IMG/VR virus record: IMGVR_UViG_3300042731_009635
Location: 1 to 36,903 of that record
Length of the DNA stretch: 36,903 nt
Reading direction: 5' to 3' (one strand)
Origin: a virus
The first letter of the stretch is position 1. Every line of letters begins with the position of its first letter. Positions 1 through 36,903 of this stretch are shown here, one piece after another. The position numbers and the translations under genes are program-made. Below the pieces are notes generated by a model that was given only the letters and a program-made list of their open reading frames with translations, made no database searches and was not told the DNA's origin.

Positions 1-70
1 AAGGGAAACACTCTTTTTTACAAATGCCTGAACAAACATCTGCGCCTGCTACTGCAGCAGACGAAGGAGC
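1..70 (+). repeat. Terminal direct overlap, left copy
   Basis: Bases 1-70 equal 36770-36839. The reading frame of the tail gene is preserved across the join, so the overlap marks circular assembly or circular permutation of a 36,769-bp unit rather than a biological terminal repeat of this length. Confidence 0.9.
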
Positions 71-452
71 TCTTTATTCTCAAGAAAGTTCTCTTACTGC
101 GGTAACTGAACTTGTATTTAGAAGAGAATCTAATGGGGATGAAATTGAATTTACTGGTGGCTCATTGTCCACAAATGGATGGACAAGACTGCCTTCTGGT
201 ATTTTATTGAAATGGGGAACTATTAATGCAGGTGCTGGAGCATCTTCAAATAATTTTCCAACAGGAGCTTCAATACCAGTCTTTAGCGCAGTTTATAATG
301 GAGTAATTTGTGTAGAAGATTCAAGTTCTTCTCCAAATGTTTTTGCAACACTTAGATCTATCAGTACGACTGCTATAAGTGTTTTTGGATCTGCTAGAAC
401 AAGCACTTCAACAAGTGCCATAAGATTTAGATATTTAGTAATAGGAAGTTAA
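3..452 (+). CDS. Tail/fibre protein, C-terminal part (gene continues from the right end of the contig)
   Basis: This is the 3' part of a gene whose start lies at 36640. Joining 36640-36839 to 71-452 gives one 193-residue frame. The ATG at 24 is internal: codons 3-23 read GKHSFLQ, matching the other end of the contig. The N-terminal half contains an SQPQLLANFQEIN stretch and the C-terminal half a GWTRLPSGILLKWG stretch. The latter resembles the small C-terminal domain of phage tail-fibre proteins of the Gp53-like type (family resemblance recalled, not searched). The stop at 452 directly abuts the ATG of the next gene, so the two are co-translated. A role as a neck or tail-tip component is inferred from its place between adaptor and hub. 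Confidence 0.75.
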   Translation, partial: GKHSFLQMPEQTSAPATAADEGALYSQESSLTAVTELVFRRESNGDEIEFTGGSLSTNGWTRLPSGILLKWGTINAGAGASSNNFPTGASIPVFSAVYNGVICVEDSSSSPNVFATLRSISTTAISVFGSARTSTSTSAIRFRYLVIGS

Positions 453-2618
453 ATGGTTCTAAAAAATTTTTTAATTGGTCCTCAAGTTGAAGGGCAACAA
501 AATAATATTGAACCATTTTATTTACCTGAAGAAGCCTATTTCGAGTTAGAAGATGTATATGTCTGGAGAGGTAGAATTAGAAAAAGATTCGGATATCAAT
601 TAATAGGTTCAAATGATTTAAATTCTAGACTTAGAATTAATTTGGGGAATACTGATGGGTCGGGAGATATTTCTACTACAGTTCCAGGCAGTATTTTTAA
701 AATAGGACAAACTTTTTCTATTGGGACAGAAATTTTTACTGTCAATGCTTTAGGAACACCAGCAACTTTATTAGATACGGGCTCAGCAACACTTGCAACA
801 TATAATACAACAACCGGGGCCCTCGTAATAAATGGAGCTGCTATTAATACTGCCTGTTTTTTCTATCCTGCAGAACCTGTTATGGGATTAAGAATAAGAG
901 AAAATTCTGATATAAATCAAGAAGACTTAATAGCTTTTGATACTCAATTTGCTTATGAAAGAAGTGGCTCAGGATTTGACAGACTTGGAACTGCAAGTTG
1001 GAGTGGAGACAATGCAGATTTCTTTTGGAGTTCAAATTATAGAGGAACAAATCCTTACGAGACATTTTTTTATGTAGTTAATGATGTTGCTGCAGATAAT
1101 ATAAAATACATCCCAGAAAGTTCATCTACTTGGACTTCCCTTCGGCCTCAATTAAATTCAGGCGGAACAAATAGATATCTAGAAACTTGTAAAATGATTC
1201 TTCCATTCAAAGATAGATTAATCGCATTAAATACCGTAGAAGATGAAGGAGGAACTGATAGAAATTATCCTAATAGATGCAGATTTTCACAAAATGGAGA
1301 TCCAACCAATGCTACTACTTCATGGCTTGACGATATTAGTGGCAGAGGAGGTTTTATAGATGCTCCTACACAAGAACAAATCATATCTTCAGAATACATC
1401 AAAGATAGGCTAATAGTTTATTTTGAAAGATCTACATGGGAACTTGTCTATACTGGAAATTTTGCGCTTCCTTTTAGATGGCAACAAATAAATAATGAAC
1501 TTGGATGTGAAAGCACTTTTTCAACAGTTGGTTTTGATAAAGCTGTTTTAGGTGTTGGGAATGTTGGAGTCCATGCATGTAATGGAGTGAATGTTGAAAG
1601 AATCGATGAAAAAATTCCTGACGAAGTTTTTAAAATACATAATGGCAATGATGGACCTGCTAGGGTCTATGGGATAAGAGATTATTTTAATGAAGTTGTA
1701 TATTGGACATATCCAGATGATACGAATGATCCAACTTTCCCAACTAGAATATTTCTATATAATTATAAAAACAATACGTGGGCATTTTTTAATGATTCAT
1801 TTACATGCTTTGGATATTTTCAAAAAACATCTGATTTAACATGGGCAACTGTTGGCGATATTTATCCTACCTGGTCTACTTGGAATGATCCTTGGGGATC
1901 TCCTCTTTTCCAATCTTCTTTCCCTGATATCGTAGCTGGAACGCAGCAAGGATTTGTAGTTATTTTAGATAATGGACTTTCTGCTAATTCTCAATCTCTT
2001 TATATCACAGATATGAATGCTGCTAATTCTCGAATAACAATAATAGATCATAATCTCAAAGAAAATGATTATGTACTTGTAGAAGATGCTCAAGGAATTA
2101 CTTCTCTTAATGATACTATTTTCCAAATTCAAGAAGTAGTAGATGAAGATACAATTATATTAGATACTACTTTTACAGGAACTTATAGTGGAGATGGAAA
2201 ATTAACTAGAATTAGCAATCTAAAAATTCTAACTAAACAATTTAATCCTGGTACGATAGTTGGCCAACAATTTAGAGTTCCTTATTTAGATTTTTTATTA
2301 AATAGGACAGCAAATGGAGAAGTTTCTGTTAATTATTTAATAGATACCTCTTCAGGAGATTCAATCCAAGATCAAGTAACAAGCGATGCTCTGTTAGGAA
2401 GTAATATTTTATATACGAAAGTAGAAGAAAATCAAACTTTTCAAGTAAATCAACAAAAGATTTGGCATAGATATTATGTGCAATCTCAAGCTCAGTTTTT
2501 ACAATTATTATTATTTATGAGCGATACTCAAATGAGAGACAAAGGAATTGCTCAATCTGATTTTGAAATGCATGCCATTATATTTTATGCTGAACCACAA
2601 GGGAGACTTATTGGATGA
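453..2618 (+). CDS. Large tail-hub/stopper-type structural protein
   Basis: This 721-residue protein sits where P22-like phages carry the gp10-type hub or packaged-DNA stabilisation protein, straight after the adaptor and the small tail protein. It opens with a region describing a polypeptide decorated with aromatic beta-strand patterns (EDVYVWRGRIRKRFGYQLIG), and the middle (about residues 150-430) has repeated W/Y/F-rich strands of the kind seen in beta-propeller virion proteins. No enzyme motif is visible. It begins one base after the previous stop and its own stop overlaps the next ATG by four bases. Assignment as hub/stopper rests on synteny and fold pattern rather than clear homology; a tail tubular protein is the main alternative. 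Confidence 0.6.
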   Translation: MVLKNFLIGPQVEGQQNNIEPFYLPEEAYFELEDVYVWRGRIRKRFGYQLIGSNDLNSRLRINLGNTDGSGDISTTVPGSIFKIGQTFSIGTEIFTVNALGTPATLLDTGSATLATYNTTTGALVINGAAINTACFFYPAEPVMGLRIRENSDINQEDLIAFDTQFAYERSGSGFDRLGTASWSGDNADFFWSSNYRGTNPYETFFYVVNDVAADNIKYIPESSSTWTSLRPQLNSGGTNRYLETCKMILPFKDRLIALNTVEDEGGTDRNYPNRCRFSQNGDPTNATTSWLDDISGRGGFIDAPTQEQIISSEYIKDRLIVYFERSTWELVYTGNFALPFRWQQINNELGCESTFSTVGFDKAVLGVGNVGVHACNGVNVERIDEKIPDEVFKIHNGNDGPARVYGIRDYFNEVVYWTYPDDTNDPTFPTRIFLYNYKNNTWAFFNDSFTCFGYFQKTSDLTWATVGDIYPTWSTWNDPWGSPLFQSSFPDIVAGTQQGFVVILDNGLSANSQSLYITDMNAANSRITIIDHNLKENDYVLVEDAQGITSLNDTIFQIQEVVDEDTIILDTTFTGTYSGDGKLTRISNLKILTKQFNPGTIVGQQFRVPYLDFLLNRTANGEVSVNYLIDTSSGDSIQDQVTSDALLGSNILYTKVEENQTFQVNQQKIWHRYYVQSQAQFLQLLLFMSDTQMRDKGIAQSDFEMHAIIFYAEPQGRLIG

Positions 2619-3142
2619 GCGCTTCGACTCCTGGAAATCCCAATAATTTTATTCAAGAAAGCTTTCTTTTCCCAGAGAATGATCCTAAAGAATACGATGT
2701 TAAATTACGCCAGTATTTAAATAATATGGCAAGTTCTTTAAATACAAAAGATAATGGACTTTATACTGATGAAGAAGTTGTTACAGGCCAACAATTTGTT
2801 CCTATTTATGATACTGATAAAAGTTCGAATTTAAATTATAGAGATGTATTTAGAAAAGTTATTGATTTCGGAGCTCTTCCAAATGCAACAACAAAAAATG
2901 TCGCTCATGGAATTACAACAACTGAAGATTTTTCAATTGTTAAATTATATGGGACTGCTACTCAGCCAGGAGTAAGTACTATTCAAACTGCAATTCCAAT
3001 TCCGTATATTAATGCAGCATCTGCAGCCAATAGTGTTACATTGAGTATGGATGCGACAAATATTACAATAAAAACTAACACTGCAACTTATATTGTTTTT
3101 ACAAGATGTTTTGTCGTTGTAGAATATATAAAAATAGTGTAA
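2615..3142 (+). CDS. Small virion-associated protein
   Basis: A 175-residue protein translated by ATGA overlap from the hub gene. The N-terminal half is hydrophilic and helical (NPNNFIQESFLFPENDPKEYD), and the C-terminal half is Thr/Ala/Ile-rich beta sequence with an NVAHGIT segment, which is seen in many small phage tail or fibre-associated proteins. There is no signal peptide or enzyme motif. The position inside the tail operon suggests a minor tail component or needle/fibre attachment protein. The exact role is not recognised. Confidence 0.55.
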   Translation: MSASTPGNPNNFIQESFLFPENDPKEYDVKLRQYLNNMASSLNTKDNGLYTDEEVVTGQQFVPIYDTDKSSNLNYRDVFRKVIDFGALPNATTKNVAHGITTTEDFSIVKLYGTATQPGVSTIQTAIPIPYINAASAANSVTLSMDATNITIKTNTATYIVFTRCFVVVEYIKIV

Positions 3143-3170
3143 AAGAAAAATATAAATATAGAGGTTAATT

Positions 3171-3683
3171 ATGTCTTTCATGGATTTTTTATTCGGAAAA
3201 GGAGAAAAAACTAAAACCGCACCTATATATAATCCTCAACAACAAGCACTTTTAAATCAAATTCTCGGATCAGTTCAACAAATACTTCCTCAAGGATTAC
3301 AAAATCTTCAAGCAATTTTAGGAGGAGAACCAGAAGCATTTGAAGCTTTTCAGAAACCTGCTAGAAGAGCATTTGAGCAAGAAACTCTTCCAACTATTGC
3401 TGAAAGATTTACTGGGAGTTTAGGAGAAGGATCTCAAAGATCATCTGCTTTCGGACAAGCTTTAGGCGCAGCAGGAAGAGAATTAGAAGAAAATTTAATG
3501 GCACAACGATCTGGATTGCAATCTCAAGCTCTTTCTCAATTATTAAGTTTATTAGGACCTTCTCTTTCTCCTACACAATATCAATATACAGTTCCTAGAA
3601 AACCAGGATTTTTAGAAAATCTTGGAATAGGAGCAGCTCAAGGAATTGGAAGTTTAGTTCCATCATTTATGGGGTTATTATGA
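3171..3683 (+). CDS. Probable small ejection/internal virion protein
   Basis: This 170-residue, Gln/Ala/Leu-rich protein starts with MSFMDFLFGKGEKTK and continues as amphipathic helices (PTIAERFTGSLGEGSQRSS, then an Ala/Gly-rich tail). Such small helical proteins commonly precede the larger ejection proteins in P22-like podophages (gp7/gp20/gp16 positions). An SD-like AGAGGTTA lies upstream of the ATG. Its stop overlaps the next start by four bases. No catalytic motif is seen. The call rests on gene order and composition; it could also be a minor head protein. Confidence 0.55.
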   Translation: MSFMDFLFGKGEKTKTAPIYNPQQQALLNQILGSVQQILPQGLQNLQAILGGEPEAFEAFQKPARRAFEQETLPTIAERFTGSLGEGSQRSSAFGQALGAAGRELEENLMAQRSGLQSQALSQLLSLLGPSLSPTQYQYTVPRKPGFLENLGIGAAQGIGSLVPSFMGLL

Positions 3684-4651
3684 CAATTTATACAACGCCA
3701 GAAGCTTTTGCTGATACAACACCAAGTGCTGGAGGAAGACTTGGAGCTTCTCTTGGGACAGGAATCAGTTCAGGATTGAAAATGCTGTTAGAAGGCAAAA
3801 TTAAAAAAATGCATGAAAGAGAAAAACTTAATCAATTGAGAAGCATTTTAGGAGGAGCAGATGTACCAGGAGACGATATTCAAGCAGATTTCTTAGATAG
3901 TGCAAGAACAGATTCCCCTAAAAGAGGACTTACTAACGACCAAATTCTTGCCGTATCTCAAATAGATCCTAATTTAGCAAAGATTATACAATCTCAAAAA
4001 GAATCTTTTAGTAAAGAAGAAGCCTCTAAATTTAAAGAAACTAAAGACGTAAGAAAAGAAATAAGAGGGCAAGCAAGAGCAGCTCGTGAAAATAATATGC
4101 GTCTTGATAGGATGTCAAAACTTAACGAATCGGGAAAATTAATTAGCGCAGGATATAATGAACTTTTAAAAAAATTTGGATTGGATGTTCCCATTCTTAA
4201 AAATCCAGCTTCCCAAGAATTTGACAAACTTTCCAACGATATGTTTAGAAATATTAGAGAAATATTTGGTGCGCGTATAACAAATTTAGAAGTAGATGCA
4301 TTTTTAAAAACTATTCCAACTCTTTCTAATACCAAAGAAGGTAGAATTAGAATTATCAAAAATTTAAAAGCATTAAATGAGGGGGCTAGTCTTCGATTAA
4401 AAGCAATGAACGAGATAATAAAAGAAAATAGAGGAGTTCCTCCCTATAATTTAGGAGAACAAATTGAAGAAAGAATTTCTCCTGAGCTAGATAAATTATC
4501 TACTAGATTTGTAGAAGGGGAACCGACTCCGACTTCTTCCTCTCTTCAAGAAAATGAAGTAATAATGATTGATCCCCAAGGCCGTCGAAGAGCTGTCACG
4601 AAAAAAGATGTACAAGCCGCTAAAAAAGCAGGATATAAATTAAGCAAATGA
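3680..4651 (+). CDS. Probable ejection/internal virion protein, helical
   Basis: A 323-residue protein, second of three overlapping genes (ATGA at both ends). The N-terminus has a Gly/Ser-rich segment (GGRLGASLGTGISSGLKM), followed by a long charged helical region with coiled-coil character (about residues 45-260). The C-terminus is short and Arg/Lys-rich. It contains no membrane segment or recognised enzyme motif. Its place between a small helical protein and a 570-residue protein matches the middle member of a DNA-ejection protein set in P22-type phages. This is inference from organisation. Confidence 0.5.
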   Translation: MTIYTTPEAFADTTPSAGGRLGASLGTGISSGLKMLLEGKIKKMHEREKLNQLRSILGGADVPGDDIQADFLDSARTDSPKRGLTNDQILAVSQIDPNLAKIIQSQKESFSKEEASKFKETKDVRKEIRGQARAARENNMRLDRMSKLNESGKLISAGYNELLKKFGLDVPILKNPASQEFDKLSNDMFRNIREIFGARITNLEVDAFLKTIPTLSNTKEGRIRIIKNLKALNEGASLRLKAMNEIIKENRGVPPYNLGEQIEERISPELDKLSTRFVEGEPTPTSSSLQENEVIMIDPQGRRRAVTKKDVQAAKKAGYKLSK

Positions 4652-6360
4652 GTACAGCAGAATTTGGAAGAATATTAGAAGAAGAACCTGTTGCAGAATT
4701 TGGAAGAATATTAGACGAAAAGCCCTCTAAAAAAGAAGTTGCAAAAGACATTTTGAAACAAATTTCTATAAAAGGAGCATCTGGACTACTAGGAGCTTAT
4801 GGAAGCCTTTCTGAAACTTTAGGGTTGCAGGAAGAAGAACCGACACTCCTCCCAGGCCAACAAGAAAGAATTAAAAGAGAATTTGAGACCTTAGAAAAGC
4901 TTAAGAAAGGAATCACTCCTTCTTTTTTAGAACTTTTTGCAATGGCCGACGACGATATTGCACCTGAGTTTTCATCTTTGCCTACTCAGGAGAGAGCTGA
5001 ATCGTTTCTAGAACTTTTAGGTATAGATACAGCTCCTAAAACCACAGCAGGTGAAATAACCGGGAAGGCAGCAGAATCATTAGGTTCTACAGCTGCTTAT
5101 ACTTTAAGTCCTGCGCTTCTAGCAGCAAGTGCTGCAGGCGGTGGTGCTGGAGAGCTTGCTAGACAAAAAGGAGCCCCTGAATGGTTAGCAGGTCTTCTTG
5201 ATCTTGGAATTTCTTTGTCACCAGCGGGGAAAGATATAGGCAGATTACTTTCTTCTTTAAAAAAAGTAGCGCAAAGAACCCCTGCTGGGATTACGAAATT
5301 AAAAGGTATCGGTAAAAAAATAAAAAAACCAAAGATTGTTTCCGAAAGAAAATTCTTAAAAGCTTCTGAGACACTAAAAAAAGATTTCTCAGAGGAAATA
5401 AATAAACTTACAAAAGAAAAACTTCCTTTCTCTAAGCTAGTGGCTGATGAAGCCGGTACATATTCTAGATTTGATAATGCTTTTAAGATTCTTAGACAAG
5501 AAGCTAAAAAAATTCCCGGGAAAAAATTTGGAGGGAAAGAACTTTTTAACTCTATCAGTAAAAATATTAAAGCTGCCTCAGAAGTTGCTTATAAAAGTCC
5601 TGAAACAGCAGGGTACGTAAAGACTTTAAAAACTTTTAGAAAAAAATTAATTGGGAAAGAATTAAGTGCTTCTCAATGGGAAAAACAATATAGAGAAATA
5701 AATAAAGCAATTAGAAATCTTTCTAAAACAGTAGACATTTCTGGGGAAAAGGCCGGGAAATTAAAAGCTTTAGAAGAAATAAGAGAAATGACTGGAAAGT
5801 CTATTGTTGGAAATTTTAAGGAATATCCCGAATTTACTAAGTCATTTGAATCTTTAAATCATGCATATGCTAATTTTAAAAATTATGAAGCTGTTAATTC
5901 TCTTTTTTCAAAAGCACTAGAATCTAGAGAATTTAAACCAGGGCAAATTGTAAAAATTATTGATACTGCTAAAGGAACAAAAATTCTTAAAAAAGCTCTC
6001 GGGAAAGATGGATATCAACAAGTTCAAAAAATTAGTGGAGATTTAGCAGAGGCTGATAAACTTTTTGAAATGTTAAAAGTCAAAAAAGGAGATTGGAAAA
6101 GTCTCGTCAAATTTCTTTCAAGACAAGTTCCTATAGCTGCTCTTGGAATGTTTGTAAAAAATTTAGCTATTCCAGCGGAAACTGTTTTCCTTGGTAGGGG
6201 AGCTATAAGAAAATCTAAAAAAATGATAAATAATATGCTTCTTAGTCCTAAGGGAAGAAGGAATTGGGAGAAAGGGGTGAAAGCTATAAAAGAAGGGAAT
6301 GAAAAGGCCTTTAAATTAGCTCTTTCTGAATTGTCTAAAGAAAGTTCGTTAGAAGATTAA
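4648..6360 (+). CDS. Large probable ejection/internal virion protein
   Basis: This 570-residue protein is the last of the late tail operon. It begins with two copies of an AEFGRIL(E/D)E(E/K)P motif (about residues 4-27). Next comes an Ala/Gly-rich hydrophobic stretch (about 140-200, ALLAASAAGGGAGELARQKG) that could insert into a membrane, and then a very Lys-rich helical body. This combination (membrane-seeking segment, long basic helices, end of tail operon) is typical of proteins ejected with the DNA. No transglycosylase or peptidase motif is visible. It overlaps the upstream gene by four bases and faces a short leftward cassette. Confidence 0.5.
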   Translation: MSTAEFGRILEEEPVAEFGRILDEKPSKKEVAKDILKQISIKGASGLLGAYGSLSETLGLQEEEPTLLPGQQERIKREFETLEKLKKGITPSFLELFAMADDDIAPEFSSLPTQERAESFLELLGIDTAPKTTAGEITGKAAESLGSTAAYTLSPALLAASAAGGGAGELARQKGAPEWLAGLLDLGISLSPAGKDIGRLLSSLKKVAQRTPAGITKLKGIGKKIKKPKIVSERKFLKASETLKKDFSEEINKLTKEKLPFSKLVADEAGTYSRFDNAFKILRQEAKKIPGKKFGGKELFNSISKNIKAASEVAYKSPETAGYVKTLKTFRKKLIGKELSASQWEKQYREINKAIRNLSKTVDISGEKAGKLKALEEIREMTGKSIVGNFKEYPEFTKSFESLNHAYANFKNYEAVNSLFSKALESREFKPGQIVKIIDTAKGTKILKKALGKDGYQQVQKISGDLAEADKLFEMLKVKKGDWKSLVKFLSRQVPIAALGMFVKNLAIPAETVFLGRGAIRKSKKMINNMLLSPKGRRNWEKGVKAIKEGNEKAFKLALSELSKESSLED

Positions 6361-6364
6361 AAGA

Positions 6365-6430
6365 TTAAGAAAGTTCCATCCATACATCTATAAGAAAACC
6401 TATTATTATAACTATAAATACAACTCCCAT
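6365..6430 (-). CDS. 21-residue hydrophobic membrane peptide, coupled to the RHH gene
   Basis: The minus strand reads an ATG at 6430 followed by a peptide beginning MGVVFIVIIIGFLIDVW and ending at a TAA at 6365-6367. Almost the whole peptide is one membrane-spanning helix. Its start overlaps the stop of the ribbon-helix-helix gene as TAATG, and the last codons of that gene supply a strong AGGAGG Shine-Dalgarno five bases upstream, so translational coupling is likely. It is too short for homology. It could be a small toxin-like, holin-like or regulatory membrane peptide, or a chance ORF, but the SD and the overlap argue that it is real. Confidence 0.5.
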   Translation of the reverse strand: MGVVFIVIIIGFLIDVWMELS

Positions 6431-6618
6431 TATTCCCTCCTTTTATCAATTTTTATGTATGCATCTTCTCCTTTTTCAATTTTCTTAATCTTATCTATTA
6501 AAATTCTATTTACAAAAACTCCAAGTGGAATATTTGAAAAAGCCGCATAACCTTTTACTTTAGCCATTAATTTCTCTGAAACATCAACTGTTAATCTTTT
6601 AGTTTTAGGCCCATACAT
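6430..6618 (-). CDS. Small ribbon-helix-helix DNA-binding protein
   Basis: This 62-residue protein has the Arc/CopG-like pattern: a short N-terminal beta-strand (KRLTVDVSEK), a helix (LMAKVKGYAAFSN), then a turn and second helix (IPLGVFVNRILIDKIKKIEKG). It probably binds DNA as a dimer and represses its own promoter or a fibre/late promoter. It is one of the few leftward genes within the late region, with AGGAAG about six bases before the ATG and a TATAAT box further upstream. An orphan antitoxin is possible, since the neighbouring tiny membrane peptide could act as a partner, but that is speculation. Confidence 0.65.
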   Translation of the reverse strand: MYGPKTKRLTVDVSEKLMAKVKGYAAFSNIPLGVFVNRILIDKIKKIEKGEDAYIKIDKRRE

Positions 6619-6640
6619 ATGTGTCTTCCTGTTTTTCTGT

Positions 6641-6646
6641 ATTATA
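6641..6646 (-). promoter_or_regulatory. Candidate -10 box for the RHH/membrane-peptide cassette
   Basis: A perfect TATAAT on the minus strand lies 22 bases upstream of the RHH start codon, with an AGGAAG SD between. No good -35 hexamer is present at 17 bases, only a T-rich stretch. In such AT-rich DNA this remains a candidate. Confidence 0.4.
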
Positions 6647-6720
6647 CAACTAAAAATAATAAAAAAGCGAGAATTAAAATTAATTATGTAGTAAAAAAAA
6701 ATTAATTAGCAATATACAAA

Positions 6721-6735
6721 AATAGGACAACCACC
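6721..6735 (+). promoter_or_regulatory. AACCACC start-site motif before the large fibre gene
   Basis: AATAGGACAACCACC directly precedes the ATG at 6736. Nearly the same string precedes the genes starting at 17079 (minus) and 30690 (plus), each the first gene of a transcription unit. The spacing to the ATG is 0, 1 and 3 bases respectively. No ordinary SD is present here, so the motif may act as a translation-initiation or leader element. Confidence 0.45.
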
Positions 6736-9700
6736 ATGGCTAAAAGAACAAAATCATATGGATTAAACAATCCGCTTCAGGATGTATTTCCAAGCCCTGT
6801 AATCGCAGAAAGAGCACCTACAACAAACGATAAAAGATATGAAATAGGGCAGGACTGGATAGACACTTCCACAAACAAGTCGTACAAATTAACTTCTGTT
6901 GTGAGCGGGAGTGCAACATGGGCAGTTACAGGACCAGGCGACTCAGAAATAAATACTTTGACAGGTGACACTGGAGGGGCTATTTCCCCTACCGCAAGCA
7001 ATATTAATATTCTAGGAGGAGATACAACACAAGTCGATGGATCTGGAAGTACGTTAACTATTAATGCGTCTGCTTCTGGTTATCCAATTACACCATATAT
7101 AGTTGGGCCAGCTAGCTCTGCCGGATATACAACTATTCAATCAGCTTTAGATGCCGCTAATGCTGCTGGAATAGATGCAACAATTTATGTACAACCCGGG
7201 ACTTACTCAGAAAATTTAACTCTTTATGATGGAGTCGATATAGTTGGTTCTATTTATCCTGGAGTTACTATTGTAGGCCTCCATACTCCCCCTACAAGTG
7301 GGCGATTCCAGTTTCAAAATATCACTATTCAGTCAGCAACAGATATTTTTAATAGTGCAGCTGCAGGGGCTACAAATATTAGTGTAATAAATAGTCAAAT
7401 AAATATAACAAATGGTTTTTTATTTAACCTTTCCAACTGGACAGGGACATTAATGGTAAAAAATTGTGATTCCTCTAGTACTAACGATGGTATTATGACA
7501 AATACAGGAGGAGCGTCCCTAACAATTTACAATAGTAGGTTAGGGAATGGAACAGCTAAAACCCTAATTAGTTCTGGGAATATTAATATAGAACATGCAG
7601 TAATTAGTTGCCCAATAGATTTTCAGACAGGAACCGTTATTGACATCAAAAGTACGGAGTTTGAACAATCTGTTTCATCTTCTAATAACGCTACAGGTAA
7701 TTGTTTTAATTGTGTATTTTCTACAGGAAGCACAACTGCATTTACGATGAATTCTACACAAGACATAGGATTAATTCATTGTATAATAGATAGCTCAGGG
7801 AGTCCTGTAGTAGCGGGGACTGGCACAGGGACTCTTTCTTTGCCTAGCATGACTTATTTAACAAATGCCGATTTATCTACTGATTTAACGATCCTTTATA
7901 CTAGACATGTGGGGATAACTAGCCCCTATGTAGTAGGAGCAAATGTTGTTGATCAAGGAATCGGAAATTTTGCTACTGTTCAAGAAGTTATTACAACATT
8001 AAATAAATATTTTGGGCCTAAATTTATATACCTTTCTAATAAATTCCATACAGAAAATATTGATTTTAGAGGTGGTGCTTACAGTCAAGATTTACATATT
8101 TTTGGCTTAGCTATTGATAGCCAAAGTGGCTTTGATGGAGTGGCTTTACAAGGCACCCACATTGCCCCGCCTATGGGGAAACTATCTTTTCAAAATATAA
8201 ATTTTATGACAGTTAGTGGAGATGTTTTCTCTGGATCAACAGCTACTACAACGGAATTTATTTTTAAAGATTGTAATATCAATCCAATTAATGGGTATTT
8301 AATTAATTTATCTAATGCTACTGGGATAATGAAATTTTATAATTGTCTTGCTACTTCTACTGCGCAAGATAATGGTATTATTAATAATACTACAGGAGCA
8401 ACTGTTGAAATATATGATTCTCGATTAGGGAACAATTCTACTTATCCTTTTATTACTAGCGGTTCCTTAACTATGAGAAATTCCCATATAGGGAACCCTT
8501 GTGAGTTCCAAACAGGGACTGTATATGGAATAGATGATTCTCGATTTGATAATACAATAACATTAAGTAATGATAGCACAGGAAGTTTTTATAATAGTAT
8601 ATTTTCTACTGGGACAGATCCTTCTATAACTATGAACTCCAGCGGTACTAATTCATTGCTGGGATGTATCATTGATTCTAGTAATTCTCCTTCTATTACG
8701 GGGACAGGTGCAGGAACTTTTAATCTTACAGGAACACATTTTCCATCTAATTCGGACATGTCAGCGACACTAACAGTATCAGGCGCTGTAACAACATCAG
8801 CAACCTTCGAAACTGTTGATCAAGCATCAGGGCTTCAAATTTCATCAAGCGATATTGATGCGGATGGAAGTGATGCTAATATCGATATTACTATTACTCC
8901 AAAAGGGACAGGGAATCTTGTCTTAGATAGTGGAGCTTTTGAAGCAGGGGCTGGAACTGATTTAAGTATTTATTCTGCAACTGGGCAAGATATTATTATA
9001 CAAATGGGAGATGCCGCTGGAGCAAACAAGGTTTCATTTACTGATTCTACAACTGCAGAAGTGTTTGCGGTAGATTCAAACGGAGCTCTGACATTTAGTG
9101 GGCTTACAGTAACCGGAGCTTTTGCTCAAACTGGTGGGACATTTAACGTTGGGCAAGACAACGCCGCAAATGCAATTAATATCGGTGGCGGGACAACAGC
9201 TCGGGCAGTTGGGATAGCAAATTCTGCTGCTGCTCATGTTCTAACCTTAGGGAGCGCAACAGCTGCTGCTCAAACGATAGCCCAAGCGGGGACTGCTGGC
9301 ATGACACTAGATTCAACTGGCGTTCTTGAACTTAACTCTTCAGGTGCTGCTATAGGGATCGGTAATGATGCTGATGCATATGCAATTAATGTTGGGACTG
9401 GTGCTGCCGCTAGAACAGTCACAATTGGTAATGCAACCGGAGCATCTAGTGTCGTTGTAGATGTAGGTACAGGGAATGCTGATTTTGGAGTATCTGCAAC
9501 TGCTCATACTACTAGAGTCGGCTCTACCACGGGGGCATCTGACACTACAATCCAATGTGGAACTGGAGCTTTAACAGTAAATGGTGGCGGCGCAATGGAC
9601 ATTGATGCTGCTGGTCAATTACAGATTAACTCTTCTGCTTCTACGATTGATATCGGAAATGACGCTATTGCTCAAAACATGAATATAGGTACAGGAGCCG

Positions 9701-10905
9701 CTGCTAGAATAATTACTATTGGTAATGTTACTGGGGCTTCTCAAGTTGTAATAGATTGCGGAACAGCTGGTGTGTCAATAGGAGCTTCTGCTACTGCTCA
9801 TACATCTACTTTAGGATCAACAACTGGCGCTTCTGATACAACTGTTCAATGTGGGACTGGAGCTTTGACAGTAAATGGTGGTGGAGCAATGGATATTGAT
9901 GCTGCTGGTCAATTACAGATTAACTCTTCTGCTTCTACAATAGATATCGGTAATGATGCAGTTGCCCAAAACATGAATATCGGTACTGGTGCTGCTGCTA
10001 GAACAATTACTGTAGGTAATAATACTGGCGCTACTAGTGTTGTTGTAGATGTTGGTACTGGAGCTGCTTCATTTGGTGCAACAGCAACAGCTCATACAAC
10101 TACTATTGGTTCAACTACTGGTGCAGCGGCAACAGTTATTCAAGCAGGTACTGGTGAAATCACTATGACAGGTACTGTTAAACAAATTGACGCAGAACTT
10201 GTCGGATGGAGTGGAGTTTATGTCCCAGCCTTTACAATGGATTCAGTAGCAGTTCTTGGAACTAATGCAGGGGGCGCCCCTGTTGGAACTACAGGAGCTG
10301 TCAATAATGTTGCTATTCAAGGTGGCTCTATTATGCAAGAATTTGTAGTAGGTGCAGGACAAACTATTATTCAGCCTATTATGGGTGCTAATGGTCTTAT
10401 TGTTAATGGAGATCAGGCAAATGCAGAAGGTTATGAATATAACTTTCCTTACTTGCAATATACAATTGGGACAAGCGCAGCTTTTGCCTTTGAACTAGGT
10501 CTCTATATCAATGATATGGACGGAGCTGCTCCTTATGTATTCGGATTTAGAAAAACCGAAGCTAATAATGCAGCTTGGGCTAACTATACAGACTATGCAA
10601 CAATGGGAATGATTGCAGCTTCTTCTATCGTTAATATTGTGACAGCTACTGAACTAAATAGCGGTGGTCAAACTGTTACTGATACTACAGATGCTTGGGG
10701 TGGTGATGGCTCTACCAATACTCTTAGAGTTCTTGTAGATGCTTCAGGAAATGTAACTTATACAATTAATGGAGCGGCTCCTACTGCTTCTGTCGCATTC
10801 CAATTTGATAATGCTGATGTTGTGATACCTTTCATTAGGATTGAGCACAATGCAAATGCTACAGATGTTGCAATTAGTTCTATGAGAATAGGCTATCAAG
10901 CTTAA
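6736..10905 (+). CDS. Large beta-helical tail fibre/receptor-binding protein
   Basis: This 1389-residue protein is the biggest in the genome. After a short N-terminus that may dock to the tail come two diverged pectin-lyase-like beta-helix modules (about residues 113-390 and 395-675), sharing PTSG/PPMG, NGYL(I/F)NLSN, FQTGTV and IIDSSxSP landmarks. Residues about 795-1145 are Gly/Ala/Thr-rich near-exact repeats with a 98-residue period (GTGAAARTITIGN and similar). The last ~240 residues (from about 1146) form a non-repetitive, aromatic-rich beta domain, likely the receptor-binding tip. The gene product at 11608 carries a third copy of the beta-helix module. It stands alone after a promoter-sized gap and ends before a strong terminator. 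Confidence 0.8.
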   Translation: MAKRTKSYGLNNPLQDVFPSPVIAERAPTTNDKRYEIGQDWIDTSTNKSYKLTSVVSGSATWAVTGPGDSEINTLTGDTGGAISPTASNINILGGDTTQVDGSGSTLTINASASGYPITPYIVGPASSAGYTTIQSALDAANAAGIDATIYVQPGTYSENLTLYDGVDIVGSIYPGVTIVGLHTPPTSGRFQFQNITIQSATDIFNSAAAGATNISVINSQINITNGFLFNLSNWTGTLMVKNCDSSSTNDGIMTNTGGASLTIYNSRLGNGTAKTLISSGNINIEHAVISCPIDFQTGTVIDIKSTEFEQSVSSSNNATGNCFNCVFSTGSTTAFTMNSTQDIGLIHCIIDSSGSPVVAGTGTGTLSLPSMTYLTNADLSTDLTILYTRHVGITSPYVVGANVVDQGIGNFATVQEVITTLNKYFGPKFIYLSNKFHTENIDFRGGAYSQDLHIFGLAIDSQSGFDGVALQGTHIAPPMGKLSFQNINFMTVSGDVFSGSTATTTEFIFKDCNINPINGYLINLSNATGIMKFYNCLATSTAQDNGIINNTTGATVEIYDSRLGNNSTYPFITSGSLTMRNSHIGNPCEFQTGTVYGIDDSRFDNTITLSNDSTGSFYNSIFSTGTDPSITMNSSGTNSLLGCIIDSSNSPSITGTGAGTFNLTGTHFPSNSDMSATLTVSGAVTTSATFETVDQASGLQISSSDIDADGSDANIDITITPKGTGNLVLDSGAFEAGAGTDLSIYSATGQDIIIQMGDAAGANKVSFTDSTTAEVFAVDSNGALTFSGLTVTGAFAQTGGTFNVGQDNAANAINIGGGTTARAVGIANSAAAHVLTLGSATAAAQTIAQAGTAGMTLDSTGVLELNSSGAAIGIGNDADAYAINVGTGAAARTVTIGNATGASSVVVDVGTGNADFGVSATAHTTRVGSTTGASDTTIQCGTGALTVNGGGAMDIDAAGQLQINSSASTIDIGNDAIAQNMNIGTGAAARIITIGNVTGASQVVIDCGTAGVSIGASATAHTSTLGSTTGASDTTVQCGTGALTVNGGGAMDIDAAGQLQINSSASTIDIGNDAVAQNMNIGTGAAARTITVGNNTGATSVVVDVGTGAASFGATATAHTTTIGSTTGAAATVIQAGTGEITMTGTVKQIDAELVGWSGVYVPAFTMDSVAVLGTNAGGAPVGTTGAVNNVAIQGGSIMQEFVVGAGQTIIQPIMGANGLIVNGDQANAEGYEYNFPYLQYTIGTSAAFAFELGLYINDMDGAAPYVFGFRKTEANNAAWANYTDYATMGMIAASSIVNIVTATELNSGGQTVTDTTDAWGGDGSTNTLRVLVDASGNVTYTINGAAPTASVAFQFDNADVVIPFIRIEHNANATDVAISSMRIGYQA
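9361..10160 (+). repeat. Tandem 294-bp repeats within the fibre gene
   Basis: The GGTAATGA-type motif that opens each unit falls at 9361, 9655 and 9949, a spacing of exactly 294 bp (98 codons). The second and third units are nearly identical in DNA, for example around 9595 and 9889. The array stays in frame and encodes the stalk of the fibre, so recombination between units would shorten or lengthen it without breaking the gene. Confidence 0.85.
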
Positions 10906-10966
10906 GACATTTTTATAAACAAAATAGGTAAATAAAAATGTTTTCTGAAAGCTCAAAGGGAATAAT

Positions 10967-11006
10967 AAATGCTGGTACTTCATGGGTGCCAGCATTTTCT
11001 TTTCAC
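10967..11006 (+). terminator. Intrinsic terminator after the large fibre gene
   Basis: A 9-bp perfect stem (10967-10975 with 10989-10997, AAATGCTGG/CCAGCATTT) with a 13-base loop is followed by TTTTCTTTT-like sequence. It lies 60 bases after the fibre stop and before the next gene group. Confidence 0.75.
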
Positions 11007-11070
11007 TGTTTAGTAACATTTATTTCATTGATTTGATACATGTAAATTAAAATTAAAAAGGTGAAGTGTT

Positions 11071-11256
11071 ATGGAAGTGTTAACTTACAATAGAATCGAA
11101 TTTAAATTAGAAATAAACGACAGATCTTATTCATTTATAGTTCCTTATGGAGTTCAAATTGAAGAAGCTATCGAAGCTTCAAATAACTTCTTACTTGCAT
11201 TGGAAAAATTAGAAAAAGAAAAAAAAGAAGAAGAAAAAAATAATAAAAAGAAATAG
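11071..11256 (+). CDS. Small hypothetical protein with Lys/Glu-rich tail
   Basis: A 61-residue protein beginning MEVLTYNRIEFKLEIND with a short beta-rich N-terminus and a helix ending in a run of Lys, Glu and Asn. An AAAGGTGAAG SD lies nine bases upstream. Eight bases separate it from the next structural gene, so it is co-transcribed with the second fibre cluster. Small proteins of this layout are common next to phage structural genes. No function is recognised. Confidence 0.6.
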   Translation: MEVLTYNRIEFKLEINDRSYSFIVPYGVQIEEAIEASNNFLLALEKLEKEKKEEEKNNKKK

Positions 11257-11263
11257 GTAAAAT

Positions 11264-11608
11264 ATGGCGTTTGGAACTCAAGTTACTTTTGATTCAATAA
11301 GAGAAAAAGCAGCCGGTGATATTTCTAGTTCTTATGTAGCAATTGGGACTCCAATTTCAGATTATGTAAGAATAATAACAATTAGTAATTCTACTGATCA
11401 AGAAGTTTATATTTCTTTTAATGGGACAGATAATCATCTTAGACTTGCTCAGAATTCCTTTAAATTATTAGATCTTTCTGCAAATAAAATAAGAGAAGAT
11501 GGTCTTTTTTTAGCTGTAGGGACTCAGCTTTATGTAAAGTATGTAAGTACTACTACTTCTTCTGGGGACGTTTGGGTAGAAGTCATGTATGCTGAAGGAG
11601 GAAAATAA
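11264..11608 (+). CDS. Small beta-rich structural protein
   Basis: This 114-residue all-beta protein contains ISNSTDQEVYISFNGTDNH and an FKLLDLSANK segment. The pattern is that of small baseplate/fibre-linked or head-decoration proteins seen repeatedly beside phage fibre genes. The start follows an AATAGGTAAAAT SD-like stretch and the last base of its stop is the first base of the next ATG. A role as connector for the fibre encoded downstream is inferred. Confidence 0.55.
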   Translation: MAFGTQVTFDSIREKAAGDISSSYVAIGTPISDYVRIITISNSTDQEVYISFNGTDNHLRLAQNSFKLLDLSANKIREDGLFLAVGTQLYVKYVSTTTSSGDVWVEVMYAEGGK

Positions 11609-13257
11609 TGTCTCAGCAAGGAAGATTAATTGACCAAGATTTAGAGACATTAGAAGGAGATACTGGGGGGCCTGTTTCTCCAGATGGCAGTGGTAATATA
11701 AATGTTATTGGTGGAAGTGGAACTGTTACTGTCACAGGAAATCCAGGAACTCATACATTAACTATTGAAACCTCTAATGATGGTTATCCAATTACTCCTT
11801 ATGTAGTCGGAGCAGCAGGAATTGCAGGATATCAGACTGTTCAATCAGCTATTAATGCTGCACAAGCATTAGGATCTGATGCAACTATCTATATACAACC
11901 AGGGACATATACAGAAGATTTAACACTATATGATGGGATTGATATTGTGGGGTCTATCTATACAGGGACAACGATTGTTGGTACTCATACACCTCCAACA
12001 AGCGGAAATGTACAATTTCAAGATATTACACTAGAATCAGCCACTCACGTTTTCAATAGCGCTGCTGCGGGTACAACTAATATTAGTGTTGTAGACTGCG
12101 AAGTGAATGTAACAAACGGATATTTATTTAATCTTTTAAACTGGACAGGGACATTAGAAGTCGGCGAAACAGGATTTGTTGGAACAAACGATGGCTTTGT
12201 AAACAACACTGGGGGAGCAACAATTGTTTGTAATGCGACAGAAGTAGGTATTGGTAGTGGGAATGAGGCCATTATGAGTGGTACTCTTATATTATATAAT
12301 ACTTATTTTCTTTGTCCTATTGATTTCCAAACCGGTTCTGACATAAAAGCGGACGGTTGTCGCTTTGAACAGACTGTAACACTAAGTAATAATTCTACTG
12401 GGTATTTTAGAGAATGTAACTTTGACACTGGAGCAAATTCAGCAGTTAGCCACGGTTCAAGTGCGGCTGTTTCTATATCTAATTCAACTATTGATAGTTC
12501 AAATAGTCCAGCAATAGATGGAGCTGGAGCTGGCGTGCTTACTTTGACGGGGGTAGACTTTATTGATAATACAAATATAGCCGGGACTCTAACTGTAGCT
12601 TCTGGAATAACTTATAGTGGAACTTATAAATCAGATTATACAGATCATGGGATCTTACTTGGACAAGGTTCAGTTTCAAATATAGTAGCAACAACCGCTG
12701 GTACAAATGGACAATTATTAATTGGAGCAACAGGCGCTGATCCGGCCTTTGCTTCCCTTACTTCAACTGGATCAACAATAGACTTTACTGCTGGTGCAAA
12801 TACCCTTAATCTAGAAACTTCAGGGTCAATTGCTACTACTTTTAATGCAGATACAGGGAGTGCTACTCCATCATTAGGAGTTTTAACTGTTACAGGATCA
12901 AAAGGAATTACAACATCAGCTACAGGAAGTACTATTACTATAATTGGCAGTGGAGAAAAAGAAATAGATATTACTTCTCTTTCTGATGCAGACTCTCCAT
13001 ATACAGTTTTGAGTACTGATTATTATATGAGTTGCGATGTTTCTTTAGGAGTTTTAACAATAAATCTTCCAGATGCTCCAACAACAGGTAGAGTTTATAT
13101 TGTAAAAGATTCTGGTGGAGATGCTAATACAAATAATATAACAGTTACAACTGTAAGTGGTGTAGTCACAATTGACGGATCTATTTCACGAGTAATGTCA
13201 ACTGACTATGAGAATTTACAATTTGTTTTTAATGGAACATCATATGAGGTATTTTAA
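11608..13257 (+). CDS. Second beta-helix tail fibre protein
   Basis: A 549-residue paralogue of the N-terminal half of the large fibre: residues about 50-350 repeat the same beta-helix module (YPITPYVVG, SAINAA, IYIQPGTYTEDLTLYDG, PPTSG, NGYLFNLLNWTG, FQTGSD). The C-terminus is a different, shorter beta domain (DADSPYTVLSTDYYMSCDV) of a type common at the ends of phage fibres. It overlaps the next gene by one base (TAATG). It probably forms a shorter or accessory fibre. The shared module implies duplication or domain shuffling between the fibre genes. Confidence 0.75.
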   Translation: MSQQGRLIDQDLETLEGDTGGPVSPDGSGNINVIGGSGTVTVTGNPGTHTLTIETSNDGYPITPYVVGAAGIAGYQTVQSAINAAQALGSDATIYIQPGTYTEDLTLYDGIDIVGSIYTGTTIVGTHTPPTSGNVQFQDITLESATHVFNSAAAGTTNISVVDCEVNVTNGYLFNLLNWTGTLEVGETGFVGTNDGFVNNTGGATIVCNATEVGIGSGNEAIMSGTLILYNTYFLCPIDFQTGSDIKADGCRFEQTVTLSNNSTGYFRECNFDTGANSAVSHGSSAAVSISNSTIDSSNSPAIDGAGAGVLTLTGVDFIDNTNIAGTLTVASGITYSGTYKSDYTDHGILLGQGSVSNIVATTAGTNGQLLIGATGADPAFASLTSTGSTIDFTAGANTLNLETSGSIATTFNADTGSATPSLGVLTVTGSKGITTSATGSTITIIGSGEKEIDITSLSDADSPYTVLSTDYYMSCDVSLGVLTINLPDAPTTGRVYIVKDSGGDANTNNITVTTVSGVVTIDGSISRVMSTDYENLQFVFNGTSYEVF

Positions 13258-14189
13258 TGGCATATAAAGGACCAAAAGTAGTAATAGGACCTACTTCAGT
13301 AGCAGATAATACAGTTCCTCGTTTTGATCTTACATCTGGAAGTTTAATTAAAGATTCTTCAGTTGTAATTTCTAATAGCGATGAAGTTTCTGGAGTTACT
13401 CAAATTGATGTAGGTAATATTCAAATTAATTCGAATACTATTAGCTCTACTAATACAGATGGGAATATAGTTTTATCTCCAGATGGTAGTGGTAATATAA
13501 CTACAGGAACCGCTAGTACTGCAAATATTTTAAACCGATTAAGAAGTTCTTCTGGTCAATGGGATAGTTTTGCAGATGGTACAGATACATTTGGACTTTA
13601 TAATAGAGCCGGAGATCCCGAAGGATCTATCGCAGCTAATATTGGTTCCTTATGTATAGATACTACTAATGGGAATATATACATCAAAAAAACTGATACA
13701 GTAAACACCGGATGGCAAATAGCTGGAGGTGGGAATCAAATAGTTCAAATGGTTACTACCGAACTTCTTACTGTTGCTTCTACAAGTGTTACTATACCAA
13801 CAGATAACTCCATTCCTCAAAATACAGAAGGCGCTCTTTTGCTTACTCGTACTATTACTCCGAGTTCAACTTCAAATTCTCTTTTATTTTTCTTTGAAGC
13901 TTATTCAACAACTTCTACTTTTGATCATGGAACTACTTTTGCTCTTTTTGAAGATTCTACAGCAAATGCAGAATTCGCTTGTATGACAACTTCTGTAACT
14001 ACAGGGGGGCAACTCCCAAATTCTTGGCATTTTATTAAAACAGCGCCATCTACATCTTCTATTAGTTATACTGTAAGATTTGGTCCAAATGCAGTAATAA
14101 ATTCTTATATTAATGCAAACCAAACTGGAACAAGACTTTTTGGGGGAGTTGAAAGTGCAAGACTTACTATTTTTGAGGTAGCTATATGA
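13257..14189 (+). CDS. Tail fibre-associated protein
   Basis: A 310-residue protein rich in Ser/Thr/Asn beta-repeats in its first 100 residues (VPRFDLTSGSLIKDSSVVISN, LSPDGSGNITTG), followed by a linker region with GSLCIDTTNGNIYIKKT, a short segment frequent in phage fibre shafts. The last ~150 residues form a compact beta domain. It is translationally coupled to the fibres upstream and to the assembly-like gene downstream (ATGA). It is likely a distal fibre subunit or tip. Confidence 0.6.
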   Translation: MAYKGPKVVIGPTSVADNTVPRFDLTSGSLIKDSSVVISNSDEVSGVTQIDVGNIQINSNTISSTNTDGNIVLSPDGSGNITTGTASTANILNRLRSSSGQWDSFADGTDTFGLYNRAGDPEGSIAANIGSLCIDTTNGNIYIKKTDTVNTGWQIAGGGNQIVQMVTTELLTVASTSVTIPTDNSIPQNTEGALLLTRTITPSSTSNSLLFFFEAYSTTSTFDHGTTFALFEDSTANAEFACMTTSVTTGGQLPNSWHFIKTAPSTSSISYTVRFGPNAVINSYINANQTGTRLFGGVESARLTIFEVAI

Positions 14190-14536
14190 TAATTTATTAT
14201 TTTTCTAAAGATAAAAAAGGATACTATGAAGGTCCAAAATATGAAGCAGACCTTCATCATGTTGATTATATTATAGTAGATAAAAGACCAGGACCGGAAT
14301 ACGACTATAATTTTGATACAGAAAAATGGGAAAAAACTCAGGATTCAATAGAAAGAGAATATAAAATACGTAGAATACAAGAACTAAGAAGAATCCAAGT
14401 ATATAAAGATGATCCAACTCTTACTACACAAGAAGAACAAGAAAGAGATAGTTATATAAACAACTTAAAAAATTTAGATTTTACTGATGTTCAGTCTTTT
14501 GAATATCCAGTTTGTCCAGATTTTATGAAAAATTAA
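14186..14536 (+). CDS. Putative fibre assembly/chaperone-like protein
   Basis: This 116-residue hydrophilic protein begins MIIYYFSKDKKGYYEGPKY. A short Tyr-rich start followed by a charged helix is the layout of many small tail-fibre assembly proteins, and it sits immediately downstream of the fibre genes with a four-base overlap. The helical segment (about residues 60-100) is rich in Glu/Arg/Gln. No homology can be confirmed by eye, so the role comes from position and composition. Confidence 0.45.
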   Translation: MIIYYFSKDKKGYYEGPKYEADLHHVDYIIVDKRPGPEYDYNFDTEKWEKTQDSIEREYKIRRIQELRRIQVYKDDPTLTTQEEQERDSYINNLKNLDFTDVQSFEYPVCPDFMKN

Positions 14537-14545
14537 AGGCTTAAA

Positions 14546-14785
14546 ATGTTTAAAAAAGAATTAAAAAAGCTTTGGGATAATATTCCATTATTATTTAAAT
14601 ATGGTTTCTTTTTTTTATTAATTTTTATTTTTTCTTTACTATTTTTAATATCAGCGTGTTCAAAGATAAATAAAATAGCGGAAAAATATCCTCAAGATAA
14701 TATTGTTGAAGAAGTAGTTGAGAAAATAATTTACGAAAAAACTGGATTAGATATTGATTTAACTCCATTTTCTGAAGAAGAATAG
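14546..14785 (+). CDS. Membrane/lipoprotein-like small protein, possible lysis accessory
   Basis: A 79-residue protein with a hydrophobic segment at about residues 15-37 ending in LISAC, which matches a lipobox with Cys38 as the lipidation site. The acidic C-terminal region carries EEVVEKIIYEKTGLDIDLTP, a motif I associate with a widespread small phage protein family of unknown function. The N-terminus is positively charged, so it could be inserted N-in or exported as a lipoprotein. It is the last gene before the convergent recombination operon. An o-spanin-like or other lysis role is possible but unproven. Confidence 0.55.
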   Translation: MFKKELKKLWDNIPLLFKYGFFFLLIFIFSLLFLISACSKINKIAEKYPQDNIVEEVVEKIIYEKTGLDIDLTPFSEEE

Positions 14786-14790
14786 TTAAT

Positions 14791-15672
14791 TTATTTGGGA
14801 GGTGAAATCCTGTAAAATCCAATTGAATTGTTTTTCTTGAGATAATGGTCTATATCGATTCCATCTAGTTTCATTTGGTCCATATCATAAATTTTACGCC
14901 CATTGCATCTAGTCATGTAATATCCAAAAGCTGTAAAATTCCCATCATCTCCAAATTCTACTATTTCTTTTTTTAATTCCTTCTTTTTATAGTCTGCTGC
15001 TTTCGCCACAGCATCATGATCACTATATTCTTGGAGTAATTCTTTAAGCTTTGGATCATCTACTATTACATAATCTTTCTCTGAAGGTTTAGGTTGAATT
15101 CCAAATTGAACTTTCCTCCAGAATTCTGCTGCTTTTTCTCTCATTTCTTTTTGCAGAGTAGGCTGCGCAAAAGCTTCTACTGTGATACAAGATTCATATC
15201 GATAGTCCCAAATGGCTACAAAGGCTCTAATAGGCTCTGAAAGCATTATTTGCCACTGTATCTGATGCTGCCAATACATTGGAATATTTCTATATTCTCT
15301 GGCTTGATCTAAAATCTTGTCATTTACGGGACATTTGATTTCTACAAGAGTCTTTTTTTCTTCATCATAACCATCCAGAGAAGCTCTAAAATATGGATTT
15401 GTTATATCTTCAACACATAATGGTTCCAGTTTTAGTTGTTGATTTTCATTAATCCACTCTCTAGCTTTCCCTTCATTTTCTATTCCGTGTGCCATTGCAT
15501 AATTAATAGGTTCTTCTGATCTAAAACCACATTTCTCTTCCCACAGCTGCAATTCAGTTTTAAATTTGTTGCTTCTCATTATCACAGAAATATCTGAAGC
15601 TCCTATTCCATTTTTCCTCCATTCTAACCAATCTTTTCCAGATTGTCCCTCGTTAAAACAGACTATTTTCAT
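14791..15672 (-). CDS. YqaJ/lambda-type recombination exonuclease
   Basis: This 293-residue protein has the hallmarks of the lambda-exonuclease/YqaJ nuclease family: GIGASDI at residues 22-28, HGIENEGKARE at 62-72, and the catalytic D100 plus E111-I-K113. The family degrades one strand of dsDNA 5' to 3', giving 3' tails for the annealing protein. Genes for an SSB and an Erf-type annealase lie directly upstream, giving a complete single-strand-annealing recombination set. It starts with ATGA overlapping the SSB stop, with AGGAG upstream, and is the last gene of the leftward operon. Confidence 0.9.
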   Translation of the reverse strand: MKIVCFNEGQSGKDWLEWRKNGIGASDISVIMRSNKFKTELQLWEEKCGFRSEEPINYAMAHGIENEGKAREWINENQQLKLEPLCVEDITNPYFRASLDGYDEEKKTLVEIKCPVNDKILDQAREYRNIPMYWQHQIQWQIMLSEPIRAFVAIWDYRYESCITVEAFAQPTLQKEMREKAAEFWRKVQFGIQPKPSEKDYVIVDDPKLKELLQEYSDHDAVAKAADYKKKELKKEIVEFGDDGNFTAFGYYMTRCNGRKIYDMDQMKLDGIDIDHYLKKNNSIGFYRISPPK

Positions 15673-16037
15673 GCAAAAGACTCCTGTTCAAATACTGAAG
15701 GATCTTTTTTCTCTTCTTTTTCTGTTTTTAATGTAGGTAGAAAAGAAATAGATTGGGCATTCACAGACATGTCAATTGCAATGTCACCTTTCTTATTTTG
15801 ATAGGTAGAAGGAGGATTCAAATCTCCAAAGACTGTGATGCAACTTCCTTTTTTTAAATGAGGGAGTATGTTTTCTCCCATATTATTCCAGCAAAGTACT
15901 TTATACCAAATAGTGACTTTCTCTCCGTTTTTCATGAAGTTAATAGCTAATGGAAAAGAATTTACTTTTTTCCCGTTATTTGTGAATCTTTCTTCTGGTT
16001 CTCTTCCAACAAAACCAGTCATCATTAACTTATGCAT
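15669..16037 (-). CDS. ssb: Single-stranded DNA-binding protein
   Basis: A 122-residue OB-fold protein with the usual SSB landmarks: MTGFVGREPEERFTNNGKKV at the start, IWYKVLCWNNMGENILPHLKKG in the middle (W/W aromatic strand), and GDLNPPSTYQNKKG. The tail is acidic but lacks the classical DDDIPF end, finishing in EQESFA instead. It coats ssDNA for replication and recombination. GGAGG precedes the start by six bases. It overlaps the Erf stop by eight bases and the exonuclease start by four, so all three are translated together. Confidence 0.9.
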   Translation of the reverse strand: MHKLMMTGFVGREPEERFTNNGKKVNSFPLAINFMKNGEKVTIWYKVLCWNNMGENILPHLKKGSCITVFGDLNPPSTYQNKKGDIAIDMSVNAQSISFLPTLKTEKEEKKDPSVFEQESFA

Positions 16038-16746
16038 TTTCGTCCTCCTTTGCTCTTTTTATATCTCTAATTCTTTCAATGCATTGTGAATATTTTTTAG
16101 CAGGTAAATCAGAAATTTTTGATATATCAAATCCCTTTAACATACTTCTTAAAATTTCCTCATTCCCTCGAAGTTCATTTGCTAGAATTTCTAATTGAGA
16201 TTTAGAAATCTTTGGTGATGCTTTTTCTGCATTTTCTATTTTACGAGATTCTTTCATTGCAACTTCACCATCATCATCATCTTCACTAGAAACAACTCCA
16301 GCTACTGCGGAGTACATATAGCGACGTAAATAAGTAAGATAACTCCCAAGTGTTTGAATGTCGGATTTAAGTGGTTTTATTTTCATGTTAGATTCTATCC
16401 ATTGTCCTGAAGAATGACAAAGTCTCGTATGTAAAAAAACTTCATCATTATCTTTAGTGACAGTTCGTTGAATAATTGATATCCCATTTTTAGCTAAGAA
16501 AGGTCGAGATGCTTTTACAACCGATGCTAAATCTGCATATTTACTCTTGAAAAATGGATTCAAACTATTGGCTTTTGCTACTTCCATTTCTAATTGAGCT
16601 TTTGCTAATGCTTCAAATAATTTATCAAGTTCTTTAGATTCAGTTTGTTTGGAAGCAGTAACTTTATGTTCTTTTTCTTCAGAAAATTCTACATTTGCTG
16701 GTAAAGCCATTATTTTTTCCTCTTTGTTAATATTTTCCTTTTCCAT
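16030..16746 (-). CDS. erf: Erf-family single-strand annealing protein
   Basis: A 238-residue protein whose residues about 40-165 match the ERF family pattern: LFEALAKAQLEMEVAKANSL, NPFFKSKYADLASVV, NGISIIQRTV, LGSYLTYLRRYMYSAVAGV. The acidic EDDDDGE that follows is also typical. It anneals complementary single strands produced by the exonuclease, substituting for RecA in phage recombination or circularisation. The start is preceded by AAGGA at six bases. The C-terminal ~70 residues are an Ile/Lys-rich helical extension. Confidence 0.9.
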   Translation of the reverse strand: MEKENINKEEKIMALPANVEFSEEKEHKVTASKQTESKELDKLFEALAKAQLEMEVAKANSLNPFFKSKYADLASVVKASRPFLAKNGISIIQRTVTKDNDEVFLHTRLCHSSGQWIESNMKIKPLKSDIQTLGSYLTYLRRYMYSAVAGVVSSEDDDDGEVAMKESRKIENAEKASPKISKSQLEILANELRGNEEILRSMLKGFDISKISDLPAKKYSQCIERIRDIKRAKEDENA

Positions 16747-16755
16747 AACGAATCC

Positions 16756-17079
16756 TTAAATTATTTCTTCTAAGAATTCATATAGTTTATGTTTTATTTC
16801 TTTGGTAGTTTCTTCATTTGATTTGTCTCTTTCTCTGTGATGAATAACGCAAACATCTTCTTCTCTCATATGAGTCATCTCTTCCATTTGATCTCTCATT
16901 TGTTTTTGATAAATAAGATATTTCATGGAATTAAGAATAGTTTCTTTGCAAACGTTATTTAGTGAATCGAAAAGTTGCTCGTAAAGAGCATAGAGAGCCT
17001 CTTCTTCTGAATCATATAGTTTATCAATTTCTTCATCTGACGTGTAATCTATGTCAGAATTTATATATTCTTTAAACAT
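16756..17079 (-). CDS. Hypothetical acidic protein, first gene of the recombination operon
   Basis: A 107-residue, strongly acidic helical protein (SDEEIDKLYDSEEEALYALYEQLFD). It contains a His/Arg-rich patch (IHHRERDK) and no recognised domain. It is the promoter-proximal gene of the leftward operon with Erf, SSB and exonuclease, so an early function in recombination or regulation is likely. Instead of a normal SD, its ATG is preceded by the AATAAGGCAACCACC motif shared with two other operon-leading genes. Function not recognised. Confidence 0.65.
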   Translation of the reverse strand: MFKEYINSDIDYTSDEEIDKLYDSEEEALYALYEQLFDSLNNVCKETILNSMKYLIYQKQMRDQMEEMTHMREEDVCVIHHRERDKSNEETTKEIKHKLYEFLEEII

Positions 17080-17080
17080 T

Positions 17081-17095
17081 GGTGGTTGCCTTATT
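17081..17095 (-). promoter_or_regulatory. AACCACC start-site motif before the recombination operon
   Basis: The minus strand reads AATAAGGCAACCACC one base before the ATG at 17079. It matches the elements at 6721-6735 and 30673-30686. See the finding on this motif. Confidence 0.45.
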
Positions 17096-17102
17096 TAATA
17101 TT

Positions 17103-17156
17103 TTGCTACAAATTAATCTAATAATACTATATCATGCGAAATAATATATAAGTCAA
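17103..17156. promoter_or_regulatory. Divergent promoter region between HTH gene and recombination operon
   Basis: Leftward: TTGACT (minus, 17156-17151) with either TATAGT (17131-17126, 19-base spacer) or GATATA (17133-17128, 17-base spacer). Rightward: TTGCTA (17103-17108), 16 bases, TACTAT (17125-17130). The two -10 boxes overlap, so polymerases would exclude one another, as in phage early control regions. The assignments are by eye and the DNA is AT-rich. Confidence 0.4.
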
Positions 17157-17175
17157 GGAAAAAAGAGAGATTTTA

Positions 17176-17469
17176 GTGGAAAAAAATGAATACTATGATG
17201 ATCTAATAAAAATAAGAAAATTCTTAAAATCTAGAAAAATTAGATTGAAATTCTTGAGTAAAGAAATGAATTATAGTACAAGCCATGTTCTTACGGTTTT
17301 TAATAAAAAGAACACTTTATCGGATAAATTTATGAAAGCCGTTTTAATAGCAACTCTTAATATTCTTAAAAGAGATTTAAGAGATTTTAGTGAACTAACA
17401 AAGGACATGTCATGTACTACATTAATATCGGAGTTGGAATCTTCCAATTCATTTTACTTACTTTCTTAA
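17176..17469 (+). CDS. Small putative helix-turn-helix regulator
   Basis: This 97-residue basic protein starts with GTG after an AGAGAG SD. Residues about 10-60 read as helices with a turn (LSKEMNYSTSHVLTVFNKKNTLSDKF), a pattern compatible with a lambda-repressor-like HTH. It faces the recombination operon across a divergent promoter, the usual place for a Cro/CI-like regulator. The HTH call is by pattern only. Its last 58 bases overlap the start of the next gene. Confidence 0.5.
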   Translation: MEKNEYYDDLIKIRKFLKSRKIRLKFLSKEMNYSTSHVLTVFNKKNTLSDKFMKAVLIATLNILKRDLRDFSELTKDMSCTTLISELESSNSFYLLS

Positions 17470-17867
17470 TAAAATTATTTATATCCTTTAAAACTCAAAA
17501 AAAGTCTTTTAGTAGAGATCATCGTGATCATTCTTTAAAAATTCTAAAAACAATTGATTCTTTCTCCAATGAAATATCAGATAGAATAGAAGATATTAGA
17601 TTTGAACTCGGTCAAGTAGAAAAAGATTTCTGCGAAATTCAACAAGAAAAAATAAATTGGATAAGCATCAAAAAAAGACTTCCCGATCCAAATAAACTTG
17701 TAATTGTTCTTAAAAATAATTCGTCTAAAGAATCTAGAGCTTTTATAACTGATGATAAAAATTCTTGGAAAGTCTTAGGAACAAATGGATATGAGCATTC
17801 CAAAATAGATGACTATTTATATTGGAAACCTATATATGTAAACAAAACGGCGCTTACATTTAAGTAA
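17412..17867 (+). CDS. Membrane-anchored protein with DUF551-like C-terminus
   Basis: A 151-residue protein with an N-terminal membrane helix (about residues 5-26, IGVGIFQFILLTFLIKLFI), a coiled-coil linker (about 40-80) and a C-terminal domain starting INWISIKKRLPDPNKLVIVL and ending YLYWKPI. That W...LP...V/I-L...YW pattern is the DUF551 signature of unknown function. The gene overlaps the preceding regulator by 58 bases, which makes the start uncertain; a later start could remove the membrane helix. A hairpin covers its stop codon. Confidence 0.55.
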   Translation: MYYINIGVGIFQFILLTFLIKLFISFKTQKKSFSRDHRDHSLKILKTIDSFSNEISDRIEDIRFELGQVEKDFCEIQQEKINWISIKKRLPDPNKLVIVLKNNSSKESRAFITDDKNSWKVLGTNGYEHSKIDDYLYWKPIYVNKTALTFK

Positions 17868-17873
17868 ACGCCG
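17848..17873. terminator. Hairpin over the stop of the DUF551-like membrane gene
   Basis: CGGCG-C-TTAC pairs with GTAA-A-CGCCG (17848-17857 with 17864-17873, one mismatch), loop of six bases. It is followed by AGTTT on the plus strand and by TTTTGTTT on the minus strand, so it could terminate in both directions, better leftward. Confidence 0.45.
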
Positions 17874-17891
17874 AGTTTCAGCAAAAATTTA

Positions 17892-17922
17892 TCTTTCTTT
17901 AGACAACCACGACAAAGAAAGA
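17892..17922. other. 9-bp stem-loop
   Basis: TCTTTCTTT (17892-17900) pairs perfectly with AAAGAAAGA (17914-17922); the 13-base loop contains ACAACCAC. No U-run follows directly. Function unknown. Confidence 0.5.
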
Positions 17923-17977
17923 GGGTTGAAAAAAAAATATCAAAATCAATTATTTTAAGCAACTATCGAAAAATAAA

Positions 17978-18008
17978 AAGGCATAACCATTTAAATAGAT
18001 TATGCCTT
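17978..18008 (-). terminator. Minus-strand intrinsic terminator-like hairpin
   Basis: AAGGCATAA (17978-17986) and TTATGCCTT (18000-18008) form a perfect 9-bp stem. On the minus strand the stem is followed by a TTT(A)TTTTT tract. The plus-strand side is followed by CAAAAAAA and would not terminate. Confidence 0.55.
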
Positions 18009-18027
18009 CAAAAAAATTTCAATCCTC

Positions 18028-18070
18028 TTAAAAAATTAAATACATGAAGGTTTCAGATTTAATTTTTTAA
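18028..18070. other. 13-bp all-AT perfect stem-loop
   Basis: Positions 18028-18040 and 18058-18070 are perfect reverse complements made only of A and T, with a 17-base loop. An easily melted cruciform-type element would suit an origin region, but this is inference. Confidence 0.5.
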
Positions 18071-18097
18071 TTCAATTCCTACAGGTCAATTAAAAAA

Positions 18098-18117
18098 GAA
18101 AGGCCTTCCGACCTTTC
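18098..18117 (-). terminator. Minus-strand terminator-like hairpin
   Basis: GAAAGG (18098-18103) pairs with CCTTTC (18112-18117). Read leftward, the stem is followed by TTTTTT (the plus-strand A-run at 18092-18097). Confidence 0.5.
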
Positions 18118-18227
18118 CTTACACCATACCATTTCCATAATATGCTGTTGCTTCTTTTAACCAACCAAGAGGTCTTTAATGACAAATGGAAGATAACAAA
18201 ATCTTAATAATTTGAGCAATAAAAAAA

Positions 18228-18247
18228 GAGGAACCTTTCGGTCCCTC
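18228..18247 (-). terminator. Minus-strand terminator-like hairpin with tetraloop
   Basis: GAGG-A-ACC (18228-18235) pairs with GGT-C-CCTC (18240-18247) around a 4-base loop, one mismatch. On the minus strand it reads as a GAAA tetraloop hairpin followed by TTTTTTT. Confidence 0.6.
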
Positions 18248-18296
18248 TCCACATAAATATCTAAATGAAAAACTTCACAAAGGAGTTTGTCAATTA

Positions 18297-18422
18297 ATGA
18301 CTTCTCTTGGAATGTATATGATGTTTTCTTTTTTGAAAAGAAAAAAAGAAGAGCACAGGGCTCTTCTTATTATAAGTAACACTCCCCACAAACAAAGTAA
18401 AATAAGAAGTATTATCTTATGA
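18297..18422 (+). CDS. 41-residue leader ORF running through hairpin copy 1
   Basis: An ATG at 18297, preceded by AAAGGAG 10 bases upstream, opens a 41-codon frame (MTSLGMYMMFSFLKRKK...) ending at a TGA (18420-18422) that overlaps the ATG of the mini-ORF at 18419 as ATGA. The frame crosses the 18346-18368 hairpin, so ribosomes would melt it. Whether the peptide matters or only the act of translation is unknown, and a chance ORF cannot be excluded. Confidence 0.3.
   Translation: MTSLGMYMMFSFLKRKKEEHRALLIISNTPHKQSKIRSIIL
18346..18368 (-). terminator. Repeated GAAGAGC hairpin, copy 1
   Basis: AAGAAGAGC/GCTCTTCTT, a 9-bp perfect stem with a 5-base loop. A-run on the left (T-run on minus), ATTAT on the right, so it is potentially bidirectional but stronger leftward. 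Copy 2 at 18523-18545 differs only in one loop base. Confidence 0.6.
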
Positions 18423-18447
18423 CTAAAGATAGCAAATCCGAAGATTT
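18408..18447 (+). repeat. 40-bp perfect copy of the replication-gene start
   Basis: 18408-18447 is identical to 18671-18710, which covers the end of the SD region, the ATG and the first codons of the replication gene. The similarity continues upstream in weaker form (TAACAC...CCA-AAACAA). It therefore carries a decoy start encoding MTKDSKSED. Confidence 0.9.
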
Positions 18448-18454
18448 GTCGTAA
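18419..18454 (+). CDS. 11-residue truncated duplicate of the replication-protein N-terminus
   Basis: The copied start codon at 18419 reads MTKDSKSEDLS and then meets TAA at 18452-18454. The first nine residues equal those of the 377-residue protein at 18682. It is either a relic of duplication or a short leader/decoy. The SD in this copy is degraded (AAGAAG rather than AAGGAG). Confidence 0.35.
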   Translation: MTKDSKSEDLS

Positions 18455-18522
18455 GAAAAAAGAAATATTAAAAAATCCTTGCTCTGTGAGCGCAAATCGT
18501 GTACATCTTGAATAATAAAAAA

Positions 18523-18545
18523 AAGAAGAGCACGGGGCTCTTCTT
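18523..18545 (-). terminator. Repeated GAAGAGC hairpin, copy 2
   Basis: Same 9-bp stem as copy 1 with a changed loop base, again preceded by an A-run of eight or more. It stands before the intact replication gene just as copy 1 stands before the truncated copy of that gene's start. Confidence 0.6.
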
Positions 18546-18578
18546 AATCCCTTACATCAACACAAATAAAGGAGCTGT

Positions 18579-18644
18579 ATGACACACCTCATAAAAACAA
18601 GGAGTATCATTATGACACACCTCATAAAAACAAGGAGTATCATT
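18579..18644 (+). repeat. 33-bp tandem repeat, two copies
   Basis: Two perfect copies (18579-18611, 18612-18644), each beginning ATGACACACCTC and containing AAGGAGTATC, so every copy carries both a start codon and an SD for the next one. The AACAAGGAGTAT part recurs a third time at 18665-18676 as the SD of the replication gene. The 33-base length keeps the reading frame. Confidence 0.9.
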
Positions 18645-18689
18645 TTATTAATAACACCACCCAAACAAGGAGTATTATCTTATGACTAA
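18579..18689 (+). CDS. 36-residue repeat-encoded leader ORF overlapping the replication gene
   Basis: ATG at 18579 with AAAGGAG upstream. The frame reads MTHLIKTRSII twice, then LLITPPKQGVLSYD, and stops at 18687-18689, eight bases inside the replication gene. Such an overlap would couple translation of the initiator to the leader. An internal restart is available at 18612. It may be regulatory or a by-product of the repeats. Confidence 0.35.
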   Translation: MTHLIKTRSIIMTHLIKTRSIILLITPPKQGVLSYD

Positions 18690-19815
18690 AGATAGCAAAT
18701 CCGAAGATTTTTCCCAAGCAAAAGAAATAACTAATAATAAAACAACAGATGTATGGGTCGTTTATTCTCAATATATAGAAGATTTTGGGTTATCTGCGTT
18801 TCAAGCTCTTTTGTATTCTATTCTTGTAAATCTGAGTGTTAAAAAAGGTTTTGCTTACCCATCTAATGATTTTCTTTGCAAAAAAATTGGAATAAAAGAA
18901 GACAAGACAATAAGAAACAATTTTAAAATTTTCAAAGAAAAAAACTTGATTTATGTTCATTATTACAACACTCAAAAAGGGCAACGAAGAGAAATAGTAA
19001 CACGAGAAAACGCTGCTGTTTATTGGTCTTATTTAAAAAACAATAATAAATTTTTACAATTGAAAAAATTTGAAGAAGAATTTTTATCAAAAATATCATC
19101 TTTTTCTAAAGATATTAATTCGGAAAAAGAGCCTATTGATACAGATTCAAATTCGACTCAAACTACTGAAACTCAACCAGCGGTAATAAATACCGCTGCC
19201 GCAGCGGTAAAAAATACCGGTGCACTAAATACTATGTATTTAGATTACAGTACAAGAACGGCTACATGTAAGAGCGCCGTTTCTTTAAATTATATCAAAA
19301 AAGAACTCGAAAAAGAACTGTGTGTAGAAGATATCGAAATCGGAATAAAGTGGTATGAACTCCAACCGCAACGCAAAAAAGACAAAATGGAAAAACCAGT
19401 AGCTTGCATCATAAACGCCGTCAAAAAGAAATACGCTCACGAAGAAGTAAAAGCACACTATGCGGAGGTAGCTGCTAAGCAGAAAGAAAAAGAAGAAGAA
19501 GTATTAAAATTTAAGCTAAAAAAAAGCGAAGAATCACGAAACGAAGTCTTAGCAAAAAGAACCATCGAGAAATTTAAAAACTTAGATGGTTTTAGAGCAA
19601 AAATAGATGGCAAATGCGTCACTATTTTCAATGACAAACTAGAAAAACTTAAAGACGTTGAAGGAGGATATACCTACGCAATCTTGCCCAATGGCGAAAA
19701 ACTTTTAGGAGTTTGCGGAATAAGAGCAGACTTTTCAGAAAGCCGTGAAGAATTTAAAAATAAAATAATAGACTTCTTAAGGAAAAACTTATGGCTAGAT
19801 CCGAAAACTGCATAA
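18682..19815 (+). CDS. Putative replication initiator/replisome organiser
   Basis: A 377-residue basic protein. Residues about 20-125 look like a winged helix-turn-helix (LSAFQALLYSILVNLSVKK, YPSNDFLCKKIGIKEDKTIRNNFKIFKEKNLI), as in phage replication organiser proteins. A Thr/Ala-rich linker follows (about 150-185), then a helical part (SLNYIKKELEKELCVEDIEIGIKWY) and a long Lys/Glu coiled coil. The last ~80 residues form a separate small domain. It has AAGGAG nine bases upstream of the ATG. The location after a repeat-rich non-coding region and before RusA supports a replication role. A transcriptional regulator is the alternative. Confidence 0.6.
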   Translation: MTKDSKSEDFSQAKEITNNKTTDVWVVYSQYIEDFGLSAFQALLYSILVNLSVKKGFAYPSNDFLCKKIGIKEDKTIRNNFKIFKEKNLIYVHYYNTQKGQRREIVTRENAAVYWSYLKNNNKFLQLKKFEEEFLSKISSFSKDINSEKEPIDTDSNSTQTTETQPAVINTAAAAVKNTGALNTMYLDYSTRTATCKSAVSLNYIKKELEKELCVEDIEIGIKWYELQPQRKKDKMEKPVACIINAVKKKYAHEEVKAHYAEVAAKQKEKEEEVLKFKLKKSEESRNEVLAKRTIEKFKNLDGFRAKIDGKCVTIFNDKLEKLKDVEGGYTYAILPNGEKLLGVCGIRADFSESREEFKNKIIDFLRKNLWLDPKTA

Positions 19816-19982
19816 ACAAAAAAGATATTAGAATGTTCTACTGGGGTCCCTATTCAAAAGAAATGGTTTACAAGGATCCAGAATATCTTTTCGTAAACAC
19901 TTCAGAATGCGAAGAAGATTATATTTTCTTTGAAAACGATAAGAAGATTTTAAACATGGGAGCTTTCTATGATAATCTATGA
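19791..19982 (+). CDS. Small hypothetical protein between initiator and RusA
   Basis: A 63-residue protein (MARSENCINKKDIRMFYWGPYSKEMVYKDPEYLFVNTS...). The YWGPYSKEMVYKDPEYLFV segment resembles the short 'putative quorum-sensing/exonuclease-associated' domain found beside phage replication genes, but I cannot assign it firmly. Its start (AAGGA upstream) lies inside the end of the initiator gene and its own end overlaps the RusA start by 14 bases, so it belongs to a tightly packed replication operon. Confidence 0.55.
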   Translation: MARSENCINKKDIRMFYWGPYSKEMVYKDPEYLFVNTSECEEDYIFFENDKKILNMGAFYDNL

Positions 19983-20362
19983 GATTCCAGGTCCTCCCAT
20001 TCCGCTTCAAAGACACAGGCATTCCGGGAAAAAGACCTACGACCCACAGAAAAAGCAAAAAGAAGTGTGCAGATGGCACATTAAAAGCCTCATAAACGGC
20101 CTCTTTCCTATCTACAACGCGATAAAACTAGTGGTAGAGTACCATATGCCTATTCCGAAAAGTTATTCGAAAAAAAAAGGCAAAAGAATGCGTTTTGAAG
20201 CCTCATACCAAGAAACCAGACCTCTCTAACCTCATAAAATTTACAGAAGATACGTTTAACAAGATGATTTGGGAAGATGATTCTCTGATATATTCCATTG
20301 AAGCCACGAAGTTTTATTCCGAAGAACCAAAGACTGTTTTTAAAATAGAAGAATTGAGATAA
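19969..20362 (+). pseudogene. rusA: RusA-type Holliday junction resolvase, frame broken at an A9 tract
   Basis: The first frame runs MIIYEIPGPPIPLQRHRHSG... to a stop at 20227-20229. Removing one A from the nine-A run at 20170-20178 gives a continuous 130-residue protein that reads SKKKAKECVLKPHTKKPDLS, then NLIKFTEDTFNKMIWEDDS. This restores the RusA core motif (H..KPD..NL.K...D, then W.DD). RusA resolves Holliday junctions as a homodimer with clustered Asp residues. One Asp of the usual KPDxDN is Ser here. A homopolymer sequencing error, a real mutation or transcript slippage on A9 would each explain the break. GGAG precedes the ATG. Confidence 0.85.
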
Positions 20363-20373
20363 AAGCGTGCCTT

Positions 20374-20466
20374 ATGCATAATTGTCTGAATAACTTCAGT
20401 TATGAGAAATATGCTTTGGATTTAAAAGATAAAGAAAAATGGAAATTAATTTTGATGAAGAAATAA
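20374..20466 (+). CDS. Possible 30-residue ORF
   Basis: ATG at 20374, peptide MHNCLNNFSYEKYALDLKDK..., ending at 20464-20466 inside the next gene. There is no convincing SD. It fills the 76-base gap between RusA and the following gene, but may be chance. Confidence 0.2.
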   Translation: MHNCLNNFSYEKYALDLKDKEKWKLILMKK

Positions 20467-20882
20467 AGAATTTAATTTTAGAACAAATAGAAGAAAAAAC
20501 AAGAGAAATTCTAAAAAGTGAAACAAAAAAATTAATCGAAGAATCTATAGAAGATATTTTAAGCGATAAATGGGATTGCCACTTAGAAGATTTACACGAA
20601 AACTTTGAAGATAAAGTAATTGAAAAATGGGAAGAGTTTATAAAAGATCGAGCTGATTATTGGGATTGTTGGGCAAAAAGATGGAAATCTCTTTTATTAG
20701 AATGTCTTAGGCTTTTGAATTCTTCATTTGAAAAATCTATAAAAAACTTAACTAGTTTTGCAAATAATAATTTAATACAAATATCAAATGTAAATGAATT
20801 GAAGGAGAAATTCGAAAAATTTGTAGAAGAAGAAGCCCCAAAATACGGTTTATGTAAAAGAGAAGAGGAAACAAACAAGTGA
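20439..20882 (+). CDS. Hypothetical acidic coiled-coil protein
   Basis: A 147-residue protein dominated by charged helices (IKNLILEQIEEKTREILKSE, KKLIEESIEDILSDKWDCH) with a Trp/Asp-rich middle (RADYWDCWAKRWKS). No catalytic motif, membrane segment or known domain is visible. It overlaps the following DUF551-like gene by four bases. Likely an early accessory gene; function unknown. Confidence 0.6.
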   Translation: MEINFDEEIKNLILEQIEEKTREILKSETKKLIEESIEDILSDKWDCHLEDLHENFEDKVIEKWEEFIKDRADYWDCWAKRWKSLLLECLRLLNSSFEKSIKNLTSFANNNLIQISNVNELKEKFEKFVEEEAPKYGLCKREEETNK

Positions 20883-21094
20883 AATGGATAAAAATAGAAG
20901 AAGAACTTCCTCCACATTACGATAATGAAGAAAGCATAAAAGTTTTAATAACTAATACGTTTAGAATTTCGATTGGAATATATCTTTTTGAAAAAAAAGA
21001 ATGGTTTGATATAACAGATCCGATTTTTTCTATACCAATAGAAAACCCAACTCACTGGATGAGATTTCCTAAACTTCCAAAAGAAATGGAGTAA
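20879..21094 (+). CDS. DUF551-like small protein
   Basis: A 71-residue protein starting with GTG (ATG-less start overlapping the previous stop as GTGA), reading MKWIKIEEELPPHYDNEESIK, then VLITNTFRISIGIYLF and ending THWMRFPKLPKE. The order W.....LP....VL.........YW/HW....P fits DUF551, a small phage and bacterial family of unknown function. Several similar proteins occur in this genome. The family call is by pattern only. Confidence 0.55.
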   Translation: MKWIKIEEELPPHYDNEESIKVLITNTFRISIGIYLFEKKEWFDITDPIFSIPIENPTHWMRFPKLPKEME

Positions 21095-21096
21095 AA

Positions 21097-21282
21097 ATGT
21101 TTACTTTAGTTATTTATACAAATGGATCAGTTTTAAAATATCAAAACGTATATGAAGACCATGTTTATGAAATTAAAGATCAAGTAGTTTTGTATGTATA
21201 TAAAATAGATAAATCTTCTGGAGATGAAAACGAAATAGCAGTTTTTAATAACTGGGATTATTTGTTAATTGAAGGAGATTAA
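21097..21282 (+). CDS. Small hypothetical protein
   Basis: A 61-residue beta-rich protein (MFTLVIYTNGSVLKYQNVYED...NNWDYLLIEGD), placed two bases after the preceding stop and two before the next start. An AAATGGAG stretch upstream of the ATG may serve as SD. No function recognised. Confidence 0.55.
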   Translation: MFTLVIYTNGSVLKYQNVYEDHVYEIKDQVVLYVYKIDKSSGDENEIAVFNNWDYLLIEGD

Positions 21283-21284
21283 AA

Positions 21285-21623
21285 GTGAATGAAGAGTTAA
21301 AAAAATCACTTCTTCATGATTTTTATCCGTATCCTTATTCGATTGGTAAAGGGTGGCACAAGCTAATCGATGAATTTCTTGAAGAAGTTTATAAAATCAT
21401 AGAAAAAGAAAGTTTGCAAAATAGGTTTTTTATCTTTGATATTAAAGAAAAATATGGCGCATTAATTATTAGCGTTGTGGGGGGAATTGACGAAATATTT
21501 GATTTAATAGATAAGGTTGAAGAAAAGTCTTTAAGAACTTGCGAGATTTGTGGTAAAGCTGGTGAATTAAAGAATCTGAAATGCTGGCATCGTGTTAGAT
21601 GTGAGAAGTGTATAAAAGAATAA
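21285..21623 (+). CDS. Phage zinc-ribbon protein of unknown function
   Basis: A 112-residue protein with GKGWHKLIDEFLEEVYKIIE, FFIFDIKEKYGALIISV and a C-terminal four-cysteine cluster (CEICGKAGELKNLKCWHRVRC, then C). This layout (G.GW..LI, DIKEK(F/Y)G.L, CEICG..G) is shared by a common phage family of unknown role. The start is GTG with AAGGAG upstream. The Cys cluster probably binds zinc. It is the last gene before a terminator and the terminase genes. Confidence 0.7.
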   Translation: MNEELKKSLLHDFYPYPYSIGKGWHKLIDEFLEEVYKIIEKESLQNRFFIFDIKEKYGALIISVVGGIDEIFDLIDKVEEKSLRTCEICGKAGELKNLKCWHRVRCEKCIKE

Positions 21624-21648
21624 AAAAACAAAAATAATTACTCGTCTC

Positions 21649-21679
21649 ATTAATTCGCTCTTGAATTAATAACTTTTTT
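21649..21679 (+). terminator. Intrinsic terminator before the terminase genes
   Basis: ATTAATTC (21649-21656) pairs perfectly with GAATTAAT (21663-21670), followed by AAC and TTTTTT (21674-21679). The AT-rich stem is weak, but the U-run and position between early and packaging genes support it. Confidence 0.5.
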
Positions 21680-21722
21680 AATCTAAAAGAAATTTATGTG
21701 TTAATAAACTTTTTAATATGGT

Positions 21723-22184
21723 ATGAAGCACGAAATTTCTGTTTCTGAAGAATATATTGATACCGTTTGTGATTGGCTAGAAAATTGGTCGAAAGAAGAT
21801 GATAGTTGGATTATTCCACAATTTCTTAAAAAGTATGGACTTGGATGGACATACTTTAGAGCAATGATGGACATATGCCCGCAACTTCATCACATTTTTG
21901 AAAATACAGTCGCTTCTCTTTGCTCAAAATGGATAGAATACGCTTTTAATAAAAAAGATCTTCCTCAGCACATGCAAAAAGTTTTATTGAAATACTTAAG
22001 AGTATATGACAACCACGCTTATTTCGTAGACCAAGAAGCTAAAAAAGAAGTCGCCGAAAAAGCCAAATTTTCTGTGGCCAACTATGCAGTCGAAGACTAT
22101 AAAAACCAACGACTTAAGGGACTTTATAAAAGCCTCTACGACGCCAACACTAACAAGCGTCGAAATAGAAAGTCGGTTAAATGA
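21723..22184 (+). CDS. Putative terminase small subunit
   Basis: This 153-residue, largely helical protein (VCDWLENWSKEDDSWIIPQFLKKYGLGWTYFRAMM) sits immediately before the large terminase subunit. The FLKKYGLGWTYFRAMMD stretch could be the DNA-binding helix-turn-helix typical of TerS, which recognises pac and recruits TerL. The ATG lacks a clear SD (TTTAATATGGT upstream), so the start is not certain. It overlaps TerL by about 100 bases, unusually long. The call is mainly positional. Confidence 0.65.
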   Translation: MKHEISVSEEYIDTVCDWLENWSKEDDSWIIPQFLKKYGLGWTYFRAMMDICPQLHHIFENTVASLCSKWIEYAFNKKDLPQHMQKVLLKYLRVYDNHAYFVDQEAKKEVAEKAKFSVANYAVEDYKNQRLKGLYKSLYDANTNKRRNRKSVK

Positions 22185-23523
22185 ATATAGACCTCGTCCT
22201 TATCAATTACCTATTTTAAAGGCACTTGGTGAAGGGTATAAAAGAGTTCTTGCAATTCTTCCAAGGCGCGCTGGTAAAGATATTACTGCGCTTAATTATG
22301 TTATTCGGCAGATGTGGGAAAATCCTGGCGTTTATTACTATATTTTCCCTACATATTCTCAGGCTAAAAAAGTTATTTGGGATTCAATCACAAATGAAGG
22401 GAAAAGAATACTAGATTACTTCCCTAAAGAGCTTGTTTTACAATTAAATGCACAAGAAATGAAAATTCGAATGATGGCAAAAGGAGGGAAAACCTCTCTT
22501 TTTCAATTGATCGGCTCAGATCATTATGATGCTCTCATGGGTACCAATCCTCGCGGTTGTGTCTTTTCGGAGTATGCCCTCCAAGATCCATTGGCTTATC
22601 AATACATACGTCCGATTTTAACTGCAAATGGGGGTTGGGCCCTCTTTATTTCTACGCCTCGTGGTAAAAACCATCTTTGGACTCTATATGAGCTTTCGAA
22701 ACGATCTCCAGACTGGTTCTCTTATAAATTAACAATTGATGATACAAAACATATTCCTTTTGAAGAGATAGAAAAAGAAAGATATGAAGGACTTATGTCG
22801 GAAGATATGATTCAACAAGAATATTATACATCTTTTGATATGGGCGTCGAAGGTTCTTATTATAGTCGCTACGTTGATAAATGCAAAAGAGAGGAAAGAA
22901 TAGGAATTGTCCCATGGGAATCAGGATTTAAAGTTCATACTGCATGGGATATAGGAGTTAGAGATACAACTTCTATTATATTTTTTCAAACTATTGGACA
23001 GATTGTTCGAATTATTGATTGCTATGAAAATAGCAAACAAGGGCTAGAGCATTATGCGGAAATTTTAGCAAATAAACCCTATCTTTACGGTACTCATATT
23101 GCCCCTCATGATATTAGAGTGAAAGAATGGGGATCTGGCATAACTAGGCTAGAAAAAGCGCGTCAGCTGGGAATAAATTTTACACTAGCCCCGCGTTACG
23201 AGATCCCCGATGGAATAGAGGCCTGTAGATCTCTTTTTTCTAAAATCTGGATTAATGAAGAATCTTGTGAATTATTAATCCGGGCTTTAGAGAACTACAG
23301 GCAAGAATACGATAACAAGAAAAAGGTTTATTTGCCAAGGCCCCTTCATGATTGGTCTTCAAATTTTTGTGATTCATTCAGATATTTAGCAATTTCTCTT
23401 CCTAAAACACAAGATGGCCTATCTGCTCAAGATATAGAAAAGAATTATCAAGAAGCAGTTTACGGCTTAGATAGTAAACTTCCTTCCTTTTTTCAAAATA
23501 ATAACCAAGTTGGAGCTTATTAA
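22084..23523 (+). CDS. Terminase large subunit
   Basis: This 479-residue ATPase/nuclease packages DNA into the prohead. Walker A-like LPRRAGKD spans about residues 59-66, Walker B-like GCVFSEYA about 158-165, then the ISTPRGKNH coupling motif near 189-197. The nuclease half shows acidic residues D289 (TAWDIGVRD), D343 and D430 (NFCDSFRYL), as expected for an RNase H-like fold. The frame opens at an ATG at 22084 inside TerS without a strong SD. Homology would begin near YRPRPYQ (residue 35 on), so the exact start is uncertain. It ends one base into the portal gene. Confidence 0.9.
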   Translation: MQSKTIKTNDLRDFIKASTTPTLTSVEIESRLNEYRPRPYQLPILKALGEGYKRVLAILPRRAGKDITALNYVIRQMWENPGVYYYIFPTYSQAKKVIWDSITNEGKRILDYFPKELVLQLNAQEMKIRMMAKGGKTSLFQLIGSDHYDALMGTNPRGCVFSEYALQDPLAYQYIRPILTANGGWALFISTPRGKNHLWTLYELSKRSPDWFSYKLTIDDTKHIPFEEIEKERYEGLMSEDMIQQEYYTSFDMGVEGSYYSRYVDKCKREERIGIVPWESGFKVHTAWDIGVRDTTSIIFFQTIGQIVRIIDCYENSKQGLEHYAEILANKPYLYGTHIAPHDIRVKEWGSGITRLEKARQLGINFTLAPRYEIPDGIEACRSLFSKIWINEESCELLIRALENYRQEYDNKKKVYLPRPLHDWSSNFCDSFRYLAISLPKTQDGLSAQDIEKNYQEAVYGLDSKLPSFFQNNNQVGAY

Positions 23524-25589
23524 TGACACTTTTCCCGCAAGTAGACAGCAGTTTTTATTCTTATCAAACGGATGACGATAAAAGTATTAAGTCGAGAATG
23601 GAACATACTTACGCTGAAAGCATTACGATCAATCAGGGTTTTTGGAGCGAAGCAGATCTCGACTCCAGATATCAAGCAGGTGACCAGACTATTTGGAATG
23701 ATAATTATGGAAGTGTTCCGTCTTTTAGAAGACGTGTTCCTAATTTTAATAGGATAAGACGTATCTGCAACATGATTGCTGGTTATCAAAGAAAAAATAG
23801 AAAATCAACCGTTGCTGTTCCTATAGAAAATTCTGATCAATTAACCGCTGATCAATTCTCTAAACTTCTTGTTTGGTCAATGGAAAAAGATAATACCTTA
23901 AATACCATTTCTCAAGCATATGAAGGTGCCGTCACAACTGGAATGAATTTATTGTCAGTATGGATGGATTATAGGGAAGATCCGATTAACGGAGATATTC
24001 GCGTTGATAATGTCTCTTACAATGGTTATTTGATAGATCCATTTTTTAAAAAGCATGATTTAAGTGATTGCAATTTTGTTTGGACAAGAAAATGGCTGAC
24101 GAAAACTCAAATTATGTCTCTTCTTCCCGATAGAAAAGAAGATATTAGCAAACTTTATGCACGTGGGAATAGAGACGGAAAGTTTCAATTTATGCCAGAA
24201 GCTTACAATTATGGGATGAAAAATCTTCTTACTTATGATGAATATTGGTATCGAGATTATAGAACTCAACAACTTTTAGTTGATGTAAGAACTGGCGAAA
24301 CAATGGAGTGGCAGGGAAACAGTGATGATTTAGAACTTTTTCTTACTAAATTCCCAGAAATCACTGTCATTGATAATGAAATTCAAACAACAAAACTTGC
24401 GATCGTTGTCCAAGGCGTGGTAATGTACCACGGACCTAATCCAATGGGCATCGATCCTTATCCCTTCGTTCCAGTCCTTGGTTATTATGATCCTCAAATT
24501 CCAGACTTCAGATGGAGAATACAAGGAGTGGTTCGAGGGCTTAGAGATTCTCAGTATCTTTATAACCGAAGAAAGGTTATCGAACTCGATATTTTGGAAT
24601 CTCAAATAAACTCTGGATGGAAATACAAAGCGGGCGCTCTCGTGAATCCGAAAGATGTATTCCTACAGGGACAAGGAAGAGGCCTTGCTCTTAAAGATAG
24701 CGCTCAAATGACAGATGTTGAGCAAATCCTGCCACCTAATATACCTCAGTCTATGATCGAACTTTCTAAGATACTAGGCGAAGAGATTCAGCAGATTTCA
24801 GGAGTAAATGAAGAACTTCTAGGAAGTGCTGAAGATGATAAAGCCGGCATTTTATCAATGCTTCGCCAGGGAGCTGGCCTCACAACCTTGCAAACATTAT
24901 TTGATCAATTAGATTATTCTCAGAAAATTCTTGGGAGATTGTTTCTGGATCTTATTCAATGTAACTTTTCTCCTGGGAAAATTAAAAGAATAATAGCAGA
25001 GGAACCTTCGCCACAATTTTATTCGAAAGCTTTTGGTAAATTCGACGTAGCTATTGAAGAAGGATGTTATTCTGCAACTCAAAAACAAATACAATTTAAA
25101 CAACTTCTTGGAATGAGGGAAATCGGAATTCCTATTCCAAACCATGTGCTACTCGAAGCTTCTACTATTCAAAACAAACAAGAATTAATCGAAGAAATTC
25201 AAAAACAGGAAGAGCAGCAACAACAAATGCAACAAATGCAAATGGAAGCTTCACTAGAAGAGCAGAAAGCAAAAATAAAGGATTTAGAGGCAAAAGCAGA
25301 GGCAAACACTGGGCTTGGCTTGGAAAGAGCTGCCCGAGTACAAGAAAACAGAGCTCTTGCTGTGGAAAGGCTAGCAGAAGCTGAGAAAGATAGAGATCTC
25401 GGTGCTTTAAATTTAATTAAAGCTGCAAAAGAACTTGAAGGAATGGATTTAGAGCAATTAGGAAGGCTTTTAAGTTTTATTCAAGTAGCCAAAGATTATG
25501 AATCTCCGCAGGAAAAAGAAGAAGAGCTCCAAGTAAAAACTCCAAACATAGAAGAAATGGCTGTAATGGCTCAAGGAGAAAAACAATGA
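23523..25589 (+). CDS. P22-like portal protein
   Basis: A 688-residue protein at the expected place after TerL. N-terminal features (PNFNRIRRICNMIAGYQRKNRKS, IDPFFKKHDLSDCNFVWTRKWLTK, a later IQGVVRGLRDSQYLYNRRK) are characteristic of P22 gp1-type portals of podophages. The C-terminus is a long Gln/Glu/Ala-rich helix (about residues 560-660), matching the barrel helix of that family. Twelve copies form the ring through which DNA enters and leaves. It overlaps TerL by one base and the next gene by four. Confidence 0.9.
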   Translation: MTLFPQVDSSFYSYQTDDDKSIKSRMEHTYAESITINQGFWSEADLDSRYQAGDQTIWNDNYGSVPSFRRRVPNFNRIRRICNMIAGYQRKNRKSTVAVPIENSDQLTADQFSKLLVWSMEKDNTLNTISQAYEGAVTTGMNLLSVWMDYREDPINGDIRVDNVSYNGYLIDPFFKKHDLSDCNFVWTRKWLTKTQIMSLLPDRKEDISKLYARGNRDGKFQFMPEAYNYGMKNLLTYDEYWYRDYRTQQLLVDVRTGETMEWQGNSDDLELFLTKFPEITVIDNEIQTTKLAIVVQGVVMYHGPNPMGIDPYPFVPVLGYYDPQIPDFRWRIQGVVRGLRDSQYLYNRRKVIELDILESQINSGWKYKAGALVNPKDVFLQGQGRGLALKDSAQMTDVEQILPPNIPQSMIELSKILGEEIQQISGVNEELLGSAEDDKAGILSMLRQGAGLTTLQTLFDQLDYSQKILGRLFLDLIQCNFSPGKIKRIIAEEPSPQFYSKAFGKFDVAIEEGCYSATQKQIQFKQLLGMREIGIPIPNHVLLEASTIQNKQELIEEIQKQEEQQQQMQQMQMEASLEEQKAKIKDLEAKAEANTGLGLERAARVQENRALAVERLAEAEKDRDLGALNLIKAAKELEGMDLEQLGRLLSFIQVAKDYESPQEKEEELQVKTPNIEEMAVMAQGEKQ

Positions 25590-25798
25590 AAAAAGAAAGA
25601 AAAACAGGAATGAGCGATATGATTTCTAGCAACACATCTGCACCAGCAAATCTTCCTCAAACTGTTATACATAAATATTATCCAAAAAATAACTATGTTA
25701 ATAATTATTATTTGGATGATTCCTATAAAGGAATTGATAAACAAACTTCTAATAGCGTCAAGAAAATCAGACGTAATGAATCTGACAGCATGTATTAA
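25586..25798 (+). CDS. Small hypothetical protein
   Basis: A 70-residue Asn/Ser/Tyr-rich hydrophilic protein (MKKERKTGMSDMISSNTSAPANL...KNNYVNNYYLDDSYKG) starting within the portal gene (ATGA). An internal ATG at codon 9 is possible. There is no known domain. It is probably a virion-associated or morphogenesis protein, inferred only from position after the portal. Confidence 0.5.
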   Translation: MKKERKTGMSDMISSNTSAPANLPQTVIHKYYPKNNYVNNYYLDDSYKGIDKQTSNSVKKIRRNESDSMY

Positions 25799-25800
25799 TC

Positions 25801-25965
25801 ATGACGATGCCACGACCTTCCGGGAAGGCACAAAAAATTGCCAAAAAAACAATACCCGGGCTTAATAGAAATGATAAGAAACCATTTCGTAGGAAAAAGA
25901 AAATTGTTCCTAATGATGAAGTGGAATTAAAGATCATTAAAATTAACGAAGAATTGGGCGCTTAA
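25801..25965 (+). CDS. 54-residue basic hypothetical protein
   Basis: The frame from 25801 reads MTMPRPSGKAQKIAKKTIPG, then continues with a basic stretch (NDKKPFRRKKK) and an acidic-mixed end, stopping at 25963-25965. It begins two bases after the previous stop; a second ATG lies at 25807. The SD is weak. High basicity suggests nucleic-acid binding. It is followed by a hairpin terminator. Confidence 0.5.
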   Translation: MTMPRPSGKAQKIAKKTIPGLNRNDKKPFRRKKKIVPNDEVELKIIKINEELGA

Positions 25966-25986
25966 TATTTTGTGCTCTGTTTGCAG

Positions 25987-26024
25987 ACTAGGAATGCGGC
26001 TTTGCCAAATTCCTAGTTTAATTT
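25987..26024 (+). terminator. Intrinsic terminator after the portal gene cluster
   Basis: ACTAGGAAT (25987-25995) pairs with ATTCCTAGT (26009-26017). An inner GGC/GCC pair (25998-26000, 26004-26006) shortens the loop to three bases. TTTAATTT follows. Confidence 0.65.
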
Positions 26025-26036
26025 AAGGAGAATATT

Positions 26037-26228
26037 ATGGTTTGGCACAAATTTCCTCATATGCCAGAAATAGGAGCTCATATCATTGCAGATATTGGTG
26101 TAACTGATATGGAAACACTTTATGAACTTACAATTAGAGAGGGAGAATCGATTAGCCATATCAATAAATGGTGTTATTACGATGAATATAAGGCCGCTGT
26201 AAAAAGAGAAATCAGAGAGAAATTATAA
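26037..26228 (+). CDS. Small hypothetical protein, possibly DUF551-related
   Basis: A 63-residue protein beginning MVWHKFPHMPEIGAHIIADI and containing HINKWCYYDEY near the end. The W..FP.MP..G..II....KW.YY pattern is similar to the DUF551-like proteins in this genome, though shorter. TAAGGAG lies nine bases upstream of the ATG, just after the terminator. The end overlaps the next start by one base. Confidence 0.5.
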   Translation: MVWHKFPHMPEIGAHIIADIGVTDMETLYELTIREGESISHINKWCYYDEYKAAVKREIREKL

Positions 26229-26542
26229 TGAGAAAAAAGGTTATTAAGCATCTGAAAGGGGATATAAAAGGATACAAAAAAGAAATAAAGGAAGACAAAG
26301 AATTAATCAAAGAGTTAAAAGGTAAGAAGATGGCGAAAAAAACAGCTAAATGTACTACTTCCAAAAAGATCGGGAAAGTAATGAGAGAATATAAAGCAGG
26401 TAAACTTCATTCTGGATCAAAAAAAGGTCCTAAAGTAAAGAGCAGAAAACAAGCCATAGCAATTGCACTTTCTGAAGCAAGAGATTTACCTGGGAAAAAA
26501 CCATCATACTTAAGAAAAAGAACGAGTAAAAAAAAGATATAA
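26228..26542 (+). CDS. DUF6496-like basic protein
   Basis: A 104-residue, very Lys-rich protein. After a charged N-terminal helix, residues about 47-90 read GKVMREYKAGKLHSGSKKG and VKSRKQAIAIALSEARDL, matching the DUF6496 pattern common to small phage and bacterial proteins of unknown role. A second start at 26330 (MAKKTAKC, AAGGT upstream) would give the domain alone. Nucleic-acid association is suggested by charge. Confidence 0.65.
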   Translation: MRKKVIKHLKGDIKGYKKEIKEDKELIKELKGKKMAKKTAKCTTSKKIGKVMREYKAGKLHSGSKKGPKVKSRKQAIAIALSEARDLPGKKPSYLRKRTSKKKI

Positions 26543-26581
26543 ATAGCCAAAATATATGAGATATATTATATTTAGCTATTT
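26541..26581. other. Stem-loop between small genes
   Basis: AAATAGC (26541-26547) pairs with GCTATTT (26575-26581), with further A/T pairing inside. It overlaps the preceding stop and ends just before the AAGGA SD of the next small ORF, so it could affect processing or translation. There is no U-run. Confidence 0.4.
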
Positions 26582-26595
26582 GAAGGATGTTTAAA

Positions 26596-26682
26596 ATGAT
26601 TGGCTTAATGATTCTATTTTTATACGTTATTTCAATTTATTCTTTATACAAAAGAGGCCCAATTAATTTATCAAATAGGTGA
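26596..26682 (+). CDS. 28-residue single-membrane-segment peptide
   Basis: ATG at 26596 with GAAGGA eight bases upstream. The peptide is MIGLMILFLYVISIYSLYKR and ends GPINLSNR. One transmembrane helix fills most of it. The stop (26680-26682) is two bases before the ATG of the next gene, whose SD (AATAGGTG) is formed by its last codons, implying coupling. It could be a tiny holin/antiholin-like or regulatory peptide. Confidence 0.45.
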   Translation: MIGLMILFLYVISIYSLYKRGPINLSNR

Positions 26683-26684
26683 AT

Positions 26685-26924
26685 ATGAAGTTTTTTTTAA
26701 TCTTAATATTTTTTTTCGCAAATTTTATAGGAGTTTGCAATTCATGCATTAATCCTCCAGATTATAAAATCGATAGAGAAACACTAGAAATAAAAAGACT
26801 TGTAGATAAAAAAGTCAAAGAAGAAGAAAGACAAAAAGAAAAAGAAAGAAGAGAAAGAATAATAAAAGAAACGGAAGAAAAAATTAAAAAAATGGAAGAA
26901 GAGACAAATCGCAAAAATAAATAA
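26685..26924 (+). CDS. Secreted or membrane-anchored coiled-coil protein, spanin-like layout
   Basis: I place the start at ATG 26685 (a GTG at 26679 is possible). The protein has a strongly hydrophobic N-terminus (KFFLILIFFFANFIG) with two nearby Cys, then IN-PP-DY and a highly charged Lys/Glu coiled coil to the end. An N-terminal membrane segment plus periplasmic coiled coil is the architecture of inner-membrane spanins, but short proteins of this layout have other functions too. The adjacent 28-residue membrane peptide makes a small lysis cassette conceivable. Confidence 0.45.
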   Translation: MKFFLILIFFFANFIGVCNSCINPPDYKIDRETLEIKRLVDKKVKEEERQKEKERRERIIKETEEKIKKMEEETNRKNK

Positions 26925-26957
26925 TTAAAACTGCATACAATATCGAAGGGGGATATT

Positions 26958-27314
26958 ATGTCGTCAATACAATCAATTCAAAGTATTACTCCATGCTTAA
27001 ATGAAGAAGAATTACTGACTTCTGAAGCTATAAAGCATTTAACTGAAAAAGAATGGGAACCAAAAAAAGTAAAAACCTTGTATCAATTAGTTTTCCATTT
27101 GTCTCCAAGAGATTTTGATTTATTATATGTGAGACGTCGGACCAATCTTTTGGTAAATTCGTTTAATATTATTGTTCCTACTCCAGTGAAATCAAAAAAA
27201 CCAATTATTTTGGATTTGAAATCAAATAGATGTTTAACAAGACCTAGACCTGGAAATTCTATTTATGAAAAAATTAATGAAATAATGAGAAAAAGAAAGA
27301 GAAGAAGAATTTAA
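26958..27314 (+). CDS. Hypothetical protein
   Basis: A 118-residue basic protein (SLNEEELLT-type acidic start, then KVKTLYQLVFHLSPRDFDLLYVRRRTN) ending in a run of Lys/Arg (RKRKRRRI). No recognised domain. GAAGGGGGA lies upstream of the ATG. Its stop overlaps the stop of the oppositely oriented Cys-rich gene. The C-terminal basic cluster could bind nucleic acid or act as a localisation signal. Confidence 0.5.
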   Translation: MSSIQSIQSITPCLNEEELLTSEAIKHLTEKEWEPKKVKTLYQLVFHLSPRDFDLLYVRRRTNLLVNSFNIIVPTPVKSKKPIILDLKSNRCLTRPRPGNSIYEKINEIMRKRKRRRI

Positions 27315-27748
27315 TTATATCTCATATAATAGAGGCCAGGACGCATCAATATTCTTATTAAATTTCCATCTTCATCTTCATTACAAGGAATACAGGCGAT
27401 GTATTCTAGACAACGTCTATAAACTTTACAGCAAGAAAAACAGCATTTTGTTATTAAATCGTTAATTTTTTTACATGTTTCAGTAAGTTTTTCACAAAAT
27501 TTTTCACATTTATTTAGAGGTTCAGGCTCTTCTTCTGGAATTGAGTAATTAGCAAGTATTTCTCTACGTTTTTTTTCTTGTTCTGGAATAGGAATATTCT
27601 TGCAATAAAGTGGATAATTAATTGTTGGTAAATGACTCCATTGTCCCTTCTCTTCTTCAGTTGTACTTTCTTCAGGTATTTTTATATCAATTTGATATTC
27701 CTGAGCTGTCTCTAAAGCTTGAGAGTAAAAATCTATTTGAGTTGTCAT
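27311..27748 (-). CDS. Cysteine-rich hypothetical protein
   Basis: A 145-residue protein. The first ~80 residues are hydrophilic; residues about 80-125 hold ten cysteines (NKCEKFCEKLTETCKK..., CCFSCCKVYRRCLEYIACIPC). Such density suggests metal binding or multiple disulphides. AGAGGAAAA is a good SD upstream of the ATG. It stands alone between convergent and divergent neighbours, like an accessory 'moron' gene. Function unknown. Confidence 0.55.
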   Translation of the reverse strand: MTTQIDFYSQALETAQEYQIDIKIPEESTTEEEKGQWSHLPTINYPLYCKNIPIPEQEKKRREILANYSIPEEEPEPLNKCEKFCEKLTETCKKINDLITKCCFSCCKVYRRCLEYIACIPCNEDEDGNLIRILMRPGLYYMRYN

Positions 27749-27820
27749 TATTTTCCTCTTTTGATATTTTTTTAATCACAAGAGAAATTAACTTAATCAA
27801 ATTTTAAATCAAAGAAAAAA

Positions 27821-28024
27821 ATGGCGTCAATATCCCCAGCAACCATTCCAAATGGAAAATGTTTTTATGAACCTGAATCACAGAAAGAAATTTTTGAGAT
27901 CCCAAGAGAAACAAAACAAGAACAAGAACGAATTGTAAAACAAGTATTGGAAACTGCTACAAAGATAATAAAAGAAATAAAAATGCAAAGTAGAATGAGG
28001 AATTTAACTATTAATCAGTATTAA
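27821..28024 (+). CDS. Small hypothetical protein
   Basis: A 67-residue protein: Pro-containing start (MASISPATIPNGKCFYEPES) then a helical Lys/Glu/Gln region. The SD is weak (AAAGAAAAAA). The stop overlaps the convergent gene at 28021. No domain recognised; moderate coding plausibility. Confidence 0.4.
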   Translation: MASISPATIPNGKCFYEPESQKEIFEIPRETKQEQERIVKQVLETATKIIKEIKMQSRMRNLTINQY

Positions 28025-28224
28025 TTATATTTCTCTTTAATAATAGAAAGCATTTCATTTAATATTATATAGAGTGAATCAATCTTTTTATTTTGTTCTC
28101 CATATCTTTTGAAAATACCTTTACGTAAATTTTCCTGTCTTTTTTCTAGATCTATTATCTTTTTAAATTGAATAGATTCTGGAAATAAAATTCCATCAAA
28201 CATGTCTAATTGTTCTAGCTTCAT
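28021..28224 (-). CDS. Small hypothetical protein
   Basis: A 67-residue protein, MKLEQLDMFDGILFPESIQF followed by a basic helix (KKIIDLEKRQENLRKGIFKRYGEQ). The LDMFDG...FPE start is seen in small phage proteins next to DUF551-like genes. AAGGAACAA precedes the ATG. It is the last gene of the leftward recombinase operon and overlaps the preceding stop (ATGA). Confidence 0.5.
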   Translation of the reverse strand: MKLEQLDMFDGILFPESIQFKKIIDLEKRQENLRKGIFKRYGEQNKKIDSLYIILNEMLSIIKEKYN

Positions 28225-28391
28225 TTGTTCCTTTCTCTATCATTTAATAGAATGAATCTTATTCCCAAAAGTTTTTCGTGAATATCTTGAATAACTTTTG
28301 ACAAAAGATCAATTTTTATTTCTATTTTTTGGATTCTTCCTTTTAAAGAATCTTCTTTTTTTAATATTTTATTATATTTTTTGAATACCAT
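28221..28391 (-). CDS. 56-residue helical hypothetical protein
   Basis: The minus strand ATG at 28391 follows directly after the previous stop (TAAATG). It encodes MVFKKYNKILKKEDSLKGRI and further amphipathic heptads ending RERNK, with the stop at 28221-28223 overlapping the next ATG. The tight packing on both sides argues that it is a real gene. The peptide is likely a short coiled coil. Confidence 0.5.
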   Translation of the reverse strand: MVFKKYNKILKKEDSLKGRIQKIEIKIDLLSKVIQDIHEKLLGIRFILLNDRERNK

Positions 28392-28604
28392 TTAGTCTTT
28401 TGTATTTTCAGGTTCTTCCGGAAGTTCTCTCCAATATTTAACTTCGTAAAATTTATTTTCATCCCTGAATTTATTATCTTCTATAAAAAAGTATTCTACT
28501 TTCATTCTTTTTTCTATTTTTTCAGCAATAATAGGAACTTCTATATAAATTAAAAAATAACCTTCTCTTTTAGGCTTTGTATCAGGATATTTATTCCAAT
28601 TCAT
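28392..28604 (-). CDS. DUF551-like small protein (MNWNKYP)
   Basis: A 70-residue protein: MNWNKYPDTKPKREGYFLIY... VEYFFIEDNKF...YWRELPEEPE. W near the start, a P, a hydrophobic strand, then YW near the end fit the DUF551 pattern. It shares its MNWNK start with the neighbouring gene upstream, suggesting tandem duplication and divergence. SD AAGG upstream. Role unknown. Confidence 0.55.
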   Translation of the reverse strand: MNWNKYPDTKPKREGYFLIYIEVPIIAEKIEKRMKVEYFFIEDNKFRDENKFYEVKYWRELPEEPENTKD

Positions 28605-28616
28605 CTTGCAACCTTT

Positions 28617-28847
28617 CTATTTTATTTTTTTCCCAGGAGGAAAAGTAAAAAGAGTCCAAAAAATTTCTGGCTTTACTTCTTCTCCTCCAATTTTGAGTTT
28701 GGACTCTATATTATTATATAGGAATTGTGTCATCTTCCCTATAGATGGCATGGAAATATGTGGGATTTCCACGCCCGGCCAATACACAGCGAGAATTATC
28801 CATTTATCATCTGGAAAATTTTCCCCGTTAAATTTATTCCAATTCAT
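28617..28847 (-). CDS. DUF551-like small protein (MNWNKFN)
   Basis: A 76-residue protein: MNWNKFNGENFPDDKWIILA, with VYWPGVEIPH, and EIFWTLFTFPPGKK at the end. A paralogue of the following MNWNK protein. Its ATG overlaps the recombinase stop by four bases, with AGGAAG upstream, so it is co-translated with the recombinase. No function known for the family. Confidence 0.55.
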   Translation of the reverse strand: MNWNKFNGENFPDDKWIILAVYWPGVEIPHISMPSIGKMTQFLYNNIESKLKIGGEEVKPEIFWTLFTFPPGKKIK

Positions 28848-29401
28848 CTTCCTTCCTTATTTAAATAATTGTACAAAGTTACTTTGCATATATTATACAT
28901 CAAGCATAATTCTTTTATAGTTAATCTTTTTTCTTCATATAGTTGTTTCATTCTATTTATTTTTTCAGATGTCATTTTCCGAGGCCTACCAACATGTTTC
29001 CCTCTTTTCCTAGCCCCTTCAAGTCCTTGCCTTATTCTTTCTAAATTGCGCATGCGTTCATTTTCAGCTATCATTGCCATAAAATTAAAAACCATTTTTC
29101 CATGGGCCGTTCTTGTGTCTATATCGTATCCAAGAATAACAAGATTGATCTCTTTTTTATGGAAATCTTCAAGAAGAATAGCTAGATCTTTTGTTGATCT
29201 TCCCAGACGATCTATTCCAGTAACCATTACTGTATCGTTTTTTCTAAGTATTGTCATTAATTTTTCGAAGTGTACTTTTTTTGAATTGTATCCTGAAATG
29301 ATATCAGAATATATTTTTTCACAGCCAGCATCTACTAAAAGAGCTACTTGATTCTCTAGTGATTGTTTAGGTGTTGATATTCTTGCGTATCCGAATTTCA
29401 T
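28844..29401 (-). CDS. Small serine recombinase (resolvase/invertase type)
   Basis: This 185-residue enzyme has the full resolvase/invertase layout: FGYARIS with catalytic Ser9 (and Arg7), DRLGRS at residues 64-69, the ENERMRNLERIRQGLEGARKR long helix region, and a C-terminal helix-turn-helix (about 140-182, INRMKQLYEEKRLTIKELC...TLYNYL). It cuts and rejoins DNA through a Ser-DNA link. In a genome without a recognisable integrase it could resolve dimers of a circular replicon or invert/shuffle segments. It lacks the large C-terminal domain of phage serine integrases. The start overlaps the end of the broken upstream gene. Confidence 0.9.
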   Translation of the reverse strand: MKFGYARISTPKQSLENQVALLVDAGCEKIYSDIISGYNSKKVHFEKLMTILRKNDTVMVTGIDRLGRSTKDLAILLEDFHKKEINLVILGYDIDTRTAHGKMVFNFMAMIAENERMRNLERIRQGLEGARKRGKHVGRPRKMTSEKINRMKQLYEEKRLTIKELCLMYNICKVTLYNYLNKEGR

Positions 29402-29639
29402 CTAAAATATTTTTTAATATCTCTCATTATTCTATTTAAAAAACAACTAGAACGAATAAAGAATTCTCCAACTTTTTCTTCTGGTGAAAATATTTCATTA
29501 TTTGCTATGTTTTTTTCATTTCTTCAGTAGATTCTCCTAATATAATTTGGCTGAATGCAAGCCAAATACATTGTTCAAAACTCTGTGTTGTATTTATAAG
29601 TTCTTTTAATTCTTCCTCAGACATTTTTAAATAATCCAT
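29398..29639 (-). pseudogene. Hypothetical gene upstream of the recombinase, frame broken at an A7 tract
   Basis: From ATG 29639 the frame reads MDYLKMSEEELKELINTTQS... to a TAG at 29505-29507 (44 residues). Adding one A to the seven-A tract (minus strand, 29516-29510) makes it continue as MKKNIANNEIFSPEEKVGEF... to a TGA at 29398-29400 that overlaps the recombinase ATG. The repaired product is 80 residues with an acidic helical start and a Cys/Arg-rich end. The overlap with the next gene supports the longer reading. No function recognised. Confidence 0.6.
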
Positions 29640-29893
29640 TTCATTTTTATCCCTAATTAAAATAAAACCTTGCTTCTCCTATCCCATCCACTGCATTCCA
29701 ATCACTACCTCTCCGCTCCTGTTAATTGGTTAATAAAGTTAAAAAAGGGATATTAAATGAACTCCAATTTATTTACTAGTTTTTTTACTTTTCCCTAAAG
29801 TAGTCAAAAAAATACTTGTATTTAAGTAAATTAAGTAATAATGGGTGTTTTTTAAACTCTTTTTTTGTTATATATGGAATCATAAGTAACCTG
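29640..29893. other. Intergenic stretch without a recognisable gene
   Basis: About 250 bases between the leftward recombinase operon and the hairpins before the barrel gene. It holds the SD (AGGGA) of the leftward operon near 29650 and is C-rich on the plus strand from 29670 to 29720. No ORF with an SD is seen on either strand. A promoter for the leftward operon must lie here, but no clear boxes stand out. Confidence 0.5.
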
Positions 29894-29943
29894 CATGGTT
29901 CGACCATGTGGCCACCACGGTTTTCGTATCCGTGGTTTTTTTT
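29894..29943 (+). terminator. Double hairpin ending in a strong terminator
   Basis: CATGGT-TCG-ACCATG (29894-29908) is followed by ACCACGG (29914-29920) pairing with CCGTGGT (29930-29936) and an eight-T run (29936-29943). It is a textbook rightward terminator, yet no rightward gene precedes it within the last 1.8 kb. It may end a small RNA or block transcription entering the barrel gene. Confidence 0.7.
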
Positions 29944-30036
29944 AAGATTGATTATGAAAAAAATATCTATAACATAAGACTATCATTTCTATCTTTATCT
30001 AGAATTTATTTTTAAAAAAATATATTAATCGAAATA

Positions 30037-30052
30037 TTAGAAACGTTTCTAA
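30037..30052. promoter_or_regulatory. 16-bp perfect palindrome before the barrel gene
   Basis: TTAGAAACGTTTCTAA lies three bases before the GGAG SD of the gene at 30066. It could be an operator for a dimeric repressor or, as RNA, a hairpin next to the ribosome site. Confidence 0.55.
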
Positions 30053-30065
30053 AATGGAGTAGAGA

Positions 30066-30566
30066 ATGAAACTTATAAAAACTTTAGCTTTTATTTTATT
30101 GTCATTTTCTGGAGTAACCGGAACTTGCCAAGAAAAATATGACCATAAACCTTATATATCTTTTGACTTCTCAAAATTCGGAGCAGGGCATCCTGCTATT
30201 GGATATAGAGCTTCTAAAGATGATTTCACTTATGATATTTCACTTGGATATGATTACAAAGAAAAGTTCCTCGGAGATATGAATCTTTTAGTTATTTCTC
30301 CAAATATTTTATATTCTTTTTATAAAGAATCTCCTTCAGAAATATATGCTGGGATTGGATGTGATGTAGAAGTTTATTTGAAGAAATTTCTAGATGTTAA
30401 ATCTAAGAACTTTATATTCTATCCTAGAATTTCTTTAGGCTATAGCTTTCTAGTGAATGAATCTCATAATATATTTTTTGAACTTTATTATCATCCCGTA
30501 GATTTTAAGGATTCTGAAATTAATTCTTATCACTTTACTGGATTAAAAATGGGAGTTGGTTTTTAA
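30066..30566 (+). CDS. Secreted outer-membrane-type beta-barrel protein
   Basis: A 166-residue protein with a classical signal peptide (KLIKTLAFILLSFSGVTG, about residues 2-19), followed by alternating aromatic/hydrophobic strands: YISFDFSKFG, GHPAIGYRAS, FTYDISLGYDYK, NILYSFYK, SEIYAGIGCDVEVYL, FYPRISLGYSF, NIFFELYYH. The last strand is LKMGVGF with a terminal Phe, the signal recognised by the BAM machinery. About eight strands fit an OmpX/Lom-like barrel. As a phage gene with its own terminator it looks like a moron altering the host surface, for example blocking superinfection. It implies a diderm host. GGAG precedes the ATG. Confidence 0.7.
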   Translation: MKLIKTLAFILLSFSGVTGTCQEKYDHKPYISFDFSKFGAGHPAIGYRASKDDFTYDISLGYDYKEKFLGDMNLLVISPNILYSFYKESPSEIYAGIGCDVEVYLKKFLDVKSKNFIFYPRISLGYSFLVNESHNIFFELYYHPVDFKDSEINSYHFTGLKMGVGF

Positions 30567-30595
30567 TAGAAAAACTAATTGCCTCTTTTTATTAA

Positions 30596-30618
30596 GCCCG
30601 ATTTCTCGGGCTTTTTTT
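30596..30618 (+). terminator. Strong intrinsic terminator after the barrel gene
   Basis: GCCCGA-TTTC-TCGGGC (30596-30611) followed by seven T (30612-30618). Confidence 0.9.
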
Positions 30619-30672
30619 ATAAACCTTTCATTTAAAAAATGCATATTTTAAAAGGGTGTTTAAATAACTTAA

Positions 30673-30686
30673 AATAGGCAACCACC
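30673..30686 (+). promoter_or_regulatory. AACCACC start-site motif before the 30690 gene
   Basis: AATAGGCAACCACC lies three bases before the ATG at 30690, right after a terminator, so this is the start of a new transcription unit. Compare 6721-6735 and 17081-17095. Confidence 0.45.
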
Positions 30687-30689
30687 CTT

Positions 30690-30929
30690 ATGACAACCAT
30701 AACTCAAGAAAAAGACAATACTTTTAGATATTTGCTTACTGAATTTGGTAAAGATGGATGGGTTGATGTAAATAAATCCAGACCTATCCCATTTGACTTA
30801 GTTCTTTTAAAAACATCCAAAGGAAGAGAATTCGTTGGCTGGTGGAATAAAATAGAATGGGATGGCTATCGTTTAAAACATTCTGATCAAATTATTGAAT
30901 GGAAAAGGATGAATTACGTTCATTTTTAA
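30690..30929 (+). CDS. DUF551-like small protein
   Basis: A 79-residue protein in which residues about 23-75 read DGWVDVNKSRPIPFDLVLLK, GREFVGWWNKIEWDGY and IIEWKRM. The W.....P.....VLL......WW pattern is DUF551-like. It is the first gene of the right-hand late operon, behind the AACCACC motif. Role unknown. Confidence 0.55.
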   Translation: MTTITQEKDNTFRYLLTEFGKDGWVDVNKSRPIPFDLVLLKTSKGREFVGWWNKIEWDGYRLKHSDQIIEWKRMNYVHF

Positions 30930-30951
30930 TGAATAAGCAAAGATTTTATAT

Positions 30952-31200
30952 ATGCAATATGAATGTCCTTCCTGCTTTCTAAAATGGAAAGATGAAAAAT
31001 ATCCTGATGATCTTATTTGTCATCCACTTTGTTCTTTTTGCTCTATTTCTCATACACAAAAAGAACTTATAAATTGGCAAATGAATCATTTAGAAGATAT
31101 TAATCCTGATAAATTACCAAATATTCTAAGACATTTTTATAGATTTGTTGATCTTGAATTAAAAATTTTAAATGAAAAGATTGATAAAAATAAGGAATAA
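30952..31200 (+). CDS. Small zinc-binding-type hypothetical protein
   Basis: An 82-residue protein with CPSC at residues 5-8 and a later CHPLCSFC cluster, a probable zinc-binding knuckle, followed by a helical region (NILRHFYRFVDLELKILNEKIDKNKE). The SD is poor. Six bases separate it from the next gene. No family recognised. Confidence 0.5.
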   Translation: MQYECPSCFLKWKDEKYPDDLICHPLCSFCSISHTQKELINWQMNHLEDINPDKLPNILRHFYRFVDLELKILNEKIDKNKE

Positions 31201-31205
31201 TTTTT

Positions 31206-31688
31206 ATGGGAAAATCCAAAAAAGAAAAAACTGTCGGGCAATATTCTTATGAATTACAGCAAAAAACTGATGAAAAAATAAATCCTATTGATCTTCAGAG
31301 AGAAATACATAAGGGGAATGATAGTGAAGATTCTTTTGAGAATCAAGTAAGAATAGCCGTAAAAAGAGGGGAAGAACAACTTGATGGAGATTTTTATATA
31401 GTCGTCCTTTTTAAGAAAGAAAGAATTATGCATAACGTCGTAAGACAATATTTTTTTCCTAGAAAAAGTTGCCCAACTCCTGAATATGACCAAGTTGTTT
31501 ATAAGTATTTTAGAAAAGAAGAACGGCTAGAAATGCTTTGGGTTGTTCCAGATAAACAAACTACACATTCTTTGCCACTTATTTCAAAAGATCTTACGCA
31601 TGAGCAACGAGATCTTATTGCCTATGCATCCGCATTCACTTCAGGTGAATTAGATAAATTATGTGCAAAACTGAATAAAGTTCCATAA
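31206..31688 (+). CDS. Hypothetical protein upstream of the head genes
   Basis: A 160-residue protein with a charged N-terminus (MGKSKKEKTVGQYSYELQQK), then FENQVRIAVKRGEEQLDGDFYIVVLFKKER and a C-terminal region containing MLWVVPDKQT and GELDKLCAKLNKVP. Proteins with this layout (a short KR-rich start, an LDGDFY(I/V)VV strand, WVVPD) are frequent next to podophage scaffold and capsid genes. The role is unknown; a morphogenesis accessory is inferred from place. Confidence 0.55.
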   Translation: MGKSKKEKTVGQYSYELQQKTDEKINPIDLQREIHKGNDSEDSFENQVRIAVKRGEEQLDGDFYIVVLFKKERIMHNVVRQYFFPRKSCPTPEYDQVVYKYFRKEERLEMLWVVPDKQTTHSLPLISKDLTHEQRDLIAYASAFTSGELDKLCAKLNKVP

Positions 31689-31821
31689 AAAAAATTTATC
31701 TATACTTGAATTAAAATCACTTTCATTTTAATTAGTAATTATTCGTGAAACGATTCCCTGCGTTAGTGGGCCACGAAATTATAAGCCGTAATGCGATTCG
31801 CAATCGCAAAAAGGAGTAAAT
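31689..31821 (+). promoter_or_regulatory. Structured leader before the scaffold-capsid operon
   Basis: Contains a possible promoter (TTGAAT 31706-31711, 17 bases, TAATTA 31729-31734), a long-range pair TTCGTG/CACGAA (31742-31747 with 31772-31777) and a 7-bp hairpin TGCGATT-CGC-AATCGCA (31792-31808) that ends three bases before the AAGGAG SD. The promoter boxes are weak; the hairpins are clear. Confidence 0.4.
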
Positions 31822-32532
31822 ATGGCAACAGAAACTGAGAACGTAGCTGAAGAAGTTCAGAGGGAGGAAGTCGTTCAACCTCAAGAAGAGCAAAAAGCTC
31901 AAAGCCAAGATACTCAAGAAGTTTCTCAAGAACAGTCTGATGAAAATAATAAAGAATACAATTTCAGACAGTTAAGAGAATCTAATAAGCAACTTGCAGA
32001 AAAGTTAAGGAAGACTGAAGAAATAATAGAATCTATTGCTCAAAAACAGAATCAAACGGCTCAATCTGAAGAAGAATTAAACCTTGGAGAAGAAGATCTC
32101 GTTGAAGGCAAACATCTTAAAAAAGTGATTGGCAAAATTGAAAAAATGATTCAACAAAAAGACCTTGAAGCAATCCCAGACAGACTTCGGAATAAATTTG
32201 AAGACTTTGATCATGTTGTGACAAAAGAAAATTTAGAAAAATTAAAAGAATCCGAGCCAGAATTGTATCGTACCATTAGAAGTGGAACGGATCTCTTTGC
32301 TAAAGGCGTTGCAGCTTATAAAACATTAAGATCTCTTGGATATGCCCAAGAAAGAGAAAATTATATGAAGCAAAAAGATATCGTTCAATCTAACCACAAA
32401 AAGCCACTTAGTGCTCAAGCGGTTAAAGGTCAGGGTGCTCTCCATGAAGCAAATGTTTTTGCTAATGGACTTACTCCTGAACTAAAAAAACAACTTCAAA
32501 AAGAAATGGTAGAGGCAGCTAAGGCTCGGTAA
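31822..32532 (+). CDS. Scaffolding protein
   Basis: This 236-residue, highly charged, Gln/Glu/Lys-rich protein is predicted almost entirely helical with coiled coils (ENNKEYNFRQLRESNKQLAE, KTEEIIESIAQKQNQ). The acidic, low-complexity N-terminus and the basic helical C-terminus (LTPELKKQLQKEMVEAAKAR) are typical of head scaffolds, and it lies directly upstream of the major capsid gene. Scaffolds direct capsid assembly and leave before maturation. AAAAAGGAG sits seven bases before the ATG. Confidence 0.8.
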   Translation: MATETENVAEEVQREEVVQPQEEQKAQSQDTQEVSQEQSDENNKEYNFRQLRESNKQLAEKLRKTEEIIESIAQKQNQTAQSEEELNLGEEDLVEGKHLKKVIGKIEKMIQQKDLEAIPDRLRNKFEDFDHVVTKENLEKLKESEPELYRTIRSGTDLFAKGVAAYKTLRSLGYAQERENYMKQKDIVQSNHKKPLSAQAVKGQGALHEANVFANGLTPELKKQLQKEMVEAAKAR

Positions 32533-32547
32533 TAATCGAGGTATAGT

Positions 32548-34210
32548 ATGACTACAACCACAACTACGCTTCCAGCACCAGTTCAACAAAGCTTTAGTTA
32601 TAAACTACTTAGCGTGCCGGTCCCGTATATGATTCATAATATTCCTGCGATGCTAAAACAAATGCCACGAAATGGTGGTACCACTCTTAGAATGCGCAGG
32701 TATAATCCTTTGGCAACAGCTACTGTTCCATTGGGTAATAGTGGAGTTACTCCTCCACCACAACAGCTAACTGCAGTAAACATAGACGCAGAGCTAGATT
32801 TCTACGGAACGTATCTCATTTTGAATGAACAAGTTACGCTCCAGAATCAAGACCCTGTTCTAAATGAGGCTGCCCAACGGCTCGGCGTGAGTTTGAGGCA
32901 AACAGAAGACGAGCTCACAAGAGACATGCTTTTGTCAACAGCTTCATTTATTAATTGTGTTGGCGGAACAAACGGTAGAAAATATGTTGCCGTTTTAAAA
33001 TCTCTTCTGATGGACTTGAAACTCTTAACAGGTAAAGCTGAAGACAACAAGGCGGAACAAATTAACAACCACGGAGGTTTAGTTGAGTCATTTGATTTAC
33101 GTAAAGCTGCCTAAGCTCCAAAGTTTCTTTGGATACAGGTCTTTCGCGTTTTTCGAAAGTCTTTCTAAATTTTATGGCAAGTTCACATCTTTCTTTTTTA
33201 ATTATCAGAAAGGGGTGAATTTCCTTAAGGAAATTCAACATATTTGGACGGTCAATAACCCACAAAAAAGATTGTTTCCAGTGATTTTTTCTACTGGGAG
33301 CATTATTAGTGTAAGTATAGCCACCAAAATTGGAATAAATCCAATCAATAAGTATTTTGTCGGTAGAAGAAATGTAGACTCGAAGGTTGTATTTACCTCG
33401 AATATTATTAGGAGCTTTATTAGACCAAAGAACGATACTACCTTCTCCATCCAAAATACCAGCCAAATATATAAGTTTTTCTCTACGTGTTTTAAACATA
33501 AGTCTCCTATGTCGAAGTCAAACTATAACAATTTGAACGATATGGAGCAAGTTAATTTGACCGTGAACGTAGCAAGCGAAGAGACATGGGAAACCATGAA
33601 GCGGTGCTCTGGGCTCTATGGAAACATAGAGAGGTAGACTGAGAAGATCTACCCGCTTAATTAAAATATAATTAAGTCAATAAGTAACAGATAGGACAAT
33701 CCTACAGAAATAACACGTTCTGATATTGACGGTGTTATTCGCACATTAGCAGATAATAACGCCTATACTATTGCTGACAATATTGAAGGTGAAGACCGAT
33801 TTGGTACAGCACCTGTTAGAGATGCTTATTTTGCTCTTGGTTCTACCCAACTTATTGGGGATCTAGAACAAGTCCAAGGTTTTATTGCTAAAGCTCAATA
33901 TCCTTCTCAAATGTCTACTCTAAGGCCTGAATGGGGTTCTGTTTCAAATCTTAGATTTTTACTTTCTAGTATTGGGGCTGAAGAAAGTTCAGCATCTGCC
34001 TTAGGAAATAATATGTACGATATTTTTTGCGTAGGAATGGAAGCTTATGCCGTTATTGAACAAGACGGTTATAGCTCTCAATTTATTTATAGACCCCCTA
34101 TTTATGATGGGCCACTCGCCTTGAATGCAAGTGTTGGATATAAATTCGCTCAAGTTCCAAGAATCACCAATGATGCTTGGGTATTAAATCTATCATGCAC
34201 ATTGTCATAA
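32548..34210 (+). CDS. Major capsid protein, N4-gp56 type, split by a group I intron (join 32548-32976, 33695-34210)
   Basis: Joining the two exons gives 314 residues. Exon 1 (143 codons) has the N4-gp56-type start: SYKLLSVPVPYMIHNIPAML..., GGTTLRMRRYNPLATATVPL, and the LTAVNIDAELDFYGTYLILNEQV strand. Exon 2 (from DNPTEITRSDIDGVIRTLADN) continues with APVRDAYFALGSTQLIGDL, MSTLRPEWGSVSNLRFL and a C-terminal PRITNDAWVLNLSCTLS. The splice site falls between GGT (Gly) and GAC (Asp) and keeps the frame. Without splicing, the reading ends at 33114 after 45 intron-encoded residues, giving an incomplete protein. The scaffold lies upstream and a structural gene downstream. Confidence 0.88.
33062..33499 (-). 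CDS. LAGLIDADG homing endonuclease, antisense in the capsid intron
   Basis: A 145-residue protein with one LAGLIDADG motif at residues 12-20 (YLAGILDGEGSI), followed by LRVYISSTDKILIDWIYSNFGG and FLKEIHPFLIIKKERC, the usual order of single-motif enzymes that act as homodimers. They cut the intronless allele so that repair copies the intron. The gene is on the strand opposite to the capsid message, with its own AGGAG SD four bases before the ATG. Its 3' end overlaps the P3-P6 region of the intron on the other strand. A candidate promoter lies at 33522-33550. Confidence 0.9.
   Translation of the reverse strand: MFKTRREKLIYLAGILDGEGSIVLWSNKAPNNIRGKYNLRVYISSTDKILIDWIYSNFGGYTYTNNAPSRKNHWKQSFLWVIDRPNMLNFLKEIHPFLIIKKERCELAIKFRKTFEKRERPVSKETLELRQLYVNQMTQLNLRGC
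33522..33550 (-). promoter_or_regulatory. Candidate promoter for the antisense homing endonuclease
   Basis: Minus strand: TTGCTC (33550-33545), 17-base spacer, TATAGT (33527-33522), 22 bases before the endonuclease ATG. The -35 box lies on the same bases as the 5' strand of intron helix P7. The match is moderate and the DNA AT-rich. Confidence 0.4.
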
Positions 34211-34222
34211 TAAGGAGGAAAA

Positions 34223-35179
34223 ATGAGTACTATTATACAACAAGGAAGATTTACTTCTGATGGAACAAAAAAATCTCTTGAAATTAGATCTAATGTAGAT
34301 TGGATTGAAGTTATCAACGAAACTCAATTTGCTACTACTCAAACTCCCGGTCGCGGAGTGAAATTTGAGTGGCAAAGGGGTATGAGTGCTGGACATGGTT
34401 TTGAATATACAAAAGCCGATGGAGCCAACACGTTGCAAGCAGAAAAAATCACTTCTGGTGGTTTTACTACAAGTGATCAAATTCCCGTTATTGGTGCAGC
34501 TGTTACAGGAACGACTATTACAAAAGCTTCTCCTCCAGTTTGTACAGCGAATGGGCATGGCTATAGCAATGGTGATAATGTAATACTAAGCAATCTTACA
34601 AATATGCCTCAAATAGGCGGTGTTCTTTTTACTATTGGCAATGTAGCTACTAATACTTTTGAACTTACTTATATGGACACAAACACTGCTAATTTTACAT
34701 CAGAAACTGCTTTTGAAGTAAGATTATTAAGCGAATTTACATGGAGAAATTCATGGAATCCTATTACAAGTATTACGAAAGGAAGTACCACCCAAGTTAT
34801 ATTAGGTTCAATAGAACCTGAACTTAGTTATATTGTAGGAGATGTAGTTAGATTTGAAATGCCATCTTCATTCGGTATGACAGAAATAGATAATATTACA
34901 GGTGAAATTACCGCATATAATTCTACAACAAATGCGTATACTATTGATATAGATTCAAGTTCATTCACAAATTTTGCTTGGCCTGCTTCAACTGCAGTCC
35001 CAACCAATTTTCCTCATTTAACTTTAGTTGGCACTACTTCTACTGGAGTGACTAATTCAACAAAAAATACAGCCTCTTTAATTATAGATTTAGGCGCAGG
35101 AATTGATGGCCCAGCAGGTTCATCAGGAGATGTTATTTATTGGAAAGCAGGTAAATCTACTTTAGTAAATAACGAATAA
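34223..35179 (+). CDS. Head-associated/structural protein
   Basis: A 318-residue, beta-rich protein (RFTSDGTKKSLEIRSNVDWIEVINET, GRGVKFEWQRGMSAGHG, NGHGYSNGDNVILSN) that commonly follows N4-gp56-type capsid genes in podophages. The NGHGYSNGD segment resembles small immunoglobulin-like or ubiquitin-activating-type 'GHG..TGD' beta repeats frequent in virion proteins. It may decorate the capsid. AAGGAGG lies upstream of the ATG and a terminator follows the stop. Confidence 0.6.
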   Translation: MSTIIQQGRFTSDGTKKSLEIRSNVDWIEVINETQFATTQTPGRGVKFEWQRGMSAGHGFEYTKADGANTLQAEKITSGGFTTSDQIPVIGAAVTGTTITKASPPVCTANGHGYSNGDNVILSNLTNMPQIGGVLFTIGNVATNTFELTYMDTNTANFTSETAFEVRLLSEFTWRNSWNPITSITKGSTTQVILGSIEPELSYIVGDVVRFEMPSSFGMTEIDNITGEITAYNSTTNAYTIDIDSSSFTNFAWPASTAVPTNFPHLTLVGTTSTGVTNSTKNTASLIIDLGAGIDGPAGSSGDVIYWKAGKSTLVNNE

Positions 35180-35185
35180 TTTTTT

Positions 35186-35205
35186 GGGGGAGAAATCCCC
35201 CTTTT
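35186..35205 (+). terminator. Intrinsic terminator after the head protein gene
   Basis: GGGGGA-GAAA-TCCCCC (35186-35201) followed by TTTT (35202-35205). The strong G:C stem has a short U-tract, so termination may be partial, tuning expression of the adaptor and tail genes downstream. Confidence 0.7.
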
Positions 35206-35236
35206 GTAAAACAGAGACAAAGATTAAGGAGAAATT

Positions 35237-35623
35237 ATGACCACATTAAATTCAACCAGACCTAAAAAAAATATGCATAAAATTTCTTCAGAAGAAATGA
35301 AAAAAATGCGTGAAAAAGACCATAAAATGGTGAAAGGTATTTTTAGATGTTATGAACCTCGTGGAGGTTCTATGACTTTTAATTTCAAAAAATATAAGGG
35401 AGACGAAGTTCTAAAATATACAATGATAGATGGACAGGCTTATGATGTTCCTTTAATGGTAGCAAAACATCTCAATCAAAACTGTTGGTATCCTAAACAT
35501 ACGCATGTTTTGGATGCAAATGGAAATCCATCTGTAGAAGTTGGGAAAAAAGTGCAAAGATGTTCTTTTGAGAGCATGGAATTTCAAGATTTAAATGAAG
35601 ATATAGAAAATGAGCACTCCTAG
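35237..35623 (+). CDS. Hypothetical late protein
   Basis: A 128-residue protein beginning with a Lys-rich stretch (KKNMHKISSEEMKKMREKDHK), then VKGIFRCYEPRGGSMTFNFKKYKGDE and VPLMVAKHLNQNCWYPKHTHVLD. This EPRGGS...F..YKGD...VP..VAKHLN arrangement is a conserved small protein between capsid and adaptor genes of many podophages, with no assigned function. AAGGAG lies seven bases upstream. It overlaps the next gene by 14 bases. Confidence 0.6.
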   Translation: MTTLNSTRPKKNMHKISSEEMKKMREKDHKMVKGIFRCYEPRGGSMTFNFKKYKGDEVLKYTMIDGQAYDVPLMVAKHLNQNCWYPKHTHVLDANGNPSVEVGKKVQRCSFESMEFQDLNEDIENEHS

Positions 35624-36638
35624 TACACTTGCAACTATTAGAACAAAAGTAAGGCGTCTTACGGGACGTCCTTCTCCTCAACAAATTACTGATAATCAAA
35701 TTGACGATTATGTAAATACTTTTTATCAATACGATTTCCCAGAACATTTAAGGATTTTTACTAATAAAGGAAAGTTTAAATTTATTACTGAAGAAAATGT
35801 GGATCAATACAATATGAAATCAGCTGATCCATCAGCTCCTTCTTTTAATGATTTAGTTGTAGATTTTGATAGCACTACTGTTTCAGCTGTAGATGTTTAT
35901 TATAATTTGCAAAATCCAGTATATATTAATGGTTATCAAAGTTTTTATTCTCAAAATAGAGAACAATTTTTTAGAACCTATCCTGTTTTAGGAGATATAA
36001 ATGATTCCACAAGTGGAGATGGGAGTTCTGGCCCTTATACTTTAACTTTTTCTAATGTTCCTATTTTGCAAAATTCAATAACTGTAGGAGCAATTGACAA
36101 TACAGGATCTACAGTAAAAATAATAGATTCTCCTCAAAGTAGAACTATTGGGAATTGGGTAATAAATAATTCCACAACTTCAGTTACAGGTTCTGTAAAC
36201 TATATAACTGGCGCTGTAACTATTACTTTTCCAAATTCTATCCCGAATGGGAATGAAATTACCTTCACTTTCACTCCATATGCTGCTAATAGACCTCAAG
36301 CTGTATTATTCTATCAAAATACAATAACTCTTCGTCCTGTGCCCGATAAACCCTACCCAGTGGAATTTGAGGCTTTTTTAACACCTGCAGCCCTCCTTTC
36401 TGCTACTGATAATCCAGAATTAAAGCAATGGTGGCAATATTTAGCTTATGGAGCTGCTAAGAAGATTTTTGAAGATTCTCAAGATCCTGAAGGAGTAGAT
36501 CAAATAATGAAAGGATTTAAAGAACAAGAAAGTTTAGTTCTTAATCGTCATATTGTTCAACAAACAAATGAAAGAACGGCAACAATCTATACGGAAATGG
36601 CAGCTTACCCGTATAGCAATTTTAATAATAGGTTTTAA
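35610..36638 (+). CDS. Head-tail adaptor (P22 gp4-like) protein
   Basis: A 342-residue protein with helical N-terminus (LATIRTKVRRLTGRPSPQQITDNQIDDYVNTFYQYDFPEHLR), a pattern typical of gp4-type adaptors that bind below the portal. The middle is a beta domain (FSNVPILQNSITVGAIDNTG, VTGSVNYITGAVTITF), and the C-terminus is helical (ELKQWWQYLAYGAAKKIFED), ending YSNFNNRF. Position downstream of the capsid and directly upstream of the tail genes supports this. The stop is one base before the next ATG region. Confidence 0.65.
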   Translation: MSTPSTLATIRTKVRRLTGRPSPQQITDNQIDDYVNTFYQYDFPEHLRIFTNKGKFKFITEENVDQYNMKSADPSAPSFNDLVVDFDSTTVSAVDVYYNLQNPVYINGYQSFYSQNREQFFRTYPVLGDINDSTSGDGSSGPYTLTFSNVPILQNSITVGAIDNTGSTVKIIDSPQSRTIGNWVINNSTTSVTGSVNYITGAVTITFPNSIPNGNEITFTFTPYAANRPQAVLFYQNTITLRPVPDKPYPVEFEAFLTPAALLSATDNPELKQWWQYLAYGAAKKIFEDSQDPEGVDQIMKGFKEQESLVLNRHIVQQTNERTATIYTEMAAYPYSNFNNRF

Positions 36639-36639
36639 A

Positions 36640-36839
36640 ATGGCTTATAATGAAAATATTCCTCAAGCAACAGATAATCCCTCCCAAAGTCAGCCTCAAC
36701 TTTTGGCTAATTTTCAGGAAATAAATACTGCTTTTAATTTAAATCATGCAGATTTTAATACAGCAGATCAAGGGAAACACTCTTTTTTACAAATGCCTGA
36801 ACAAACATCTGCGCCTGCTACTGCAGCAGACGAAGGAGC
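36640..36839 (+). CDS. Tail/fibre protein, N-terminal part (gene continues at position 71)
   Basis: Start at ATG 36640, one base after the adaptor stop. The frame reads MAYNENIPQATDNPSQSQPQ, then LLANFQEINTAFNLNHADFN and QGKHSFLQ. The phrase SQSQPQLL.NFQ.I..AF..NH..F....QGKH is a recurring N-terminal motif of small podophage tail/neck proteins. The true gene leaves the contig at 36839 and resumes at 71, ending at 452. The frame seen after 36839 is an inverted copy of upstream bases and not part of the gene. Confidence 0.8.
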
Positions 36840-36903
36840 AGGCGCAGATGTTTGTTCAGGCATTTGTAAAAAAGAGTGTTTCCCTTGATCTGCTGTATTA
36901 AAA
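36753..36903. repeat. 67-bp perfect inverted repeat at the contig end
   Basis: 36753-36819 and 36837-36903 are exact reverse complements with a 17-base spacer. The right arm breaks the tail gene, and the junction lies at an AGCA/TGCT microhomology. This is the signature of a fold-back chimera made during amplification or sequencing. A hairpin telomere is a less likely explanation. Confidence 0.85.

Follow-up and report, generated by a model that had tools for sequence, protein, structure and literature searches.

The stretch of viral DNA analyzed here, referred to in its entire 36,903-nt length as the window, carries on its plus strand a tailed-phage major capsid gene divided into 2 exons, which encode residues 1–143 (positions 32548–32976) and 144–314 (33695–34210), lie in one frame, and are separated by an insert of 718 nt (32977–33694). 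As proposed in the preliminary description of this DNA, removal of the insert restores the capsid frame: joining U32976 to G33695 in silico yields an uninterrupted open reading frame (ORF) of 314 amino acids (aa), and the exons match consecutive stretches of the phrog_1357 (major head protein) profile, positions 23–161 for exon 1 (E = 1.1e-13) and 178–303 for exon 2 (E = 2.3e-9). Without splicing, the capsid ORF stops at residue 188, inside the insert. An uninterrupted capsid protein, up to 92% identical to the predicted spliced product, is encoded by approximately 60 related viral contigs, and comparison with these homologs agreed exactly with the proposed junction, which reads ...TNG↓D(N/S)P..., with no added residues, in 17 of the 17 intronless relatives inspected.

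The insert folds into the complete core of a group I intron, and a contig from another virus (L081) contains a second copy at the identical capsid site, which allowed individual helices to be compared. At the 5′ splice site, the exon sequence AAACGGU (32970–32976) pairs with the IGS at 32989–32995 to form a P1 of 7 bp with a terminal U.G, the strand UGUU (32985–32988) forms the 4 pairs of P10 with GACA of exon 2 (33695–33698), and the conserved 3′ end recognized in the family alignment, AAGUAACAG..G (33682–33694), terminates in G33694; these elements agree with those of the preliminary description. Between them, every helix of the P3–P8 and P4–P6 core, including the P3–P7 pseudoknot, was located on the plus strand. 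The 5′ strand of P3 (33001–33007) pairs with 33578–33584 (UCUCUUC/GAAGAGA), CUUG of P4 (33015–33018) pairs with 33048–33051, and P5 is formed by 33023–33026/33041–33044, the latter 2 helices being assigned from the sequence and family comparison. The 5′ side of P6/P6a (GCGG, CAAAUUAAC; 33052–33066) pairs with 33551–33564. P7 (33569–33574/33605–33609, within 33569–33609) and P8 (33585–33589/33594–33598) follow, the former placed by the model match described below together with sequence reading, whereas P9 (33614–33620/33625–33631), P9.1 (33633–33638/33648–33653), and P9.2 (33656–33662/33670–33676) are placed by the family alignment and the same model match. Two helices reported earlier stood with altered dimensions: P3 comprises 7 contiguous bp instead of 9, and P7 comprises 5 pairs and an additional bulged U instead of 6 bp. 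The guanosine-binding pair G33569–C33609 in P7 can form with this added bulge and is canonical in relatives. Our first assignment of P7, AGAG/CUCU, was dropped, its pairing being broken in L081.

Several comparative results bear on this fold. From 7 introns of other viruses, with the window and L081 left out, we built a covariance model that covers the core's 3′ half; it produced a single match in the 36.9-kb window (33558–33690, plus strand; 63.6 bits, E = 1.4e-15) and recovered the introns in the other interrupted capsid loci. Intact capsid genes gave no strong match to this model (best score, 17 bits), barring L017, L063, and L069, where model matches place the intron (in L069, the one at the downstream site) outside the aligned part of the capsid gene. 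In the family alignment, 16 of the 28 stem pairs covary. The P3 strands of 78 family introns match their own partners better than shuffled ones (15.2 versus 10.4 on average after shuffling, sd 0.27), and P3 changes in a compensatory manner from UCUCUUC/GAAGAGA in the window to UCUUUUC/GAAAAGA in L081, as do P8 and P9.1. Taken together, the full core, the covariance-model match, and the exact empty-site alleles uphold the group I intron and splice site originally predicted; the evidence for the RNA core is strong, and excision of the intron is the predicted consequence. The suggested Infernal search with the general Rfam group I model did not report the intron. At gathering and relaxed thresholds, Rfam searches returned only chance matches in the window and no credible ones in relatives, and RF00028, run on whole records, had no match in the window and one subthreshold match in a relative (17.3 bits, E = 2.3e-4). 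The RF00028 miss reflects a single search model and is not a defining biological feature.

The lack of an above-threshold score with the general model and the extra bulge in P7 do lend some weight to the idea that the intron depends on a protein for splicing, either a host or phage factor or its own endonuclease acting as a maturase. Group I introns from phages and bacteria may require cofactors, and a LAGLIDADG maturase is listed in Thermotoga (reviewed in PMC3984707). Yet the core helices are all present and covarying, and an antisense gene whose expression is separate from that of the intron would make an awkward maturase, so that we consider protein dependence unlikely and favor a self-splicing intron.

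The loop of P6 (L6) accommodates, on the minus strand, a gene (33062–33499) for a single-motif LAGLIDADG homing endonuclease of 145 aa (motif LAGILDGEG, with the acidic residue of the LAGLIDADG helix), preceded by the Shine–Dalgarno (SD) sequence AGGAG (33508–33504), in agreement with the antisense gene with its own SD noted earlier. The family profile of the endonuclease matches I-MsoI (E = 1e-21) and I-CreI (E of about 2e-9), and the AlphaFold model (pLDDT 88), which shows the alpha–beta saddle fold, retrieves I-CreI in Foldseek (E of about 1e-8); the Pfam match for the window protein alone falls below the cut-off. Relative to its L081 counterpart, the gene shows dN of 0.057 and dS of 0.536 (dN/dS of about 0.11), and 36 of the 53 nucleotide differences fall on its own third codon positions, which identifies the minus strand as the coding strand. 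The bottom-strand ORF is thus an I-CreI-type LAGLIDADG endonuclease evolving under purifying selection and predicted to be active. Two competing annotations of the region were discarded: the PHROGs label “HNH endonuclease” for 33062–33499 is wrong by both profile and fold, and differences from L081 fall on the first codon positions of the 184-aa sense-strand ORF at 33083–33637.

Upstream of the endonuclease gene, on the same strand, lies a probable promoter, TTGCTC-17-TATAGT (33522–33550), whose −10 element is TATAAT in L081. The match is modest, and a generic promoter scan made no call at this position, for which it is too weak. Across the family, regions upstream of 58 antisense genes score 9.0 for a sigma-70-like promoter versus 7.5 for dinucleotide shuffles (standard error of the difference, 0.2), an enrichment to which AT-rich spacing could partly contribute, and an SD-like site precedes 42 of 57 antisense endonuclease genes.

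Comparison of the 2 copies also sheds light on how the intron may have spread. Between the window and L081, the DNA of the endonuclease gene differs at 53 of 438 nt (88% identity) and the intron hardly varies in its first part, whereas the flanking exons are only 77% and 71% identical, which suggests that the intron moved laterally between phages. This greater similarity of intron DNA than of host genes is accompanied by a patchy distribution and 17 exact empty alleles, features of mobile introns. The same data bear on the possibility that the capsid gene was merely broken by insertion of a free-standing LAGLIDADG gene, or that the locus is an assembly chimera. The unspliced ORF does end within the insert, and the window ends carry an inverted self-repeat of the type seen in assembly artefacts; nevertheless, an independent contig has a copy at the same site with compensatory RNA changes, the RNA core matches the covariance model, both exons are intact and in frame, and relatives contain dozens of analogous introns, all of which renders this explanation highly improbable. 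Even less credible, to the point of being negligible, is that the insert is an intein, an in-frame insertion, or a segment skipped by ribosome bypassing: nothing but its location inside an ORF speaks for it, and it contains capsid-frame stops, encodes the endonuclease on the opposite strand, and conserves RNA structure.

We conclude with high confidence that the major capsid gene of this tailed phage is interrupted by a mobile group I intron, which carries an antisense I-CreI-type endonuclease gene in its P6 loop. According to this model, the capsid transcript would fold into the P1–P10/P3–P9 ribozyme, a guanosine-dependent cut after U32976 would be followed by attack after G33694, and the exons would be joined. 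The endonuclease, probably expressed from its own promoter and ribosome site independently of capsid transcription, would target capsid genes without the intron in co-infecting phages, cleaving them near codon 143, and the intron would be copied in during repair.

To place the window intron among its kin, relatives were fetched by the capsid protein and, separately, by the endonuclease, counts derived from the latter being lower bounds. At least 130 introns were scored, including at least 110 distinct ones, of which at least 57 carry an antisense endonuclease gene, at least 12 a sense one, and at least 41 none that was detected; among the matches listed, the antisense orientation thus accounts for 57 of the 69 distinct endonuclease-bearing introns. 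Nearly all intron-containing loci fetched by the endonuclease, again among the matches listed, interrupt the same capsid family. At least 103 introns could be mapped to roughly 20 or more positions in the capsid gene, with up to 4 per gene; because each position was estimated only to within a few residues, the exact number of sites is uncertain. Among the introns placed from the matches listed, only those of the window and L081 are located at residue 143. The most extreme organization is exemplified by the minus strand of L160 (2123–4681), where 4 full group I introns together with one mini-insert divide the capsid gene into 6 exons, and in-silico splicing that follows the U↓...G↓ rule yields an intact capsid protein. 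The family also extends to annotated genomes: in the GenBank podovirus Podoviridae sp. ctn9Y15 (MW202674), the coat gene is split by a family intron and annotated as 2 coat proteins, with covariance model R1 scoring 70 bits between the 2 annotated P22 coat protein pieces (L231, 2425–2643). There, in contrast to the window, the gap between the coat pieces is roughly 220 nt and holds no annotated endonuclease. Desulfovibrio phage 7757, a large D. vulgaris phage, contains a family-model match of 57.5 bits (L230, 2495–2638) in an unannotated gene.

The larger pattern, missed in the preliminary description, is the combination of many intron sites in the capsid gene with core-less mini-inserts in relatives. 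In many relatives, though not in the window capsid gene, a short insert follows capsid residue 87 and has P1, P10, and the terminal G without a ribozyme core. A pattern scan of viral contigs detected 63 such loci, 48 of them distinct, with inserts of 28–56 nt (L165–L227, for example L183, 3475–3523, and L170, 6220–6268; also L079, 2230–2264), and 47 of the 48 distinct inserts bring in an in-frame stop. The scan pattern forced P1 and part of P10, leaving one free P10 position as the sole evidence for that helix; it is Watson–Crick in 48 of 48 cases (GC 31, AT 9, TA 5, CG 3). The tail of the mini-insert pairs with an exon segment just upstream of the next full intron; in the clear tether cases (score of at least 15), this segment ends 6–8 nt short of the 5′ splice site, and the pairing follows that intron whether it resides at residue 96, 103, 103/104, or 116. 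Tether scores average 20.6 versus 12.2 for shuffled sequences (sd 0.46), and 19.2 versus 12.9 for the residue-96 cases alone; because the sequences are related by descent, both comparisons overstate their independence. The downstream 5′ splice site was recognized by its exon motif in 47 of the 48, the contig ending in the remaining one, and full-intron model matches are present in the mini-insert loci, whose introns belong to the same capsid-associated family as that of the window. We lean toward the view that the mini-inserts are naturally evolved, dependent group I introns that have no core, are tethered by their tails, and would be excised by the ribozyme of the downstream full intron. The guide GCCGUA of the mini-inserts also occurs in full introns at about residue 87 elsewhere (e.g., L088), and they may therefore derive from such introns by loss of the core. 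Ribosome bypassing of the mini-inserts was considered and rejected: every insert ends in G, and consequently there is no GGU landing codon to match the GGU take-off codon.

Known systems provide precedents for parts of this arrangement. I-CreI and I-MsoI, which share their sequence-profile family and predicted fold with the window endonuclease, originate in chloroplast rRNA introns, whereas the window gene is antisense and lies in a phage capsid intron. The endonuclease of the Didymium iridis intron S956-2 is of the His-Cys type. This nuclear rDNA intron is likewise a group I intron with an antisense endonuclease gene (PMC3679873); its host gene, in contrast, is ribosomal DNA. The closest parallel is mycobacteriophage LittleE, in which a capsid intron carries a bottom-strand LAGLIDADG gene and RT-PCR, together with sequencing of the protein N terminus, has proven splicing (PMC3706429). 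The LittleE intron (JF937101) is also group I-like, lies in the major capsid gene, is preceded by U, and ends in G, but it represents an unrelated lineage: covariance model R1 finds no match, and its endonuclease is only 24% identical to that of the window over 78 aa. Staphylococcus phage phiSA_BS1 (Twort-like) has a 30-nt stretch nearly identical to the P4–P5 region of the window intron, but its split gene is the terminase and model R1 again has no match. Given the LittleE precedent, the window intron is of a known kind, and the contention that an antisense LAGLIDADG gene in a phage capsid gene would be unusual did not hold, such genes also being the majority in relatives. It is the setting, a capsid hotspot with mini-inserts, that is unusual, more than the window intron alone. 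Judged by the literature searched, what is new is the lineage of the intron and how densely the sites are packed; among openly accessible papers, none was found that describes capsid introns at multiple sites or group I introns lacking a core, which does not prove that such papers are absent.

The capsid protein is needed in bulk, yet its gene of roughly 940 nt can harbor up to 4 ribozyme introns and a mini-insert, making it a natural test bed for selfish introns in essential late genes. The recurrence of antisense endonuclease genes with their own promoters suggests a means of decoupling endonuclease expression from capsid transcription and splicing. If spliced by their neighbors, the mini-inserts would be a group I counterpart of the ribozyme loss through which spliceosomal and group III introns are proposed to have arisen, and the dependence of one intron on the ribozyme of another would become testable in a simple RNA system.

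A weak lead to the host comes from the only capsid relative found in the bacterial-genome collection, a 35-kb contig (L228, JANQJL010000105.1) binned in a Simkaniaceae (Chlamydiota) genome. Elsewhere in the window, the inverted self-repeat occupies 36753–36903, with 36770–36839 equal to 1–70, which points to either a terminal repeat or a palindrome created by assembly. A 185-aa ORF on the minus strand (28844–29401) reads, by sequence only, like a serine resolvase/invertase. The long ORFs at 6736–10905 and 11608–13257 contain internal repeats and paralogous segments (9332–10121 and 7050–7452/11754–12156).
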